This document shows, in pieces, positions 1 through 64,000 of a stretch of 64,000 bases of DNA (positions within the stretch are counted from its first letter, which is position 1; every line of letters starts with the position of its first letter). Position numbers and translations under genes: made by a program. The notes below the pieces were generated by a model, which searched no databases, had not been told where the DNA came from, and was given only the letters and a program-made list of their open reading frames with translations. The stretch is from Anaerococcus mediterraneensis (lineage in GTDB: Bacteria; Bacillota; Clostridia; Tissierellales; Peptoniphilaceae): positions 558,001-622,000 of the forward strand of contig NZ_LT635772.1 of NCBI RefSeq assembly GCF_900128415.1, read 5' to 3'.

Positions 1-3000
1 ATCATCTATTTCTAGTCCTAGAGCTTGCTTTAAATCTTCTTCGTCTACTGATACCAGATCGTCAAAACTTGACATCTTTATGGCTTCAGTCATATCTTTA
101 ATAGCTTGTGAGTTAGATATATCTTCTTCTACAAAAGATTCTGTTCTAATAGCTACATTGTCTACATACTGAGTCCATGTTTTTTCTTCCAAATTTACCT
201 CATATTGAATCGAATGCTTACCATCTGGCGTTTCTGTATAGGCAAGTCCTATATGGCTTAAATCAGGGTATAATTTCTCAAAGTCTTCATAGCTATTAGA
301 TTCTGAGAACTCGTAATTAGAATAATCAACTATCGCCCTCTTTAAATCTTCTAATAATGGTGATTGGTTTTCTAATTCTTCTACTTCTCCCATATCTAAA
401 AGTTTATTAATCTCAGCTAGTCTTAGTGTCTTATCCCTTAACTCATCTGCTTTTTCAAATGGTTTAGTTAATTCTACTTTGGCATTTTCTAAAGATTCTT
501 TATAGTTTTCAAGGTTTTGATTCAACCTTTCAAGTCTTGCAGGCATTTTTTCAATTGCATTATCAAGCCTTGTTATATTACCATCAGTAGAGTTTGAAAA
601 CTCTCCGAAGTATTCTGCTTTTCCTAGAAGTTTAAAGGTGTGAGCATTAGTCATAAAGTTATATGAAACTTGTAAGTCTAAATTTCTATATTTACCAATG
701 ACCTTGCTATCATTTATCTTTACCTTTTTTATTTCTTCTAATAGCTTCTCTCCGGCCTCTTTCTTATCCAAAATTTTATTTGTCCCAAGACTTATTGAAG
801 TGAATTTGCTATCTCCTTCTCCTAATTTCTCAACATTTGCAATATCTTCTTTAACTGCTTTTATTTCTATTTCAGTTTTTAAAATACTTTGAGGATAAAT
901 TTTATTTACCTTATCTTCAAGCTTGTATTTATTAGACTTGTAGTTTGCTTCAAGCATTTTTAGTTTTGTAACTTCGTTATCTAAGTCCATTTTTTCTTTA
1001 ATCAGAGGATTACCAGTAGCTAAAGCCTTAATTTCTGAATAAGATAGACTTGCTTCATCAACATCTTCTGCAACTCTTACTGGAGTTTTTGAAGTCATAA
1101 TTTGAGAAATGAATTTCTGTTTATTCTCTATTGTCTGCCACAAATAAGAATCAAAGGTATTTTCTGTTACATATCTAAAGATATTTACCTTATCATTTTC
1201 ATTACCTTGACGAACAATTCTACCACTTCTTTGCTCTAGGTCAGACGGTCTCCAAGGGACGTCTAAATCATGTAAGGCTATCAGTTTATTTTGTACATTT
1301 GTACCTGCACCCATTTTTTGAGTAGAACCTAATAATACTCTTACTTCTCCTCTTCTTACCTTAGAGAACAATTCATCTTTTTGCTTGTCTGTATCTGCTT
1401 CGTGGATAAAGGCTATTTCTTCTTTTGGTATTCCCATATTCACTAGCTTATTTCTAATATCATCATAGATATTAAATTCTCCATCTCCTTTTGGTGTGGA
1501 CATATCTGAAAATACTAATTGGGTCGATGAATTTTCTTTTGTCTTATCCCAGATCGAAAAGATGTTTTTAACACACACATTTACCTTTGAATTAGGATCA
1601 TCAGGAAGTAGTGGATTTATTAATCTTTGGTCAAGGGCAAGTTTTTTACCATCATTTGTAATCTTTAGCATATTGTCTTCTGTTGGCTCGACTTGATTAT
1701 TTCTAACTGCGTCAGCTCTTTCTGAAATAGCTTTTAATATTTCTTTTTGTTCCTCAGTAGGTTTTGTTTTAATAACTTCAAAATTTGCTTCTGGTACAGG
1801 CAAATTTAACATATCTGAAGTCTTTATATCTGCTACTTCTTTAAACATAGACATCAACTCTGGCAAGTTATAAAACTTTGAAAATCTTGTCTTTTGTCTA
1901 TATCCAGTGCCTTCTGGAGATAATTCAAAGGTGTTTTCTGTTTCTCCAAAAGTAGAAGCCCAAGCGTCAAAATGTTCTAATCCTCTTGCCTTTAAATCAT
2001 CATATTGAAGGTATCTTTGCATAGTATAAAGCTCTGTCATTGAATTTGATATTGGTGTACCAGTAGCAAATACAACTCCCTTTCCATCTGTCATTTCGTC
2101 CATATACCTACATTTCATATACATATCTGAAGACTTAAAGGCTTCACTTTGACCGATACCCGCAACATTTCTCATCTTTGTATGCAAGAATAAGTTTTTG
2201 TAATTATGAGCTTCGTCTATAAATAACTTATCTACTCCTAGCTCTTCAAAGGTTATAACATCATCTTTTTTAAAGTCATCATTTAGCTTTTCCAGTCTTA
2301 CCAAAAGCTTCTTCTTTGTCTTTTCTAGTTGTTTTACTGTGAAATTTTCTCCTCTATTTCTTTTGTTCTCATCAATAAAGGAAACTATATCATCTATTTG
2401 GTCTTGTATATGCCTTACCTGGTATTCCTTAGACATTGGTATTTTTTCAAATTGAGAGTGTCCTATGATGACTGCGTCATATTCTCCCGTTGCAATCCTA
2501 CCAATAAATCTTTTTCTATTTTTGGGTTGGAAGTCTTTTTTATCGGCCACCATAATGTTTGCTGACGGATATAACTGCATAAACTCTCTACCAATTTGAG
2601 TGGTTAAATGGTTAGGAACTACAAATAATGACTTACTTGCAAGTCCTAACTTTTTAGATTCCATAGCAGAAGCTACCATTTCAAAAGTTTTTCCTGCTCC
2701 TACTACATGGGCAAGTAGTGTATTTCCACCATAAAGAGTTCTTGCTATGGCGTTTTTTTGATGTTCTCGAAGACTGATTTCTGTATTCATTCCATCAAAA
2801 GTTAAGTTAGAACCATCAAATTCTCTATTTCTAATTGAATTGAATTTTTCATTATAAATTTTTTCTAACCTATATCTTCTATCAGGATCTTCAAATATCC
2901 AATTCTTAAATTCTTCTTTAATCAGCTCTTGCTTTTGACTTGCAAGCATAGTTTCTTTTTTGTTTAATACAGAAGTCTTAGACCCATCATCGTTTATTAC

Positions 3001-6000
3001 TTGGTCAAATACCTTTGTATCTTTTAGATTAAGAGCATTTTCAATTAACTTATAGGCATTTACTCTACTTGTACCATAAGTCATGTTAGCAAGGTCATTA
3101 GTTGAGTCAACACTTTTACCTTCAATATTCCATTCACTTGTGTGTGGTGAGAACCTAACACTTATATTCCACCTATCATAACCTGGCGTTTTTAAAAGAT
3201 TAAAAGTAAAGTCTTCTATATCTTTTTGAGGTATCCAAGTTGCTCCTAACCTTACATTTATATCAGAAGCAGTGAGTTCTTCAGGCATAACTTCTTGTAA
3301 TTTTTCTCTTTGATATTTGAGCTTGCCTAACTCGTTTAATAATGTATCTTTCTTTTCAGAAGGTGCTAAATCTATTACATTTTCAATTTCTCCGATATAT
3401 GAATTGAGGTAGCCAATTTTTTCTCTAATATTGCCACTTAAATACTCGTCAGCCGATACATATGAAAAATGAAAGGGATCATCATTGTTAAAGTTCTCAA
3501 AGGGCATTTTGTTATTTATTAAGTCTGTATCCTTAATATCTAAAAATATCTCGCCCTCAAGCTCACCAATTAAGGTGTCCCTATCTTTATTAGTGATAGA
3601 TTCCATATATTCAAAATCTACATATCCCTTTTGTGAAACTGATAAGACTAAGGCTTCAAGGGAAGTATCTACATGGTCTACTACCTTTGCCTTTGTTATT
3701 GTTCTTTTTGAAAATATATCACTCTTAGCTTTGAAATTATCCTCATCATCAAGTATTTCTATTGATGATACCAAAGGAAAGTTTGAGTCTTCCTTTAAGG
3801 CTCTAGTATTTGATAAGGAGTTAAGAAAGCCATGTTTCTTTGAAAAGTTATCATAAACTTCATTTAACTTTGCTTGTGACTCTTTTATTTCCTCGTCAGA
3901 AAAATCATCCTTTTGCTTTTCTATTACATCTTTTAAGGCATTCATTATATCAAGATAATCTTTTATTTTTTCTTTATTTTTATCTGATATATTCTGCTTA
4001 ATTAAGACTGAATTTTCTCTTAGATAGACATCTTCGTCAATAATGGTATAAGAAAAATTCTTAACATCATCTGTTGCTGGAAGACTTAATTCTTCATCTT
4101 CCAATAGCTCGACTTCTTCATATTTAGAATTTGAAGATATTTCCTTACTTGCAAGATCCATTAAATCTTTTAAATTTTCGTCTTCTTTTTCATCACAAGT
4201 GATTGTATTTCCAAATCTTCCAGATACTTCTTTCATATCCCCTAATACCATTTGAGGATTATCTACAAAGTATTTATTATAAGTCAAACCCTTTTTATCA
4301 GTTGCTAGATGAATCCAATCATCATCTCTTTCTATAACTGAATCTCTCTTCTTTAAGAAAATAATATCTGAAGTAACTTCTGTACCAGCAAGTCCCTTAA
4401 ATGTTGTATTAGGAAGCCTCATAGCTCCTAAAAACTCACATCTTGCATTAATATATTTTCTAACAGATTCATCTTTTTTATCCATAGTTCCAGATGATGT
4501 TATGAAGGCAATAATTCCTCCATTCCTAACCTTATCTATTGACTTTGCAAAAAAATAATCGTGAATCAGAAAGTTATTTCTGTTATATTCACGATCGTTA
4601 ACTTTAAAATCTCCAAAGGGAACATTTCCTATAACTAAATCGAAAAAGTTATTTGAGAAATTTGTTTCTTCAAAGCCTTTAATTTGAATATTGGATTCAG
4701 GATAAAGTTCTCTTGCTATTCTTCCGCTAAGACTATCTTTTTCTACTCCATAAACTTTAGAGCTTCGTATTTCACTTGGCATATTACCAATGAAATTACC
4801 AACTCCCGCAGATGGTTCAAGGATATTCCCGGTCTTAAAACCCATATCTGTTAGAGTCTTATATATTCCATCCATTACCTCTCTAGGTGTATAAAATGAT
4901 GTTAGAGTAGACTCTTTAGCATTTAAATACTCTTCATTTGTTAGATTTTCTTTTAAAATATTTCTTGCTTCAAGCCATTGACCTCCTTTTTCTTCATCAA
5001 AGACATCGGCAAGACCACCCCAACCTAAATAATCAGCAAGATAGGCTTGTTCATATTCTCTTGGACTCCTATTTTCATTTTCAAGTCTTTTTAGCATTTT
5101 AATAGCTTTTATATTTTTATCTAGTCTTTCTGATGGTGTTAGGTATTCTGAGTAGATATGATTTTTTAAGTCATAATTTCTAGCAAAACTTAGCCTTTCC
5201 TTATTAGGTTCATAGCCTAAATTCTTTAAATCTTCTTTACCCCTCAATAAGTTTTCGGCTGCTTGTCTTGGGACATTATACCTATCCATCACTTGGTCAA
5301 TTTCAGGATTGTGGTCATCAATAAAGCTTTCTTGTTCTACTAGTCTTTCAATTTGTTTTTCATGCTCAGATAATTTGTATATCTCATAGTTTCCACTATC
5401 TAAAAGGTCATCAATCTTTCTACTTTCTTCAAATGTTTCACCCTTATATAATTGAATTTCTTCTCCATTAACTTCTACTTTAGTTCCTGTTTCAATTAAG
5501 TTAATTCCATCAAAGATCTTCTCATCTTCTAAAATAAATTCCTTACCAACTTTTACTGCTAGTTTTTCTGGTGTTTGACTTAGATTTTCAAAGATTTCTT
5601 CAAGGTATGAATCGTTTCTATATGGAATTACTTCCGAACCCCTAATCATACCTCCCATATATTCCATATTATCTCTGATAGTGACAGTTTTAAGTCCTCC
5701 ATTTAGTTCATCAAAATCTGTAATGGTAAAGTCCTTATCTTTATATCTAACCTGATCTCCTATCTTAAATTTAGGCTCTATCTTTTCCTTAACTTCTTCT
5801 TGTAAAGAGTTTTCCTCACTTAGTGCAACTTGTTCTTCTAAATATGAAAATTCACGCTCATTTACTTCTTCACCATCACCAAGGTCAATCCTATAATGCT
5901 CGACAACTTCGCCGTCTACATAGTGATCAAAATAGAATTTGAAATATCCGATATAATCATCAGTCATTTCTCCAAATTCATTTTCTCCAAGAGTTTGATT

Positions 6001-7413
6001 ATGGTCTTTAACATCAATATCCTTTTGTCTTAGGACATTAATTAAATCTTTAGTTACTATCTGCCCACTATAATCGGGAACTAATTCGTGGTTTTCATTA
6101 AATTCTACAATCCAGTAATCTTTTCTATTTTCAGTGTTTTTGTCATCAAAAAAAGAAGCTTCATCAGCTTCCTTTTCTTGGCTTATTTCATTTTCTAAGC
6201 TTCCACGTATTCCTTGATTGCCATTTTCTTCACTGTTGCCATCAAGTTGTTCATCTGTCCTTGGTATTCCTCTGGATTCTCTCTCATCATCTTCTCTGTC
6301 AATCCTTGTGCTTTCATCATCTTGACTTTCTCTCTCTTGATATAGTCCACTGCCTGAGTCTGAATTTCCTTCAGGTGGTTCAAAAGTGTTTTCTCCTCGT
6401 ACATTTTCTGAAGTTTTTTCCAGTTCTCCATGTCCTCGCTCCCTACCAGGTAAGACAGTCTTAGAACTGCGTATGTTGGATTCGGAAATCTCTCCATAAA
6501 TTCCAGATCCTTCTCCATCATGTCCAAGGTTTTCTCTTCGATCTTCATCGCTATTTCCTCTGTCGCTTCCATCTGTGAAAACTCGTCCATCTCTACTTCT
6601 TGACCTATCATCTCGTCTATATAAATCATCTTGACCTCCTCTATCTTCGTTTATATTTTCTATATCTCTATTATAGTCGGCAGCGGCCCTTTCTGTCAGC
6701 AGCCTAGCACGATCTATTTCCTTAGATTTTTCTATTGTGCTATCTATAATATCTTCGCTAACCCTTGATATTACAAGACCTATCTGCTCTAAAGAAATTG
6801 TATTAATCCTAGAAAAATTATTTTTTAAAATTTCTATATCCATAGGATAGACTGTATTAAACCTATTAGCTACTGCATAGGATATTGAGTCTCTCATAAA
6901 CTTTTCAAAACTAAGTCTATCCTCTATATCTATCCTTAAATCAGCAAGAGCCAAATTAATATATTCATCTCCATAAATTCGACTTAAAGAAAATATATTT
7001 TCATTAAGTGAATCACTAGCTTCAAATGAAGAATCTCTTATTATTTCTTTTAAAGCCTCCTTATGGTTTTCGTGGTCAAACTGCCATAAGCTAACCTCAT
7101 TAATATTCCTATCCATTGATGTGGTTTGACTAATATCAAAAATGTATGAAATTCTTTGATTTACATCACTTCCAACTAAAATTGGAATACCCTTTTGACC
7201 TCTCATAACAACTCTTCCAAAATATTTTTTCCACATATCAAAAGTCGCACAAGCTCTAGCTTCAGGTTCTTTGTTATATATACTTAACTGGCTAGAAAAA
7301 TCATATTTCTGATTATTGCCTATAACTTTTAAGAGTTTTAAATATTCTTTTTCATCTTGCAAAACTTCATACTTTATTGCTTCTTGTATATTCTTAAAAT
7401 CGTTTACTTGCAT
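1..7413 (-). CDS. Giant N6-adenine methylase / SNF2-type helicase protein of the ICE, C-terminus cut by the window edge
   Basis: A single open frame of 2471 codons runs from an ATG at 7413 off the left edge. It is preceded by GGAGGT lying in the last codons of the cytosine methyltransferase gene. Residues 1-80 resemble an ArdC-like N-terminal domain ([13 protein letters not shown]). Residues about 250-420 are a charged R/G/S/D/E-rich linker. An adenine methylase fold follows near residues 790-1000 ([19 protein letters not shown], and NVPFG as the NPPY-type motif). A superfamily 2 helicase spans about 1550-2150 (Walker A HVVGAGKT near 1567, DEAHNYKN near 1732, GAGTNVQ and [11 protein letters not shown]). 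Coiled-coil sequence ends the visible part. Such megaproteins are standard in Tn1549-like ICEs; roles in protection of incoming DNA or in replication are inferred. A second gene is encoded within the linker in another frame. Confidence 0.92.
6195..6629 (-). CDS. TnpV-like small protein encoded in an overlapping frame inside the helicase gene
   Basis: A 144-residue frame lies entirely inside the helicase gene on the same strand but in another frame. It has its own Shine-Dalgarno: AGGAGG at 6640-6635, five bases before the ATG at 6629. The C-terminal half ([16 protein letters not shown], then [16 protein letters not shown] and [13 protein letters not shown]) follows the TnpV family pattern of a helical protein with LxxYLxxIDxQAxE, GVTExLKxxxQMxWVxxMNxIR and a final nElI-like segment. 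The host frame here reads only low-complexity R/G/D/S/E linker, and the region is less AT-rich than its flanks. Seen: ORF, SD and family-like pattern. Inferred: that it is translated. TnpV has no firmly known function; it is usually annotated as transposon-encoded. Confidence 0.72.
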
Positions 7414-7414
7414 T

Positions 7415-8365
7415 TTATACCTCCATTCTATGAATTTCTTTTATAATCGCCATTAAAATATTAACCACAATAGAATTGCCGGCCTGCTTATATAGTTTAC
7501 TTGAGGTACAATTCTTTCTTCTTGGATGTACTTCTTCTAGTTTGTCTATATCTCTATCATCAAAACCCATGAGTCTTAGACATTCTCTTTCTGTTAAATA
7601 CCTATATTTACCATTTCCAATATCTATTATTCCAGAATTGGGTACTCTCATCTGTTTTGTAGAAATAGTATAAGAAAAATCTTTAATCACTTTTAGTCGC
7701 CCTTTAAAACTATTATCTATGCCTTTATTTAAAAATTTCAGCATATAAGGTTGAGTCATGGTATAAAGTTCACTTACATTCTTTTCTAAAAATTCACTTA
7801 GTGGTCTTGTTTCTTTACTCTCCAATTTATTAAAAGAAAAGTTATTTGATCCGAGATATGAAACAACAAATATCCTTTCTCTTTTTTGAGGTATCCCAAA
7901 GTCCATTGCATTTAAGATTTCATATTTGCTTTCATATCCAAGGTTTTCTAACTCTTTTAGATAAATAAAAAAGGAGTCCCTCATATTTCTATCAAGGACT
8001 CCCTTTACATTTTCCCAAATTATCCATTTAGGTTTTTCTTTCATTTCTTTAATTATTCTAATTGTTTCAAATAGTAAGCTTGATCTAGTTCCTGAATTCT
8101 TTACTCCTCCTTGCTTTTTTCCTATTCTTGAAAAGTCTTGGCAAGGACTTCCATGCATAATTAAGTCTATCTTCTCATTAGGAGCTTTATATCCTACTAC
8201 TGATTTTGGCTTATAACTTTCTCCATAAAGTGCGTTGTATGATTTAACACAAGCCTTATCTATTTCTACATAATCAACAACTTCATAAGGTATCTTTAAA
8301 TTAATAAAAGCCTTTCTAATAGCACCTATGCCACCGAAAAGCTCCAATATTTTTACCTTATTCAT
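7415..8365 (-). CDS. dcm: C5-cytosine DNA methyltransferase
   Basis: 316 residues, the usual size for a single-chain m5C methyltransferase. The N-terminus reads [13 protein letters not shown] (SAM-binding motif I). The catalytic loop [16 protein letters not shown] has the nucleophilic Cys near residue 75. ENVKGVL is motif VI, and QAGNSIVV near the C-terminus is motif X. The variable region between about residues 190 and 270 would set the target. It overlaps the topoisomerase gene by 8 bases and ends 2 bases before the helicase start, so the three genes are probably translationally coupled. In ICEs an orphan methylase without a partner endonuclease is generally read as protection against host restriction; that role is inferred. 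No restriction enzyme gene is adjacent. Confidence 0.93.
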
Positions 8366-10079
8366 TTAGATTATTCTTGTACCTATCTACAAGCTCCCTT
8401 ATACTATCTTCTATTTCTCTTAAAAAGTCTTCTTTATCTACTTCGCCAGAGCTAATCTTTGAAAGTTTCATTTCCCATTCAGATGTTGTTTTAGCCGACT
8501 TGAACTTATCCTCTACAATCGATACAAGTCTATTGCCTTTTTCTGTTACAAGTAAATTTTTCTTATCTCTTCTTATAAGATCCTTATGGATAAGATTTTC
8601 AATAATTCCTGCTCTTGTTGCTGGCGTTCCTAAGCCTTTTCTTTCAACTTCTATATCTTTATCCAAGGATTCTACTCCTGCATTCTCCATGGCCTTTAAA
8701 AGTGTATCTTCATTATAATGGCTTGGAGCTTTTGTAAATTTCTCAGATATATTTTTAGAAGTTAGCTTAATTTTATCTCCAGTCTTTACATCTGGTAATT
8801 CATTTTCTTGTCTTTGTTTTCCATAAGTCTTTAGATACTTGGTATAACCTTCATCGATTATAGTCTTGCCACTTGCATTGAAGTTAAATTTATCATATTC
8901 ATATCTGATTTTTCTACTAGATTCCTTTAAGTTATCCGAACATGAAACAAGTAATTTATTCTTAATTAGATTATAAATTTTACTTTCTTTATCAGATAAA
9001 TCTTTGTCTTTTCCAATACCTGATATAGTAGGAATAATTGCATAGTGGTCTGTAACCTTAGATGAATTAAAAATAGACTTAAAGTTTGATTCGTTGATTT
9101 TAAAATCATCTTCAAGCCCTTCTAATAATTCTTTCATAGTATTAACCATATCATCGGTTAAATACCTACTATCCGTTCTTGGATATGTGATTAGCTTCTT
9201 CTCGTACAAGCTTTGTGCTAGATTTAAAGTGTTATTTGCTGAATATCCAAAATATTTATTCGCTTCTCTTTGCAAGGTAGTGAGGTCATAAGGCTTATCT
9301 GGTTTTGTGCTTATTTCTTTATCTTCCACCTCTGTAATAACTATTTCATCTTCTAGTAGATTTAATAGTTGTTCAGCAACTTCAATTTTATCAATCCTAT
9401 CTGATACAAGTTTCAATCCTTTATAAGATAGGTCAACTGTATAATATTTTTGCTTCTTAAATAGGTTTATTTCGCTATCCCTTTTAGCTATTAAATATAG
9501 GGTTGGTGTTTGTACTCTACCAACTGAATATGTTTCCTTGTAAATGCAAGAATAAAGTCTACTTAAATTCATTCCCAACAGCCAATCTGCAATTGCTCTT
9601 GCACTTGCTGATCTATATAAGTCTTCAAAGTTTTCTCCATCTTTAAGATTTCTAAAGCCATCTTCAATAGCTTTGTTTTCCATTGAAGATATCCAAAGTC
9701 TTTGAATTTTCTTCTTACATTTAGCTTGATTGTATACAAGCCTAAAAATAAGTTCTCCCTCTCTTCCAGCATCACAAGCATTTATAACTGTGTCGATGTT
9801 CTTATCGTTTAAAAGTTTCTTTAAAATTCCATATTGTTTTTTAGTGCTTTTAGATACTTCATAAATATATTCTTCTGGGATTATAGGAAGATTTTCTATT
9901 GTCCATTTTTTCCATTTTTCGTCTATCTTATCTGGACTTGCCATTTGAATTAAATGACCTACACACCATGAAACAATGTATCCATTCCCCTCATAATATC
10001 CGTTTTTTCTTGTTCTTGCTCCAATTACTTTTGCAATTGTAACTGCTACACTTGGCTTTTCTGCTATTACTAATTTCAT
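8358..10079 (-). CDS. topB: DNA topoisomerase III, type IA
   Basis: 573 residues starting at the ATG at 10079. An upstream in-frame ATG at 10091 is unlikely to be used because GGAGGT occupies its next codons and is well spaced for the 10079 ATG. The N-terminal Toprim domain begins KLVIAEKPSVAVTIA, with DAGREGELIFR near residue 100. The catalytic tyrosine lies in ITYPRTDSRYL near residue 300. The late GTPATRAGIIENL motif is present. The protein ends soon after the core and lacks the long Gly- or zinc-rich tail of many chromosomal TopB proteins. It relaxes or decatenates DNA by single-strand passage; in Tn1549/CTn elements it accompanies the transfer genes and is thought to help process transferred DNA. 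A terminator-like hairpin lies just upstream of its start. Confidence 0.95.
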   Translation of the reverse strand: MKLVIAEKPSVAVTIAKVIGARTRKNGYYEGNGYIVSWCVGHLIQMASPDKIDEKWKKWTIENLPIIPEEYIYEVSKSTKKQYGILKKLLNDKNIDTVINACDAGREGELIFRLVYNQAKCKKKIQRLWISSMENKAIEDGFRNLKDGENFEDLYRSASARAIADWLLGMNLSRLYSCIYKETYSVGRVQTPTLYLIAKRDSEINLFKKQKYYTVDLSYKGLKLVSDRIDKIEVAEQLLNLLEDEIVITEVEDKEISTKPDKPYDLTTLQREANKYFGYSANNTLNLAQSLYEKKLITYPRTDSRYLTDDMVNTMKELLEGLEDDFKINESNFKSIFNSSKVTDHYAIIPTISGIGKDKDLSDKESKIYNLIKNKLLVSCSDNLKESSRKIRYEYDKFNFNASGKTIIDEGYTKYLKTYGKQRQENELPDVKTGDKIKLTSKNISEKFTKAPSHYNEDTLLKAMENAGVESLDKDIEVERKGLGTPATRAGIIENLIHKDLIRRDKKNLLVTEKGNRLVSIVEDKFKSAKTTSEWEMKLSKISSGEVDKEDFLREIEDSIRELVDRYKNNLNE

Positions 10080-10093
10080 TAATACCTCCATAA

Positions 10094-10127
10094 ATAAAAA
10101 AAGAGCGAAAGATTTCTCTCTCGCTCA
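10094..10127 (-). terminator. Hairpin with U-tract between the DUF4366 gene and topB
   Basis: On the minus strand GAGCGAGAGAG pairs with CTTTCGCTC and is followed by a run of T. The hairpin ends only 14 bases before the topB start codon, so it could be an intrinsic terminator or attenuator controlling topB. Confidence 0.7.
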
Positions 10128-10142
10128 AACTTTTAAAAATTA

Positions 10143-11009
10143 TTATAATAGTTCATCTTCATCGTCTTCATCTAAAGATTCTTCATTACTTTCTTCATTG
10201 TCAGATTCATCTTCTGACTCACTAATATAATCCTTATCATCTTCTTCAAAGTCTTCCAACATTTTATCTTCTTTTGCTTTAACTACTTTAAAATAATATC
10301 CCGCTCCTATAACTCCTCCAATTACAAGTGCAACAATTAGAAATGAACCTATCCCGCTTTTCTTTTCTTCTTTTACTGGAACAGTCTTAGGTTCTTCTTT
10401 TTTTACTTCTTCTTTCTTAGGCTCTTCAACCTTTATAGTGTTTTTATCTTCTGATTCAATCATATTAAGTAGATCTTGCTCTCCTACTTCTGTTAATAAT
10501 CTTACATTATCCTGGTTTGATGAGTGATCCACTATTAGGTGCATAGTTTTTCCACTTTTAGTTTGAAATGTTAAAAATTGTCTTACATCTACTGGATTTT
10601 CTTTATCTTTTTCTGTGTCTCCACTTGGTGTTATATCTTTTCCATTCCTATCTACATTTTCAATTACTGAACCTCTTGCTTTATTTTCCTGTGTCGCAAG
10701 ATTATTTACTGCCTTTGTATTACCACCTTTTACAAGTGGGGTTTTCTTTGGAGGATTATTTGAAGGCTTATTTGCTTCACTTGTATTTCCTGGTATTCTT
10801 GGAACATCTTGATAAGGAATTTCTTCTTTTGATGGTGTAAAAACATCATCTTTCAACATTTTTTCAAATTCTTCTTTTTGTGGTTCATAGATTGATTCGT
10901 TTTGACTTTCTATTTGCCCTTCATTTGTCATTGCAAATGTAGTTGCTGGTACTGTAAATGTAAAAAGGAGTAACGCTATGGCTACTCCTCGTTTAATGCT
11001 CATATTCAT
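10143..11009 (-). CDS. DUF4366-type (CD1107-like) membrane protein of the transfer operon
   Basis: 288 residues. A signal peptide occupies about residues 1-26 (MNMSIKRGVAIALLLFTFTV, ending near TFA). A Pro/Ser/Lys/Glu-rich region follows, then a conserved block around 135-190 (RQFLTFQTKSGKTMHLIVDH), a KEE-rich stretch, one transmembrane helix near 225-245 (GSFLIVALVIGGVIGAGYYF) and a very acidic cytoplasmic tail of D/E/S. The order secreted domain, membrane helix, charged tail is that of the DUF4366 family found next to topB in CTn-type ICEs. It presumably belongs to the cell-envelope part of the conjugation apparatus; no enzymatic motif is visible. It starts 15 bases after the stop of the leucine-rich-repeat gene. 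Confidence 0.85.
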   Translation of the reverse strand: MNMSIKRGVAIALLLFTFTVPATTFAMTNEGQIESQNESIYEPQKEEFEKMLKDDVFTPSKEEIPYQDVPRIPGNTSEANKPSNNPPKKTPLVKGGNTKAVNNLATQENKARGSVIENVDRNGKDITPSGDTEKDKENPVDVRQFLTFQTKSGKTMHLIVDHSSNQDNVRLLTEVGEQDLLNMIESEDKNTIKVEEPKKEEVKKEEPKTVPVKEEKKSGIGSFLIVALVIGGVIGAGYYFKVVKAKEDKMLEDFEEDDKDYISESEDESDNEESNEESLDEDDEDELL

Positions 11010-11023
11010 TTTTCTATCCTTTC

Positions 11024-13375
11024 TTATTTTACATTTTTAAATACATAAACTGCTTTTCTAGCATTGTCCCATTCTATTGTTTGGTTTTTGCCATCTTTAA
11101 TATCTCCATGACTTGCTCCAAAAGCTTTGGCAATATTTGAAATTGAAGCATGAATTCTTCCATTTATAATCACTGGCTTAACATCTGAATTGTAGACCTT
11201 TCCATCTGAATCTTTCATAACACCAGTATCAATATTTAGTCTTAATGTCTTTTTAGCTAGGATATTATTCTCTTTATTTGAGAAAATAGCTTCACGAGTA
11301 GAGTTGTCATACTCAACATTAAAGCCTAGAGTATAAGCAATATATCTCACTGGAATCATAGTTCTTCCTTGATCCACATAAGTTTTTACATCCATATATA
11401 CTGTTGTCTTACCATCTTTGTTGATAATGTTATAAAAGTTTTTGTCTACTTGAAAAACTGCAAATTCTTTTTCATCTTTAACTTGTTTTTTACCTTGTTG
11501 TTCCTCTTGCTTTTTCATCTTGTTAAGATCAAATTGATTTAGAATGTTCTTGTCATCAGCTTTTAAAAGTTCGTCCCACTTCTTATCTTGAGATTTCTTA
11601 TCTTCTTTCTTCTCTTTGTTTTCTTTTTGGAGTTTTAGAAGTTCATCTAATTTTTTAGATAAGTCTTGATTTAGATTTTTATCTTTTTCATCTTTAGTTT
11701 GTTTTTCAAGTTCTTCTTTTGCTTTTTTATTTGCTTCCTCGATTAACTTCTTGGCTTCTTCAATTTTCTTATCTAAATCTTCTTTTAGCTTTTTAATTTC
11801 TTCTTCAGAAGCTTTTTGTTTTTCTTCTAGTTTTTTAATTTTCTCTTCTAATTCTTTTTTTGTATTTTCAGAAGATTCTTTTAAACTATCAATAGCCTTT
11901 TGAAGCTCTTCAATCTTCTCAAAGCATTCTGACTTAGAATTTTCTGTTTTTTTCTTTTTATTCTCTAATTCTTTTATCTTATTATCTTTTTCATCAAGGG
12001 CTTTTTCTAAGTCCTTAATTTTATTATCTTTATCCTCTATTTCTTTAGTCTTCTTTGCTAGTTCTCCTTCTAAAGACTCGAGCTTTTCTTGCATTTCTTT
12101 GATTTTATTTTCGTTTTTGTCGGTCTTTTCTTTTTCAGATTCTAACTCCCATTTTGTAGATGAATAATCTTCTTTTAGTTTTGCATTTTCATCTTGTAAT
12201 CTTTTTAATTCATCTTTAAGCTGAGTAATTTCTGCTATTAGTTCATCATTGTTAGAATTTTTAAGTTCCTCAATTTCTTTATTCAATTGAACAATCTTAT
12301 TATCTTTATCTCTAATCTCTTCTTCTAACTTAGCTTTTTCTTGTTTTAGTTTTTCTCCGTTATCTTTACAAGATTCTAACTTTTTCTTTAATTCATCTAT
12401 CTTTGATTGGTCTTCTTGTTTCTTATCATTTAAGTCTTTGATCTGATTTTCTAAGTCCTTAATATTTTTAGTTAAATCATCAATCTTATTGTCCTTTTCA
12501 TCAATATCTTGTCCTGTTAAATCTGTTTGAGTATCAATGGAATATTTATTTGGATTGTATATAGTCATCTTTCCTTGATACAAATCATTGTTATAATCAA
12601 ATTCAAGTTCTACACTATCTACGTTCTTATCAAAGACAAACTCTCCATTTTCAAACCTTAATCCATTAGGAATAGATTTGAATCCTTGATTTCCGTTGAA
12701 ACCAAAATGATTTTCGTAAAATGGATTTTGTTTTGGTCTATACTCAACTTCTTGATTATGGAATACTCCCTTACTGTTAATATTTGGATTGCCTAAAACT
12801 TTTACAGTGTGCAGTTTATTTCTTGAAAAAGCATACTGTTCAATTGTCTTCACAGACTTCGGTATAGTTATTTCTTGAAGGTTATTTCTTTCAAAAGCAT
12901 TATGTTCAATATTTACCAAAGTATTAGGTAAAGTCACTTCTCTAAGTCCACAATTGAAAAATGCTAAACCACCAAGATAAGTTAGACTATTTGATAGTTT
13001 TACCTCGTCTATACTTGCATCGTAAAAGGCAGCATAACCTAAATGCTTAACAGAATCAGGAATAATTACTTTATCCCAATGTTTGCCACGTCCAAATTCT
13101 CTTTTATATCTAAGTTCATCGTTTGAATGACTTAAAGAATAATTTCCATTTATAGATTTCGTTCCTTCAGGAAATACTAGAACATTTGTCTTTTCTTTCT
13201 TTTCTAAGCCCTTATCACTAAAGGCTATTATATTTCCCTCAGAGGAATACATAAAATCATCTTCCGTCCAAGTAACATCAGACTTTGCAAATGCACTTGT
13301 ATGCACAGTTGATGTCAAAATTAATAAAAGAGCCATAAAAAAGGCTCTTAGTCTGTTCGTATTAAATTTCTTCAT
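11024..13375 (-). CDS. Secreted leucine-rich-repeat / coiled-coil / stalk-domain surface protein
   Basis: 783 residues. A signal peptide lies at about 1-30 (FFMALLLILTSTVHTSAFA). Residues about 85-210 are BspA-type LRR_5 repeats (VIIPDSVKHLGYAAF, VTLPNTLVNIEHNAF, ITIPKSVKTIEQYAF). A continuous, highly charged heptad-rich coiled coil runs from about 280 to 625, very rich in K/E/D/L. Residues about 650-783 form a copper-amine-oxidase-N-like stalk domain (DVKTYVDQGRTMIPVRYIA, VEYDNSTREAIF). No LPXTG is seen, so attachment may rely on the C-terminal domain or on partners. The gene sits between the DUF4315 and DUF4366 genes and overlaps the DUF4315 gene by 14 bases, so it is co-expressed with the transfer operon. 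A role as a mating-contact adhesin is inferred, not shown. Confidence 0.85.
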   Translation of the reverse strand: MKKFNTNRLRAFFMALLLILTSTVHTSAFAKSDVTWTEDDFMYSSEGNIIAFSDKGLEKKEKTNVLVFPEGTKSINGNYSLSHSNDELRYKREFGRGKHWDKVIIPDSVKHLGYAAFYDASIDEVKLSNSLTYLGGLAFFNCGLREVTLPNTLVNIEHNAFERNNLQEITIPKSVKTIEQYAFSRNKLHTVKVLGNPNINSKGVFHNQEVEYRPKQNPFYENHFGFNGNQGFKSIPNGLRFENGEFVFDKNVDSVELEFDYNNDLYQGKMTIYNPNKYSIDTQTDLTGQDIDEKDNKIDDLTKNIKDLENQIKDLNDKKQEDQSKIDELKKKLESCKDNGEKLKQEKAKLEEEIRDKDNKIVQLNKEIEELKNSNNDELIAEITQLKDELKRLQDENAKLKEDYSSTKWELESEKEKTDKNENKIKEMQEKLESLEGELAKKTKEIEDKDNKIKDLEKALDEKDNKIKELENKKKKTENSKSECFEKIEELQKAIDSLKESSENTKKELEEKIKKLEEKQKASEEEIKKLKEDLDKKIEEAKKLIEEANKKAKEELEKQTKDEKDKNLNQDLSKKLDELLKLQKENKEKKEDKKSQDKKWDELLKADDKNILNQFDLNKMKKQEEQQGKKQVKDEKEFAVFQVDKNFYNIINKDGKTTVYMDVKTYVDQGRTMIPVRYIAYTLGFNVEYDNSTREAIFSNKENNILAKKTLRLNIDTGVMKDSDGKVYNSDVKPVIINGRIHASISNIAKAFGASHGDIKDGKNQTIEWDNARKAVYVFKNVK

Positions 13376-13601
13376 TATGAATGTTCTCCTTTTCTTTTAA
13401 TTTTTCTTCTCTTTTTCTATCATTGATTTTCTCCATTAATTCTTCCAAGCTGATATTGTTCCTCCTAAGAGTTACAATTATTTCTTCATTTTCAACTTGT
13501 ATTTCTTCATCGCAAATTTCCTTGTATTTTGCATTTAGATTTTTTAATTTCTCTTCTATTTTTTTCTTTTTGTTTCTAATACTTATAAGCTTCCTGTTCA
13601 C
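13362..13601 (-). CDS. DUF4315-family small coiled-coil protein
   Basis: 79 residues from a GTG at 13601, which has GGGAG seven bases upstream; a longer reading would need a start inside the preceding gene and is less likely. The sequence begins NRKLISIRNKKKKIEEKL and is a lysine/glutamate-rich helical protein with a short conserved centre (IIVTLRRNNISLEELMEKI). It matches DUF4315 in length, composition and position, always next to the NlpC/P60 gene in CTn-type ICEs. Function is unknown. It begins 15 bases after the hydrolase stop and overlaps the next gene by 14 bases. Confidence 0.8.
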   Translation of the reverse strand: MNRKLISIRNKKKKIEEKLKNLNAKYKEICDEEIQVENEEIIVTLRRNNISLEELMEKINDRKREEKLKEKENIHNEEI

Positions 13602-13615
13602 ATAATATCTCCCTT

Positions 13616-16195
13616 CTATCTTGGTCTTCCAAAACCATAAAAGTGTGATTTCCAATATTTTGAATTTATTGATGTGTATTGAATTGGATCTCCTGCGTGA
13701 ATCATCATTCCGTTACCTGCGTATATTCCTACGTGAGATATTGGAGTTCCACTGTTATATGTTGAGTGGAAAAATATAATATCTCCAGGTTGAGCTTCAC
13801 TTGGACTTACTGGATTACAATAGTCTTTGTATATTCTCCATGCAGTTGTTCTTGGCATTTTCTTTACACCAGACTTTGTAAATGACCAACATACAAAACC
13901 TGAGCAGTCAAAGTTAGATGGTCCACTTGCTCCAAACACATATCTTTTGCCTATATGTTTTTCTGCTTCATTAAATAAGGCTTTGGCAGTAGCTGAATCA
14001 AAAGCAAGACCAGGATTTCCAAAGTTTGGATTATCTACTATTTCTCCTAAGTCCCCATTACCTGATCCAAAAACATCTCCCATATTTCCCTTAGCTTCAA
14101 GAAGAGCTTCATAATGAACTACATTGTCTGGATAATCTTTAAATATTTCCCTAACAACTTCATCCATTTCTCTTTTCTTTAAAGTTACAATTAACTTTTT
14201 ATATTCGTACTCTTCTTTTTCATAGCTAGTATAAGGATTGCCACGACTATCATATCTAGTTCTTGCTACTGTTCTTGTTCTAATTTCAATTTCTTCTTTA
14301 AAATCAAGTTTATACATCTTATCGAAAAGATCTTTTAAAATTCCTTTTACTTCAGACGCTGATTTTACTTCTCCACATCTTGAAGTTATATAGGATAAAA
14401 GTTCATGGGTATTATGACCAATTTCTCCTTCTTTGTTTATGATATATTCGTCATATCCAGGATGACTTGTTTTTACACTTTCTATTTGTGATTGTAGGTC
14501 ATATTCCATTGATGAAAATTCTTGATTAACTTCACTTAGAACTGTATCTTGTGATAGGTATGTTGTTGTCATTACTGAGTTTACTGAGTTACTTAGTCCA
14601 CTCATACCAACACTTCCGCCACCAATCATGATTGATAGCATAAGACCTAGTCCTATTACTAGAAATAGAACCATCTTACTTTTTCTTACGATTAGCTCTT
14701 TAGAAGCCTTACCTAAACTTAAAATAGCTTTTTTAACTCTATCTACAAGTCTTGTTTCGTGCTTTTTAGCTATCATGCTCTTCATTTGCTTTCTTTGGTA
14801 AAACTTCTTAAATCTATTTTTCTTTATATAGGCATCTGACTTTTTTAAATCTTCCAATCCACTTTTAAACTCCAACTTGCTTTTTCTCTTTCTTATTTTC
14901 TTATCAAGTTTAGATAATTTTTTTAAGGACTTTTTCTTTTTGTCTAACTTATACTTCCTTATTCCATGCTGGAGTTTAGAGCTTACATTAGCGACCTTTT
15001 CTCCAGATTCTACACCAGTATTGTCAGATCCTGAACTTAGATAATCTCTCACTAACTCTGATGACTTAGCTCCAGACAATAAAACCCCAGAGGATAGACT
15101 TCCTTTAGTTTTATTCTTTAAGATATTATCCTTTAGCTTGCTTTTAGACTTTTCAAGTTCTCCAATCTTTTTATCTGAGATAAAGTCTTTAACATCTTGT
15201 GCCTTCTTAGAATCTTTTCTTGTAACTTTCTTAGATTCATTTTTTAAGTCATCGATTTTCTTACGAGTGAATTTATCACTTTCATAATTTTTTCTTTTGT
15301 AGTAGGTCTTCTTTTTATTAACTTTCTTTTGTTCTGAAGGTTTAAGGCTTGTTTCCTTTTCATCTTTTCTAAATTCAAGATTATTGTCTTTAAAATCAGG
15401 ATTATCAGAAGTTTTTTCTGTGTCAGCTTCGCTTAGCTTACTTTCTTTATCTATCTCTTTAGAAATTTTTTCCTTATCTCTAAACCTCTTTTCTTGATAA
15501 AGCTTCTGCTTTTGCTTTTTATCGATATTAGTATTACTTTCGTTCTTACTTACTTCATCTTTAACAAGCTTATCTTTTCTATATATTCTCTTACTTTTCT
15601 TTGCTTCAATAGGTTTATCTTCACTTGTCTGGATTCGCTTAAACTCTCTCTCGTTAATTTTGTCTTGGAATTTATCCTTACTATGGATAAGTTTATCCTC
15701 ATAATTTTTGAGAACTTGTCTTTTACTTGATGCCTTCTTATTGTTTATTGGTTGAGCCTTAGCTGAAATATCATCTGTTGTTAATTTATTAGAATTAATA
15801 TTTCTACTGTTTTTACTATCAAAATTTACTTTTTTAAAGTCTAGATCTAAGTCTTCATCAAGTTTAAAGCTTTCATCTGTCCTTATTTCAAGATTAGCTT
15901 GTTTTGTTTCTTCAGCCTTATTCTTATTATCTAAAACTTCTTTTCTAATTCTTTCCTTGTTTTTAGCCTTCTTAAATTCTTTTAGTTTATATTGTTTTTG
16001 ATCTTTAGCTAATACATTCTCATGAATAAGTTTAGATTCTTTTTCTGAAATTTTATCTCCGAACCTATCCTTAGTCTTAATAATCTTATTGGTATAATCA
16101 TCTGAATGAACAAGTTTACTTTCAAGATTCTTTTCAGGAGCGTCCCTATTTCGTATAATTTTCTTTTGAAAATCTTTTTTTAGTTTTTTATCCAT
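13616..16195 (-). CDS. CD1108-type conjugation cell-wall hydrolase (NlpC/P60) with a long charged N-terminal extension
   Basis: 859 residues. Residues 1 to about 480 are strongly charged (K/D/E/S) and contain loose repeats, for example KLVHSDDYTNKIIKTKDRFG, KLIHEN and KLIHSKDKFQDKINERE. One transmembrane helix lies near 505-530 (MVLFLVIGLGLMLSIMIGGG). The extracellular part ends in an NlpC/P60 peptidase at about 735-859: YVFGASGPSNFDCSGFV with the catalytic Cys near 762, SHVGIYAG with the His, and MMIHAG. This is the VirB1-like enzyme of Gram-positive type IV secretion that opens peptidoglycan. The charged region would be cytoplasmic by topology. It follows virB4 by 7 bases, so it is part of the transfer operon. 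Confidence 0.92.
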   Translation of the reverse strand: MDKKLKKDFQKKIIRNRDAPEKNLESKLVHSDDYTNKIIKTKDRFGDKISEKESKLIHENVLAKDQKQYKLKEFKKAKNKERIRKEVLDNKNKAEETKQANLEIRTDESFKLDEDLDLDFKKVNFDSKNSRNINSNKLTTDDISAKAQPINNKKASSKRQVLKNYEDKLIHSKDKFQDKINEREFKRIQTSEDKPIEAKKSKRIYRKDKLVKDEVSKNESNTNIDKKQKQKLYQEKRFRDKEKISKEIDKESKLSEADTEKTSDNPDFKDNNLEFRKDEKETSLKPSEQKKVNKKKTYYKRKNYESDKFTRKKIDDLKNESKKVTRKDSKKAQDVKDFISDKKIGELEKSKSKLKDNILKNKTKGSLSSGVLLSGAKSSELVRDYLSSGSDNTGVESGEKVANVSSKLQHGIRKYKLDKKKKSLKKLSKLDKKIRKRKSKLEFKSGLEDLKKSDAYIKKNRFKKFYQRKQMKSMIAKKHETRLVDRVKKAILSLGKASKELIVRKSKMVLFLVIGLGLMLSIMIGGGSVGMSGLSNSVNSVMTTTYLSQDTVLSEVNQEFSSMEYDLQSQIESVKTSHPGYDEYIINKEGEIGHNTHELLSYITSRCGEVKSASEVKGILKDLFDKMYKLDFKEEIEIRTRTVARTRYDSRGNPYTSYEKEEYEYKKLIVTLKKREMDEVVREIFKDYPDNVVHYEALLEAKGNMGDVFGSGNGDLGEIVDNPNFGNPGLAFDSATAKALFNEAEKHIGKRYVFGASGPSNFDCSGFVCWSFTKSGVKKMPRTTAWRIYKDYCNPVSPSEAQPGDIIFFHSTYNSGTPISHVGIYAGNGMMIHAGDPIQYTSINSKYWKSHFYGFGRPR

Positions 16196-16202
16196 ATCAC
16201 AC

Positions 16203-18626
16203 CTACTTAGCTTCTTCTGGTTTTGTTGTCATTAGCTTATATAGCATGGTGTCTTTAGGGAATTTATCAATAAATGGAACAATAGTATTTCCAAAGAATA
16301 ATAGTCCCTCACCTGCATTTGAATTAGTAATATAGTTTAACTGATAAGGTGATATTTTTAATTTCTTAGCAAGAATATCCCTATCTCCAGATGCTTGATT
16401 TAACATTAGAACAAAGTCTGTATTATCAAAGATATTTTCAATTTCCTGACTTGTTAAAAGGTCTTTTACGTTTTGAGTTATACCTGTTGGAATACCTCCC
16501 CATTTTCTAAATCTTTTCCAGATTTCTACTGAATATGAAGCAGTTTGTGGGTCTTTTAATAAAAGGTGGAACTCATCTATATAGTATCTTGTAGACTTGC
16601 TTCCTCTATTTAGGGAAACCTTGTTCCAAACTTGGTCTTGAATTACAAGCATACCTATTTTTTTAAGTTGTGTTCCTAGCTCTTTTATATCAAAACAGAG
16701 CAGTTGCCTATTTAGGTCAACATTTGACCTATTATTAAATACATTAAGACTTCCTTTTACATAAATTTCCATTTCTGTTGCTAGTTTTCTACCAACTCCC
16801 TCTTCTTGAGATAGGAGCATATCGTATAAATCTCCTAATATTGGCATGTTTTCTGGTTTTGGGTCTTCAAAATATTTTTGGTATATCTTTGGTAAGCACC
16901 TATCTATAACAGATTTTTCTGCAGCAGTAAGACCAGATCCTCCTACTACAAGTTCAAGCATAGACATTATGAAGTTTGCCTTATCTTTTAAAGGTGCGTC
17001 CCCATCTCCATAGTTCATGTTAATATCTAGTGGATTTAGATAGTCCTTTGACTTTGCTGAAACTTTAATAACTTCTCCATTAAATTGTTTTACAAGGTTT
17101 GAATACTCACCTTCAGGATCACAAATAATTACATCATCATCTGTGACAAGAATTGCATTTGCCATCTCTCTCTTTGCTGAGAAAGATTTACCAGAACCTG
17201 GTGTACCTAATATTAGTCCGTTAGGGTTCTTTAGTTTCTTCCTATCTGCCATAATCAAGTTTTGGCTAAGGGCATTTAAGCCATAGTACAAAGAATTTGC
17301 CGAATCAATAAATAGCTCTTCTGTTGTAAAAGGCATAAATACTGCCGTTGATGATGAAGTTAAAAATCTTTTTATCTCGACTTGATTAACTCCTAGAGGT
17401 AAGACAGAAACAAGTCCTTGCTCTTGTTGATGAGATAATCTTTTTACCTGACAATTATGTCTGTTTGCAATTGATGAAATTTGAGCAATAGTGTTTTCTA
17501 ACTTTTGGTTAGTTCTAGCAAAATTCATCATTACTATGCTAACTACAAAGAGCCTTTCATCTCTATTTTGTAAGTCAGATAACATGGACTTAACATCAGC
17601 ACCAAAGGTATTTATATCTGATGGAATAATATCCATATCATATCCAGCACGAACTGCTTTCTTTTGTTCTTCAATTTTCATTCTATCCAAGTCTGTGTTT
17701 TTTCTCTTAATGAGTTTAATGGCTTCTGCTTGTTCAACTACATCTATATGAAAAGCTACATAAATACTGTCATCAATATCTAAAAACTCAGATAACATTC
17801 TATCTGATAACTCACTTGCAAGTATTTGAAAATGACTTACTACTCCAATGAATTTCCCAAATTTAAAATTATTTGCTGGTGCAAAATTAAAGATATTGGG
17901 AGTTATATGTGACTTTGTAGACTCTTTCTTCTTCAAATCTTTATATGAAAAATCAAAGTTTTTGTCTGGATTTAACATATCGTGAACAAGTCTTAACCTT
18001 TCTTCGCCATCAAGACTCTCTGCTCTTACTCCCATAGATTTAAAGTTAGATAAAATATCCACTTCAAGTCTATTTAGCTTTGCTCTTGCTTGCTCTAGAT
18101 TATCGGCTTCTGTTGTAAAGGTTATATACTTCATCTTTTTAAGTCCGTTATTGCCCTTTGCAAGTTGAAGCTTTAACATCTCCCTAAACTCTTTTCTTAC
18201 ATCGTCATAGAAATCTCCCTTATCAGCAATTTTAATTGCATCTTGTAGGTCTCTATTTCTTCCTAATTGATTTACATACGAAAGTTCGATGTGTACACTT
18301 GGATCAAAAGAATTTAAAAAGTTGGCAAATTGGTTAAAGATTAAATCTCTATCTTCTTCCAATGCCAACTGGTAATTTATATCTTGAAATGAAATTGTCC
18401 TTGAATAATTTTTTTCATCTAACTGGCAAATGCCCTCTGGTAACATTCTTATATAGGGAATTGTATCTTCAACAGTAAATCTCTTTTTCTCTTTCTTTAA
18501 AAGTACACTTAGAAGACTATTTGTTGGATCTTTCTTTGTTTTTAGCCTTCTTACTTCCTTTCGGTCTTTTTTTAATTGTTTTTCCCTTAGATTTAAGTCG
18601 CTGATTTGCTTTTTTCTTTGCTTCAA
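16203..18626 (-). CDS. VirB4-type conjugative transfer ATPase
   Basis: 807 residues. The first 35 are basic and precede a VirB4/TraE-like N-terminal domain. Walker A is LGTPGSGKSFSAKREM near residue 471; Walker B lies in RYYIDEFHLLL near 700, followed by GGIPTGITQNVKDLL. This is the hexameric energising ATPase of the type IV secretion channel at the cytoplasmic face. The start at 18626 lies 110 bases inside the prgI gene in another frame, an unusually long overlap; conserved VirB4 sequence only begins around residue 50, so a later start cannot be excluded. Neighbours on both sides are secretion-channel genes. Confidence 0.95.
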   Translation of the reverse strand: MKQRKKQISDLNLREKQLKKDRKEVRRLKTKKDPTNSLLSVLLKKEKKRFTVEDTIPYIRMLPEGICQLDEKNYSRTISFQDINYQLALEEDRDLIFNQFANFLNSFDPSVHIELSYVNQLGRNRDLQDAIKIADKGDFYDDVRKEFREMLKLQLAKGNNGLKKMKYITFTTEADNLEQARAKLNRLEVDILSNFKSMGVRAESLDGEERLRLVHDMLNPDKNFDFSYKDLKKKESTKSHITPNIFNFAPANNFKFGKFIGVVSHFQILASELSDRMLSEFLDIDDSIYVAFHIDVVEQAEAIKLIKRKNTDLDRMKIEEQKKAVRAGYDMDIIPSDINTFGADVKSMLSDLQNRDERLFVVSIVMMNFARTNQKLENTIAQISSIANRHNCQVKRLSHQQEQGLVSVLPLGVNQVEIKRFLTSSSTAVFMPFTTEELFIDSANSLYYGLNALSQNLIMADRKKLKNPNGLILGTPGSGKSFSAKREMANAILVTDDDVIICDPEGEYSNLVKQFNGEVIKVSAKSKDYLNPLDINMNYGDGDAPLKDKANFIMSMLELVVGGSGLTAAEKSVIDRCLPKIYQKYFEDPKPENMPILGDLYDMLLSQEEGVGRKLATEMEIYVKGSLNVFNNRSNVDLNRQLLCFDIKELGTQLKKIGMLVIQDQVWNKVSLNRGSKSTRYYIDEFHLLLKDPQTASYSVEIWKRFRKWGGIPTGITQNVKDLLTSQEIENIFDNTDFVLMLNQASGDRDILAKKLKISPYQLNYITNSNAGEGLLFFGNTIVPFIDKFPKDTMLYKLMTTKPEEAK

Positions 18627-18927
18627 TGTATGCCTCCTTTCTTATTCTCTTAGTTGGTTGATAAAACTTATGAAGATAGAAAAATTTAAAATATTTTTCA
18701 AAAGTTAAGGTATCTTTTTCATATAAGGTTATAAAAAAGATCGGCAGGGTTACTATTAGCATTACAATGATTGAAACATCATTAGGTAGATATCTTTTCA
18801 TAAATAGATAGGTTGGTATGCCAATTAGTCCTGCCACAGAAAAGCCTATAAGTTGTCTTTTAGTTAAGTTAAAGGCAACCTTTGTTTTAATCTTGTCCAA
18901 ATCTTTTGGTATTGGTACATATGCCAT
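18517..18927 (-). CDS. PrgI-family conjugation membrane protein
   Basis: 136 residues beginning MAYVPIPKDLDKIKTKVAFN, the typical PrgI opening. Two transmembrane segments follow (LIGFSVAGLIGIPTYLFM and VSIIVMLIVTLPIFFITLY), then LTFEKYFKFFYL and a very basic C-terminal tail of about 35 residues. PrgI (VirB3-like) associates with the VirB4 ATPase in Gram-positive transfer channels. The basic tail is encoded in the region overlapping virB4, so the tail and the virB4 N-terminus constrain each other. It starts 2 bases from the stop of the upstream small gene. Confidence 0.9.
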   Translation of the reverse strand: MAYVPIPKDLDKIKTKVAFNLTKRQLIGFSVAGLIGIPTYLFMKRYLPNDVSIIVMLIVTLPIFFITLYEKDTLTFEKYFKFFYLHKFYQPTKRIRKEAYIEAKKKANQRLKSKGKTIKKRPKGSKKAKNKERSNK

Positions 18928-18928
18928 T

Positions 18929-19219
18929 TTAATCTCCCTCTACTTCTTCTTTGGAAAGTTCAAGTATATGGTCATAATTAGATGTTGTTTCCTCTTCTAG
19001 GTAGCTAATTCTTTCTTCTAATTCTTCTTGTTTTTCTTCATTTCTGTCATTGTATTCTCCTTGATACATAACAAATTCATTGTGACATCTTCCGAGTCTG
19101 TTTATTCTTTTCTTTAAGTTTCTAATCTCTTCATTTCTTTTTTTCTCTTTTAAGATTTCATAAGTTCCTCCCAATAAAATTCCAAGTCCCAATAAAGCAC
19201 AATTTTTCTTTTTTAACAT
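18929..19219 (-). CDS. Small membrane-anchored coiled-coil protein, function unknown
   Basis: 96 residues. The N-terminus holds a short hydrophobic segment (CALLGLGILLGGTYEIL), then charged helices (IRNLKKRINRLGRC and EEKQEELEERISYLEEE). I do not recognise a named family. Its place between the VirB6-like and PrgI genes, with only a few bases to each side, suggests a small accessory protein of the transfer channel. The predicted topology is an N-terminal anchor with a cytoplasmic coiled coil. Confidence 0.65.
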   Translation of the reverse strand: MLKKKNCALLGLGILLGGTYEILKEKKRNEEIRNLKKRINRLGRCHNEFVMYQGEYNDRNEEKQEELEERISYLEEETTSNYDHILELSKEEVEGD

Positions 19220-19228
19220 TTATTCCTC

Positions 19229-20092
19229 CTAGTGCGTATTCATAATACTTTTTGCAACTGTTCCACTCTTAAACATCATAAGTCCAAGTAGTAGAGCATA
19301 TCCTAATATACTAAACAAGCTTGCATGAATATCTGTAATCTGTACCGTCCTTATTAAAACGGTGTAGATACCTAAACATACCATCAAAAACAAACCTTGT
19401 AGTCCCAAGGCAAAAAGTCCCTTGATATAATTTGTTCCAATCTGACCCCATTCTTTATTTCCCATAGTCGCAAATGGTATAGATGATACTGATGAGTAGA
19501 CATATATTTCAAACATACGCCCATATACTATTAAGGTAATAGTTAAAGATATACATTGAATTGCAATCCTCACTAGGCTTGTTTCAACTAATATCATTAA
19601 AAGCTCACCTATTTCTTTTTCTTTTAATGTATCAACCATTGCAACTATTTGATCTCCTGAAACAGTGGCAGAAGTAGTGATTACCCCTGCCGCTTTGTTT
19701 ACAAGATTTTGTGCCACATCAAAGACTGCCATTGAAAATTCAAAGGCATGGCTTGCAAGGTAGACTGCTATAAACATCTTTATAATGTATTTGAAAAACT
19801 CAAAAGTATCTGTATCGTGCATATTATTCTTTTGCATAACCATATTTATGAGTTCAATACATAAAACTGCTGTTATGATAAGACCTGCTATTGGAACAAT
19901 CACATTATCATTAATGTTTTTTATGAAGTTATACACTTCTCCATTCCAACCCATTGGTGTCTTCCCAACATCAGTTGCAATAACTCCTACCTTGTCATTT
20001 ATATCTAAGAACATGGACTCAAGATTTGCTTTGATACCTCCGAGTAGCATATCCTTAAAAAATTCAGTTAGCTTGTCAAAGATACCAAACAT
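19229..20092 (-). CDS. VirB6/TrbL-like polytopic membrane protein (CD0415/CD1112 type)
   Basis: 287 residues. The N-terminus is amphipathic (FGIFDKLTEFFKDMLLGGI), followed by an extracellular loop and about five or six transmembrane helices (for example IVPIAGLIITAVLCIELINM, IIKMFIAVYLASHAFEFSM, LFALGLQGLFLMVCLGIYTV and a final SILGYALLLGLMMFKSG). This is the multi-pass channel component that, in intact CTn-type ICEs, lies directly downstream of maff2. Here the maff2 gene upstream is interrupted by an IME, so only its 3' remnant precedes this gene and transcription must come through the recombinase end of the IME or start locally. Confidence 0.88.
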   Translation of the reverse strand: MFGIFDKLTEFFKDMLLGGIKANLESMFLDINDKVGVIATDVGKTPMGWNGEVYNFIKNINDNVIVPIAGLIITAVLCIELINMVMQKNNMHDTDTFEFFKYIIKMFIAVYLASHAFEFSMAVFDVAQNLVNKAAGVITTSATVSGDQIVAMVDTLKEKEIGELLMILVETSLVRIAIQCISLTITLIVYGRMFEIYVYSSVSSIPFATMGNKEWGQIGTNYIKGLFALGLQGLFLMVCLGIYTVLIRTVQITDIHASLFSILGYALLLGLMMFKSGTVAKSIMNTH

Positions 20093-20102
20093 AGACTTTC
20101 TC

Positions 20103-20189
20103 CTAATTTAAAGCATTTGCAAGTAGTGGAATTAATTTAATACCGATTAGTACAATTCCCCCACCAGCCATAAGCTGCTTTATGCCTAA
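20103..20189 (-). pseudogene. 3' remnant of the ICE maff2 gene, cut by the IME
   Basis: On the minus strand the frame after the recombinase stop codon reads LGIKQLMAGGGIVLIGIKLI, then PLLANALN and a stop at 20103. This is the conserved C-terminus of Maff2 family membrane proteins. The first codons (LGIKQ) are probably supplied by the IME end, while GGGIVLIG onward is original ICE sequence. The 5' part of the gene lies 13.4 kb away at 33555-33713. Confidence 0.88.
20167..20173. other. Attachment site on the recombinase side of the IME
   Basis: The plus-strand heptamer GCCATAA is shared with 33562-33568 and marks the crossover region in maff2. On the minus strand the contexts are AAGCAGCTTATGGCTGG here and AAGCAATTTATGGCAAA at the other end, so the identical core is TTATGGC with partly conserved arms. 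Confidence 0.65.
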
Positions 20190-21836
20190 TTAGAGATTGT
20201 AAAATACTTGTAGTGTATCTGTATTTCCTATGAAATTGTAGTAAATATCAATTGTTTGGGTGATTTCTCCATTCACTACTTCTTTTTCGTGAACATAGAT
20301 TTTTGAGATGAGTTCATTTAAGGTTTCTTTGTCCAGCTTCTTTATATCTCTATGTTTTTTTATGAGTTCAATCCATTTTTTAACATTAATATCTTCAAAA
20401 TCTTCTTTAACAATCAATTTTTGATTATCTTCTATTCTTTGGTTTAGATAATCTTGTTCTTTCTGTGATTTTTCAAGAATTTTTTGGAAGTTGCTTTCAC
20501 TTATCTTGTTATCTAGCCAGTCATCATATAGTCTTTCAATCTTTTTAGTTAAGTCTTCCACTCTTATCTGATCTTCGTAAATCTTATCCATGATAAATTT
20601 TTGTTCTTCTTCATTATCAATTTCTCGTGATTTTTCAAGTGCTTTTATGATTTCTTTTTCGTCTTTTAATGCTATTTCTGCATTTTTTCTAATATCTTTA
20701 AGCACTATCTCATAAAGAGTATCGTAATAAATTCTATGTTGACTACATAATGACTTTCCATATCTTCTATAAGTGTTACAAGTGAGTAATTTTTCTCTTT
20801 TTTTCGATTTGTTTCGTCCAAGATTTAAAGATTTTCCACAATCTGGACATTTCACAATACCTGCAAATATGCTTTCTTCTCCATTTTTAAATGGTCTTCT
20901 TCTGCTCTTTAATTTTTCATTTGCTATATTATAAATATCTTCAGAAATAATTGGTTCATGTGTATTTTCTACTATTATCCATTCCTCTTTGGGTTTATCT
21001 GATAACCAACCTACTTTGAATTTATAATTAACTTTTTGACTAGCAATATGACCAATATAAACTGGGTTTTCTATAATTTCTTTTAGGGTTGTGCAATCCC
21101 ACCAATACTCTCCACCATCTACAGTCATTTCCAACTTAGTTTTTTTATTTCTAAGTCCTTTTTTTCTATTCCACCAGGTAGGTGTAGGTATTTTTTCTTC
21201 AAAAAGTCTTCTCCTAATTGCTTGTACTCCATAACCACTAAAAGCAAGATCAAAAATTTTTTCAACAATCCATGAAGTTTCATCATCGATTACTAATTTA
21301 TGTGGATCAGCATTGTCTTTCCTATATCCTATTGGAGCAAGACAACCAATAAATTTTCCTTGCCTTGCTCTTGTCATATAGGCAGATTTCATCTTTTTAG
21401 AAACATCTCTTGAATAAAACTCGTTTAAAACATTTTTAAAAGGAACTATTTCGTTGTTTTCTTGAAAGGTGTCTACTCCATCATTTAAAGCTATATATCT
21501 GACATTGTTCTTTGGGAAGAAATTTTCTGTATAGTATCCAGTCTGCAAATAGTTTCTCCCAAGCCTTGATAAGTCTTTAGTGATGACTATATCCACTTTT
21601 TTATTTTCAATATCTCTAATTAGTCTTTGAAATGACGGTCTATTTGTATTTAATCCAGTATATCCATCATCTATATATACATCGTAAATACTCCAACCTC
21701 TTGATTTTACATAGTTTTCTAAAAGTTCCTTTTGGTTTTGTATGCTGGCACTCTCTCCTTTCTGCTCATCATCTTTAGATAGTCTGCAATAAATTGCAGC
21801 TTTGAATGAAAAGTGATTTGAATCTGTTTGTATCAT
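20190..21836 (-). CDS. Large serine recombinase (IME integrase)
   Basis: 548 residues. The N-terminal resolvase domain contains AAIYCRLSKDDEQKGES with the catalytic Ser at residue 20, DDGYTGLNTNRPSFQRL, and DLSRLGRNYLQTG. The recombinase domain follows (PIGYRKD, QAIRRRLFEE). A zinc ribbon has CPDCGKSLNLGR and a later Cys pair near residues 330-370, and a coiled-coil stretch lies at about 380-480. The order is that of TnpX/TndX-like large serine recombinases, which catalyse integration and excision through short att sites. The stop codon directly abuts the att region, and the following codons run in the same frame into the maff2 remnant. Its SD lies in the last codons of the preceding small gene. 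Confidence 0.95.
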   Translation of the reverse strand: MIQTDSNHFSFKAAIYCRLSKDDEQKGESASIQNQKELLENYVKSRGWSIYDVYIDDGYTGLNTNRPSFQRLIRDIENKKVDIVITKDLSRLGRNYLQTGYYTENFFPKNNVRYIALNDGVDTFQENNEIVPFKNVLNEFYSRDVSKKMKSAYMTRARQGKFIGCLAPIGYRKDNADPHKLVIDDETSWIVEKIFDLAFSGYGVQAIRRRLFEEKIPTPTWWNRKKGLRNKKTKLEMTVDGGEYWWDCTTLKEIIENPVYIGHIASQKVNYKFKVGWLSDKPKEEWIIVENTHEPIISEDIYNIANEKLKSRRRPFKNGEESIFAGIVKCPDCGKSLNLGRNKSKKREKLLTCNTYRRYGKSLCSQHRIYYDTLYEIVLKDIRKNAEIALKDEKEIIKALEKSREIDNEEEQKFIMDKIYEDQIRVEDLTKKIERLYDDWLDNKISESNFQKILEKSQKEQDYLNQRIEDNQKLIVKEDFEDINVKKWIELIKKHRDIKKLDKETLNELISKIYVHEKEVVNGEITQTIDIYYNFIGNTDTLQVFYNL

Positions 21837-21839
21837 TTC

Positions 21840-22064
21840 CTATTCCTCCTTGTTTGAGTTTTCAGAAATAACACAACTTTCTCTAAAACTATTTTTATTA
21901 TAGCACTCTTTTTTATTACTATCAATATTATATTTGTTATACTCAATTTCATTGGTCTTATTTAATTTGCTTGATTTTTTTATTAATCTTAGAAAAGCGT
22001 CTGTGTCTGTTCTTCTATTATCATAATTTCTTTTTACAATATATTTTGTTTGTCTTTTTGTCAT
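21840..22064 (-). CDS. Small basic protein upstream of the recombinase, unknown
   Basis: 74 residues beginning MTKRQTKYIVKRNYDNRR, with several Lys, Asn, Tyr and Cys residues and no hydrophobic segment. I do not recognise the family. It ends 3 bases before the recombinase start, and the AAG GAG GAA end of the gene supplies the recombinase SD, so the two are translated together. A directionality or accessory factor is conceivable from position only. A terminator-like hairpin lies 20 bases before its start. Confidence 0.6.
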   Translation of the reverse strand: MTKRQTKYIVKRNYDNRRTDTDAFLRLIKKSSKLNKTNEIEYNKYNIDSNKKECYNKNSFRESCVISENSNKEE

Positions 22065-22083
22065 AGCTTATCCTTTCATGCAA

Positions 22084-22122
22084 TAAAAAAAGACGATTAG
22101 ATTTTTAATTTTCTAATCGCCT
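22084..22122 (-). terminator. Hairpin with U-tract before the recombinase operon
   Basis: Minus strand GGCGATTAGA pairs with TCTAATCGTC and is followed by seven T. It ends about 19 bases before the ATG at 22064. A short ORF (MPEIIKI, then stop) lies just upstream of it. Confidence 0.75.
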
Positions 22123-22217
22123 TTAAAGTGTCATATTTATATTTTTATTATCTCTGGCATACTTTTATACCTTTTTAGACTTAAAGTCTTTAATAGTGCC
22201 TTTCCACCTCTTTTTAT

Positions 22218-22919
22218 CTATAAAGATTCTCCTACATCATAGTTCATTTTTTTATTTCCACCTTGATGTCTTAGTTTATCTTTATCTTCTTCATACCATT
22301 TTAAGATTGTCACATAGTGGTTTTGATAGGTCTTACCACTGCTTTCCATGTATCTGGATAGTTTATTTATCATTATTTCTGTGTGTGAGTTTAGTTTTTC
22401 TTTTAGATTTTTATATTCTTCTTTGCTTAACCTTACATTTTTGAATTCTCCATAAAAGATGGGGGTGGACTGTTCTCCTCTCCCCTTATCTATACTAACC
22501 TTATCTAATCTACCCTTATCTATACTGGGTTGACCACTTGACAACCTTTGGTTAACCAGATGACAACCAACTTTTTCTTCTGAAATATATGCTCCATTTT
22601 CCGTCTGATAAAGCTGTTGTTTCTGCTCTATATACATTGTTGGCTTATATCTGTCTTTTCTAATAAAGTTATTTATCTTCCAATGAGTAATGACGATAAT
22701 TCCCTGATCAAAGACTATCACAAAGCCTTTCGCTATAAGTATTTTCAAGTCATCTTCATTAGCTCCGATAATTTTGATGATTTTCTTAGGATTATTTACA
22801 AAACCGTCATCATCTGCCCTCATTGATAAATGAAAATATAGGCATTGACTACTTAATGGCATATCCAAAAATAAGTCGCTATCCACTATCTTTAGTGAAA
22901 ACATTCTTTTATCTGCCAT
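22218..22919 (-). CDS. Replication protein / replisome organizer-like of the IME
   Basis: 233 residues. The N-terminal half resembles phage-type replisome organizers (MADKRMFSLKIVDSDLFLDM, ADDDGFVNNPKKIIKIIGA, GIIVITHWKINNFIRKDRY), a winged-helix DNA-binding region. The C-terminal part (LSKEEYKNLKEKLNSHTEIM, then YMESSGKTYQNHYVTILKWY and KKMNYDVGESL) is closely similar to the C-terminus of the ICE initiator at 39233-40006. The protein therefore looks like a chimera, or the two share a loader-contact domain. It likely acts on the iterons at 24379-24447. The gene is framed by two hairpin terminators. Confidence 0.78.
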   Translation of the reverse strand: MADKRMFSLKIVDSDLFLDMPLSSQCLYFHLSMRADDDGFVNNPKKIIKIIGANEDDLKILIAKGFVIVFDQGIIVITHWKINNFIRKDRYKPTMYIEQKQQLYQTENGAYISEEKVGCHLVNQRLSSGQPSIDKGRLDKVSIDKGRGEQSTPIFYGEFKNVRLSKEEYKNLKEKLNSHTEIMINKLSRYMESSGKTYQNHYVTILKWYEEDKDKLRHQGGNKKMNYDVGESL

Positions 22920-22940
22920 GCTCTCCTACCTTTCTTCAAA

Positions 22941-22973
22941 TAAAAAAAGACGATAGTTTTTACTTCTACCGCC
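22941..22973 (-). terminator. Hairpin with U-tract before the IME replication gene
   Basis: Minus strand GGCGGTAG pairs, with two G-U pairs, with CTATCGTC, followed by seven T. The U-tract ends about 21 bases before the ATG at 22919. A five-codon ORF (MYARR) ends inside the 5' arm, so its translation would open the hairpin. Confidence 0.65.
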
Positions 22974-23001
22974 TTGCGTACATTTATTATGTTTTTAAAA
23001 T

Positions 23002-24072
23002 TTATTTTAGTTCGTTTTCAATTTCTTCTATGGTTGGTAATGCTCCCTTTAAACTTTCAGGAATTAAGTTTTGTAGATGATATTCTGAAATTCCAATAGG
23101 CTCTCTTGAGCTTTCAGAAGCATATTTTGCCAATACATTATCCTTTGTCTTACAGATTAAAAGACCTATTGTTTGATTATCCCCATCTCCCTTTAATATA
23201 TGATTTACAGATGTTACATAGGTTCCAAGTTGTCCTATATCCGCAGGTTTAAATGCGGAAATTTTAACCTCCACAACTACATAGCAATGTAGCTTAATGT
23301 TGTAGAATAACATATCAATAAATTCTTCTGAATTTCCAACTACAAGTCTATATTCTCTGCCCACGAACGAAAAACCTGTCCCTAGCTCCAATAAGAATTT
23401 TTGAATATTATCCATCAAAGCGTCTTTCAATTCTTTTTCATCATAATTTTGCCTTATAGATATAAAGTCAAAATTATACGGATCTCTTGTCATTTCATTG
23501 GCTAAATCACTTTGTGTAGCAGGCAAATTATTTGTGAAATTTGTTATTGCTTTTCCTTGTCTCTCAAATAGATCTGTATCCAAGAAATTTAAAAGCACAG
23601 CTCTACTCCAGCTATTTTCTAATGTTTTAGATATAAAGAAAAATGCTTTATTCAAATTTCCCTCACATCTATCCATAATATATCTTTGATGTCCCCATGG
23701 GATACTAAAAATCATATTAAAATCTCCACCGACTTTAGATATTTGTAAATCGTCCACAAGCTGTGGACGATTTAATGGCGAATACATTTCATAAAATTTT
23801 TTCATATATTTTAAATTAGTAACAGAAAATCCTTTGACATTGGGAATTTCATTTTTTAAATCCGAACTTAATTTTTTATAGAATCCGCTACCCCATCTGC
23901 TTTCTGCCTTTAAGCTAATAATTTCTTCTCCTAAACTATAATAAAACTTTAGCATTTCAGAATTAACCGAAACTGCTGCTTTAAGTTGCCTGCTTGTATA
24001 TGATTTTTTTATTTTCTCAAGCATTTTTATATATTCACTATCTCCTATAATAGCTAAATCTTTTTTATCCAT
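23002..24072 (-). CDS. DUF1016/YhcG-family PD-(D/E)XK nuclease-like protein
   Basis: 356 residues from the ATG at 24072 (GGAG eight bases upstream); two earlier in-frame starts at 24081 and 24078 sit too close to that SD. The N-terminal DUF1016 domain includes LGEEIISLKAESRWGSGFYK and FSVTNLKYMKKFYEMY. The C-terminal nuclease fold has FVGREYRLVVG, then EEFIDMLFYNIKLHCYVVVE followed by VK, giving the D...ExK core. The family is widespread on mobile DNA and is often associated with genome conflict; the role here is unproven. It lies between the IME replication gene and its iterons, where similar elements have none, so it is probably cargo. Confidence 0.85.
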   Translation of the reverse strand: MDKKDLAIIGDSEYIKMLEKIKKSYTSRQLKAAVSVNSEMLKFYYSLGEEIISLKAESRWGSGFYKKLSSDLKNEIPNVKGFSVTNLKYMKKFYEMYSPLNRPQLVDDLQISKVGGDFNMIFSIPWGHQRYIMDRCEGNLNKAFFFISKTLENSWSRAVLLNFLDTDLFERQGKAITNFTNNLPATQSDLANEMTRDPYNFDFISIRQNYDEKELKDALMDNIQKFLLELGTGFSFVGREYRLVVGNSEEFIDMLFYNIKLHCYVVVEVKISAFKPADIGQLGTYVTSVNHILKGDGDNQTIGLLICKTKDNVLAKYASESSREPIGISEYHLQNLIPESLKGALPTIEEIENELK

Positions 24073-24081
24073 TCTCATCAC

Positions 24082-24378
24082 TCCAATCTGATTTTCTTTA
24101 TTTTATCTATTTCTTGCTCCAATGGTGGGAGTTTTAATCTTTTTATCACAATCAGCTTATGGTAAACAATCTCATTTTATCATTACACATTTAGTTTAAT
24201 TAATGTGATTATACCAAAAATGTTAAATCTTTTCTATCTCTCCCTCTCTCTCTTTATCTATCTCTATATCTTTCTCTATCTCTTGTCGGACATGGGTTGG
24301 ACTCATTAAGGACAATGTCCTCTTTTAATTTTATCCAATAATATCTTTTGTTTGTTGCCATATCTTCTCCTTTCTTGA
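24082..24378. other. Non-coding stretch with a long pyrimidine tract, upstream of the iterons
   Basis: No gene is seen. Positions 24231-24287 are almost pure C/T with repeated TATCTC and CTCTC units; the minus strand is an AGAGATAG-type purine tract. The rest is AT-rich. Its position beside the iterons makes a replication-origin role (melting or looping region) possible, but this is inference. Confidence 0.4.
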
Positions 24379-24447
24379 TTTTCGATAATCGAAATTCTTG
24401 ATTTCCGATTTTCGGAATTCTGGACTTCTGCTTTTCGGAAGTCTTGT
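24379..24447. repeat. Three 23-bp iterons of the IME (putative replication origin)
   Basis: Three adjoining 23-base units begin at 24379, 24402 and 24425. Each has a palindromic core of the type TTCGATAATCGAA, CCGATTTTCGG or CTTTTCGGAAG, followed by a TTCTTGA or TTCTGGA-like end. The same period and ends occur in the four iterons inside the ICE RepA gene at 39535-39626. They probably bind the replication initiator. Confidence 0.75.
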
Positions 24448-24485
24448 TATTTTGGGTATTAAGGGTGTAACTTTTCGTTACTCCC

Positions 24486-25013
24486 TTAGATTTCTCTGGT
24501 CATATCTTTTTTGTTTGGTTTTACTTTTTCTTTTACTTTTCTTTTGACTTTTTCTTTTGTCTTATCCTTGTTCTTGGATAGGTCTTTGTATTTCTTTATT
24601 TGTTTTAGAATACTTTCTTTTTCTTTTTTATTTTCTTTGGCTATGACTTGTTTAAAGGCATATTCCATTACTTTTATGTCTTTGGCTTGGAAGAATATTT
24701 CATAGTTTTTAGTTTCTTTGTTTTTCATTACTGAAAAGTTTACTCCAAGTTTGTTTAGTTCTTTTTTTAAGTCTTTGAGGTCGCTTTGATCTATGCTTAT
24801 ATTTTCTAGTTGTCCTTTTTTGTAGAGGTCTTTTATTTTTGTTTCTTGTCCCATAAGACTTTTTAAGTTTCCATTTGCTTTTTCTAAAGTTTCATTCATC
24901 TTTTTTCTTATTTCTTTGTCTAAGTTGATTGATTCTTTTACTGCCTTTATTGTGTATGATATTATAGTTTGTGCTGCTTGACCTGCTTCTTTGCTTATTT
25001 CTTCGTTTATCAT
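24486..25013 (-). CDS. PcfB/DUF3801-family mobilization accessory protein
   Basis: 175 residues beginning MINEEISKEAGQAAQTIISY. The conserved middle reads KDLYKKGQLENISIDQSDLK, LKKELNKLGVNFSVMKNKET and FFQAKDIKVMEYAFKQVI; the tail is strongly lysine-rich. It parallels the ICE copy at 37931-38416 across its full length. PcfB-type proteins are relaxosome or coupling accessories that help dock DNA to VirD4. Its presence on an IME without a channel fits use of a conjugation machine supplied in trans. A strong terminator precedes its start. Confidence 0.87.
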   Translation of the reverse strand: MINEEISKEAGQAAQTIISYTIKAVKESINLDKEIRKKMNETLEKANGNLKSLMGQETKIKDLYKKGQLENISIDQSDLKDLKKELNKLGVNFSVMKNKETKNYEIFFQAKDIKVMEYAFKQVIAKENKKEKESILKQIKKYKDLSKNKDKTKEKVKRKVKEKVKPNKKDMTREI

Positions 25014-25036
25014 GTTTTATCTCCTTTGTTTGAATT

Positions 25037-25080
25037 AAAAAAAGGGAAGTATAGGCTTTAATTTTTCTATACTTCCCTTT
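25037..25080 (-). terminator. Strong hairpin with U-tract before the IME pcfB-like gene
   Basis: A 13-bp stem (AAGGGAAGTATAG with CTATACTTCCCTT) is followed on the minus strand by seven T, ending about 23 bases before the ATG at 25013. Confidence 0.85.
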
Positions 25081-25195
25081 GCTTGTTTTTATTTTATTGT
25101 TCTTGGTGGTGGAATGCTTATTTTGATGTTTTTATATATTTCTTAGGTATTTGTACCTTTTATACCTTAAAATAGCTTACAATGCCTTTCCACCT

Positions 25196-25369
25196 TTAGT
25201 AGTTTATGTGTGTTCTTTTGTCTGATAGATAGTTTTTCATGTTGGAATACAAAACTTGTATTTTTTCATTGTTCATTTCTTTTATTTCTTCTGTGCTTTT
25301 ATATGTTTTGTATGTTCCATCTTGATCTGCTTTTATGAGTTCATCTATTAGCTCTTGCCTTTTATTCAT
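25196..25369 (-). CDS. 57-residue protein between the relaxase and pcfB-like genes
   Basis: Sequence begins MNKRQELIDELIKADQDGTY and continues KTYKSTEEIKEMNNEKIQVL to a stop at 25196. The ATG at 25369 has a perfect AGGAGGT eight bases upstream, which supports translation. It is a small, charged, mostly helical protein with no recognised family. It starts 75 bases after the relaxase stop, so it is probably in the mobilization operon. Confidence 0.65.
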   Translation of the reverse strand: MNKRQELIDELIKADQDGTYKTYKSTEEIKEMNNEKIQVLYSNMKNYLSDKRTHINY

Positions 25370-25443
25370 CTTCTATTACCTCCTAGATCTGCCTTTATTT
25401 TCTTGGTCATATTATAGCTTGGATAAGATATTTTTACCAGGTC

Positions 25444-27078
25444 TTATCTTTCTTGATTTTTATAAAAGTCTTTAGTCATTTGTCTTTTTTTATTAAACTT
25501 ATCACTATCTTGCTTATACTCTTTTATTTTTTCTATGATACTTTCTTTTTCTCCTCTCTTGATTGCCTTGTCAATTTCTATTGATAGGTAGATACCATAT
25601 TCTTCATTGACTACTTCTACTGCATATTTAATATGATTTATTTCCTTGTATCTTACCCTTATCTTTTCTGACTCTGTATTTAATTTACTGATTTCGTCTT
25701 CTAAGTTTTTGATTTCTCCTAACCATTCTTTTTCTCTTAAATTTTTCTTTCCGCTGATTTTTTCAATTAAGTTTCTTGCCCTTATATGTTGGTCTATTTC
25801 CTTTTGATTATTCTTGTAGAAGCTTTCTTTGAATATTTTCTTGCTTTCATATTCTTTGTAGGTTGCTTTTGTTTTTCTTACAGTCTTTGCATAGGCTAAG
25901 CACTTATTAAGGTCTTCTATCTTTTGACTGTTTTCTTTTATGGTCTTATATATTTCAGAGTTTTTGCTTCTTAGGGTGTTTATATGCCCTTGTAGATCTG
26001 ATATGGTTTTTATTTTATTTTCTCTTAGATAATTTATTCCACTTGCATATCTTTTTAGATCATAGATTGCCTTGTTTCTTTTCCCATAAAATGATAATTC
26101 AGCTCTATTATTTTCTTGCATTTCTTGATAGAAGCTTAAATATTCATAAAGGTTAAAGAGTCCTGATTCATTTTCGATTTGCTTTTTACTTTGGTCTTTA
26201 TATTCCTTGTATGATTCTTTTAGCTTATCTTTAAAACCTGCTAGCCATGATGTTATTTTCTTTATTTCATTGCCTATGTTTTTTAATAGTTCATTCTGTT
26301 TTTTTATTTCACGATTTATATCTCCTTTTTCAGTTCTTATTCCTTTTCTTTCCATTGCACTAGCACTTGCTCCTAGATGTATTGTTGGTATTTGTTTTAT
26401 GCCTTGTCTTTTAAAACTCCTATGGTCTACTCTTTTTTCTATATTATTTTTTTCTAGATATTCATTGCAAAGATCTGAAAAATTTTCTCTCCATTTTTCT
26501 ACATTGCCTTTATTGTTCCAGGTTGTTAGTTCTACTTTTCTTGTCTTAGGTTTTCCATTTTTGTTTAAAATCTTTTCTCCTTTTTCATCTAGGATATATT
26601 CTTTTTTTGACTTTGCTAAGAACTCTCCTTTTTCGTTTATGGGTCGCATTATGGTCATTATATGACAATGGATATTTCCATTTTTATCTTTACTTTCATC
26701 ATGAATTGCATAATCTACTATCATTCCTTGTGATGTTAAATTTTCTTTTATAAATCTTTCGACTAGGTTTTTATTTTCACTTAAAGATAATTCTTTTGGT
26801 AGTCCTATTATGAATTGTCTTGCTAGTTGTGCATTAGAATTTTTTTCTGCCATTTCAACCTTATTCCATAAGGTAGACCTATCATTAAATTCTTTTGGTA
26901 TATGATCAGGCAATATTATATTTTTTACTAATATTTTTTCTTTTCTTGTATAGTCATGGGTTACTCCGTCCCATTCATTTTTTATTTTTTCTCCACTTAT
27001 ATATGCTGCACTTGCTACTGCACTTTTTCCTTTCCCTCTTGATATTATGTTTACTGAAAAATGAAAACTGTCTGACAT
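25444..27078 (-). CDS. mobA: MobA/MobL-family (MobQ) relaxase
   Basis: 544 residues from the ATG at 27078 (AAAGGAAG eight bases upstream); a GTG at 27087 is less well placed. The N-terminus SDSFHFSVNIISRGKGKSAV followed by SAAYISGEKI is the MobA/MobL signature with the catalytic Tyr. The histidine motif NIHCHIMTIMRP (near residue 137) coordinates the metal. The C-terminal half is helical and highly charged. The enzyme nicks oriT and pilots the strand. The oriT-like sequence lies directly upstream at 27244-27390 with a MobQ-type nic core, which agrees with the relaxase class. Confidence 0.94.
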   Translation of the reverse strand: MSDSFHFSVNIISRGKGKSAVASAAYISGEKIKNEWDGVTHDYTRKEKILVKNIILPDHIPKEFNDRSTLWNKVEMAEKNSNAQLARQFIIGLPKELSLSENKNLVERFIKENLTSQGMIVDYAIHDESKDKNGNIHCHIMTIMRPINEKGEFLAKSKKEYILDEKGEKILNKNGKPKTRKVELTTWNNKGNVEKWRENFSDLCNEYLEKNNIEKRVDHRSFKRQGIKQIPTIHLGASASAMERKGIRTEKGDINREIKKQNELLKNIGNEIKKITSWLAGFKDKLKESYKEYKDQSKKQIENESGLFNLYEYLSFYQEMQENNRAELSFYGKRNKAIYDLKRYASGINYLRENKIKTISDLQGHINTLRSKNSEIYKTIKENSQKIEDLNKCLAYAKTVRKTKATYKEYESKKIFKESFYKNNQKEIDQHIRARNLIEKISGKKNLREKEWLGEIKNLEDEISKLNTESEKIRVRYKEINHIKYAVEVVNEEYGIYLSIEIDKAIKRGEKESIIEKIKEYKQDSDKFNKKRQMTKDFYKNQER

Positions 27079-27179
27079 TTTTATCACTTCCTTTCTTTTT
27101 TTGTTGTTTTAGGTGGAGGCTTAATAGATTTTTATATCCACTTTGTGAATGAGCGTTTTGAAATGATAGAATAGAAAAA

Positions 27180-27220
27180 GCCGACTACTGAATTAATTTT
27201 TGTTGTTTCAGTATGTCGGC
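27180..27220 (-). terminator. Hairpin with U-tract upstream of the relaxase gene
   Basis: GCCGAC-TA-CTGAA pairs with TTCAG-TAT-GTCGGC around a loop of about 14 bases. On the minus strand the stem is followed by CTTTTTC. It could terminate transcripts from the upstream gene or be part of the oriT structure. Confidence 0.55.
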
Positions 27221-27243
27221 TTAATTGTTACTTTCATTTCAAA

Positions 27244-27390
27244 TTTTAAAAGTCAAGGGCGAGCGTTAGCGAGTTTATTTACCCTTGACTTTTAAAAAGC
27301 GAATGGTTGTTGCTCCCTGCAAGGGTTTGGCTCTAAAGGCACGCAAGCACCCTTTAGGGTGTATAATTGCGCCCTTAGAAAATCTAAGGG
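27244..27390. other. Putative oriT of the IME
   Basis: Three inverted repeats crowd this gene-free stretch: a perfect 16-bp pair at 27244-27259 and 27282-27297 (TTTTAAAAGTCAAGGG and its complement), a 6-bp hairpin CACCCT-TT-AGGGTG at 27348-27361, and an 8-bp pair CCCTTAGA/TCTAAGGG at 27372-27390. Between the last two lies TAATTGCGCCCTTA (27364-27377), very close to the RSF1010-type MobQ nic core TAAGTGCGCCCT. It is immediately 5' of the MobQ relaxase gene. Confidence 0.75.
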
Positions 27391-27412
27391 AGATTTAATT
27401 ATTATATTGTCC

Positions 27413-27703
27413 CTAATTTTCTCTTATTATTTTTAGTGTTTCTTTAAATTCTTTTGTCTTTGTTGCTTCTTCTAGTAGGATTTTTATTTCTTCATCTGTT
27501 AGTTCTTCTGCATTTTCTATAAGGCTTTCTAAGATTGCTCCTCTTGTTATTAGCCTATGGGTTCTTTCTTTTCTTCTTTTTTCTATGTCTTGTTTTAATA
27601 TCTTCTTTTCTTGATTTTTTAGTTGCCTTAATCTTTCCTCTGTATCATCAATTTTATCTTTTATTTCTTTTGACTCTTGTCTTATTTGTTCTAATTTTTT
27701 CAT
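27413..27703 (-). CDS. DUF3847-family protein, likely mobilization accessory
   Basis: 96 residues. A coiled-coil N-terminus (MKKLEQIRQESKEIKDKIDD) is followed by the family's conserved RTHRLITRGAILESLIENAE and a helical end. It lies on the far side of oriT from the relaxase, the usual place of MobC-like accessory proteins, and DUF3847 genes regularly accompany MobA/MobL relaxases. A DNA-binding relaxosome role is inferred. Its start is preceded by a terminator hairpin. Confidence 0.82.
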   Translation of the reverse strand: MKKLEQIRQESKEIKDKIDDTEERLRQLKNQEKKILKQDIEKRRKERTHRLITRGAILESLIENAEELTDEEIKILLEEATKTKEFKETLKIIREN

Positions 27704-27724
27704 ACTTATATCCTTTCTTGTAAT

Positions 27725-27758
27725 AAAAAAACGACTAGATTTTTATTTCTAATCGTTT
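27725..27758 (-). terminator. Hairpin with U-tract before the DUF3847 gene
   Basis: Minus strand ACGATTAGA pairs with TCTAGTCGT, followed by seven T, ending about 21 bases before the ATG at 27703. Confidence 0.7.
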
Positions 27759-27763
27759 TCGTT

Positions 27764-27973
27764 TTAAATATTATAATTTGCTATATTCCATTTTAATTTT
27801 ATGTTTTCTATATTTCTTTCCATGTAATCCCAATCTGAAGTACCTCTACTGTCTATTGGCAATTTAATTTTTATATCTGTCAATACTGTGCTAGATATTT
27901 GATCTTTATATTCAGTATTTTTTAAAGCTTGCCTAATAATTGAAGTTAAATAGAATGCTACTTCTCTATTCAA
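27764..27973 (-). pseudogene. Fragment of a type I restriction specificity (HsdS-like) protein
   Basis: A 69-residue frame, opening with TTG after an upstream stop, reads YLTSIIRQALKNTEYKDQIS then IKIKLPIDSRGTSDWDYMER. The kLPidsxGtxDWxyME pattern is the end of type I/IIG specificity domains. Nothing of the preceding domain is present, so this is a C-terminal remnant captured by the IME. It could be mistaken for a small gene; no SD is evident. Confidence 0.65.
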
Positions 27974-28057
27974 TTCTTTATTTTTTAATTTTAAACAACT
28001 TTAATAAACTGACAAATTTTCATGAAAATTTGCAGCCGATTTCATACCCGTCATACC

Positions 28058-28098
28058 AAAAAACTATCCAAAGAATAATTTCAATGGATAGTTTTTTA
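28058..28098. terminator. Bidirectional terminator downstream of the sortase gene
   Basis: AAAAAACTATCCA pairs with TGGATAGTTTTTT around a loop of about 14 bases, with A/T tracts on both sides. It lies 11 bases after the sortase stop at 28109. Confidence 0.85.
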
Positions 28099-28108
28099 TA
28101 TTGCTAAT

Positions 28109-28765
28109 TTAATTGTTTATCTCTTCATCATTTTTGATTAGCTCAGCTTTTACTAAAAGCCTTTTATCGTTTTTTGGGTAGGGGTGACACGCCATTAAAA
28201 AGAGTTTTGTCTTTCCTTCTTCTCGAGTAAATTTACTCCAATCTGTAGGTTCAATCACTTCTTTATCAACTACTTTGTAATAGAGTTCTTCTTCCCTAGT
28301 AGTAATCTTTAGCTCATCACCTTTTTCCAACTTGTCGATATTTAGAAAAGATTGTGTTTCGTTTATCCCTCCTCTGTGCCCCGCAAGAACAGTTATAGTA
28401 TTTTCCTCTGAAGTCGGTATATCTGTATCTTCAACAATACCTGAACCTTCTAATAAAGATTGTTCACTTGTATTATCACTAATAGGGGTAATTACTCCTA
28501 TCTTATCGATTCTAAGAACGCCTATAGCTGTATCTTCTATGGAGTCTTTTGGTGCAACACTTTGTTTTGTTTCGTCCTTTTTTTCGTAATTTTCAAAAGG
28601 AGGTAATTCTTGTTTTATTTGTTTTTCCAGATTAATGGATTCTTCTTTCTTTAATTCTATCCTCTTATGGTTTAGAAATAGAAAAGCAATAGAAAAAACA
28701 ATGAATATTAACCCGACTGCAAGAAGAAATTTACTTAGATAATCTTTTTTTTGCTTATTTGACAT
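28109..28765 (-). CDS. Sortase, partner of the adjacent LPXTG adhesin
   Basis: 218 residues. One N-terminal transmembrane helix (FLLAVGLIFIVFSIAFLFL) anchors it. The catalytic His lies in VLAGHRGG near residue 128, the Cys in LFLMACHPYP near 192 and the Arg in KRLLVKAEL near 202. The usual TLxTC motif is replaced by FLMAC. No DPW/DPF lid is visible, so a class A-like housekeeping type or a divergent pilin sortase are both possible. It starts 11 bases inside the end of the adhesin gene, so the pair is one cargo unit for surface attachment. A bidirectional terminator closes the unit. Confidence 0.9.
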   Translation of the reverse strand: MSNKQKKDYLSKFLLAVGLIFIVFSIAFLFLNHKRIELKKEESINLEKQIKQELPPFENYEKKDETKQSVAPKDSIEDTAIGVLRIDKIGVITPISDNTSEQSLLEGSGIVEDTDIPTSEENTITVLAGHRGGINETQSFLNIDKLEKGDELKITTREEELYYKVVDKEVIEPTDWSKFTREEGKTKLFLMACHPYPKNDKRLLVKAELIKNDEEINN

Positions 28766-31700
28766 TTTTCTTTCTTCTTGAATTTATTCTCTTTTTTCTT
28801 TGAATTCCAGCAAAAGTAGAAAGATTACCTAGTCCCAATAAAATCCAAGCATAGGTTGATGGATTTAATCCGTTTCCTGTTTTAGGTAGAGGCTTACCTG
28901 GTAAAGGAGTCTTAGGAGTCTTTGGTGTAACTGGCGTTCCAGGATTATTTGGCTTTTCTGGTTCTTTTGGAGTTTCAGGCGTATTTGGTTCTTGTGGGTC
29001 ATTAGGTTTATTTGGTTTATTTGGTTCTTCTGGCTTACCTGGCTCCCTTGGTTTTTCTTCTTTATTTACAATTGTAAATCCATCTTTCATATTGCCAAGA
29101 TAATTGACATCAAACCATCTTCCATCTAGTTTTATTGTATTTCCAACTTCGCCAATTTCTTTTATCGTATAGTGGTAGTCGTGCGTAGAATTTGTACCTT
29201 TCTTAACATCTAAGTTCTTGAATTCTCCACTCCAATTATTGTCTTTATTCAAATCAAGAAGTTTTCCAGTAGCTTCCCCATCTCTATAAAGTTCTACTAC
29301 GATTTTGTCTACTGGCTTATTTCCATATAAAGTCCAGTCTTTCTTAACTTTAATCGTTATAGTATCTGGTTCAGATGGTGTTGGTGGTGTAGGCGGTGTT
29401 TTAGGCTCTTCTTTATTTGTAATTGTAAAGCCATCTTTCATAGACCCACTGTAATTTACTTTGTACCAAGTTCCATTCATTTTAATTGAACCAGTTTCTT
29501 CTCCGACTTCTTTTACTGAATATTTATAGGCTTCTTTTGAGTCTAGCTTTTCTACTACGTCTAAGTCTTTGAATTCTCCACTCCACTTATTGGATTTACT
29601 TAGTTCTAACTTTTTACCTGTAGATTTTCCATCTCTGTAGAGTTCTACTTCTATTTTTTCTACTGGAGCTGCTATTTCTTTTCCGTCTTTATCTTGCCAA
29701 ATCTTTTCAACCTTGATGTCTTCTTTTGGTGGATCTAGTGGTGTTGGCGGAATTGTTGGCTCTTCTTCGTTAGTTATAGTGAATCCATCTTTCATACTTC
29801 CGCTATATTTTACTTCATATTTATTGTTTCCTATTGCCACTTTGCCTCTTTCTTCTCCAACTTCTTTGATTGTGTAGGCAAAAGCTTCAGTCTTTTCTAA
29901 TGATTCATATACAGGGAGATTTTCAAATTTTCCTGCCCAGTTGTTTCCTGCGCTTAGGGTTAATTTATTTCCTGTAGCTTCTCCGTTCTTATATAGTTCT
30001 ACTTCAATTTCATCTACTGGTGATTTAATAGCTTCTCCGTTTGAGGCTTTAAATTCTTTTTTTACTTTAATCTCTCTAACCGGCGGTTCCATTGGAGTCC
30101 ATGGCTGTTTTAAAATAGAATTGATGAAAGGATATACAATATAGACTCTTACGGAGTCCCCGCCTAAACCATAACTAATGTCTATATAATCATCTCGGTC
30201 TAATTTAGATATATATTTTTCTACCCTACTCATTGACATTCTGTAGCTATTGAAGTCTTCTCCTAAATTAGTCTCCCAAATTTTCCTTACAAGTTCTACA
30301 GGCTCTTCGCTAAGCTCGCCCGGATTTTCATAATCGGTGGTATTAAATGTATGAAATATATTTTTTTCATTTTGCCCATCATATTTAAAATAATGATATC
30401 TCTCTTCATACCTATCATTCTTAACAAGTTTATAGTTACTTGGCAATTCTGTTATCCTAAAAGTAAACTCACGTGCTTCACCTTCTGGGACTTCATAAGT
30501 GTATTCAAGGAACTCTTCCTTAGCTGATCCAGATAGTATACTTCTAGCTATGTTATATAAAATTCCAACTTCTTCATCACTGAGTTCATCCAAGGATTTG
30601 ATATCTCTGTCCATCATTTTAGATATCATCTTATATAGATGAACTTTGTTTTTAGCAAATTGTTTTAATTGGTTTTCTATTGTAAATGATTTTTGCTCTT
30701 CTTTTTCTACTTCTTTATTCTCTGATAAAGCTTCTATTTTAAAATTGAATGTCCATTCTTTTGGTGCATCATTAACCAAATAAGATAAGGTTTCTCTCAT
30801 TTCATCTGTATTAACTTTTGGCAAACCTAATATTTTTGCAATAGGAATTTCAAGTGAAATTTCTTTTAAATTTTTATGCCATCCACCATTAACTATCTGA
30901 TCTTTATGATTCTTATTGAGATTAAACTCTTTTGATGAGGAGTAAGTGTACTGGTCATCTTTATATTGGTCAGTCATATGATTACCCTTATCTGAATCTT
31001 CAACATTTTTAGTGGTCTTATAATTATCAGGGCGAATCATTTCTACAAAGTATTTTCCTTTGTTATAGACATTAAACTCATAATGTCCATTCTCGTCGGT
31101 AGTTGCTATATATTCTTTTCCTTCAGTATCTTTGGCAACTTCAAAACTACCATCTTCATTTACTTTCATCAACTTTACTTTAGTATTCGCTAATAGTTTT
31201 TCACCTTCTGTATAAGTCCCATTTTGATTTTTATCTTCCCAACTAATACCACTTACTTTGCCCTCGATGGGATCAAGCTTTACTATATTCGATTCTTCTG
31301 AACTGTTTACACTTGGAGAAATCGAAGTCGATAAGGTAGATGAGTTGTTAATTTGATTTTCCCCAGAAGAATTGTTTGTACTTAGTAGGCTACCCTCGAT
31401 AGCAATACTACCTTTTACATCTGCTTCATCCTCTACAAGGCTTGTAAATACTACCTTTAGAGTACCCCCCAATTCAGAATTAGGGTTATTTACTTGTGCT
31501 TTTGCAACTTGCACTCCATCAAGAGTATGTACTGCAAAGTTGCTTTTTGATGCCTTAAAACCTTTAGGAAGAGTGACATTAAAATAGTCTCCTTCTTTAA
31601 TATCTGCTCCATATTCACTGGCATCCCAGTCTATTTCTAGTCTACAGTCCTTATCTTCCTCAATTTTCTCATTAAGATCAATGGTATTACCTTTTCGATC

Positions 31701-31838
31701 TTTGACTTCTATCCTACTAACTCTTGTTTTTGACAAATGATTTACACCTTGCGCAAATGCTTCACCAGTTGGTACAATTGTACCTAACAGCATCAAACAA
31801 GCTAAAAAAAATGCTGTTATTTTTTTACATTTTAACAT
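28755..31838 (-). CDS. LPXTG-anchored surface adhesin with SdrD-B and three Cna-B domains
   Basis: 1027 residues. Signal peptide about 1-30 (FFLACLMLLGTIVPTGEAFA). Residues about 38-165 form an Ig-like adhesin domain. An SdrD_B-like domain follows near 193-310 (GKVSGISWEDKNQNGTYTEG). About 330-590 is a long domain I cannot name. Three Cna_B repeats run from about 590 to 920, each with VELYxxGxxTGxxLxL, NNW(A/S)GxFxxL and (M)KDGFTIxNxEE. A Pro-rich PNKPNKPNDPQEP spacer and LPKTG near residue 984 follow, then a hydrophobic stretch and a basic tail. Cna_B folds often form isopeptide bonds that stiffen pili and stalks. It is co-transcribed with its sortase. Confidence 0.93.
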   Translation of the reverse strand: MLKCKKITAFFLACLMLLGTIVPTGEAFAQGVNHLSKTRVSRIEVKDRKGNTIDLNEKIEEDKDCRLEIDWDASEYGADIKEGDYFNVTLPKGFKASKSNFAVHTLDGVQVAKAQVNNPNSELGGTLKVVFTSLVEDEADVKGSIAIEGSLLSTNNSSGENQINNSSTLSTSISPSVNSSEESNIVKLDPIEGKVSGISWEDKNQNGTYTEGEKLLANTKVKLMKVNEDGSFEVAKDTEGKEYIATTDENGHYEFNVYNKGKYFVEMIRPDNYKTTKNVEDSDKGNHMTDQYKDDQYTYSSSKEFNLNKNHKDQIVNGGWHKNLKEISLEIPIAKILGLPKVNTDEMRETLSYLVNDAPKEWTFNFKIEALSENKEVEKEEQKSFTIENQLKQFAKNKVHLYKMISKMMDRDIKSLDELSDEEVGILYNIARSILSGSAKEEFLEYTYEVPEGEAREFTFRITELPSNYKLVKNDRYEERYHYFKYDGQNEKNIFHTFNTTDYENPGELSEEPVELVRKIWETNLGEDFNSYRMSMSRVEKYISKLDRDDYIDISYGLGGDSVRVYIVYPFINSILKQPWTPMEPPVREIKVKKEFKASNGEAIKSPVDEIEVELYKNGEATGNKLTLSAGNNWAGKFENLPVYESLEKTEAFAYTIKEVGEERGKVAIGNNKYEVKYSGSMKDGFTITNEEEPTIPPTPLDPPKEDIKVEKIWQDKDGKEIAAPVEKIEVELYRDGKSTGKKLELSKSNKWSGEFKDLDVVEKLDSKEAYKYSVKEVGEETGSIKMNGTWYKVNYSGSMKDGFTITNKEEPKTPPTPPTPSEPDTITIKVKKDWTLYGNKPVDKIVVELYRDGEATGKLLDLNKDNNWSGEFKNLDVKKGTNSTHDYHYTIKEIGEVGNTIKLDGRWFDVNYLGNMKDGFTIVNKEEKPREPGKPEEPNKPNKPNDPQEPNTPETPKEPEKPNNPGTPVTPKTPKTPLPGKPLPKTGNGLNPSTYAWILLGLGNLSTFAGIQRKKRINSRRKKNVK

Positions 31839-31909
31839 TATTTCCTCCTTTTCTTTCTTTTTTTCAGAAACATCCCATATACAATGAAATTTATTCCGAT
31901 GAAAAAGTA

Positions 31910-31939
31910 TCTATACATGATAATATTACCACTTTTCAA
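31910..31939 (-). promoter_or_regulatory. Putative promoter of the adhesin-sortase operon
   Basis: Minus strand TTGAAA, 18 bases, TATAGA, about 70 bases before the adhesin start, which has AGGAGG close to its ATG. Confidence 0.45.
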
Positions 31940-32065
31940 GATTTTTTACCATTTTTTGTAAGTTTTTACATCAAATTCATCCGACACTATTTTTAGCTTA
32001 TATATTGGAAGAGTTGACTATAATACTTTGTGATGTCTTAAGCCATTAGATTAGATTGACTAAAA

Positions 32066-32455
32066 TCAAGTAAGGGCTAATTTATAGTCCCTATCACACC
32101 ACCCGTACGTACCGTTCGGCATACGGCGGTTCAATATTTTCTTGTATCATATTATTTATTACTTATGTATCTATTTAACTTTATTCTTTTTGTATCTGAA
32201 CCTTAAGAGATGAATACGTCCTTCCTTGTGTTCCATCAAGTCATAGTACATCATTTTCAAATATTACAATAAATATCGTTCCTCCCTTCGCTCCATTTCC
32301 ATTACAGAAACTTCTTCACTACTATGGATTCTGCTGACTTCTCACTATTCGTTGTTACTACTATTTCGCTATTGCTTTCTCTCTCCTAGATGTCACCATC
32401 TAAAACTTGCAAGTCGCTATTAGATTCGTTGGTAACTACGCTCTGTAGGGATTTT
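32066..32455 (-). other. Degenerate, ORF-less group II intron remnant
   Basis: Minus strand 32133-32100 reads a domain V-like hairpin (GAACCGCCGTATGC, then ACGTACGGGTGGTGTGA), followed by a domain VI-like stem AGGGACTA/TAGCCCT and an end of the type CTTGAT. Farther upstream GTGAGAAGTCAGCAGAATCC and CATAGTAGTG match the region 5' of intron ORFs in clostridial group II introns. Only about 390 bases remain, no reverse transcriptase is present, and no GTGYG 5' end is seen. The rest of 31840-32520 holds no gene. Confidence 0.72.
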
Positions 32456-32485
32456 TACCCCAGCATTAAAACATGCCCGTCATAA

Positions 32486-32513
32486 CAAAAAAATAAAGGC
32501 AGTCCGAATACTG
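32486..32513 (-). terminator. Terminator after the small IME operon
   Basis: Minus strand GGCAG-TATTCGGA-CTGCC followed by TTTATTTTTTTG. It lies about 8 bases after the stop at 32521. Confidence 0.8.
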
Positions 32514-32520
32514 CCAATAT

Positions 32521-32688
32521 TTATCTCTCTGTATCTTTGCTATGGTCTTTCTTATTTGACTTAGCTTTATCATCTGTCTTAAAGCTTTTTATTTGACCAG
32601 TCTCTTGATCAATGTTGTCTTCAGCTTCATCAAAGCCTAATACCAATTTCGGATAATCCCTAGCTTGATCTTCTATCCTTAAAGTCAT
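32521..32688 (-). CDS. 55-residue acidic/basic protein downstream of the HTH regulator
   Basis: Sequence begins MTLRIEDQARDYPKLVLGFD and continues EAEDNIDQETGQIKSFKTDD, ending in a KSNKKDHSK-type tail. It starts 3 bases after the stop of the helix-turn-helix gene and ends just before a terminator, so it belongs to that operon. No family is recognised; composition suggests a soluble, partly disordered protein. Confidence 0.6.
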   Translation of the reverse strand: MTLRIEDQARDYPKLVLGFDEAEDNIDQETGQIKSFKTDDKAKSNKKDHSKDTER

Positions 32689-32691
32689 TCA

Positions 32692-32910
32692 CTATTCCTC
32701 TTCACTAAAATTGTCTTCAAAACTAATAATATCATTAGGAGTGCAAGATAGAGCCTTACATATTCTTTCTAAATTTTTAAATGTAATTGGTTTATCCTTG
32801 CCCATTTGTGCCATAACATTTGTTGTAAGTCCTGCCATATCTATTACATCTGTTTTCTTTAATCCTTTTTTTGCTAACTGTATCCATAATGGTTTATAGT
32901 TAAGTGCCAT
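32692..32910 (-). CDS. Cro/CI-type helix-turn-helix regulator (YozG-like)
   Basis: 72 residues. The whole protein is an HTH_3-type domain: WIQLAKKGLKKTDVIDMAGL, then VMAQMGKDKPITFKNLERIC and ALSCTPNDIISFED. It probably binds as a dimer and controls the IME. Its promoter lies in an 80-bp repeat (TTGAAT-17-TATAAT on the minus strand) with a dyad ATTGA-N6-TCAAT over the -35 box, a plausible self-operator; the same site occurs at the distal end of the element. Confidence 0.88.
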   Translation of the reverse strand: MALNYKPLWIQLAKKGLKKTDVIDMAGLTTNVMAQMGKDKPITFKNLERICKALSCTPNDIISFEDNFSEEE

Positions 32911-32931
32911 AATATCCCTCTTTTTCTGTTC

Positions 32932-33011
32932 ATTAGATTTATTTAATTATAGTATGAATATTGATTTCATTCAATCTTACATTGATTTAGTGATTTGTTT
33001 TAGAGAATTTG
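32932..33011 (-). repeat. 80-bp direct repeat, copy 1, with promoter and operator-like dyad
   Basis: Matches 33459-33538 at 77 of 80 positions. It contains, on the minus strand, TTGAAT (32974-32969), a 17-base spacer and TATAAT (32951-32946), plus the dyad ATTGA-TTTCAT-TCAAT at 32960-32975. The last seven codons and stop of the 68-residue membrane protein lie inside it. Confidence 0.9.
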
Positions 33012-33193
33012 CGTCTTCTTTTTTCGAATTTATCTATTAAAGTCATAAATAAAACATCATAAACTATAAATAGTATAACTCCTATTATTACTCCAATTGG
33101 ATTTGGAAGTCCAAAATAACTGGCAGTTATAGCAATCGCAAAAATACATGTAATAACTATAATTTGAATTATTAGATACACTATTTTACCCAT
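32987..33193 (-). CDS. Small two-helix membrane protein
   Basis: 68 residues with two hydrophobic helices (IVYLIIQIIVITCIFAIAIT and GVIIGVILFIVYDVLFMTLI) and a basic C-terminus (DKFEKRRRKFSK). Family not recognised. Its ATG overlaps the stop of the preceding small membrane gene, so the two are translated together. Its C-terminal codons are supplied by repeat copy 1, suggesting that the original end of the gene was replaced when the repeat arose. Confidence 0.62.
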   Translation of the reverse strand: MGKIVYLIIQIIVITCIFAIAITASYFGLPNPIGVIIGVILFIVYDVLFMTLIDKFEKRRRKFSKTNH

Positions 33194-33356
33194 TAGACTG
33201 CCTTAACATCATCAAAAGAAGAAACGAAATAAAAAAAATAAGTGCTATTATATAATCTCTTATTCTAAAAAAGAAGTACAATGATGACAAAAACGTCGTA
33301 AATATAGCTATTATCAATAGCATATTTCTGAACTTTTCTAATCTACTTTTACGCAT
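33186..33356 (-). CDS. 56-residue membrane protein
   Basis: Sequence begins MRKSRLEKFRNMLLIIAIFT, followed by TFLSSLYFFFR and a second helix IIALIFFISFLLLMML. GGAGG lies seven bases before the ATG at 33356 (an ATG at 33359 is also possible). Two predicted membrane helices with a basic N-terminus. It overlaps the next small membrane gene by 8 bases. Function unknown; the pair lies between the 80-bp repeats. Confidence 0.6.
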   Translation of the reverse strand: MRKSRLEKFRNMLLIIAIFTTFLSSLYFFFRIRDYIIALIFFISFLLLMMLRQSNG

Positions 33357-33458
33357 CATAAAGCCTCCAAACTCTCTGACAATTATCTATTGCATGGTTT
33401 AATGCAGTAACTTCAACAATGACTGCACCTTCCGCGGTAGCAACTTCACCCGCTCTTT

Positions 33459-33538
33459 ATTAGATTAATTTAATTATAGCATAAATATTGATTTCATTCA
33501 ATCTTACATTGATTTAGTGATTTGTTTTAGAGAATTTG
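33459..33538 (-). repeat. 80-bp direct repeat, copy 2, with promoter and operator-like dyad
   Basis: Same layout as copy 1: TTGAAT at 33501-33496, 17 bases, TATAAT at 33478-33473, with the dyad over the -35 box. It lies about 23 bases from the att site and would transcribe the two small membrane genes. Between 33360 and 33458 I see no gene, only a short leader containing a CCGCGG palindrome. Confidence 0.88.
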
Positions 33539-33554
33539 TTGTGTTATTCCGTCC

Positions 33555-33713
33555 TTATTTTGCCATAAATTGCTTAATACCTTGAGATTTAGCACCAGGG
33601 TTATCATTACCATAACCTTCCATTAAGTTAATAACTCCCCATGCTCCTAAACCTGCACCAATTGCAGTTACAAGTGTCTTTAAAACTCCAACTCCAGCTG
33701 TGAAAAATTCCAT
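33555..33713 (-). pseudogene. 5' part of the ICE maff2 gene, truncated by the IME
   Basis: Begins MEFFTAGVGVLKTLVTAIGA, continues GLGAWGVINLMEGYGNDNPG and ends AKSQGIKQFMA plus a Lys and stop supplied by the IME. This is the N-terminal two-thirds of a Maff2 family transfer-operon membrane protein. The ATG at 33713 has AGGAGG upstream within the ssb end. The missing C-terminus lies at 20103-20173. Confidence 0.92.
33562..33568. other. Attachment site on the distal side of the IME
   Basis: This GCCATAA copy lies in codons 49-51 of the maff2 5' half. After it the frame runs into element sequence and stops at once (AAA TAA on the minus strand). Confidence 0.65.
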
Positions 33714-33714
33714 A

Positions 33715-34026
33715 TTATTCCTCCTCGTTTTCTTTCTTATTTTCTATTTTGTTTAGTGATTTAACTATAAAATTCTTGTAGACCTTATCTCCTTTTTTAT
33801 TTTCTTTGAAATATCCAAAGACATGGATTAGATTTCCTTTTTCAAATTCTTTTACAATTTCTACCTTTTCTCCATACACTGAACAATTTGTGTATTCTTT
33901 GCTCTTTCCATATTTTTTAACAAGAGCAAAATTTGCTACTTGAACATTTTCTCCATCTTTTTCAAATTCTGAAAATTCAGCTTCCTTAACTAAATTTGCA
34001 TTAATATTTATCATTTCTCTATCCAT
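33715..34026 (-). CDS. ssb: Single-stranded-DNA-binding protein-like, short
   Basis: 103 residues with an OB-fold pattern: ININANLVKEAEFSEFEKDG, VANFALVKKYGKSKEYTNCS, and GNLIHVFGYFKENKKGDKVY. It lacks the long acidic-tipped tail of chromosomal Ssb and ends in KENEEE. In CTn-type ICEs a short ssb-like gene precedes maff2, where it may coat the incoming strand. It ends 1 base before the maff2 start, and a leader peptide with hairpin precedes it. Confidence 0.82.
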   Translation of the reverse strand: MDREMININANLVKEAEFSEFEKDGENVQVANFALVKKYGKSKEYTNCSVYGEKVEIVKEFEKGNLIHVFGYFKENKKGDKVYKNFIVKSLNKIENKKENEEE

Positions 34027-34068
34027 TAATTTCTTCTCCTTAATCTAAAAATTTCAATTAAAAAAGCG

Positions 34069-34093
34069 ACTGAACTTATATTTCAATCGCTAA
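34069..34093 (-). terminator. Hairpin with U-tract in the ssb leader
   Basis: Minus strand GCGATTGAA pairs with TTCAGTCGC and is followed by six T. It lies 42 bases before the ssb start and 23 bases after the stop of an eight-codon ORF. Confidence 0.7.
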
Positions 34094-34115
34094 ATGTCTT
34101 ATATATTAAATTGTT

Positions 34116-34142
34116 TTAAGTGGGACTTCTTATCCTTACCAT
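34116..34142 (-). CDS. Possible eight-residue leader peptide (MVRIRSPT)
   Basis: ATG at 34142 with a perfect AGGAGG five bases upstream, then eight codons and TAA. It sits between two terminator hairpins in the ssb leader. The good SD argues that it is translated; an attenuation role is inferred. Confidence 0.45.
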   Translation of the reverse strand: MVRIRSPT

Positions 34143-34164
34143 TTTTACCTCCTAATTTTGAGTA

Positions 34165-34206
34165 TAAAAAAAGACGATAGAATAACTTTACGCTTTTCTA
34201 TCATCT
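34165..34206 (-). terminator. Hairpin with U-tract upstream of the leader peptide
   Basis: Minus strand GATGATAGAAAAG pairs with CTTTT-like and CTATCGTC sequence, followed by seven T. It lies 58 bases after the stop of the 106-residue membrane protein. Confidence 0.65.
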
Positions 34207-34264
34207 ATTGTGTTTATTGAACGTTTATTTAATTGTTTAACTCTGCAAACTGGAATTTTTTAAT

Positions 34265-34585
34265 CTATTGATTTTTCTCAAAAAGCAAGCTTCCTATAAA
34301 GTTACCAATTACTGAAATTATCCCATATACCAATATATAAATAGCTGCACTATCGTTGTAAAAGATAAATATAGTCGGTATAAATAACAACATAACAAAC
34401 AAAGAAAATAACCAATTAAACGAATTTTTCATTCCATAAATCAATGAAACAATTAAGCATATAATTGGAATTGCAATTAATAAAATGAACATACCACTTC
34501 CAGTATCTATAATAAGAAATGGCGCTAGATAAAATGCAAGAATGATTATAATCAAATATATTAACATTTTTCTAAATTTTTCCAT
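34265..34585 (-). CDS. Small polytopic membrane protein, unknown
   Basis: 106 residues with four hydrophobic segments (MLIYLIIIILAFYLAPFLII, GMFILLIAIPIICLIVSLIY, WLFSLFVMLLFIPTIFIFY, IYILVYGIISVIGNFIGSLL) and basic residues at the N-terminus. No family is recognised. It lies between ssb and the broken virD4 duplicate, has its own leader, and is not a standard member of the transfer operon; immunity or entry-exclusion roles are possible but unsupported. Confidence 0.6.
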   Translation of the reverse strand: MEKFRKMLIYLIIIILAFYLAPFLIIDTGSGMFILLIAIPIICLIVSLIYGMKNSFNWLFSLFVMLLFIPTIFIFYNDSAAIYILVYGIISVIGNFIGSLLFEKNQ

Positions 34586-34725
34586 AAAAACACCCTCATA
34601 AATTCTAACTTATATAGCTCTATTATATTAAATATACCCTCGTCCGTGTAGTTATAACAGTAAATATTACAATCTTGTAATCACTGTATTTCCATTTAAT
34701 TCAGTCCTACCTTTTTGCTTTAAAT

Positions 34726-35075
34726 TACTCTTCCACATCAAATAAGTTTCTCTTATCATAATCTTCCAATAACTTGTAATTCTTATGCTTTGTAATATCA
34801 AATTTATCAGACAAGAAAGGTATTACTTCTCTTAGCTGGTATATACACTTACCACCATCCATTACAGTTATTTCATCTTGGCTCATAAGTTCCTTACCAG
34901 TCTTTTGGTAATTTAGACCTAAAGATTTTTGATTTGATCTTGTTTCCGATGTGTTATATAGGTCTATAGTTTCTTTTCCCCCTAGAAAGAGTGTAAAATC
35001 ATTGTTACCAACTATTGTATCTACATGGTCTTTATAGATTGCTTTTAATTAAGATTGTACTTGCTGATATTTACC
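34726..35075 (-). pseudogene. Broken partial duplicate of the virD4 3' end
   Basis: The segment closely matches 35470-35880, the 3' end of the intact virD4 gene (shared runs such as TTGATATTACAAAGCATAAG and GATGAAATAACTGTAATGGA on the minus strand). A block of about 50 bases present in the intact gene (encoding EKTTVKELSETLGKE) is deleted, and TAA replaces a Gln codon (TTAATTAAG near 35047). It cannot encode a working protein. This accounts for most of the gene-free stretch 34586-35116. Confidence 0.88.
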
Positions 35076-35116
35076 CTGAGAATTTTTAATTTCTATCTCC
35101 TATTAATACCTTGTTT

Positions 35117-35392
35117 CTAGTCTTCTAAAATCGATACTTCAAGGTCTATTGCTTTAAATGTAACAGTTATTCCTACTTCTTCTTTTACTGTTTTTTCAAA
35201 TAGCTCAGCTATATCATATGGGGACATATCATATATATCTTCATACCATTCATTACTCTCATCGTACATTGTCTCACATATTGCTTCAATATAATTTTTA
35301 TTATCCATAGTGAGTTCTGCATCACTTTCCAAAATAAACTGCTCACCATTTATATTTAATATAATTAAAGATGATTTTCTATTTTCACACAT
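35117..35392 (-). CDS. 91-residue acidic protein between virD4 and its broken copy
   Basis: Begins MCENRKSSLIILNINGEQFI, with ELTMDNKNYIEAICETMYDE and VTFKAIDLEVSILED later. It is acidic, soluble and has no recognised motif. It starts 18 bases after the virD4 stop, so it is probably co-transcribed. Because the virD4 duplicate follows it, it may have arrived or been duplicated with that rearrangement. Confidence 0.6.
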   Translation of the reverse strand: MCENRKSSLIILNINGEQFILESDAELTMDNKNYIEAICETMYDESNEWYEDIYDMSPYDIAELFEKTVKEEVGITVTFKAIDLEVSILED

Positions 35393-35410
35393 TTTGCTTT
35401 CTCCATAAAA

Positions 35411-37207
35411 TCAAATGTTTAATCTATTTATCTTATAACTTGATTTTAACTTTACCTTATCTCTATTTGTTAAATACTCTTCCACATCAAACAAGTTTTT
35501 CTTATCATAATCTTCCAACAACTTATAATTCTTATGCTTTGTAATATCAAATTTATCAGACAAGAAAGGTCTTACTCCTCTCAGCTGGTATATACACTTT
35601 CCACCATCCATTACAGTTATTTCATCTTGGCTCATAAGTTCCTTTCCAGTCTTTTGGTAATTTAGTCCAAAAGATTTTTGATTTGACCTTGTTTCTGACG
35701 TGTTGTATAAGTCTATAGTTTCTTTTCCTAAGGTTTCTGATAACTCTTTTACTGTTGTTTTTTCTTTTCCTCCTAGAAAAAGTGTAGAGTCACAGTTACC
35801 AACTATTGTATCTGCATGGTCTTTATAGATTGCTTTTAATTGAGATTGTGCTTGCAGTATTATGCTTGCTGATATTTCTCTTGAACGAATTGTTGCAATC
35901 AATTTTTCAAATTTTGGAATTAAGCCAATATTTGCAAACTCATCAAGCAAACACCTAACATGAACTGGAAATCTTCCACCATACACATCATCTGCCTTAT
36001 CACATAGTAGATTAAATAATTGAGAATACATTATTGAAACTACAAAGTTAAAGGTATCATCTGTATCTGATATTATTACGAATAAAGCAGTTTTTCTATC
36101 TCCAATTTTATCAAGTTCTAATTCATCTTCACTCATTAGCTCTCTAAGCTCTCTTATATCAAAAGGTGCAAGTCTTGCTCCACATGATATTAGAATTGAC
36201 TTTGCAGTTTTTCCTGCTGCCAACTTGTATTTCTTATATTGCTTAACTGCAAAATGACTTGGGTCTTTCTTTTCAAGAGCCTCAAAGAGCCTATCAATTG
36301 GATTCATATAGGTTTCATCATCTTCTCTAACTTCACTTGCGTCAATCATATCTAAAAGTGTCTTAAAGTTCTTTTCTTCTTCTGGTGCTTCATAATAAAT
36401 ATAACCGATGAGGGCAGTGTAATATAACTTTTCAGCCTTTACCCAGAAATCTTCTCCTGCCTTTTCTCCATCTCCCTTGGTGTTAGCAATTATAGTTTGG
36501 ACAAGCTTTAAAATATCTTTTTCACTTCTCAAATAAGCAAAGGGATTGTATTTCATGGACTTTTTGAAGTTTATTGTGTTTAAAATCTTTATATCATATC
36601 CATTTTCGTAGAGCATTTTTCCACACTCTAACACAAGTGTCCCCTTTGGGTCTGTTACTACATAGGAAGAATGCATTTGCATTAGATTTGGCTTTACATA
36701 AAATCTCGTTTTACCTGATCCAGAACCTCCTATTACTAATACATTTTTATTTCTAGCATATTTAGGGTTTTTAGGTCTTGAGTTCATTGTAAGTCTTTCA
36801 GTATTAGTTATAAGAACATTGTTTTCAAACTTAGGGTCAATATATGGAGCAATATCCTTGCTTTCTCCCCATCTTGCAGATCCATATTCCTTGCCTTGCC
36901 TATATTTCTTTTTATTTTTACCTTTACTATAAACAATTAACTTAACAAGACCAGCAACTGAAATACCTACTAACAAGTCCCTTGGATTAATACTTGGTAT
37001 ATAGGATAAAGTTCCTATATCAGAAATTCCCACCATTATTCTATCAATAATATCTCCTCCTACATAAGAATTGATGTGCTTAGAAAAAATATTTCCAATA
37101 TAGAAGAATGATAGATAGGGAATGTTTGATAATATAAATTTCTTTGGGTTGTCTATTTTAATTAAGTTTTTAATATCAGAAAGAATGGCTTCTAATATCT
37201 TATTCAT
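35411..37207 (-). CDS. VirD4/TraG-type coupling ATPase (CD1115-like)
   Basis: 598 residues from the ATG at 37207 (AAGG nine bases upstream); a GTG at 37222 would overlap the previous gene more. Two N-terminal membrane segments (about 25-110) precede the soluble domain. Walker A is VIGGSGSGKTRFYVKPN near residue 155; Walker B lies in VRCLLDEFANIGLIPKFEKL near 415; SILISCGARLAPFDI and QAQSQLKAIY are typical of the family. It couples the relaxosome to the transfer channel and is the likely docking point for both the ICE relaxase and the IME relaxase through their PcfB-like proteins. Confidence 0.95.
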   Translation of the reverse strand: MNKILEAILSDIKNLIKIDNPKKFILSNIPYLSFFYIGNIFSKHINSYVGGDIIDRIMVGISDIGTLSYIPSINPRDLLVGISVAGLVKLIVYSKGKNKKKYRQGKEYGSARWGESKDIAPYIDPKFENNVLITNTERLTMNSRPKNPKYARNKNVLVIGGSGSGKTRFYVKPNLMQMHSSYVVTDPKGTLVLECGKMLYENGYDIKILNTINFKKSMKYNPFAYLRSEKDILKLVQTIIANTKGDGEKAGEDFWVKAEKLYYTALIGYIYYEAPEEEKNFKTLLDMIDASEVREDDETYMNPIDRLFEALEKKDPSHFAVKQYKKYKLAAGKTAKSILISCGARLAPFDIRELRELMSEDELELDKIGDRKTALFVIISDTDDTFNFVVSIMYSQLFNLLCDKADDVYGGRFPVHVRCLLDEFANIGLIPKFEKLIATIRSREISASIILQAQSQLKAIYKDHADTIVGNCDSTLFLGGKEKTTVKELSETLGKETIDLYNTSETRSNQKSFGLNYQKTGKELMSQDEITVMDGGKCIYQLRGVRPFLSDKFDITKHKNYKLLEDYDKKNLFDVEEYLTNRDKVKLKSSYKINRLNI

Positions 37208-37934
37208 CGTAGAAACCTTCACTATCTAATAAAATTAGTAGGTAGTGTCTTCCCTTTGGTGTTATAAATGTTTGTATGCCTACAAGTGTACCTAGTGGAT
37301 CAACCCATTCTTTTACTTCAAAGTATCCCTTATTCTTATCTGCATAAGGTAAGAGTTTCTTTTTCTTATCTCTATAAATTAATCCCTTATCCATTAAAAA
37401 ACTTATAAACTGATTTTGTGGTATTCCTAACTCTTTAGCAGTGTTTCTAAAGTTTGTAAGTAGATTATAGTCTACTAATTTGTCATAATAGTCTGCCTTT
37501 GGTCTTAATTCGTCAATTTCTTCTTCTCTCTCGGCAATAATTCTATTGGCTACAAGAATTGCATCTGCAAGTAGCTCTTCGTTAGTTTTCTTTTCTTGAC
37601 CAGCTATATATCCTCCATTTTTTCTAATACTTGGTAATACTTCTCTAGTTACCCAAGCTTTGAATATTTTTGCTTGTGGTAGTTTTGATGAGAGGATAAG
37701 TGAATACAATCCTGACTCATTAATTATTGAAATATTCTGTATTCCTCCAGGGGTGTTCCATTTCGTTACACCCTTATCTTCTTCATCTACATGGTCATAA
37801 ACAGCTTTTCTTGGATTAATATATCCCAACATAGTTGCTACTTCATTAGCTATAAAGAAAAACTCACCGTCTTTTTCTATAACAGTGAGTTTCCCAAAAT
37901 TCTTATTTTCAAATGTTTTTAAATTACTTATCAT
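37200..37934 (-). CDS. Phage-type antirepressor (Bro-N plus KilAC)
   Basis: 244 residues. The N-terminal Bro-N domain reads GKLTVIEKDGEFFFIANEVA then AVYDHVDEEDKGVTKWNTPG and IINESGLYSLILSSKLPQAK. The C-terminal KilAC domain includes RPKADYYDKLVDYNLLTNFR and AKELGIPQNQFISFLMDKGL. Such proteins relieve repressors or bind DNA in phages. Here it lies within the transfer operon: its ATG overlaps the pcfB stop by 4 bases and its end overlaps virD4. It may regulate the ICE, an inference from the domain class. Confidence 0.9.
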   Translation of the reverse strand: MISNLKTFENKNFGKLTVIEKDGEFFFIANEVATMLGYINPRKAVYDHVDEEDKGVTKWNTPGGIQNISIINESGLYSLILSSKLPQAKIFKAWVTREVLPSIRKNGGYIAGQEKKTNEELLADAILVANRIIAEREEEIDELRPKADYYDKLVDYNLLTNFRNTAKELGIPQNQFISFLMDKGLIYRDKKKKLLPYADKNKGYFEVKEWVDPLGTLVGIQTFITPKGRHYLLILLDSEGFYDE

Positions 37935-38416
37935 AAGCTTTGCTCCTTATGTTTATTTTTAACTTTATCTTTGCTAATGGTGTCCTTAGCCATATCTTTA
38001 AACTTATTTATAGTCCTCGTTATTGAATCTTTTCTATCGGCCTTTCTTTCAGAAGCCTTAACTGCTTTTTTAAAGGCGTGTTCCATTACCTTTATATCCT
38101 TAGATTGAAAAAACACAGAGTGGTTACCAGTTTCCTTATCTTTCATAACAGAAAACTTCACTCCGTGTTTATTTAAAATTTTCTTTAATTCTTTTAACTC
38201 AGGATCTTTTAGATTAATTTCTTCTAACTGTCCCTTTTTAACCATATCTTTTAGTTTTACCTCTTCTCCGTTATTTTTTATTACATTTTTCAAACCTCCT
38301 TGTTCTTCTATTTGCTTGTGTACTTTCTTTAAGGCATCAAGAATTGCTTTACTTGTTGCTTTTGCAAGTCTTACTTCAAGATTAAGACTTGACCTGGATA
38401 CTTCTTCATTAATCAT
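37931..38416 (-). CDS. PcfB/DUF3801-family protein of the ICE
   Basis: 161 residues beginning MINEEVSRSSLNLEVRLAKA. The conserved middle matches the IME copy at 24486-25013: KDMVKKGQLEEINLKDPELK, LKKILNKHGVKFSVMKDKET, FFQSKDIKVMEHAFKKAV. Predicted relaxosome/coupling accessory. It overlaps the DnaC-like gene by 8 bases and the antirepressor gene by 4 bases. Confidence 0.88.
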   Translation of the reverse strand: MINEEVSRSSLNLEVRLAKATSKAILDALKKVHKQIEEQGGLKNVIKNNGEEVKLKDMVKKGQLEEINLKDPELKELKKILNKHGVKFSVMKDKETGNHSVFFQSKDIKVMEHAFKKAVKASERKADRKDSITRTINKFKDMAKDTISKDKVKNKHKEQSL

Positions 38417-39236
38417 CTATTCCACCTCCATATAAAAGTAGCTCTTTGTATTTTCTTAACTTCTCTTGATGGATTTTTCTTCTAAAATCTTCTCCCGTAA
38501 CTTTAACTGGTATTGTCATTTCAAGTATTCTTGAATATATCCTCTGATACTCAAGTTCAATATTAGGATTTTGAATAATTTCCAATGATAAGTTTGTAGT
38601 AATTATTGTCGGCCTACCCTTTAAGTATCTTGAGTTTATAATGTTATATACTTGTTCTCTTGCATAAGATGTATCCCTCTCAATTCCAAGATCATCTAAT
38701 ATTAACAAAGGAATATTAGAGAGGTTATTTATAATTTCATTTGAATCCAGCTTAAATGCTGATTTTTGTATTTGATTTATAACCTGAGATAAATTCATAA
38801 TCTTAACTTTAACTTGTTCTCTTTCAATTAATTCATTTGCAATAGAACAAGCAAGATAAGTCTTTCCACTGCCAACATCTCCATAAAATAAAAGTCCAAC
38901 ATTGTCTTCCTTCATTTGTTCAAAATTTTTGGCGTAATTGTAAGCAACCTTGTAAGCTTGACCTTTTTCATTTAAGAATCTCTCAAAAGTATATTGGTGT
39001 TGGTTTGGCGATGAAAAACAATCTCTTTTTAGCGATGATATTCTCGTTAATATTTCTCTTTCTGCATTTTCCTTATCTATTTTTATTTCACATTCACATT
39101 TAATTCTTGGAATAAACTTTGTAAATCCAAGGTCAAGTAATTCTCCATCGACTCTTTTACCACAGACCTTGCAATAAATATGTCCATTTCTTTCAATATC
39201 ATTTTCTCTTAATACAAAATCTTTTAAGTTCTTCAT
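38409..39236 (-). CDS. DnaC-like ATPase, helicase loader
   Basis: 275 residues. An N-terminal zinc site (CKVCGKRVDG with a later CECEI) is followed by an AAA+ core: Walker A LLFYGDVGSGKTYLACSIA near residue 113, Walker B PLLILDDLGIERDTSYA, and RPTIITTNLSL as sensor. This is the DnaC/DnaI loader type that works with element initiators to bring in the host replicative helicase. It overlaps repA by 4 bases (ATGA), and together they form the replication module of the ICE. Confidence 0.93.
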   Translation of the reverse strand: MKNLKDFVLRENDIERNGHIYCKVCGKRVDGELLDLGFTKFIPRIKCECEIKIDKENAEREILTRISSLKRDCFSSPNQHQYTFERFLNEKGQAYKVAYNYAKNFEQMKEDNVGLLFYGDVGSGKTYLACSIANELIEREQVKVKIMNLSQVINQIQKSAFKLDSNEIINNLSNIPLLILDDLGIERDTSYAREQVYNIINSRYLKGRPTIITTNLSLEIIQNPNIELEYQRIYSRILEMTIPVKVTGEDFRRKIHQEKLRKYKELLLYGGGIDD

Positions 39237-40006
39237 AAACTCTCTCCTATATCGTAATTCATCTTTCTTGTTGCATTGTCATTAATGTTTTTTGCCTGAT
39301 CATTAAGATACCAATTGATTATCGTTGCCTTGTGATCTTGATACTCTCTGTTATTTGCTTTCATATATGACGACAATCTATCAATGTATTCATTAATTCT
39401 ACTTCCTAACTCATTTGTTAAGTCCTTGTATTCTTCATCAGTCAAAAATATGTTTTTATATATTCCATAAGGCTTTTGTCCCTTACTAAAATCATTCTTT
39501 CTTAACTCATTATTATTAATATTGTTATAGTTACCTTCCGATTTTCGAAAATCTTGACTTTCGATATTCGAATCTCTTGAATTTCGATTATCGAACTTCT
39601 GGAATTTTGTTTTTCGAACTTCTGGATTTTTTAATTCCATATTAGTAAATATGCTCATAAAGTCTTTAACATAGATTCTATTCGGCTTTCCAAGTCCTTG
39701 TCTTTTCTTTTCAATCAGTCCTATTCCTGATTTAATATCAAGTTCAGCAATTAATTTATTTGCTTTTTCACTTGCACAATTAAATTGATCTTTTATACTT
39801 TCAATTGTGTAGTAAATAAAAACTTTTCCATCTTCATCTATCCAGCCATTTTTATATGAAAGACCCATTCGATTAAGCATATATGAATACAAAACTTTAG
39901 CTTCAATAGAAATTCTCTCAAAAATCTCATCTTCCATTAATACCATAGGTAACCTAATGAAGTTATACATCTCAGATTGCCTATTATAAAAATAATCAAA
40001 ATTCAT
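39233..40006 (-). CDS. repA: RepA_N-type replication initiator of the ICE
   Basis: 257 residues. The N-terminal domain (RLPMVLMEDEIFERISIEAK, VLYSYMLNRMGLSYKNGWID, FIYYTIESIKDQFNCASEKA) is the RepA_N winged-helix initiator. A linker of about residues 125-160 (NRNSRDSNIESQDFRKSEGN) is encoded by four 23-bp iterons, so the origin probably lies within the gene, as known for RepA_N replicons. The C-terminal domain (YKDLTNELGSRINEYIDRLS, KMNYDIGESL) is DnaD-like and shared with the IME replication protein. A terminator hairpin precedes its start. Confidence 0.92.
   Translation of the reverse strand: MNFDYFYNRQSEMYNFIRLPMVLMEDEIFERISIEAKVLYSYMLNRMGLSYKNGWIDEDGKVFIYYTIESIKDQFNCASEKANKLIAELDIKSGIGLIEKKRQGLGKPNRIYVKDFMSIFTNMELKNPEVRKTKFQKFDNRNSRDSNIESQDFRKSEGNYNNINNNELRKNDFSKGQKPYGIYKNIFLTDEEYKDLTNELGSRINEYIDRLSSYMKANNREYQDHKATIINWYLNDQAKNINDNATRKMNYDIGESL
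39535..39626. repeat. Four 23-bp iterons inside repA (putative ICE replication origin)
   Basis: Units start at 39535, 39558, 39581 and 39604, each 23 bases. They have a TTCGATTATCGAA-type palindromic core and a CTTGA or CTGGA end. The fourth unit is the most degenerate (TTTTGTTTTTCGAA). They are read through as the RepA linker. Confidence 0.85.
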
Positions 40007-40027
40007 CCTTACCTCCTTTCTTTGGAA

Positions 40028-40065
40028 TAAAAAAGACGACAGAATTTTTGATTTTCTATCGTCTG
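40028..40065 (-). terminator. Hairpin with U-tract before repA
   Basis: Minus strand GACGATAGAAAAT pairs with ATTCTGTCGTC, followed by six T, ending about 21 bases before the repA ATG. Between 40066 and 40165 only a short dyad (ATCCAT-TATTAAA-ATGGAT) and AT-rich sequence are seen. Confidence 0.75.
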
Positions 40066-40165
40066 AGATTTACATATTAAATTTTCATCACAAAATAAGA
40101 CTCATTAAAGAATCCTTAGTTTTATTGGTATGCTATTTACAATATCCATTATTAAAATGGATACT

Positions 40166-40846
40166 CTAAGCAGCACACCAACTATTTATTTTTTGAGTTT
40201 TAAACTTTGGTAGAAGTCTTGAACTCCTTATATTTACATAACTATTTGCCTCTATCACTATTATGACACGAAACCCGCAGGCTGGATCTGCTATGAGGTC
40301 AGACCTTTCTGGCTTCATCAGCTCTACCATCATTTTTATGATATGCCTTGGGGTCCTAAACTGGCCATTTGTACCTGAGGCTGATATTTTTGACAAGAGG
40401 TATTCGTAGATGTCACCCTTTATGTCATTGTCCTCTGTTGGTAGGTCATCTAGGGCAGCTACGACTTTTTGTAGGGTCTGGGCCTTGTTTATATTAAAGG
40501 TCGCATCTTTCATATATTTGGAGAAGGCTGCATCCTCGTCGTCTGCCTTGAGATTTTTTATAAAGGGAAATATCTCTGTCTGCATGAGGGCAAACATCCT
40601 GTTGGCATCGCCCAGGTTTTTGAAGACATGCCACCTGTATTCTGGCTTATCTTTTGGGAAAATAGAATCATAGTCTATGCCCAAAAGTTTGGAGTCTTCT
40701 TGGCGGGCTAGCTCTGCCTCATCTAGGCCCTTCATAAACAAGAGATAGGTTATCTGTTCTATATTTACAAGAGGTTGGGTAGAGCCTTCTGTCCATAGGG
40801 TTGTCCAGATAGAGTCTACTTTGTTTCTAAGTTGTCCTGTTAGCAT
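40166..40846 (-). pseudogene. hsdM: hsdM (type I methylase) 5' part, truncated by the ICE
   Basis: The chromosomal part begins MLTGQLRNKVDSIWTTLWTE and follows HsdM through the N-terminal helical domain to GTNGQFRTPRHIIKMMVELM and DLIADPACG. In intact HsdM the next residues are TAGFLV; here they become FRVIIVIEANSYVN and the frame ends in ICE sequence at 40166. The NPPF catalytic motif and the C-terminus are missing. The rest of hsdM should lie at the other ICE end. The codon use is distinctly richer in G/C than the ICE beside it. Confidence 0.9.
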
Positions 40847-40949
40847 AAAATCTCCTTATAAACTTTTGTATATTAATTAATTATTATACTGGAAATACTC
40901 ATCTTTTCATTATTTTATGAAAAGGTTTTACAAGGAGCAAAAAAAATAT

Positions 40950-41100
40950 GGGCTGTTGCAGAATGAATAAATCGTCCCAAATCATTAGAGGAACCTCCAC
41001 GAAAATTTTGCCTCCATGAGCCGGCAGGCTAGATAAAAAAATTTTCTAAGAGAACCCTCTAATAATGGGCCGATAGTTATTCATAGTTTTGCAACAACCC
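40950..41100. mobile_element. MITE-like palindromic element, 151 bp
   Basis: Imperfect terminal inverted repeats of about 30 bases begin GGGCTGTTGCA at the left and, read inward from the right, GGGTTGTTGCAAAA. A second inner pair is ATTAGAGG with CCTCTAAT. No ORF. The ends resemble insertion-sequence termini of the GG(C/T)TGTTGCAAA kind, but no clear target duplication is seen. It lies 7 bases after the MgtC-family stop codon and could act as a transcription stop. Confidence 0.6.
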
Positions 41101-41107
41101 AACTATT

Positions 41108-41761
41108 TTAGAAAATATCAAATTTTTCTACATGTAGGTCATTTTCCAAAAACTCGATGAAGCTATTGAGCTCCTCTGCATCTTTTGGATAGATTTCAAA
41201 ATTGAGTATATATTTTTGGTTTTTAAATCTCAGATTGTAGGCCTTTTTTGAGAGGTGGTTTTCCTCTATATAGGTATCGATCTTGCTGATGATGCCCGAA
41301 TTGCTTGACTCTATGATGGTTGTGTATTGGTCATGCTTTTGGAAAATCTCTCCAGTAAACATAAAGGATTGGAACAAAACTATAAAGGCAGCAGCGACTG
41401 CGCCTACAAAATACATACCAGACCCAAAGGCCATACCGACTATAGATGTAGTCCAAATACCAGCTGCTGTTGTTAGTCCTGTAACACCGTAGTTTTTGAC
41501 AAAAATCACACCAGCACCCAAGAAACCTACGCCTGATACTATTTGGGCTGCAACCCTGGCTGCGTCAAAATTTTTTACATCATAAAAACCATATTTGGAT
41601 ATGATCATGGCTAGGCATGCCCCCAAACAAACGATTGTATGGGTTTTGGCACCTGCAGATTTGTTTTTATTTTCCCTCTCAGAGCCTATGATAAAGCCTG
41701 ATACCACTGAGAGAAATATCCTCAGTAGCAAATATAAATTGAAAGTATCAAAAAATGTCAC
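41108..41761 (-). CDS. MgtC/SapB-family membrane protein
   Basis: 217 residues. Four or more transmembrane helices at the N-terminus contain the family motifs RIFLSVVSGFIIGSERENKN, KTHTIVCLGACLAMIISKYG, IVSGVGFLGAGVIFVKNYGV and TAAGIWTTSIVGMAFGSGMY. The C-terminal 75 residues form a small ACT-like cytoplasmic domain. The family is linked to magnesium homeostasis and survival under low Mg in pathogens; its exact activity is unsettled. It is a single-gene unit here, followed by the MITE-like hairpin. Confidence 0.92.
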   Translation of the reverse strand: MTFFDTFNLYLLLRIFLSVVSGFIIGSERENKNKSAGAKTHTIVCLGACLAMIISKYGFYDVKNFDAARVAAQIVSGVGFLGAGVIFVKNYGVTGLTTAAGIWTTSIVGMAFGSGMYFVGAVAAAFIVLFQSFMFTGEIFQKHDQYTTIIESSNSGIISKIDTYIEENHLSKKAYNLRFKNQKYILNFEIYPKDAEELNSFIEFLENDLHVEKFDIF

Positions 41762-41884
41762 AAAAAACCCCCTATAAATAAAAAATCAAAGCCTTATTTT
41801 CTAGCTCTGATATGTAAACGATACATTTTGCTATTATATAATAAAACTTTGTTTTTGTCAAAACATTATACTTTATAGGGCTTT

Positions 41885-41925
41885 AAAAAAAGGCTGAGCC
41901 AGGAATCCTAGCTTAGCCTTTATTT
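41885..41925 (-). terminator. Terminator of the Na/Pi cotransporter gene
   Basis: Minus strand AGGCTAAGC pairs with GCTCAGCCT and is followed by seven T, immediately after the stop at 41926. Confidence 0.85.
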
Positions 41926-43536
41926 TTATATATCCTCGCCTTTTTCGTTTTCCACTATATTGGCCTTGTGGACTTTGACTGGGTCCATGGTGATCCTTGC
42001 CATATTGAAGGCATGGTCGCCAAGCCTTTCCATAGTTGATAGGATATCATTGTAGACATAGGATGCCATAGTGGTCATGTCTATGCCGTTTTTTAGTCTA
42101 TCGTAGTGGGATTTTCTGAGTTTGATCTCTAGTAGGTCGAGGGCTGCCTCGTCTTCTTTTAGCTTTCTATATAGGACTAGGTCTTTGTTTTCAAAGACCT
42201 CTATAGAGCTTACGAGGTTGTTGATAAGTAGGTCGTACATATCATTTAGGTCTGATACCCTCTCTAGGTTGATTTGGACTTGTAAGTATGTTTGCAATTC
42301 TGCTTCTACATCAATAGGTGCTTGGTTTTGGGCAATATTCAAGATATAGGCCTGGATTCTTGTATCCATGTCATTGATCATAGCCTCTGCTTCTTTTGAT
42401 GTTTCATAATATTTTTTATCGCTAGTATTTAGGAACTCTTTGCTTGCCTTTAGGTTTTCTAGGGCTACGACTGATTCTTGGATGATGGCTACCTTGATTT
42501 GGTCAAGGGCAGCAGCTGGGAACCTATCGATAAGTCTCTCATCAAGCTCTATCTTGCCAAGGTCGGTAAGGATAGAGTCCTTGCCTGGGATGACTTTTCT
42601 TAGGAATTTAGCAACTGGATTTATAAGTGGCAAGAATACTACCATGCCTATAAAGTTGAAGGTAAAGTGACCTACAGCTATGGTCATAAGTTTATTTGCC
42701 CCAATAGCAGCTGCCAAGTGCTCTACTAGGCTCCTGTAAGGTCCTATAAAGATTACAAATATCAAGGATATCATCACATTGAACATGATATGGAAAAGCG
42801 ATGTTCTCCTAGCTGATAGGGACCCTCCAAGGCTTGCAAGGATGGCTGTTATACAGGTACCTATATTTGCACCAAACATGAGGGCGAGTGCCACATTTAA
42901 ATCTATGGCTCCAGATGCATATAGGGACTGGGTTATACCGATAAAGGCTGATGATGACTGGATAAGGGCAGTAAGGCCTGCACCGACCAGAACAGCTATG
43001 ATTGGGTTTTGTGCCATATTTGCAACGACTTTTTCAAAACCTGGTATATCCTTTAGGGCTGATAGGGATGAGCCCATCATTTGTAGGCCTATAAACAAAA
43101 GACCAAAACCTGTTAGGATTTCCCCTACATATTTTTTCTTTCTCTTTGTAGAGAGCATTGTAACTATAACTCCGATTAGGATTATATAATAAGAGTAGTG
43201 TTCTAGGTCAAAACCTATAAGGATAGATGTGACAGTTGTACCTATATTGGCCCCAAGGATAACCCCTATGGCCTGTTCCAGACTCATAATACCAGCTCTT
43301 ACAAAACTTATTGCTATAACTGTGGTAGCTGATGAGGACTGGATAAGCCCTGTAATTATTACACCAACAAGGACACCTTTGATAGGGTTAGATGTGTATT
43401 TTTCAACATACCCCCTCATTTTAGGTCCTGCAAAATTGGTAAGAGCATCTCCCATTAGACTGATACCAAAAAGGAAGATTGCAAGTCCGCCTGCTATTAG
43501 ATTCCATTGCAGGCTGGAAAGTTGTGATAAGTTCAT
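41926..43536 (-). CDS. Na/Pi-cotransporter II family protein with PhoU-like domain
   Basis: 536 residues. Two inverted-topology Na/Pi repeats carry the duplicated QSSSA motif (TGLIQSSSATTVIAISFVRA and GLTALIQSSSAFIGITQSLY), with LMFGANIGTCITAILASLGG and the matching GVILGANIGTTVTSILIGFD. The C-terminal 190 residues are helical and PhoU-like (MINDMDTRIQAYILNIAQNQ, STMERLGDHAFNMARITMD). It imports phosphate with sodium at the membrane. It is a single gene, divergent from mnmE, with its own terminator. Confidence 0.95.
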   Translation of the reverse strand: MNLSQLSSLQWNLIAGGLAIFLFGISLMGDALTNFAGPKMRGYVEKYTSNPIKGVLVGVIITGLIQSSSATTVIAISFVRAGIMSLEQAIGVILGANIGTTVTSILIGFDLEHYSYYIILIGVIVTMLSTKRKKKYVGEILTGFGLLFIGLQMMGSSLSALKDIPGFEKVVANMAQNPIIAVLVGAGLTALIQSSSAFIGITQSLYASGAIDLNVALALMFGANIGTCITAILASLGGSLSARRTSLFHIMFNVMISLIFVIFIGPYRSLVEHLAAAIGANKLMTIAVGHFTFNFIGMVVFLPLINPVAKFLRKVIPGKDSILTDLGKIELDERLIDRFPAAALDQIKVAIIQESVVALENLKASKEFLNTSDKKYYETSKEAEAMINDMDTRIQAYILNIAQNQAPIDVEAELQTYLQVQINLERVSDLNDMYDLLINNLVSSIEVFENKDLVLYRKLKEDEAALDLLEIKLRKSHYDRLKNGIDMTTMASYVYNDILSTMERLGDHAFNMARITMDPVKVHKANIVENEKGEDI

Positions 43537-43639
43537 GATTCCTCCAAAAAAAATTTCAACTATACTATTACTAATATATCACAATTAGACATTAAAATAA
43601 ACGAAAAATTAGAAGATTTTACAAATGGGACTTAAAAGA

Positions 43640-43667
43640 TTGACAAAGATTGACAATACACTATAAT
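43640..43667 (+). promoter_or_regulatory. Promoter of the mnmE-parB cluster
   Basis: TTGACA (43640-43645), 16 bases, TATAAT (43662-43667); a second TTGACA lies at 43650. About 80 bases separate it from the mnmE ATG, which has AAAGGA upstream. Confidence 0.75.
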
Positions 43668-43745
43668 CTTTATGTTAAAGACCACTTTATAAGAGTAGAA
43701 TAATAGTAGATTGGAAAAGATTTTTATATATAGAAAGGATTTGTT

Positions 43746-45107
43746 ATGGCAAAAACTATTGCTGCTATATCCACACCAGCAGGAACTGGGGGTATTTCTA
43801 TAGTCAGGATGACTGGAGATAGGACGCTTGAGATTATAAATCAAATATTTAAGCCTATAAACCATAGGCGAATAGACCCGGAAAAGGATAATAGGTACCT
43901 ACGCTATGGCCATATTGTCTATGAGGGAGAAACTATAGATGAGGTTATGGTTGCCTTTATGAAGGCGCCAGCTACCTACACCAGGGAGGACCTTTGCGAG
44001 ATAAACTGTCATGGGTCTTTTGTGGCTGTCAGGGAGATTTTGAATATCCTTTTAGACCTAGGCTGCCAGCTTGCAGAGCCAGGCGAATTTACAAAGAGGG
44101 CCTTTCTAAATGGCAGGCTAGACCTATCCCAGGCTGAGGCTGTCCTTGATGTCATAAATGCTACCAACAAATTATCTGCCAAGCAGGGTATAGACCAGCT
44201 TGGAGGGTCTCTGACCAGAAAGATATCTGATATTAGAAATGACCTAAAAGAGGGTCTGGCAAGGCTTGAATACTCGATTAATTTTACAGAAGATGGGGAA
44301 GATCTGCCAGTATCTGACATCACAGCCTACCTGATAAGGGCCAAAGAGAAAATAGATATGCTGGTAGCCACATCAAATAGGGGTAAGCTTGTAAAAGATG
44401 GTATAAATACAACTATCATTGGCAAGCCAAATGTAGGCAAGTCCTCGCTATTAAATGTGCTTTTGGATGAAAATAGGGCTATTGTCACAGACATACCAGG
44501 GACAACTAGGGATTTGATAACAGAGTATATTTCACTGGGAGATTTTACCCTAAAGATCAACGATACAGCAGGTATTAGGGATACAGATGACCTGGTAGAA
44601 AAAATCGGTGTCGATAAGTCTATAGAGCTAAGCCAGGCTTCTGACCTGATCTTGGCAATTTTTGACCTTTCTAGGGACTTTGACCAAGAGGATAAAAAGA
44701 TTGTAGATCTGATCAAGAATAAAAATGCCATAATAATTTTAAATAAGACAGACCTAGATGCAAAATTCGATGAGAAAAAATTGGATTTGGATTTGCCGAT
44801 TATAAAAATGTCTATGATAAAAGAAGAGGGTCTAAAAGACCTAGAAGATGCGATTAGAAATATTTTTGATAAAAAGGATATGAGCAAAGAATCAGTCCTA
44901 ATAACCAATGTTAGGCACGAAAATCTCCTAAAATCTGCCAAGAAAAAGCTAGATGATTCTTTGGCAGATATGCAAAGGGGAGTGCCTATTGATGCCTGCG
45001 AGGTAGACTTGTCAGCTGCCTACGAGGACTTAGGACTTATAATAGGAGAGAGCGTGTCAGGAGAGATAATGGATAAAGTGTTTAAGGAGTTTTGTGTTGG
45101 AAAGTAA
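43746..45107 (+). CDS. mnmE: tRNA-modifying GTPase MnmE
   Basis: 453 residues. The N-terminal tetrahydrofolate-binding domain begins [20 protein letters not shown]. The inserted G domain carries [14 protein letters not shown] near residue 222, [16 protein letters not shown] and NKTDL. The C-terminus ends FCVGK, the family's catalytic Cys motif (usually FCIGK). With MnmG it makes the xnm5U34 modification of tRNA wobble uridines. Its stop overlaps the mnmG start by 14 bases. It is the first gene of the cluster after the promoter. Confidence 0.97.
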
Positions 45108-46995
45108 ATATAAATACAAGGCTGGCACCTACGATGTAGTAGTTGTAGGGGCAGGCCATGCAGGATGCGAGGCAGGACTTGCCGCAGCTAGGCTAGGAAT
45201 GAAAACTTTGATGCTTACTACTTCTATGGAGTCAGTTGCAGATATGCCCTGCAACCCAAACATAGGAGGTACTGGCAAGGGCCATATAGTGCGTGAGATT
45301 GATGCCCTTGGTGGGGAAATGGCTATAAATATAGACAAAACCTTCATCCAATCTAGGATGCTAAATACATCCAAGGGACCGGCAGTCCATTCTTTGAGGG
45401 TCCAGGCAGACAAAAGACGCTACCACGAAGAGATGAAAAAGGTCATAGAGGAGACAGAAAACCTGGATCTTTTTGAGCAAGAGGTAGACAAGATAAACTA
45501 CGAAGACGGAAAAATTGTTTCATGTGAAACAATCCAAGGCGCAATTTTTGAAACGAAAGCCCTTATAATTTGTACTGGAACCTACCTAAACGGAAAAATC
45601 CTAATAGGCGACTATGAAAAAGTTAGTGGTCCTCACGGCCTTTCTGCAGCGACATATTTGACTGATAGCCTAGTAGAAATGGGCTTCAATATTCGTAGAT
45701 TTAAGACAGGTACACCTGCTAGGGTTGATAGGAGATCTATAAATTATAAATTAACTACAGTTCAACCTGGCGATAAGGAAGTAATACCATTTTCATTTTT
45801 AAATGAGGGAAAAGATTATTCTGACAGACATCAAGAGGATTGTTACCTAACTTATACAACAGAAGAAACAAAACAAATCATCATGGATAATCTCGATAGG
45901 TCTCCAATTTACGGGGGCAAGATCAAGGGGATTGGCCCAAGGTATTGCCCATCCATAGAGGATAAGATGGTGAGATTTCCTGATAGGGACGTCCATCAGG
46001 TCTTTATAGAGCCAGAAAGCCTATCGACAAATGAGATGTATGTCCAGGGCGTATCTTCTTCTTTGCCACAAGAGATCCAAGAGAGATTTTACAAGACTAT
46101 AGTGGGTCTAGAAAATGTTAAAATCATGAGACCAGCCTACGCTATAGAATATGATATGATAGATACCAGAGAATTGAAAAGAACCCTAGAATCCAAAGCC
46201 TATTCTGGTTTGTATTTTGCAGGTCAGATAAATGGATCATCAGGCTATGAAGAAGCCGCAGGCCAGGGGCTTGTTGCAGGGATCAACGCAGCCCTTAAAA
46301 TCCTAGGCAAGGACGAATTTATCCTAGATAGGTCTGATGCCTATATAGGAGTTTTGATAGATGACCTAGTCACAGAGGGCACAAACGAACCATACAGGAT
46401 GATGACATCGAGATGTGAGTACAGGCTAACAATGAGACAGGATAATGCCGACCAGAGATTATCCAAAAAAGGCTATGACATAGGACTTGTAAGCGAAGAC
46501 CGCTATCAAAAAATGCTTGATAAAAAAGCTATGATTGACGGAGAGATCGAGAGACTAAAAGGTGTTCTAATAAGTCCAAAAGAAGCGAAAAATAAAATCC
46601 TAGAAGATTTAGGATCAACTCCACTAAACAAGGGATCAAGTCTTTATGAACTTATAAAAAGACCTGAGATCACCTACGAGATGACAGAAATCTTTGATGA
46701 GGCAAGAGACAACCTACCTGCATTTATCAAAATCCAAGTCCAAACTGAGATCAAATATGAAGGCTATATCAAAAAGCAAATGTCTGACATAGAGAAATTT
46801 AAAAAACTAGAAAGCCACAAGCTAAGCCAAGAGATCGACTACAGCAAAATCAAGGGCCTAAAAAAGGAGTCAGCAGAAAAACTAAATGCTATAAAACCAG
46901 AGTCCATTGGTCAAGCCTCAAGGATCTCGGGAGTAAGCCCAGCTGATATCAATGTCCTTCTCATAAGATTAAAGACTGGAGAATTATATGGATAA
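45094..46995 (+). CDS. mnmG: tRNA uridine 5-carboxymethylaminomethyl modification enzyme MnmG
   Basis: 633 residues from a GTG at 45094 with AAGGAG upstream. The FAD site is [20 protein letters not shown], and the family motif [20 protein letters not shown] follows. [31 protein letters not shown] and [19 protein letters not shown] are all present, as is the C-terminal helical domain that binds MnmE. It is the FAD/NADH partner of MnmE. The gene contains a parS site at 45516-45531 that encodes VSCET. Confidence 0.97.
45516..45531. promoter_or_regulatory. parS site inside mnmG
   Basis: TGTTTCATGTGAAACA, one base from the Firmicutes parS consensus TGTTTCACGTGAAACA. ParB binding site near the origin. 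Confidence 0.85.
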
Positions 46996-47617
46996 GTACA
47001 AAATTTATACAGACTACCTTTTGGAGGTCAACTCCCATACAAATCTGACGACTATAACTGACCCAGAGGAGATAGAGTTAAAACACTTCAAAGATTCTCT
47101 AACTGTTTTAGACTATATAAAGGAAAACGACAAGGTCCTAGACATAGGAGCTGGGGCTGGATTTCCTGGAATCCCTCTTAGGATTGAGAAAAATATAGAT
47201 TTGACACTCATAGATTCTGTAAACAAAAAAGTTGTTTTCATGAATGAAGTCATAGAAAAACTTGACCTAGAAAATGCTAGGGCTATACACACCAGGGCGG
47301 AGGACTTTGCTAAAGAGCACAGGGAAGAATTTGACGTTGTCGTATCTCGTGCAGTAGCCAATATGGCAACTCTATCTGAGCTTTGCCTGCCTTTAGTCAA
47401 GGTCGGTGGACTTTTTATAGCCCTCAAAGGCCCAAAGGCAGATGAGGAATTGGCAAATGCAAAAAATGCTCTAGGGATCTTGGGTGGTAAGGTCATAAAA
47501 AAAGACAAATTTGACTTGGAAGGAAATGAGAGAGTCAATATAATTGTCAAAAAAATAAAGCCAAGCCCAAAAGCCTACCCTAGGGGAAAAAATCTGCCAA
47601 AGAAAACCCCCCTATAA
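46988..47617 (+). CDS. rsmG: 16S rRNA (guanine527-N7)-methyltransferase RsmG
   Basis: 209 residues. The SAM-binding segment reads [17 protein letters not shown], and [20 protein letters not shown] and [16 protein letters not shown] follow. It methylates G527 of 16S rRNA. The N-terminus begins [20 protein letters not shown] and is about 25 residues shorter than usual; the start overlaps mnmG by 8 bases, which fixes it. A parS site begins at its stop codon. Confidence 0.95.
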
Positions 47618-47633
47618 TGTTTCATATGAAACA
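47618..47633. promoter_or_regulatory. parS-like site between rsmG and the CPBP gene
   Basis: TGTTTCATATGAAACA, a perfect 16-base palindrome with TA instead of CG at the centre. Confidence 0.8.
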
Positions 47634-47638
47634 TAGGA

Positions 47639-48409
47639 GTGAATATGGAAATATTTAAAAAATCATTCAAATCTTTCTTTATTATAATAGCCTTTTTCCT
47701 TGCCAATCTCCTGATAGATAGCCTATCAGGAGGTATTGTTCCAAGGCTTATGGCCATGGCAATAGGTGGCCAGCCTATAAATTATATCATATATGGAGTT
47801 TTTGTAGGCCAAATTGCCAAATCTATTGTACTAATTTTTTATGTAAAAAAACGTAAAAAAAACTACAGTGGGGAATATATAAAAAATGAAAAGATCGAAA
47901 ACCCACTAATATATATAGGTGTTGGCTTAGGTACAGTTGGTTTTGGTCATTTGCTTGTTAATGCAATTTTGAAGCTTTTTGAGGGGTCTCCACTAGTCAC
48001 AGATGCCTTTGATATTTTTGAAAAAGCTTTTAGTGCCAATAGCACAATAGATGGACTAGTTGTTATTTTTGTAGTAGCAATAGGAGCACCTATTGTAGAA
48101 GAGTATTTATTTAGGGGAGTCCTATTTGAAGAGTTAGGAAATAGCAAGGCAACAATTTTTTTAACTTCTTTAGTCTTTGGGATCTATCATTTTAATATAG
48201 TCCAGACTCCAAATACATTTTTTATGGGTCTTGTTTTAGCCTATGTTTACTATAAAACAAGGTCTATAAAAGCACCTATCATAATTCATGCTACAAATAA
48301 TATCCTAGCTATGGTTCCTATTTTGGACCAGGGACTTACGCCGCTAGGGGTCAGCTTATATGTAATATTATTAATAGTAGGAATAAAAGCACTTAGGCAA
48401 ATAGCCTAG
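47639..48409 (+). CDS. CPBP-family intramembrane protease
   Basis: 256 residues with about seven transmembrane helices. The family motifs are present: IVEEYLFRGVLFEEL near residue 152 (EExxxR), FGIYHFNIVQ, and a late HATNNILAM. These are the glutamate/histidine residues of the Abi/Rce1-type metalloprotease. Substrate unknown; family members process prenylated or peptide substrates or act in bacteriocin immunity. It is an insertion relative to the usual rsmG-parA order, and ends in a hairpin terminator that overlaps its last codons. Confidence 0.92.
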   Translation: MNMEIFKKSFKSFFIIIAFFLANLLIDSLSGGIVPRLMAMAIGGQPINYIIYGVFVGQIAKSIVLIFYVKKRKKNYSGEYIKNEKIENPLIYIGVGLGTVGFGHLLVNAILKLFEGSPLVTDAFDIFEKAFSANSTIDGLVVIFVVAIGAPIVEEYLFRGVLFEELGNSKATIFLTSLVFGIYHFNIVQTPNTFFMGLVLAYVYYKTRSIKAPIIIHATNNILAMVPILDQGLTPLGVSLYVILLIVGIKALRQIA

Positions 48410-48420
48410 GTGTTTTTTTC
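48389..48420 (+). terminator. Terminator overlapping the end of the CPBP gene
   Basis: CACTTAGGC pairs with GCCTAGGTG (one mismatch) and is followed by seven T. Confidence 0.75.
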
Positions 48421-48448
48421 TGTAAAAGGAGTAAAATATTAGTATAAA

Positions 48449-48464
48449 AGTTTCACGTGAAACA
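48449..48464. promoter_or_regulatory. parS site upstream of cinA
   Basis: AGTTTCACGTGAAACA matches the parS consensus in 15 of 16 positions and has the canonical CACGTG centre. It lies just before the cinA ribosome-binding site. Confidence 0.9.
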
Positions 48465-48477
48465 GTAAGGAAGATTT

Positions 48478-49692
48478 ATGAAAGCAATAATTTACTCTGT
48501 AGGAACTGAGATCCTTCTAGGGTCTATCCTTGATACAAATTCAAAATTTATAGCAGACCGTTTACAAAGCCTGGGTATAAACCTCTACAAGATGGAAACC
48601 CTGGGTGATAACTTCGAAAGACTCTACGAAGGCCTAAAAGAAGCAGATGGCAAGTACGACTATGTTTTTGTAACAGGCGGTCTTGGACCAACTGACGATG
48701 ACATAAGCAAGGAGGTTGCTGTTAAGGTTTGTGGTCTAGAGGATGAGATGGTCCTTGACGAGAAGTCCTACCAGTCCTTAAAAGAATATTTCAATGATTC
48801 GAAGAGGGCTATGACTGTCAACAAAAAACAAGCGATTTTTCCAAAATCAGCTATCATTTTAAAAAATGACCAAGGGACAGCTCCGGGTTGTATAATAGAA
48901 GGAAAAAGCAAATTTATCCTTATGCCTGGCCCACCAAACGAGATGACCTATATGTTTGACCACGAGGTTATACCTCACATAAAAACAGATATGCTGATAA
49001 AATCTGTCAATTGCAAGATAGGTCTTTTAGGCGAGTGGGATGTGGCAAGTAGGATTGACCTATCTGGATCAAATCCGACCATAAGCCCCTACGCCAAAAA
49101 ATCTGGTGTAGAGCTTAGAGTCACTGCGTCAGCAAAAAATAAGGCTGATTTAGAAAAAAGACTTGACCAAGGCGTGGGCAAGGTAAGAGAAATCTTTGGC
49201 AACCTGCTGATCACAACCGAAGATATTACCAGAGAAGAAGTTCTGATAAATGAACTTAGAAAAAGGTCTGAGTTTGTTGCAACAGCTGAATCTATAACAG
49301 GCGGACTTATAGCAAGCTCTATTATAGATATATCAGGGGCAAGTGATGTCCTGAAAGAATCCTATGTGACCTATGCAAATGAGGCTAAACACAAAATCCT
49401 AGATGTTTCATATGAAACAATAGATAAATATGATGTTGTAAGCCCAGAGGTAGTCGGCGAAATGCTTGATGGGCTCTACAAGAGGACAGGAGCTGAGCTC
49501 ACAATAGCAACAAGTGGTTATGCCCACAAAGGCCTAGCTTATCTAGGAGTCCTATATAAAGGAAAGAAATATATAAGAAAAATAAATGTCAAAGGCGAGA
49601 GAAATAAAGTTAGAAGAGTAGCCAAGAACAAAATTATAGACATGAGTATTTTAATAGTAAGGGGAGTATATGAAGACTATATCAATATTTAA
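48478..49692 (+). CDS. cinA: CinA, competence/damage-inducible protein with nicotinamide-nucleotide amidase domain
   Basis: 404 residues. The N-terminal MoCF-like domain starts AIIYSVGTEILLGSILDTNS and has VFVTGGLGPTDDDISKEVAV. The middle has LMPGPPNEMTYMFDHEV. The C-terminal amidase domain contains EFVATAESITGGLIASSIID and SYVTYANEAKHKIL; the usual GP(A/G)GG site is replaced by ATSGYAHKG. It recycles pyridine nucleotide by deamidating NMN. A parS site lies within the gene at 49404. Its end overlaps the parA start by 23 bases. Confidence 0.94.
   Translation: MKAIIYSVGTEILLGSILDTNSKFIADRLQSLGINLYKMETLGDNFERLYEGLKEADGKYDYVFVTGGLGPTDDDISKEVAVKVCGLEDEMVLDEKSYQSLKEYFNDSKRAMTVNKKQAIFPKSAIILKNDQGTAPGCIIEGKSKFILMPGPPNEMTYMFDHEVIPHIKTDMLIKSVNCKIGLLGEWDVASRIDLSGSNPTISPYAKKSGVELRVTASAKNKADLEKRLDQGVGKVREIFGNLLITTEDITREEVLINELRKRSEFVATAESITGGLIASSIIDISGASDVLKESYVTYANEAKHKILDVSYETIDKYDVVSPEVVGEMLDGLYKRTGAELTIATSGYAHKGLAYLGVLYKGKKYIRKINVKGERNKVRRVAKNKIIDMSILIVRGVYEDYINI
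49404..49419. promoter_or_regulatory. parS-like site inside cinA
   Basis: TGTTTCATATGAAACA, encoding VSYET in cinA. Confidence 0.8.
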
Positions 49693-50521
49693 TCAAAAAG
49701 GCGGAGTAGGCAAGACTACTACCGTTGTCAACCTGGCAGTTGGCTTGTCCTATCTAGAAAAAGAAGTTTTGGTTATAGATATGGATCCCCAGGCAAATGC
49801 TACAACGGGTCTTGGCATAAATAAAAACAAGGTAGAAACTTCTATTTATGATCTTTTTTATATGCTAGATGGAGAAAATCCTGAACAAGAAGAAATGTCA
49901 GATGAAGAAGTTTTAGAAAAATTTGATGGCGAAGAAGAGCCTTTAGAATCAGAAAAAACATTTGATAAGTATGTCATAAGGACAAAATCTGGTGTAGACT
50001 TGTTGGCTTCGGAAAATTCTCTTTCTGGATTGGAGGTAGAACTTGTGCCTTTAGATCCTATAGAAAGAACAAAAAAATTAAAGGAAATCATAGGCAGGAT
50101 AGAGAAAAAATACGACTATGTGCTTATAGATTGCCCTCCATCTTTGGGCCTTTTATCAATCAACGCCCTTGTGGCAAGTGATTCTATCATTATACCGATC
50201 CAAACAGAGTACTATGCCCTAGAAGGGGTCAGCGAGCTTATGAATACATTTGAGCTTGTAAAAGAATCTATAAACCCAGACCTCTATGTGGAGGGAGTCC
50301 TACTTTCTATGTTTGATAAGAGGACAAGACTCTCCTATGAGGTTGTAGAAGAAGTGAAAAAATATTTCAAGGACAGGGTCTTTATGACAATGATCCCTAG
50401 GAATGTTAGACTCGCAGAAGCGCCTTCTCATGGCCAGTCAGCGGTAGAATATGAGCCAAAAAGCCAAGGTGCTATGGCCTATATCAGCCTAGCTGATGAG
50501 ATCATAAAGGAGGAATCATGA
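49670..50521 (+). CDS. parA: Chromosome-partitioning ATPase ParA (Soj)
   Basis: 283 residues. The deviant Walker A is FNQKGGVGKTTTVVNLAVGL at the N-terminus; Walker A' DMDPQANATTGLG and the Walker B-type YVLIDCPPSLGLLSINALVA follow. Compared with typical Soj it has an acidic insertion at about residues 62-105 (MLDGENPEQEEMSDEEVLEK). It forms nucleoid-bound dimers that move ParB-parS complexes. The stop overlaps parB by 4 bases. Confidence 0.96.
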   Translation: MKTISIFNQKGGVGKTTTVVNLAVGLSYLEKEVLVIDMDPQANATTGLGINKNKVETSIYDLFYMLDGENPEQEEMSDEEVLEKFDGEEEPLESEKTFDKYVIRTKSGVDLLASENSLSGLEVELVPLDPIERTKKLKEIIGRIEKKYDYVLIDCPPSLGLLSINALVASDSIIIPIQTEYYALEGVSELMNTFELVKESINPDLYVEGVLLSMFDKRTRLSYEVVEEVKKYFKDRVFMTMIPRNVRLAEAPSHGQSAVEYEPKSQGAMAYISLADEIIKEES

Positions 50522-51345
50522 CCAATAAAAAAAGTTTGGGCAGGGGACTTCAATCCCTGATTCCAGAAGTAAATATGGATAAGTCTGGAGTCAGAGTAGA
50601 AAAAATCCCCATGGATAAAATAAAACCAAGACCAGGCCAACCAAGAAAAAACTTTGACGAAAAAGCCTTGAAGGACCTGGCTGACTCCATAAAGGAATAC
50701 GGACTTCTTAACCCAATAACCCTATCAAAAAACGACGGTCATTACGAGATCCTGGCTGGAGAGCGTAGGTATAGGGCTAGCCTTATAAATGGAGAAAAAA
50801 CCATAGATGCTATAGTAAAAGACTACGAAGAAAGAGATATAGAAGTCCTTTCATTGATAGAAAATGTACAAAGAGAGGACCTATCAGCTATAGAAGAGGC
50901 CAATGCCTACAAAAAACTCCAGGAGGCCTACAAGCTAACCCAGGATGAGATTGCACAAAAAATGGGTAAATCTAGGTCCTATATAGCAAATACTATTAGA
51001 CTTTTAAAGCTTTCTGATGAGGAAAAAGCCGCACTAAATAAGGGGGAAATTTCGCCATCCCAGGCTAGAAGTTTATTGTCAGTCAAGGATGATAAGGACA
51101 GAAAAACAGCCCTTGATGATTACAAAAATAAAAAAACTGTTGTAAGAGAAGTAGAAGAGCTCTCTAGAAAAAAAACTCCAAACCTAGACCAACTTCTCTT
51201 TGATGATTTTGAAGAAAAATTTATGGATAAACTAGGTACAAAAGTAGCAATAGAAAAAGAAAAAGACTCCTATAAGGTCATTATAGATTGCTATAGTGTG
51301 GAGGATATAGAAAAGATTTACCAGAGGATCTCCCATGAATCTTGA
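50518..51345 (+). CDS. parB: Chromosome-partitioning protein ParB (Spo0J)
   Basis: 275 residues. The opening NKKSLGRGLQSLIPEV is the conserved ParA-activating tail. The CTPase/N-terminal domain has KIKPRPGQPRKNFDEKALKD, YEILAGERRYRASLINGEKT and ENVQREDLSAIEEA. The helix-turn-helix (QDEIAQKMGKSRSYIANTIR) reads parS, and the C-terminal dimer domain is at about 225-275. It spreads from the five parS sites found within 45.5-51.5 kb. The end overlaps the next gene by 11 bases. Confidence 0.96.
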   Translation: MTNKKSLGRGLQSLIPEVNMDKSGVRVEKIPMDKIKPRPGQPRKNFDEKALKDLADSIKEYGLLNPITLSKNDGHYEILAGERRYRASLINGEKTIDAIVKDYEERDIEVLSLIENVQREDLSAIEEANAYKKLQEAYKLTQDEIAQKMGKSRSYIANTIRLLKLSDEEKAALNKGEISPSQARSLLSVKDDKDRKTALDDYKNKKTVVREVEELSRKKTPNLDQLLFDDFEEKFMDKLGTKVAIEKEKDSYKVIIDCYSVEDIEKIYQRISHES

Positions 51346-51883
51346 TCATTTTCTAGAAGAAATCAGAAAGCCCCATGCCAAGCCTGGTGGAGGGGCAGTT
51401 GTGATTTATATAGCCAACATGGCTGTAAATCTGTCTTTGATGATGGATAAAAAGAATTGGGGAGAATTAGAAAACCAGGCCAATGTTTCATATGAAACAA
51501 TGATAAAGATTTCTGAGGACCTTAAAAAATTAGGAGCTGATGACATTTACTATACAAATCTTATGCTAGATGAGTTTAAAAAATCATCAAAGGTTGATAG
51601 GAAGTTTTTTATTGATGCCGCTAAACCCCAAATACAAATGAACAAACTTTGCCTGGATGCAATGAATATCCTGGGATTTTACCTAGAACATGGCAAAAAA
51701 ACCACTATTTCTGATGGAGAAATTGCCAACGAGCTTTTAAGGGCGGCTGTTTTATCGTCTATCCCTACTATAAAGATAAATTTGGGTGGAGAGGAAACTA
51801 AAAAAATGGTCGGTAGAACCCTAGAAGAAATAGAGACCTTATATAAAAAAAATAAAAAAATTATAGAAAGAAGGACCTTATGA
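51335..51883 (+). CDS. Cyclodeaminase/cyclohydrolase family protein
   Basis: 182 residues, all-helical FTCD_C type. It begins LDHFLEEIRKPHAKPGGGAV followed by VIYIANMAVNLSLMM, the glycine-rich folate-site motif of formimidoyl-THF cyclodeaminase and FchA. The family converts 5-formimino-THF or hydrolyses methenyl-THF in one-carbon metabolism; the exact substrate cannot be assigned. It is coupled to parB by overlap and ends overlapping DUF4446. A parS-like site lies at 51484. Confidence 0.82.
   Translation: MNLDHFLEEIRKPHAKPGGGAVVIYIANMAVNLSLMMDKKNWGELENQANVSYETMIKISEDLKKLGADDIYYTNLMLDEFKKSSKVDRKFFIDAAKPQIQMNKLCLDAMNILGFYLEHGKKTTISDGEIANELLRAAVLSSIPTIKINLGGEETKKMVGRTLEEIETLYKKNKKIIERRTL
51484..51499. 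promoter_or_regulatory. parS-like site inside the cyclodeaminase gene
   Basis: TGTTTCATATGAAACA, encoding VSYET. Confidence 0.8.
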
Positions 51884-52353
51884 CTGCATTATATATTGCA
51901 ATAGCAATTATGACACTTTTAGTCATTTTACAATTTGCTATGATATTTTCCCTTTCAAATAGGACACGTAGACAAAAACAAAGATATGATCATTTGCTCA
52001 GGGGCAATGACCCAGATGTCAATATCGAGGAATTGCTAAATAGGCTAAATGACCAAATCGATTCCTCCTACAAGGAGCTTAGAAACATAAATAAGACTGC
52101 GGCAGATGCCAAAGATACAACCATGGGGGCTGTATCAAACATGGCTATAGTTCACTTTGATGCCTTCGAGGGCCAAAGCCGTGAACTTTCCTTTTCATTG
52201 TGTATGCTTGATAACTTCCATAACGGTATTATCCTTACAAGTCTTTATGGGGATAAAGGATCCACCGTATATCTAAAAGAAGTTGTACAAGGATCTAGTA
52301 AAGTAGAATTATCTGACAAAGAACAATCTGCTCTTAATAAAGCAAAAAGATAA
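51880..52353 (+). CDS. DUF4446-family membrane-anchored protein
   Basis: 157 residues. One N-terminal transmembrane helix (YIAIAIMTLLVILQFAMIFS) is followed by a basic loop, a coiled stretch and the conserved domain AIVHFDAFEGQSRELSFSLC, LDNFHNGIILTSLYGDKGST. The family is regularly next to parB in Firmicutes; function is unknown. It closes the cluster: an intergenic gap and a promoter for pta follow. Confidence 0.88.
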   Translation: MTALYIAIAIMTLLVILQFAMIFSLSNRTRRQKQRYDHLLRGNDPDVNIEELLNRLNDQIDSSYKELRNINKTAADAKDTTMGAVSNMAIVHFDAFEGQSRELSFSLCMLDNFHNGIILTSLYGDKGSTVYLKEVVQGSSKVELSDKEQSALNKAKR

Positions 52354-52367
52354 AAATTAACTAGCAC

Positions 52368-52395
52368 TTTAAAAAAACTACAATATAGTTATAAT
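52368..52395 (+). promoter_or_regulatory. Putative pta promoter
   Basis: TTTAAA, 16 bases, TATAAT at 52390-52395, 22 bases before the pta start with AGGAGG between. The -35 box is weak. Confidence 0.4.
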
Positions 52396-52417
52396 AGAAA
52401 AATAATAGGAGGATTTA

Positions 52418-53422
52418 ATGGCAAAAATTGGCATTATAGATCAAGCTGTAAAAGCAATAGAAGGAAAAAACCTTACAATCGTTTTTCCAGAAGGTAAAGA
52501 CGAAAGAGTATTAGAGGCTGCAATCAGACACCAGGAAAAAGGACTGATCACACCAATAGTCTTAGGTGACCAAGGAGAAGTCCAAAAAGCAGCTGATAAA
52601 TTAGGAAAAAGTATTTCTCACATCAAGATATTAAATCCAGAGACATTCGAAGATTTTGATAAATTAGTTGATAGCTTTACAGAAGTTAGAAAAGGAAAAA
52701 TAGATAGGGAAGAAGCTGAATTTATCCTAAGAAGAGATTTAAACTACTTTGGTGTTATGCTTATAAAAGATGGATATGCTGATGGAATGGTATCCGGTGC
52801 TATACACACAACAGCAGATACAATCAGACCTGCCCTACAAATTATAAAAACAAAACCTGGCGTATCTAGGGTTTCAGGTGTTATGGTTATGATAGGACCA
52901 AATGGCGAAGAACTTGTATTTGCAGATACTGCAGTAAATATCACCCTAGAAGCTGATGAGCTAGCAGAAGTAGCAATAGAAACAGCTAATACTGCAAAAT
53001 CATTTGGTATAGATCCTTATGTAGCTATGCTATCATTTTCAACAATGGGTTCTGCCCACCACGACCTAGCTACAAAGGTAGAAAGAGCAACCCACTTGGC
53101 AAAATACCTAAAACCAGAGCTTAATGTAGTAGGTGAAGTCCAATTTGATGCGGCTATAGACCCTGTTACAGCAGCAAACAAGGTGCCAGGATCAAAGGTT
53201 GCAGGAAAATGCAATGTATTTATATTCCCAGACCTACAAGCTGGTAATATTGGTTATAAAATAGCACAAAGACTTGGTGGTTACATGGCCCTAGGACCAA
53301 TACTTCAAGGCTTGAATGCTCCAGTAAATGACCTTTCAAGAGGATGTTCAGCAGATGATGTTTATGACATAGCAGTTATAACAGCCATGCAGGCAGCTGA
53401 CGCACAAGCTCAAAAGGAATAA
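52418..53422 (+). CDS. pta: Phosphate acetyltransferase
   Basis: 334 residues, the short class I Pta. It begins with KNLTIVFPEGKDERVLEAAI, then YADGMVSGAIHTTADTIRPA, LVFADTAVNITLEADELAEV, MLSFSTMGSAHHDLATKVER and NVFIFPDLQAGNIGYKIAQR. It interconverts acetyl-CoA and acetyl phosphate and, with acetate kinase (not seen here), yields ATP in fermentation. A phosphate butyryltransferase is a less likely alternative. It is transcribed alone and ends in a clear terminator. Confidence 0.94.
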   Translation: MAKIGIIDQAVKAIEGKNLTIVFPEGKDERVLEAAIRHQEKGLITPIVLGDQGEVQKAADKLGKSISHIKILNPETFEDFDKLVDSFTEVRKGKIDREEAEFILRRDLNYFGVMLIKDGYADGMVSGAIHTTADTIRPALQIIKTKPGVSRVSGVMVMIGPNGEELVFADTAVNITLEADELAEVAIETANTAKSFGIDPYVAMLSFSTMGSAHHDLATKVERATHLAKYLKPELNVVGEVQFDAAIDPVTAANKVPGSKVAGKCNVFIFPDLQAGNIGYKIAQRLGGYMALGPILQGLNAPVNDLSRGCSADDVYDIAVITAMQAADAQAQKE

Positions 53423-53441
53423 GAATAAGATAATATATAAG

Positions 53442-53470
53442 GGCAATCATTTTGGTTGCCTTTTTTATTT
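53442..53470 (+). terminator. pta terminator
   Basis: GGCAATCA...GGTTGCC hairpin followed by TTTTTTATTTT. Confidence 0.85.
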
Positions 53471-53496
53471 TCAAAATTCGAAAGTAAGGTGATAGT

Positions 53497-54879
53497 ATAT
53501 TTATAGAAGAAATTAAAAATACATCTAAGTCAGTAATACCAATTATGATTTTGGTTGTAATTTTAAATATGTTTGTAGGTGTAGAAAGTGCCCTTATGAT
53601 CAATTTCTTTTGGGGATGTCTGGGTGTTATCCTAGGCCTTGGTATATTTTTGACTGGTGTTGAAATATCTATATCAGAAATCGGATCTATGATGGGGGAT
53701 TTTATAGCCAGGTTTTCTAGCATCATCAAGGTGATAATATTTGGGGTATTTATTGGTTTTACTATATCAGTAGCCGAGCCAGACCTTTTGATCTTAGCAG
53801 GTGAGGTTAGCTCAACCATATCTATGCCTAGCCAGTTAATAGTTATAATAATATCCCTAGGAGTTGGTATAATGATATCTGTAGGTCTTTATAGGATCTT
53901 TAAGGATATAAGGCTTTCAAACCTCATGTGGCTAGTTTATGGGATGGTTTTTATCCTGATGATTTTTACAGATAGTGTAGGTCATGCCATAGCCTTTGAC
54001 GCATCAGGAGCCACAACCGGTGCTATGACAACACCTTTTATCATAGCCCTTGGTTTGGGAGTAGCTAGTTTAAAGGGAGATAGGAGCGAAGATGACTCCT
54101 TTGGTCTAGTAGGTCTTGCCTCGACAGGGCCAATCCTAGCTGGTCTTTTGATGAGTCTGGGTTCTGCCACAGGTCAGATCGCCATAGAAGAGGCAGCCGG
54201 CCACTCAGCCTTGATGTCAGGTTTTATAAACTCGACTTTTGCTATAGTGCCAATAGCCCTAGTATTTTATATAATGAATATTTTTGTATTCAAGATCGAT
54301 AAAGATGAATTAAAATCTATTAGCTTCGGTCTTGGCTATACCTATATAGGATTGATTTTGTTTTTGACAAGCGTTGAGGGAGGCTTTATGGAGCTTGCCA
54401 GAGTGATGGGAAGTGGGCTTGCCAATTCAAAATGGCTACCTCTGATAGGCTTTATCCTAGGACTTTTGGTAGTGTTGGCAGAACCTGCTGTGAGTGTTTT
54501 AGCTGAGCAGGTAGAGGATGTCACAGGTGGTTCTATACCAAGAAAAAATATACTTGTGGCTTTATCTATAGGAGTAGCATTTGCAGTTATGCTTGCTATC
54601 TTTAGGATAAAAATAGAAGGCTTTGCCCTTTGGATGCTCATAGTGCCAGGATTTGTTTTATCCTTAATCCTATCTAGGAGGGTTGACCAAATTTTTGTTG
54701 GTATAGCCTTTGACTCTGGAGGAGTAGCATCAGGACCAATGACGGCAACCTTTATATTGGCATTTTGCCAAGGAGTAGCTGGCAATATTGCCGATGGTTT
54801 TGGTGTTATATCCTTTGTAGCCATGATGCCAGTTCTAACAATAATGATAATGGGTAATCTGTATAAGGGGGCTAAGTAA
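53497..54879 (+). CDS. DUF1538-family membrane protein, probably with a non-ATG start
   Basis: The frame from the ATG at 53545 gives 444 residues, but family similarity begins earlier: IFIEEIKNTSKSVIPIMILV is in frame from 53497 and has the usual DUF1538 opening. No ATG, GTG or TTG is in frame there; AAGGTGAT (53486-53493) followed three bases later by ATA suggests an ATA start, giving 460 residues. The protein has about 12 transmembrane helices in two DUF1538 repeats, each with a Gly/Ser-rich motif (FDASGATTGAMTTPFI and FDSGGVASGPMTATFI). A transporter role is inferred. It overlaps the P-II-like gene by 1 base. Confidence 0.85.
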   Translation: MFIEEIKNTSKSVIPIMILVVILNMFVGVESALMINFFWGCLGVILGLGIFLTGVEISISEIGSMMGDFIARFSSIIKVIIFGVFIGFTISVAEPDLLILAGEVSSTISMPSQLIVIIISLGVGIMISVGLYRIFKDIRLSNLMWLVYGMVFILMIFTDSVGHAIAFDASGATTGAMTTPFIIALGLGVASLKGDRSEDDSFGLVGLASTGPILAGLLMSLGSATGQIAIEEAAGHSALMSGFINSTFAIVPIALVFYIMNIFVFKIDKDELKSISFGLGYTYIGLILFLTSVEGGFMELARVMGSGLANSKWLPLIGFILGLLVVLAEPAVSVLAEQVEDVTGGSIPRKNILVALSIGVAFAVMLAIFRIKIEGFALWMLIVPGFVLSLILSRRVDQIFVGIAFDSGGVASGPMTATFILAFCQGVAGNIADGFGVISFVAMMPVLTIMIMGNLYKGAK

Positions 54880-55475
54880 TGCAATTTTTAAAAATAATAT
54901 TGCCTAGGGGCAAGGGCTCTAAGTTTATGAAAATCCTAAAAGACCATGGGGCAAGCTCTATAGCTTGTTTTTATGGGGAAGGCTCAGCGCCAAACGAGAT
55001 TTTAAACACCCTAGCAATAGACAAGACAAAAAAAGAAATAGTAGTAGCCCTTATAGAAGAGGAAAAAACAAAGAAAATTATAGAAAAGATTTCAGAAAAG
55101 CTAAAAAAAGTCAACACTGGTATAGCTTTTTGGACAGGACTAGATGGAGGCAACTCATTGGAATATGTATGTTTATATGTAATAGTAGATAGGCACATGG
55201 GACAAAAGGCAATCCACATAGCCCAGGACAATGGGGCTAGGGGAGCTACAGTTATCCATGGTAGGGGTTCAAGTGAAATAGTCAAAAGCCCTATATTTTT
55301 AAATATGAATATAGAACCAGAAAAAGATATGGTAGTCATGCTTATCAAAAAAGACCTTGAAGAAAAAATCAGAAGCGAAATTTATAAGCAAATGGATTTA
55401 GAAAGCCAAGGAAAGGGTATAATATATTCGCTACCAGTTAATAAGGTAGAAGGATTAGTAGAGCAAAATAGTTAA
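54879..55475 (+). CDS. Tandem P-II-like regulator associated with DUF1538
   Basis: 198 residues in two ferredoxin-like P-II units: QFLKIILPRGKGSKFMKILK with EIVVALIEEEKTKKIIEKIS, and YVCLYVIVDRHMGQKAIHIA with GARGATVIHGRGSSEIVKSP. The second unit keeps the GxxGATxxHGRG T-loop-like motif of P-II proteins; the first is divergent. DUF1538 genes are regularly followed by such a gene, by analogy with AmtB-GlnK control. The start overlaps the DUF1538 stop by a base, so they are translated together. Confidence 0.85.
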   Translation: MQFLKIILPRGKGSKFMKILKDHGASSIACFYGEGSAPNEILNTLAIDKTKKEIVVALIEEEKTKKIIEKISEKLKKVNTGIAFWTGLDGGNSLEYVCLYVIVDRHMGQKAIHIAQDNGARGATVIHGRGSSEIVKSPIFLNMNIEPEKDMVVMLIKKDLEEKIRSEIYKQMDLESQGKGIIYSLPVNKVEGLVEQNS

Positions 55476-55485
55476 GGAGAATAAA

Positions 55486-55794
55486 ATGAAACAATTAGAT
55501 ACAGTAGAATTTAGAAATGAAGTAGAAAATGGATCAGGCTTGATGCTAGTAGATTTTTCAGCAACCTGGTGTGGCCCATGCAAAATGCAAACCCCAATTT
55601 TAGAAGAGCTATCAAATGAGGCAGACTACAAGGTATATAGCATAGATGTTGATAAATCACAAGAAATCGCAGCCCAATACAATGTAAATGCTGTTCCAAG
55701 CCTAATGATCTTTAAAGATGGGGTCCTAAAAGAAAACATGATAGGTTTCCACACCAAGGATGCCATAGAAGAGAAAATGAGCAAATTTATATAA
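55486..55794 (+). CDS. trxA: Thioredoxin
   Basis: 102 residues with the active site FSATWCGPCKMQTPIL and the cis-Pro segment VNAVPSLMIFKDG. Length and fold pattern are standard. It is a protein-disulfide reductant. Its stop overlaps the start of the reductase-like gene by one base, so the pair is co-expressed and probably forms an electron-transfer couple. Confidence 0.95.
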   Translation: MKQLDTVEFRNEVENGSGLMLVDFSATWCGPCKMQTPILEELSNEADYKVYSIDVDKSQEIAAQYNVNAVPSLMIFKDGVLKENMIGFHTKDAIEEKMSKFI

Positions 55795-56657
55795 TGGTAT
55801 ATGATATAGCTATAATCGGCGCAGGTCCTGCGGGACTTAGCGCCGCTTTAAATTGTAAAATAAGAAATAAATCTGTCATTCTTTTTGGAAAAGACTCCAA
55901 AAAAATCACCTCAACATCTTATATCAGAAACTACCTAGGCTTTGGCGAGATTTCGGGCAAAGAATTAAACGAGAATTTCAAAAAATCCCTAGAGGGTTTT
56001 GATATAGAAAGGTCTGAAAAGAGAGTAAAAACTGTCTATGCCATGGGGACATACTTTGCAATAGAGATTGAAAATCAAAATGAGATGGTGGAGGCTAAGT
56101 CTGTCATCCTAGCAAGTGGTATGGACCTAAAAAAAGATCTAGAAAATGAAGAAAAGTTTTTTGCCAAGGGGGTAAACTACTGTGCAACCTGTGATGCGGC
56201 CCTCTATAGGGGCAAAAAAGTTGTGGTTATCGGCTACAATGATGAGTCAATAGAAGAAGCCAAATTTACAGCAGAGATAGTAGGCAAGCTTATTTTTGTA
56301 AACCAGACCGGCAAAAATATTGACCTGCCAGATGGTATCGAGGTCATAGAAGGACAAAGGCCTCTAGGTTTTGAAGGGGAAAATAGGGCAGAGACTCTAG
56401 TTTTTAGGTCAGGTGAAAAAATATCCGCCGATGGATTTTTTATAATAAAAGACTCCTCCAAGGCTGACAGGTTAGTCCCATCTATAAAAATGGATGGGGC
56501 CCATATACTATTAGATAAAAATGGGGCCTCTTCTATAAAGGGACTTTTTGCAGCAGGAGATATTGCAGGCAGGCCTTACCAGATAAATAAAGCTGTAGGA
56601 GAAGGCCAAGTAGCAGGTCTTGCCGCTTGTTCCTACCTAGATAAAAATTCTAAATAA
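55794..56657 (+). CDS. Thioredoxin-reductase-like FAD oxidoreductase
   Basis: 287 residues, slightly shorter than typical TrxB. FAD motif IAIIGAGPAGLSAALNCKIR at the N-terminus; redox motif YCATCDAALYRGKKVVVIGY near residue 130, where CATC matches the TrxR CxxC; C-terminal GLFAAGDIAGRPYQINKAVG. The second nucleotide-binding motif is GYNDESIEEA in place of GGGdSA, so the NADPH preference is uncertain; ferredoxin- or NADH-dependent variants exist in clostridia. Paired with thioredoxin. Confidence 0.9.
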   Translation: MVYDIAIIGAGPAGLSAALNCKIRNKSVILFGKDSKKITSTSYIRNYLGFGEISGKELNENFKKSLEGFDIERSEKRVKTVYAMGTYFAIEIENQNEMVEAKSVILASGMDLKKDLENEEKFFAKGVNYCATCDAALYRGKKVVVIGYNDESIEEAKFTAEIVGKLIFVNQTGKNIDLPDGIEVIEGQRPLGFEGENRAETLVFRSGEKISADGFFIIKDSSKADRLVPSIKMDGAHILLDKNGASSIKGLFAAGDIAGRPYQINKAVGEGQVAGLAACSYLDKNSK

Positions 56658-56742
56658 ATATAATAATTGTAAATCATAGCTAATTATATTGAAATCGGGT
56701 TTAATATATGTAAAATAATATATATAAGCTAAGGAGGACGTT

Positions 56743-57213
56743 TTGAAAGCGGTGCATATAGATTTTTTTGAATTTAACAATGAAATTTTTTCTATGATTA
56801 GAGAAATTTCACATAAAATAGACTTATTGCTTCAAGAAACAGCCAATAAACTAGAACTAACACCCCTACAAATAAAGATAATCATCACCCTATATTCTTA
56901 TGATGGAGATGTATCCATAGGCAGTTTGGGTAAGAGTATTGGAGTGACAGGTGGAAATATATCAAATATCTGCAAGAAGCTTGAGAAAAAAGGCTTTGTA
57001 GATAGGATTAGAAGCGAAGAAGATGAAAGAGTAGTCAATGTCAAGCTTACAGAAAAAGGCATTGGAGCAGGTAAAGAAGTCGGAGAATACTTTGATAAGA
57101 TAAGAGCAGACTTCCCAGATGATGCAGTAGATGTCAACCTAAAAACTATAGTTAGAGAGTTAAAAGAACTTGATATACTACTTGATAAATATATATCAAG
57201 GAGAGGACTATGA
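56743..57213 (+). CDS. MarR-family transcriptional regulator
   Basis: 156 residues from a TTG with AAGGAGG upstream. The winged helix-turn-helix reads LTPLQIKIIITLYSYDGDVS, GSLGKSIGVTGGNISNICKK and LEKKGFVDRIRSEEDERVVN. Flanking helices make the dimer. Ligand unknown. It overlaps ftsH by 4 bases (ATGA), so it may control its own operon and ftsH. Confidence 0.92.
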   Translation: MKAVHIDFFEFNNEIFSMIREISHKIDLLLQETANKLELTPLQIKIIITLYSYDGDVSIGSLGKSIGVTGGNISNICKKLEKKGFVDRIRSEEDERVVNVKLTEKGIGAGKEVGEYFDKIRADFPDDAVDVNLKTIVRELKELDILLDKYISRRGL

Positions 57214-59225
57214 ATCAAAAACCTAAAAAAAGGCCCTTATTATTCTATTGGATAGCAGGTATTGCTATTTATTTGGTAATGAGCTTTTTTCTAAACCCAA
57301 TAGCAAAAAATGACTCGGCCAAAGAAGTAGACTATGGTCAATTTGTCGAGATGATTGAAAATGACCAGGTCACAGAGGTAAGCAAGGATGCCCTAAAATA
57401 TACCTTCAAGGCCAAGGTTGAGGGAGATGAAAAAGTCTACCAAACCGGTCTATGGGAGGATACTGACCTTACAGAAAGACTTTTAGCGGCGAAAAATAGA
57501 AATGATAAACTTGTCTTTGGCAAGGAAATAGAAACCAGGATGAATCCTTGGTTGTCCTTGTTTTTGACAAGCGTACTTCCATTTATATTCTTGATGGGAA
57601 TATTTTATTTCGCATCAAGGTCCCTATCAAAAACTATGGGAGGCAGAGGCGGAGCCGACTTTATGAATTTCGGCAAATCCAATGCCAAAATCTATATGGA
57701 AAATAAAACCGGCAAGACCTTCAAGGATGTAGCAGGCCAAGAAGAGGCCAAGGAAAGCCTAAATGAGATAGTAGATTTCCTACACAATCCAGGCAAATAC
57801 AGAGAAATCGGTGCTAGGGTACCAAAGGGTATTCTTTTGGTAGGCCCTCCAGGAACTGGTAAAACCCTACTTGCAAAAGCTGTAGCCGGTGAAGCCAAAG
57901 TACCATTTTTCACAATTTCAGGATCTGAATTTGTGGAGATGTTTGTAGGTATGGGTGCATCCAAAGTCCGTGACCTTTTCAAACAAGCCAAGGAAAAAGC
58001 TCCATGTATAGTCTTTATAGATGAGATAGACGCTATAGGTAAAAAGCGTGACGTATCAGGTTTTTCTGGTAATGATGAGCGTGAGCAAACCCTAAACCAA
58101 CTTCTAAATGAGATGGATGGTTTTGATGCGGCTGAGGGAGTGGTCCTACTTGCTGCAACCAACAGGCCAGAGATTCTAGACCCAGCCCTAACAAGACCAG
58201 GTCGTTTTGATAGGCAAGTCCAGGTAGAGCTTCCTGACCTAAAGGGTCGTGAGGACATCCTAAAAGTCCATGCAAAGAATATAAAAAGAGAAGATAATAT
58301 AGACTACGAAGAGATAGCAAAAAGAACAGCAGGTACATCTGGTGCAGACCTTGCAAATATTGTCAATGAAGGAGCCCTAAGAGCAGTCAGAGAGGGTAGG
58401 AACAAGCTAACCCAAGAAGACCTTGAGGAATCAATCGAAACAGTAATAGCAGGTATGCAAAAGAAAAATGCTGTTATATCAGATGATCAAAAGAAAATCA
58501 TTGCTTACCACGAGGTTGGTCATGCCCTTGTTGCAGCTATCCAAACCCACAAGACTCCAGTTACAAAAATCACTATAGTGCCAAGAACTGGTGGGGCCTT
58601 GGGTTATACAATGACTGTCGACAAGGATGAAAAATATATAATGACCAAGCAAGAACTATTTGATGAGATAGTCACCTTTGCAGGTGGTAGGTCAGCAGAA
58701 GAGCTAATCTTTAATACCAAAACCACAGGAGCATCAAACGACATAGAAAGAGCCACAGCCATAGCTAGAAACATGGTTACAATCTATGGTATGGACGAGG
58801 ACTTTGACTTTATGCAACTAGAGCAAATCCAAGGCCGCTACTTAGGCGGACAAAGATCTATGATAGTCTCTGATGGTACTGGTGATAAGATAGACGAAAA
58901 AGTAGCCAAGATAATAGCATCAGCCCACATGAGAGCTATAGAAATCCTAAAGGAAAATATAGACAAGCTTCACGAGATTTCAGACTTCCTACTCAAGGAA
59001 GAAACAATAACTGGTGAGCAGTTTATGGAAATCCTAAATAAGGGCAGGGATGTAAAAATCGAGGATATAGAAGAAAACACAGATGTGGACAAAAAGAACC
59101 TATCTGAAGAAAATACTGATGAAAATTTAGAAGATCTTGATGAAAAATCAACAGGTCAAACAGCTCATGATCAGAAAAAAGACGAAGAGGTATCCGAGGA
59201 TAAAAACGACGGATCTGACCTATAA
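57210..59225 (+). CDS. ftsH: ATP-dependent zinc metalloprotease FtsH
   Basis: 671 residues. Two N-terminal membrane helices (about 10-28 and 113-133) flank an extracytoplasmic domain. The AAA domain has Walker [21 protein letters not shown] near residue 211, Walker [17 protein letters not shown] and [23 protein letters not shown]. The zinc site is AYHEVGHAL near 434. A 60-residue acidic tail rich in D/E/N ends the protein, longer than average. It degrades membrane and short-lived cytosolic proteins. Confidence 0.97.
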
Positions 59226-59400
59226 AAACTGACTTTAACCTAAATTAAGAATCCCCTTATTTGAAAAGGGAGATCATCACCTCTCTGATTTCGGTGAGAG
59301 GTGGAGTGTGCGGGCTTTTAATGAGCCTGGCGGGCTTGTTTTCTTGCTTAGTCGAGAGAAGTGAGTTTTTTAGGAAAATCTTATTGATTTCTAAATTTTA
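59226..59400 (+). ncRNA. Possible structured RNA or leader of the ornithine operon
   Basis: This gene-free interval, clearly more G/C-rich than usual intergenic DNA, contains a CCCTT/AAGGG hairpin, a strong 8-bp hairpin CACCTCTC/GAGAGGTG (about 59280-59304), and GGGCT/AGCC pairings near 59317-59340. It ends with the terminator at 59402. It could be an independent small RNA, a riboswitch-like attenuator, or the ftsH 3' end. No known motif (no T-box TGGNACCGCG) was recognised. Confidence 0.4.
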
Positions 59401-59401
59401 A

Positions 59402-59426
59402 ACCGGCCCTAGGGTCGGTTTTTTTC
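59402..59426 (+). terminator. Terminator before the ornithine operon
   Basis: ACCGGCCC/GGGTCGGT hairpin followed by seven T. Confidence 0.9.
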
Positions 59427-59510
59427 TATGGGTAAAAGATTGATAAATATTCTTATAAATGATAAAATTTACTTGATACTTATAAAATTACAAAAAAGAA
59501 GGGAGAAAAA

Positions 59511-60593
59511 ATGGACATATTAGACTTCAAAGAGCCAGATTTTTCTTTGGACCAGTATAAAGAAAATCCAGATATTAGCCTAGGTAGAGTAGAAAAAGAT
59601 GGCATAGCCCCAAAAGGCTTTTATCTAACTAGCCATATGCCTACATATTATAAAGTTGATGGCAAATACCAGATACCAGCCTATAGTGGCCAGGACTGTT
59701 TGGCAAAGCTAGCGGACGGTCAGATAAAAATCGTAGAAATCCGTGATATAAAGGCAGGAGACCAGATCGTTCTAGCTAGAACTAGGGACGGATCAGAAGG
59801 AGTTTTGGCCTATCCCCAAGGATTTGCTGATGGAGTAGCAAGTGTGGGCGGTGGTTTTGTAGAATCATCCACCAGAGGGTCTTATAAACTTTTATTTGAC
59901 CTAATGAGAGATGTCAAAAATAAAAATGGCAAGATATGTTGGGTTTTAGGGCCTGCAGTTGTCTTTGACTATGATACTAGAAATGCTCTTTCTAGCCTTG
60001 CCAAGGCTGGCTTTGTCCAAATCCTTCTGGGCGGAAATGCCATGGCAACCCACGACCTAGAAGGTGGCTACCTAAATACAGCCCTAGGCCAGGATATCTA
60101 TACACAGATCTCTGAACCTGATGGCCACTACAACCACCTAGATACCCTAAATGCTATCAGAAAAATTGGGTCTATAGATGAATTTATAAAGGCAGGCCAT
60201 GTCAAAAATGGTTTTATAAAAACCCTCTATGAGCTGGGTACTGAGATTGTCCTTTCTGGATCAATCAGAGATGATGGTCCTCTACCAGAAGTCCACGCTG
60301 ATGTCTATGAGGCACTGACTGAGACCAACAAGGTCCTAAGAGAGGCTGACCTTATTATAGGACTTGCTACAACCCTTCACTCAGCATCGACAGCAGAAAA
60401 TGCCTCATCTTATAAGGTTGATAAGGATGGCAAGATAAGACCTGTATTTTTCTACTCAGTCGATGTAACAGAAAATGCTGTCAGAAAAATAATGGCAGCT
60501 AGAGAAAATATTGCAGTAAGGTCCTTTGTAACCAATGTCCAAGACTTTGTCGTAAACCTTGAGAGAGAACTAGTAGGAGGAGAAAATGAATAA
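59511..60593 (+). CDS. LOR/SDH-domain (TIGR00300-like) protein, candidate ornithine cyclodeaminase-type enzyme
   Basis: 360 residues. The C-terminal half has the family signature: VLSGSIRDDGPLPEVHADVY, LIIGLATTLHSASTAENAS and a final FVTNVQDFVVNLE. The N-terminal half includes GFYLTSHMPTYYKVDGKY and SGQDCLAKLADGQIKIVEIR. TIGR00300-type proteins include an archaeal ornithine cyclodeaminase and the C-terminal domain of cyanobacterial AgrE/ArgZ. The neighbouring ornithine carbamoyltransferase supports an ornithine substrate. GGAGAA precedes the ATG. Its end overlaps the paralogue by 8 bases. Confidence 0.78.
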   Translation: MDILDFKEPDFSLDQYKENPDISLGRVEKDGIAPKGFYLTSHMPTYYKVDGKYQIPAYSGQDCLAKLADGQIKIVEIRDIKAGDQIVLARTRDGSEGVLAYPQGFADGVASVGGGFVESSTRGSYKLLFDLMRDVKNKNGKICWVLGPAVVFDYDTRNALSSLAKAGFVQILLGGNAMATHDLEGGYLNTALGQDIYTQISEPDGHYNHLDTLNAIRKIGSIDEFIKAGHVKNGFIKTLYELGTEIVLSGSIRDDGPLPEVHADVYEALTETNKVLREADLIIGLATTLHSASTAENASSYKVDKDGKIRPVFFYSVDVTENAVRKIMAARENIAVRSFVTNVQDFVVNLERELVGGENE

Positions 60594-61686
60594 ATTTGTA
60601 ATGCCTGAATATTATCCACCAGATTTTGACGGGGAATTTTTCAAAAATGCTCCAAATGCCAAGCTTATCGAGGTAGAAAAAGACGGTATCAGCCCAGAAA
60701 ACTACCATGCTCTTTCGGTTTTTCCAGAATATTTCAAGGTCAATGATAAATGGGTTTTGGCCCTAGAATCTAGGATGGATACGGTAGCTGTAGTTGATGA
60801 TACCAAGGGTGCTGAGAAAGTATCTGTTGTTGAATTTAGGAACCTAAAAAAAGGAGATAAGGTTGTGATAGGCCGAAGCGAAGATGGATCTGAGGGGATT
60901 TTTGTCTACACCCAGGGCTTTGTCCAAAAAGATAAGGAAGCGGCAACCTTTGGTTTTAGGGAAGGCAGGAGCCGTGAAACAGCATTTTCTATGGACTATG
61001 ACAGGCTCTACCAGGTTTTAGACTATGAAAAAAATAACCATGGCTTTATAACTTGGATCCTAGGAACTGCTACAAGTTTAGATAAATCAAGCGGTGATGG
61101 CCTTAGGAGGCTTATAGAAAATGGCTATGTCAATGCTATCTTTGCAGGCACATCTGCCATAGCAAGCGACCTAGAAATGGCTGTTTTTGGTACAGTTTTG
61201 GGCCAAGAAGAATACCTAGAAGATAAAAACACCAGAGAAAATTATTATGAAATCATAAATAGGGTCAATGAAGCAGGTGGTATCAAGGACTTTGTCCTAA
61301 AAAATGATATAAAAAATGGTTTTGTCCAAGCTGCAGTCAGAAACAATGTCAAAATCGTCATAGCAGGGACAATCAGAGACCGCTACACATTTGTAGATAC
61401 ATTTAACAACGTCTACCAGGCCCAAGATGCCATGAGAGCTATAACAAAAAAGACATCAACTCTTATAATGTCATCTGCAATTTTATTTACTATAGCAACT
61501 GGAAATATGACCCCATCATACACAAAAATCGATGGCAAGGTCAGACCAACCTTTATGTACACAGTAGATATCCAGGAGTTTGCAGTAAATAAGCTATCCG
61601 ACAGGGGAACACTCACAGCCAAATCAATTGTCACAAACTCTGTTGATTTTGTCAGAAATATCGACAGGGGATTAAATAAAAAATAA
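60586..61686 (+). CDS. Second LOR/SDH-domain paralogue with altered signature
   Basis: 366 residues, aligned over its length with the preceding protein: NYHALSVFPEYFKVNDKWVL, SRMDTVAVVDDTKGAEKVSV, GFITWILGTATSLDKSSGDG, then VIAGTIRDRYTFVDTFNNVY, FTIATGNMTPSY and VTNSVDFVRNIDRG. The RDDGPLP motif of the first copy is RDRYTFV here, so the residues around the presumed active site differ. The two are translationally coupled, which suggests a heteromeric enzyme with one modified subunit, or two different activities. Confidence 0.75.
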   Translation: MNKFVMPEYYPPDFDGEFFKNAPNAKLIEVEKDGISPENYHALSVFPEYFKVNDKWVLALESRMDTVAVVDDTKGAEKVSVVEFRNLKKGDKVVIGRSEDGSEGIFVYTQGFVQKDKEAATFGFREGRSRETAFSMDYDRLYQVLDYEKNNHGFITWILGTATSLDKSSGDGLRRLIENGYVNAIFAGTSAIASDLEMAVFGTVLGQEEYLEDKNTRENYYEIINRVNEAGGIKDFVLKNDIKNGFVQAAVRNNVKIVIAGTIRDRYTFVDTFNNVYQAQDAMRAITKKTSTLIMSSAILFTIATGNMTPSYTKIDGKVRPTFMYTVDIQEFAVNKLSDRGTLTAKSIVTNSVDFVRNIDRGLNKK

Positions 61687-61752
61687 AAATCTAGATAATA
61701 GACTAAACAGCAAGTAGAATTGAAAAGAAAATAATCATCTAAGGAGATAAAA

Positions 61753-62757
61753 ATGGGAATCAATCTAAGAGGAAGAAATTTTTTGGCAATCAAGGATTTT
61801 GAGGCTAGCGAGGTAGAATACCTTATAAAATTAGCTGAAAAATTCAAGGACCTAAAACTAACAGGGACAGACCACAAATACCTAGCAGGTAAAAACATGG
61901 TTTTACTTTTTGAAAAAACATCTACTAGGACCAGGTGCGCCTTTGAAGTTGGGGCAATGGATCTAGGCATGGGAGTTACCTACCTAGACCCAGGTTCATC
62001 ACAAATGGGCAAAAAAGAGTCAATTGCTGATACAGCCAAGGTTTTGGGCAGGTTCTATGATGGTATAGAATACCGTGGTTTCAAACAAGAGCTAGTAGAA
62101 GAGCTTGCAGCAAATGCAGGTGTACCTGTCTTTAATGGCCTAACAGACAAATGGCATCCAACACAGATGATAGCTGATATGCTAACCATAAAAGAAAATT
62201 TTGGCAGACTAAAAGGCCTTAACTTTGTCTATATGGGAGATTGTAGAAATAACATGGGCAATTCCCTAGCAGTAACTTGTGCAAAACTTGGGGTCAATTT
62301 CGTAGGTTGCGGACCAAAAGACCTATGGCCAGAAGAAGACGTACAAAAACTTGCCAAAGATTTGGGCAAGGAGTCCGGAGCTAGTGTCAAATTCTCAGAA
62401 AATGTAGGAGAATCTCTAACAGGTGCAGATGTTGTCTACACAGATATTTGGGTATCCATGGGCGAGCCTGACAGCGTTTGGGAAGAAAGAATCGAAAAAC
62501 TCCACCCATATCAGGTAAATGCCAAGGCCATGTCCTATGCAAAAGAAGATGCTATCTTCCTACATTGCCTCCCATCCTTCCACGACCTAGAAACAACAAT
62601 CGGCAAGGAAATATTTGATAAATTTGGAGACAAATACGACCTAAATGGCATGGAAGTCTCTGATGAGGTATTTTTATCAAAGAGATCAAAAGTTTTTGAC
62701 CAGGCAGAAAACAGGATGCATACTATCAAGGCTATAATGTATGCTATACTTAAATAA
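61753..62757 (+). CDS. Ornithine carbamoyltransferase
   Basis: 334 residues. The carbamoyl-phosphate site [15 protein letters not shown], the [13 protein letters not shown] motif, the ornithine-side VWVSMGEP-type loop ([14 protein letters not shown]) and HCLP are all present. The sequence resembles catabolic ArcB more than biosynthetic ArgF, as in the opening [20 protein letters not shown]. Direction (ornithine to citrulline or the reverse) cannot be read from sequence. It follows the LOR/SDH pair by 66 bases with its own AAGGAG. Confidence 0.95.
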
Positions 62758-62825
62758 TATTGCAAAAATAAGCTAGATAATAGTATGATATTAGCGACTA
62801 AAGAGTAATGAGTCCACAAGGACAC

Positions 62826-62858
62826 AAAAGACAGGGATCTTTATAACCCTGTCTTTTT
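62826..62858 (+). terminator. Terminator of the ornithine carbamoyltransferase gene
   Basis: AAAGACAGGG pairs with CCCTGTCTTT around TCTTTATAA, followed by T-rich sequence. Confidence 0.9.
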
Positions 62859-62955
62859 ATATTTTTTATAGGATTTTTAGAAATACTTATATTATCTTAT
62901 ATACAATTCCCATAAAATTTTATATAATAAAAACATCAAAAACGAAGAGGACCTT

Positions 62956-64000
62956 ATGACACACAAAAAAAATATCAGCAAAGAAAACTTTATTTTTATC
63001 ATAATATTTTTCGGCATCTTTGGAACCATTGGCTCTATAATGGGACCTACAAATATGCTTTCGACAATAATGAATACAGCCTACAAGCTCTTGGTAGATA
63101 CCTGTCTTTATATAATGGCTATTTCAATTTTGACTGGGGCCTTATCATCACTTTTTTCTGAGTTTGGATTTATAGCCTTGGTTGACCTAGTTCTATCAAA
63201 GCTAATGAAGCCTTTGTACAAACTACCAGGGGCAAGTTCTCTTGGGATTTTAAACTGCTACTTATCAGACAATCCTGCAATTTTGACCCTTGCAAATGAG
63301 GATAATTTCAAAAAGTATTTCAAAAAATACCAATTGCCAGCCCTTACAAACCTGGGCACATCCTTTGGCATGGGACTTATAGTCACAACTACAATGATGA
63401 GCTTACCAATAGATGGAGCCATAAAGGCAAGCTTTATCGGCAACATCGGCGCCTTTATAGGGTCTATTTTTTCTGTAAGGATAATGATGATTTTCACCCA
63501 AAGATACTATGGCAAAGACGAATGGGTTTATGTAAAATCTGCAGGAAGTATCCCCCAAGGCAGCAGGGAGATAAGACCAGGTTCTAGCGGGTCTAGGGCC
63601 ATATCAGCCATCCTTGAGGGAGGAAAGTCCGGTATAGATATGGGCTTTGCCATCATGCCAGGAGTTTTGACTATCTGTACACTTGTTATGGTTTTGACAG
63701 ACCCAATGCCAGCTGGTGGCTACACTGGAGCTATTGGTGAAGGCGTTGCCTTTTTGCCATTTTTAGGAGAAAAACTATCCTTTATCCTAAATCCTATTTT
63801 TGGTTTTACAAATTCAGCTGCCATAGCAGTACCAATCACCGCCCTAGGATCAGCAGGAGCGGCTGTGGGCATGGCCAAGGACTTGGCAGTACAAAGCCTG
63901 GTTGGTCCATCAGACATAGCAGTTTTTACAGCCATGTGTATGTGCTGGTCAGGATATCTTTCAACCCACATAGCAATGATGGACGCCCTTGATACCAAGG
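62956..64000 (+). CDS. CD0519/CD1768-type polytopic membrane protein, 3' end beyond the window
   Basis: 348 codons are visible from the ATG at 62956 and the frame is open at the edge. About eight hydrophobic segments are seen (FIFIIIFFGIFGTIGSIMG, LYIMAISILTGALSSLFSEF and others), with ASSLGILNCYLSDNPAILTL, TSFGMGLIVTTTMMSL, YTGAIGEGVAFLPFLGE and FGFTNSAAIAVPITALGSAG. The pattern matches the clostridial CD0519/CD1768 family of nucleoside-recognition-like membrane proteins; substrate unknown. Its place after the ornithine genes might mean a related transport role, but a terminator separates them. Confidence 0.72.
   Translation, partial: MTHKKNISKENFIFIIIFFGIFGTIGSIMGPTNMLSTIMNTAYKLLVDTCLYIMAISILTGALSSLFSEFGFIALVDLVLSKLMKPLYKLPGASSLGILNCYLSDNPAILTLANEDNFKKYFKKYQLPALTNLGTSFGMGLIVTTTMMSLPIDGAIKASFIGNIGAFIGSIFSVRIMMIFTQRYYGKDEWVYVKSAGSIPQGSREIRPGSSGSRAISAILEGGKSGIDMGFAIMPGVLTICTLVMVLTDPMPAGGYTGAIGEGVAFLPFLGEKLSFILNPIFGFTNSAAIAVPITALGSAGAAVGMAKDLAVQSLVGPSDIAVFTAMCMCWSGYLSTHIAMMDALDTK

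Follow-up and report, generated by a model that had tools for sequence, protein, structure and literature searches.

In bacteria, genes nested within others are regarded as rare anomalies, and an arrangement in which the inner gene lies on the same strand as the outer one and out of frame with it is exemplified by comS within srfA of Bacillus subtilis (both statements as given in passages of PMC12350097). The locus described here is similar to comS/srfA in that a small gene is placed inside a larger one, on the same strand and in another frame, the comparison being one of arrangement and not of sequence. Unlike comS/srfA, however, the tnpV/helicase pair recurs across a class and a phylum, belongs to a mobile-element family and involves a probably disordered linker.

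The components of the pair have been met separately. The name TnpV is tied to Tn4451, and a role of the protein in excision was postulated by homology with lambda Xis (according to part of PMC3158075), while in Roseburia tnpV is found immediately upstream of tet(O) (in a portion of PMC11913394). The outer gene is reminiscent of the polyvalent proteins of T4SS elements, such as the Tn1549-like ones, which often have an N-terminal ArdC-N domain (as stated in sections of PMC5512222); our host protein likewise combines an ArdC-like N-terminal fold with methylase-like and helicase parts. The words TnpV, "overlapping" and "disordered" have zero occurrences in the text of PMC5512222. The snf2 gene is treated in another report (PMC9815147) as a site into which elements with a TnpV gene of their own integrate, and a nested TnpV gene is not noted in the excerpts of that report. 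TnpV, same-strand nested genes and the polyvalent proteins of ICEs are already known; a TnpV gene nested in a helicase gene was not found described in the partly accessible texts of the open-licence PMC literature, which is not proof of absence.

The nested frame and its helicase host

The window, that is, the whole stretch of 64,000 nucleotides of Anaerococcus mediterraneensis DNA that was analysed (positions 558,001 to 622,000 of contig NZ_LT635772.1), holds 2471 residues of the host protein, whose open frame counts 2556 codons in the whole genome. The tnpV-like ORF is fully contained in this gene, on the same strand and in its +1 frame, where it spans host residues 262–407 (Table 1). The initial annotation had described a 144-codon ORF with an AGGAGG five bases ahead of its ATG, lying inside the helicase gene on the same strand and in a shifted frame, and had read the host frame across it as an R/G/S/D/E-rich linker. 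Both descriptions were confirmed on the sequence, the five residues making up 67% of the host frame there versus 39% of the rest of its first 700 residues. In its +1 frame the helicase gene stays open for at most 151 codons; shuffling the host synonymously gave a run of this length in 5 of 2000 trials, and shuffling its codon order in 0 of 2000. Since the synonymous shuffles do reach it, the length of the ORF alone is only moderately unusual (about 0.25%), and the case therefore rests on homology, substitution pattern and conserved position.

Table 1. Features of the nested gene, its host and the adjoining genes in the window
Feature	Positions	Strand	Remarks
Host gene, ICE methylase/SNF2-helicase protein	1..7413	-	ORF; continues past the low end of the window
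Host N-terminal domain, ArdC-like fold, residues 4-232	6718..7404	-	no HExxH
Host linker, residues 258-546, probably disordered	5776..6642	-	low AF2 confidence; about the first half overlaps tnpV
Host methylase-like segment, Eco57I, residues 912-988	4450..4680	-	profile match
Host helicase region, ResIII to Helicase_C, residues 1546-2070	1204..2778	-	profile match
Nested tnpV-like gene	6195..6629	-	ATG start, 144 codons, stop within the interval; PF14198 match
AGGAGG Shine-Dalgarno sequence	6635..6640	-	read from the sequence; 5-nt spacer (TCAAG) to the ATG
Upstream gene, DNA (cytosine-5-)-methyltransferase	7415..8365	-	TIGR00675 E 5e-58; order identical in pAPRE01
Upstream gene, DNA topoisomerase III	8358..10091	-	NF005829 above cut-off; order identical in pAPRE01

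The window ORF matches the TnpV profile PF14198 with E 1.1e-5 and 25.8 bits over residues 52–141, the first 51 residues giving no match to the model, and it is the sole TnpV match at E ≤0.001 across its genome. The score lies below the gathering cut-off of the family (27 bits), and by score the ORF is not a member. In an alignment of 13 nested members, 11 match PF14198 (best E 6e-44), with identities to the window ORF running from 73% down to 21%; in addition, several near-identical proteins bear the NCBI name "TnpV protein" among the 120 matches listed of 282. Because these relatives form a bridge to accepted TnpV proteins and the NCBI naming agrees, the protein family is an already known one, and the nesting is the part that was not found described. 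As judged from these alignments, the window ORF is a divergent relative of TnpV, related to accepted members without being a member by the cut-off. The family match claimed in the initial annotation holds as a sequence relationship, resting on the E value and the bridging relatives, and not at the Pfam threshold.

The N-terminal domain of the host has an ArdC-like fold, at 8% identity and an rmsd of 5.1 to ArdC of plasmid R388 (6i89), and none of its 11 aligned members is recognised by any Pfam family. In one respect the host departs from ArdC: the HExxH metallopeptidase motif, which is an ArdC trait, is absent from the 2471 host residues within the window. The genes for topoisomerase III, the C5 methylase and the helicase follow one another in the window as they do in pAPRE01, a conjugative plasmid of Anaerococcus prevotii, in which a 98.6% identical TnpV lies beneath a CDS annotated as "helicase-related protein". 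By this gene order and this copy, the window TnpV is of a kind carried on mobile elements. The PLSDB gene table of pAPRE01, which is incomplete, has an entry for the helicase only and none for TnpV, and illustrates how a conserved gene can be missing from annotation.

Recurrence of the nesting and the start of the inner frame

The search for close relatives returned 48 loci, 47 of them at 92–99% identity and one (L049) at 68%. At all but one of the 48 loci the ORF occupies the same frame relation within the host frame, several of the hosts running off the contig. The exception, from Anaerococcus octavius (L047, 7221–8408), has suffered a deletion that fuses the host N-terminal domain and the TnpV frame into 396 codons. 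The leftover helicase frame of this allele forms a separate ORF, and an identical allele is present at L071. Among the genomes of relatives 26 of 61 gave a match, and the diverged loci L072–L074, L078 and L079 (30–42% identity by tblastn) keep the arrangement.

At the level of the class, an 11-row profile built on the N-terminal domain of the host matched in 74 of 291 genomes at E 1e-10. The examination covered 81 of the 115 profile rows (to E 3e-30), the other 34 being weaker (E at least 4e-23) and mostly short. TnpV was nested in the +1 frame in 73 of these 81 host matches, in 8 of which the host frame stops early, after 355–1094 codons. Two matches have a partial overlap only (L133, with a broken host frame, and L151, at a contig end), one has TnpV apart in a broken host (L192), and five are without TnpV, namely L177, L179, L183 and L187, which are short, broken or at a contig end, and L184, which is full length. 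In the phylum sample of 299 genomes the host was found in 13, and 17 of the 18 new loci are nested, the remaining one being a fragment. The nested frame is +1 in every nested case of both samples, and about 90 distinct nested genes (88–95) share this one frame relation and one position at about 22% TnpV identity in most pairs. With the nesting present at these frequencies in both samples, the proposal of the initial annotation that a small gene had been captured in, or had evolved within, the linker has to be given up as far as a local capture is concerned.

More distant hosts extend this picture. In L232, found through a search with the methylase region, a remote TnpV (E 1e-5) occupies the same place and frame within an R/G/D/E-rich linker. 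L233 (genome G487) and L234 (genome G135; the same locus as L184) contain no nested TnpV, and the R/G/D/E linker, as judged by eye, is also absent from them; these two hosts may serve as useful outgroups toward dating the nesting. At one locus (L156) two TnpV copies are present, one of them nested in a shortened host ORF of 392 codons and the other outside it.

Of 88 distinct nested genes, 84 have a Shine-Dalgarno match of at least 5 bases ahead of their best candidate start, against 121 of 3425 (3.5%) background out-of-frame ATGs of the hosts, the former figure being inflated because the best of several candidate starts was taken and a spacer of 3–12 nt was allowed. The best candidate start is ATG in 86 of the 88. 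The TnpV frame opens just 0–2 codons ahead of the chosen start in 17 of the 88 nested genes, which therefore leave little room for frameshifting.

We consider it very probable, on the evidence of sequence comparison, that the ICE helicase gene harbours in its +1 frame a real, nested and separately translated protein-coding gene, tnpV. Ribosomes translating the helicase mRNA would initiate internally at 6629 to give a helical TnpV of 144 residues, and those arriving from the host start would decode this DNA as a disordered R/G/D/E linker leading from the ArdC-like N-terminal domain to the methylase-helicase part. The host frame would be held merely open, hydrophilic and acidic, and, since the linker tolerates much change, it would be TnpV that dictates the DNA sequence. 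One message would in this way provide two proteins, with TnpV tied to the ArdC-like module.

The same frame could also be thought of as the tail of a programmed +1 frameshift near the AGGAGG, by which a fusion of the ArdC-like domain and TnpV would be made. The uniform +1 relation of all nested cases, the SD-like sequence at the junction and the natural deletion allele of L047 and L071, which encodes such a 396-codon fusion, are what could be expected of it. They have to be set, however, against the 17 of 88 frames that open 0–2 codons before the start, against the ATG found at 86 of the 88 starts with an SD match 3–12 nt ahead in 84, and against the existence of standalone TnpV genes outside the host, and frameshifting appears to us an improbable explanation.

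Substitutions in the two frames and the composition of the linker

Substitutions were counted by the Fitch method on a tree of 47 sequences (the window and 46 close loci, without the deletion allele L047 and the 68% identical L049), 15 nt being trimmed off either end of the overlap; such counts are blind to recombination, and sequences inside one clade are non-independent. The changes at host codon positions 1/2/3 amount to 122/126/609 upstream of the overlap, 223/59/70 within it and 296/189/1201 downstream, the peak in the overlap being shifted to the first position of host codons, which coincides with the third of TnpV codons (chi2 437, P ~1e-95). In the TnpV frame the 352 substitutions of the overlap comprise 200 synonymous and 152 nonsynonymous changes and 0 stops (neutral shares 0.227, 0.728 and 0.045), and in the host frame 50, 302 and 0 (neutral shares 0.263, 0.695 and 0.041). 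Taken as simple ratios, these give a rough dN/dS of about 0.24 for TnpV, 2.3 for the host in the overlap and 0.16–0.17 for the host elsewhere; the value of 2.3 is not taken as positive selection, because most changes that are silent in the host hit the second position of TnpV codons and are eliminated. The pattern was replicated in 22 pairs from other clades with no locus reused, where the differences at TnpV positions 1/2/3 of the overlap are 258/203/466 and those in the host N-terminal domain are 394/258/1249. At the level of these counts the TnpV frame is under purifying selection. The initial annotation had named such selection as the support to look for, and it was seen both in the 47 close sequences and in the 22 locus-disjoint pairs; stops in the TnpV frame beside an intact helicase, named there as speaking against the gene, occur in none of the 47.

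No stop-making change was observed in the overlap versus 14.4 expected for the host frame (Poisson P ~5e-7) and about 16 for the TnpV frame; in the flanks of the overlap the host frame gained 1 and 9 of them. The missing stops indicate that the host frame is maintained across the overlap. The host frame acquires a stop wherever T is the last base of a TnpV codon and AA, AG or GA follows, and T was found before these dinucleotides in 0 of 3463 cases in nested genes versus 170 of 971 in other TnpV genes (over 81 nested ORFs and 26 others, with some loci represented twice). When TnpV was recoded with host codon usage (93 genes), the average share of trials with an open host frame was 0.07%. By all these measures the host frame is kept open across tnpV.

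It might still be supposed that TnpV is a separate gene, that the helicase is really two genes and that the host frame runs open across TnpV by accident, given that the host-frame residues of the overlap show weaker conservation than TnpV and are freely replaced (302 nonsynonymous versus 50 synonymous changes). But an accidentally open frame is hard to reconcile with the lack of host-frame stops among 352 changes, with the avoidance of stop-making contexts in nested genes alone and with the rarity of open host frames over recoded TnpV, and we regard this division of the helicase as very improbable. That the ORF is fortuitous, its frame being kept open by the composition of an R/G/D/E-rich, low-constraint linker, has next to no chance of being correct, for although composition does help (the 5 of 2000 synonymous shuffles reaching 151 open codons), the codon-position pattern and the purifying selection in the TnpV frame contradict it, as do the homology to free TnpV genes, the conserved SD and the lack of the linker in two hosts that are without TnpV.

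With separate translation of a nested tnpV as the preferred reading, the peculiar composition of the host linker can be considered. Recoding of TnpV with stops avoided yields an R-rich linker with fractions of 0.124 for D+E, 0.212 for hydrophobic residues and 0.017 for Cys; the corresponding fractions in real linkers, which are also richer in G than the recoded ones, are 0.215, 0.139 and 0.000. The comparison of the two compositions suggests that TnpV dictates part of the linker's composition and that another part reflects a shift to a soluble acidic chain. The linker frame, too, seems to be tuned, and part of the shift may be explicable if T is generally avoided as the third base of TnpV codons. 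The view that the odd composition of the linker is a by-product of the overlapping code, advanced at the outset, accounts for its richness in R, which recoding reproduces, and fails to account for its being more acidic, G-rich, less hydrophobic and nearly Cys-free.

The AF2 model of TnpV is helical, with a mean pLDDT of 88.5 and a pTM of 0.78. In the host linker pLDDT is below 50 throughout, with block means of about 22–33 over residues 261–540, the alignment used having been shallow and gappy (10 rows), so that the low confidence may reflect this as well as disorder; the low-confidence stretch extends to residue 546, far beyond tnpV. As far as the models go, the shared DNA probably encodes a confidently helical TnpV in one frame and a disordered linker in the other. 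The deep conservation of the pair makes it a natural laboratory for the study of two proteins sharing DNA, with one frame fixed and the other open, acidic and hydrophilic.

Probable co-inheritance, free copies and possible roles of TnpV

Over 90 pairs, TnpV distances correlate with those of the host N-terminal domain with rho 0.87 and with those of the 300-residue stretch that follows the linker, a poorly aligned region, with rho 0.38; the value for the host N-terminal against the host C-terminal part is 0.46. Across divergence bins TnpV and the host N-terminal domain are conserved to about the same degree, and the linker frame to a lesser one (0.46, 0.48 and 0.29 in one example). We read the tracking of the ArdC-like domain by TnpV as the inheritance of an ArdC-like/TnpV module as a unit. 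A tree of 159 TnpV rows, which is unrooted, built on 135 columns and has long branches, shows 7 changes between the nested and the free state, 4 of them forced by starred branches, against a mean of 50 after shuffling; the tree of the N-terminal domain including hosts without TnpV shows 2 changes.

PF14198 matches are present in 106 of the 291 class genomes. The 160 distinct TnpV ORFs comprise 95 nested ones, all in this helicase host family, 64 non-nested ones and 1 with a short open frame; the ratio of nested to free copies is not an estimate, because 40 regions were chosen, from the PF14198 matches listed, as lacking an adjoining host match and so as likely free. Of the 64, 61 come from PF14198 loci, and the other three (L133, L156 and L192) are located within a broken host or next to one. 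All 64 have 1–18 stops in the host-equivalent frame, and on neither strand is any of them enclosed by another ORF of 220 or more aa, whereas the window gene lies wholly inside the helicase gene. Free tnpV copies near relaxase, Mob_Pre or serine recombinase genes were seen at L243, L245, L256, L261, L265 and L274.

The nesting provides a handle on TnpV and its putative function. Our guess, offered with considerable doubt, is that TnpV could be an accessory factor that processes or protects element DNA in excision and transfer together with the host protein. The alternative, in which TnpV is an Xis-like excision factor as postulated for Tn4451 and the nesting merely couples excision to helicase expression, seems unlikely to us. 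It has in its favour the Tn4451 postulate itself (in the part of PMC3158075 cited above) and a free copy, L243, that lies beside a serine recombinase; it fits less well with the co-variation of the nested gene and the host ArdC-like domain and with the surroundings of the free copies. There, 20 hand-picked neighbour proteins include 3 Mob_Pre proteins and 2 relaxases against 1 serine recombinase and 1 rve integrase, the remaining 13 being unrelated or unnamed, and mobility genes make up 6 of 10 in one batch and 1 of 10 in the other. With neighbours as mixed as these, the neighbourhood does not single out excision.

Returning to TnpV as an accessory of the host protein, a broader proposal may be put forward tentatively, at somewhat less than an even chance. 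The long disordered linker of a family of conjugation proteins would be the shadow of a near-obligate nested gene, and TnpV and the ArdC-like domain would form an ancient co-inherited transfer module of Gram-positive mobile elements, its two products being made by internal initiation from one message; the free TnpV copies of mobilizable elements would use the same machinery.

At one further locus (L090) a free tnpV is situated upstream of a gene for an EF-Tu-type GTPase, which is perhaps a tetracycline ribosomal-protection gene.
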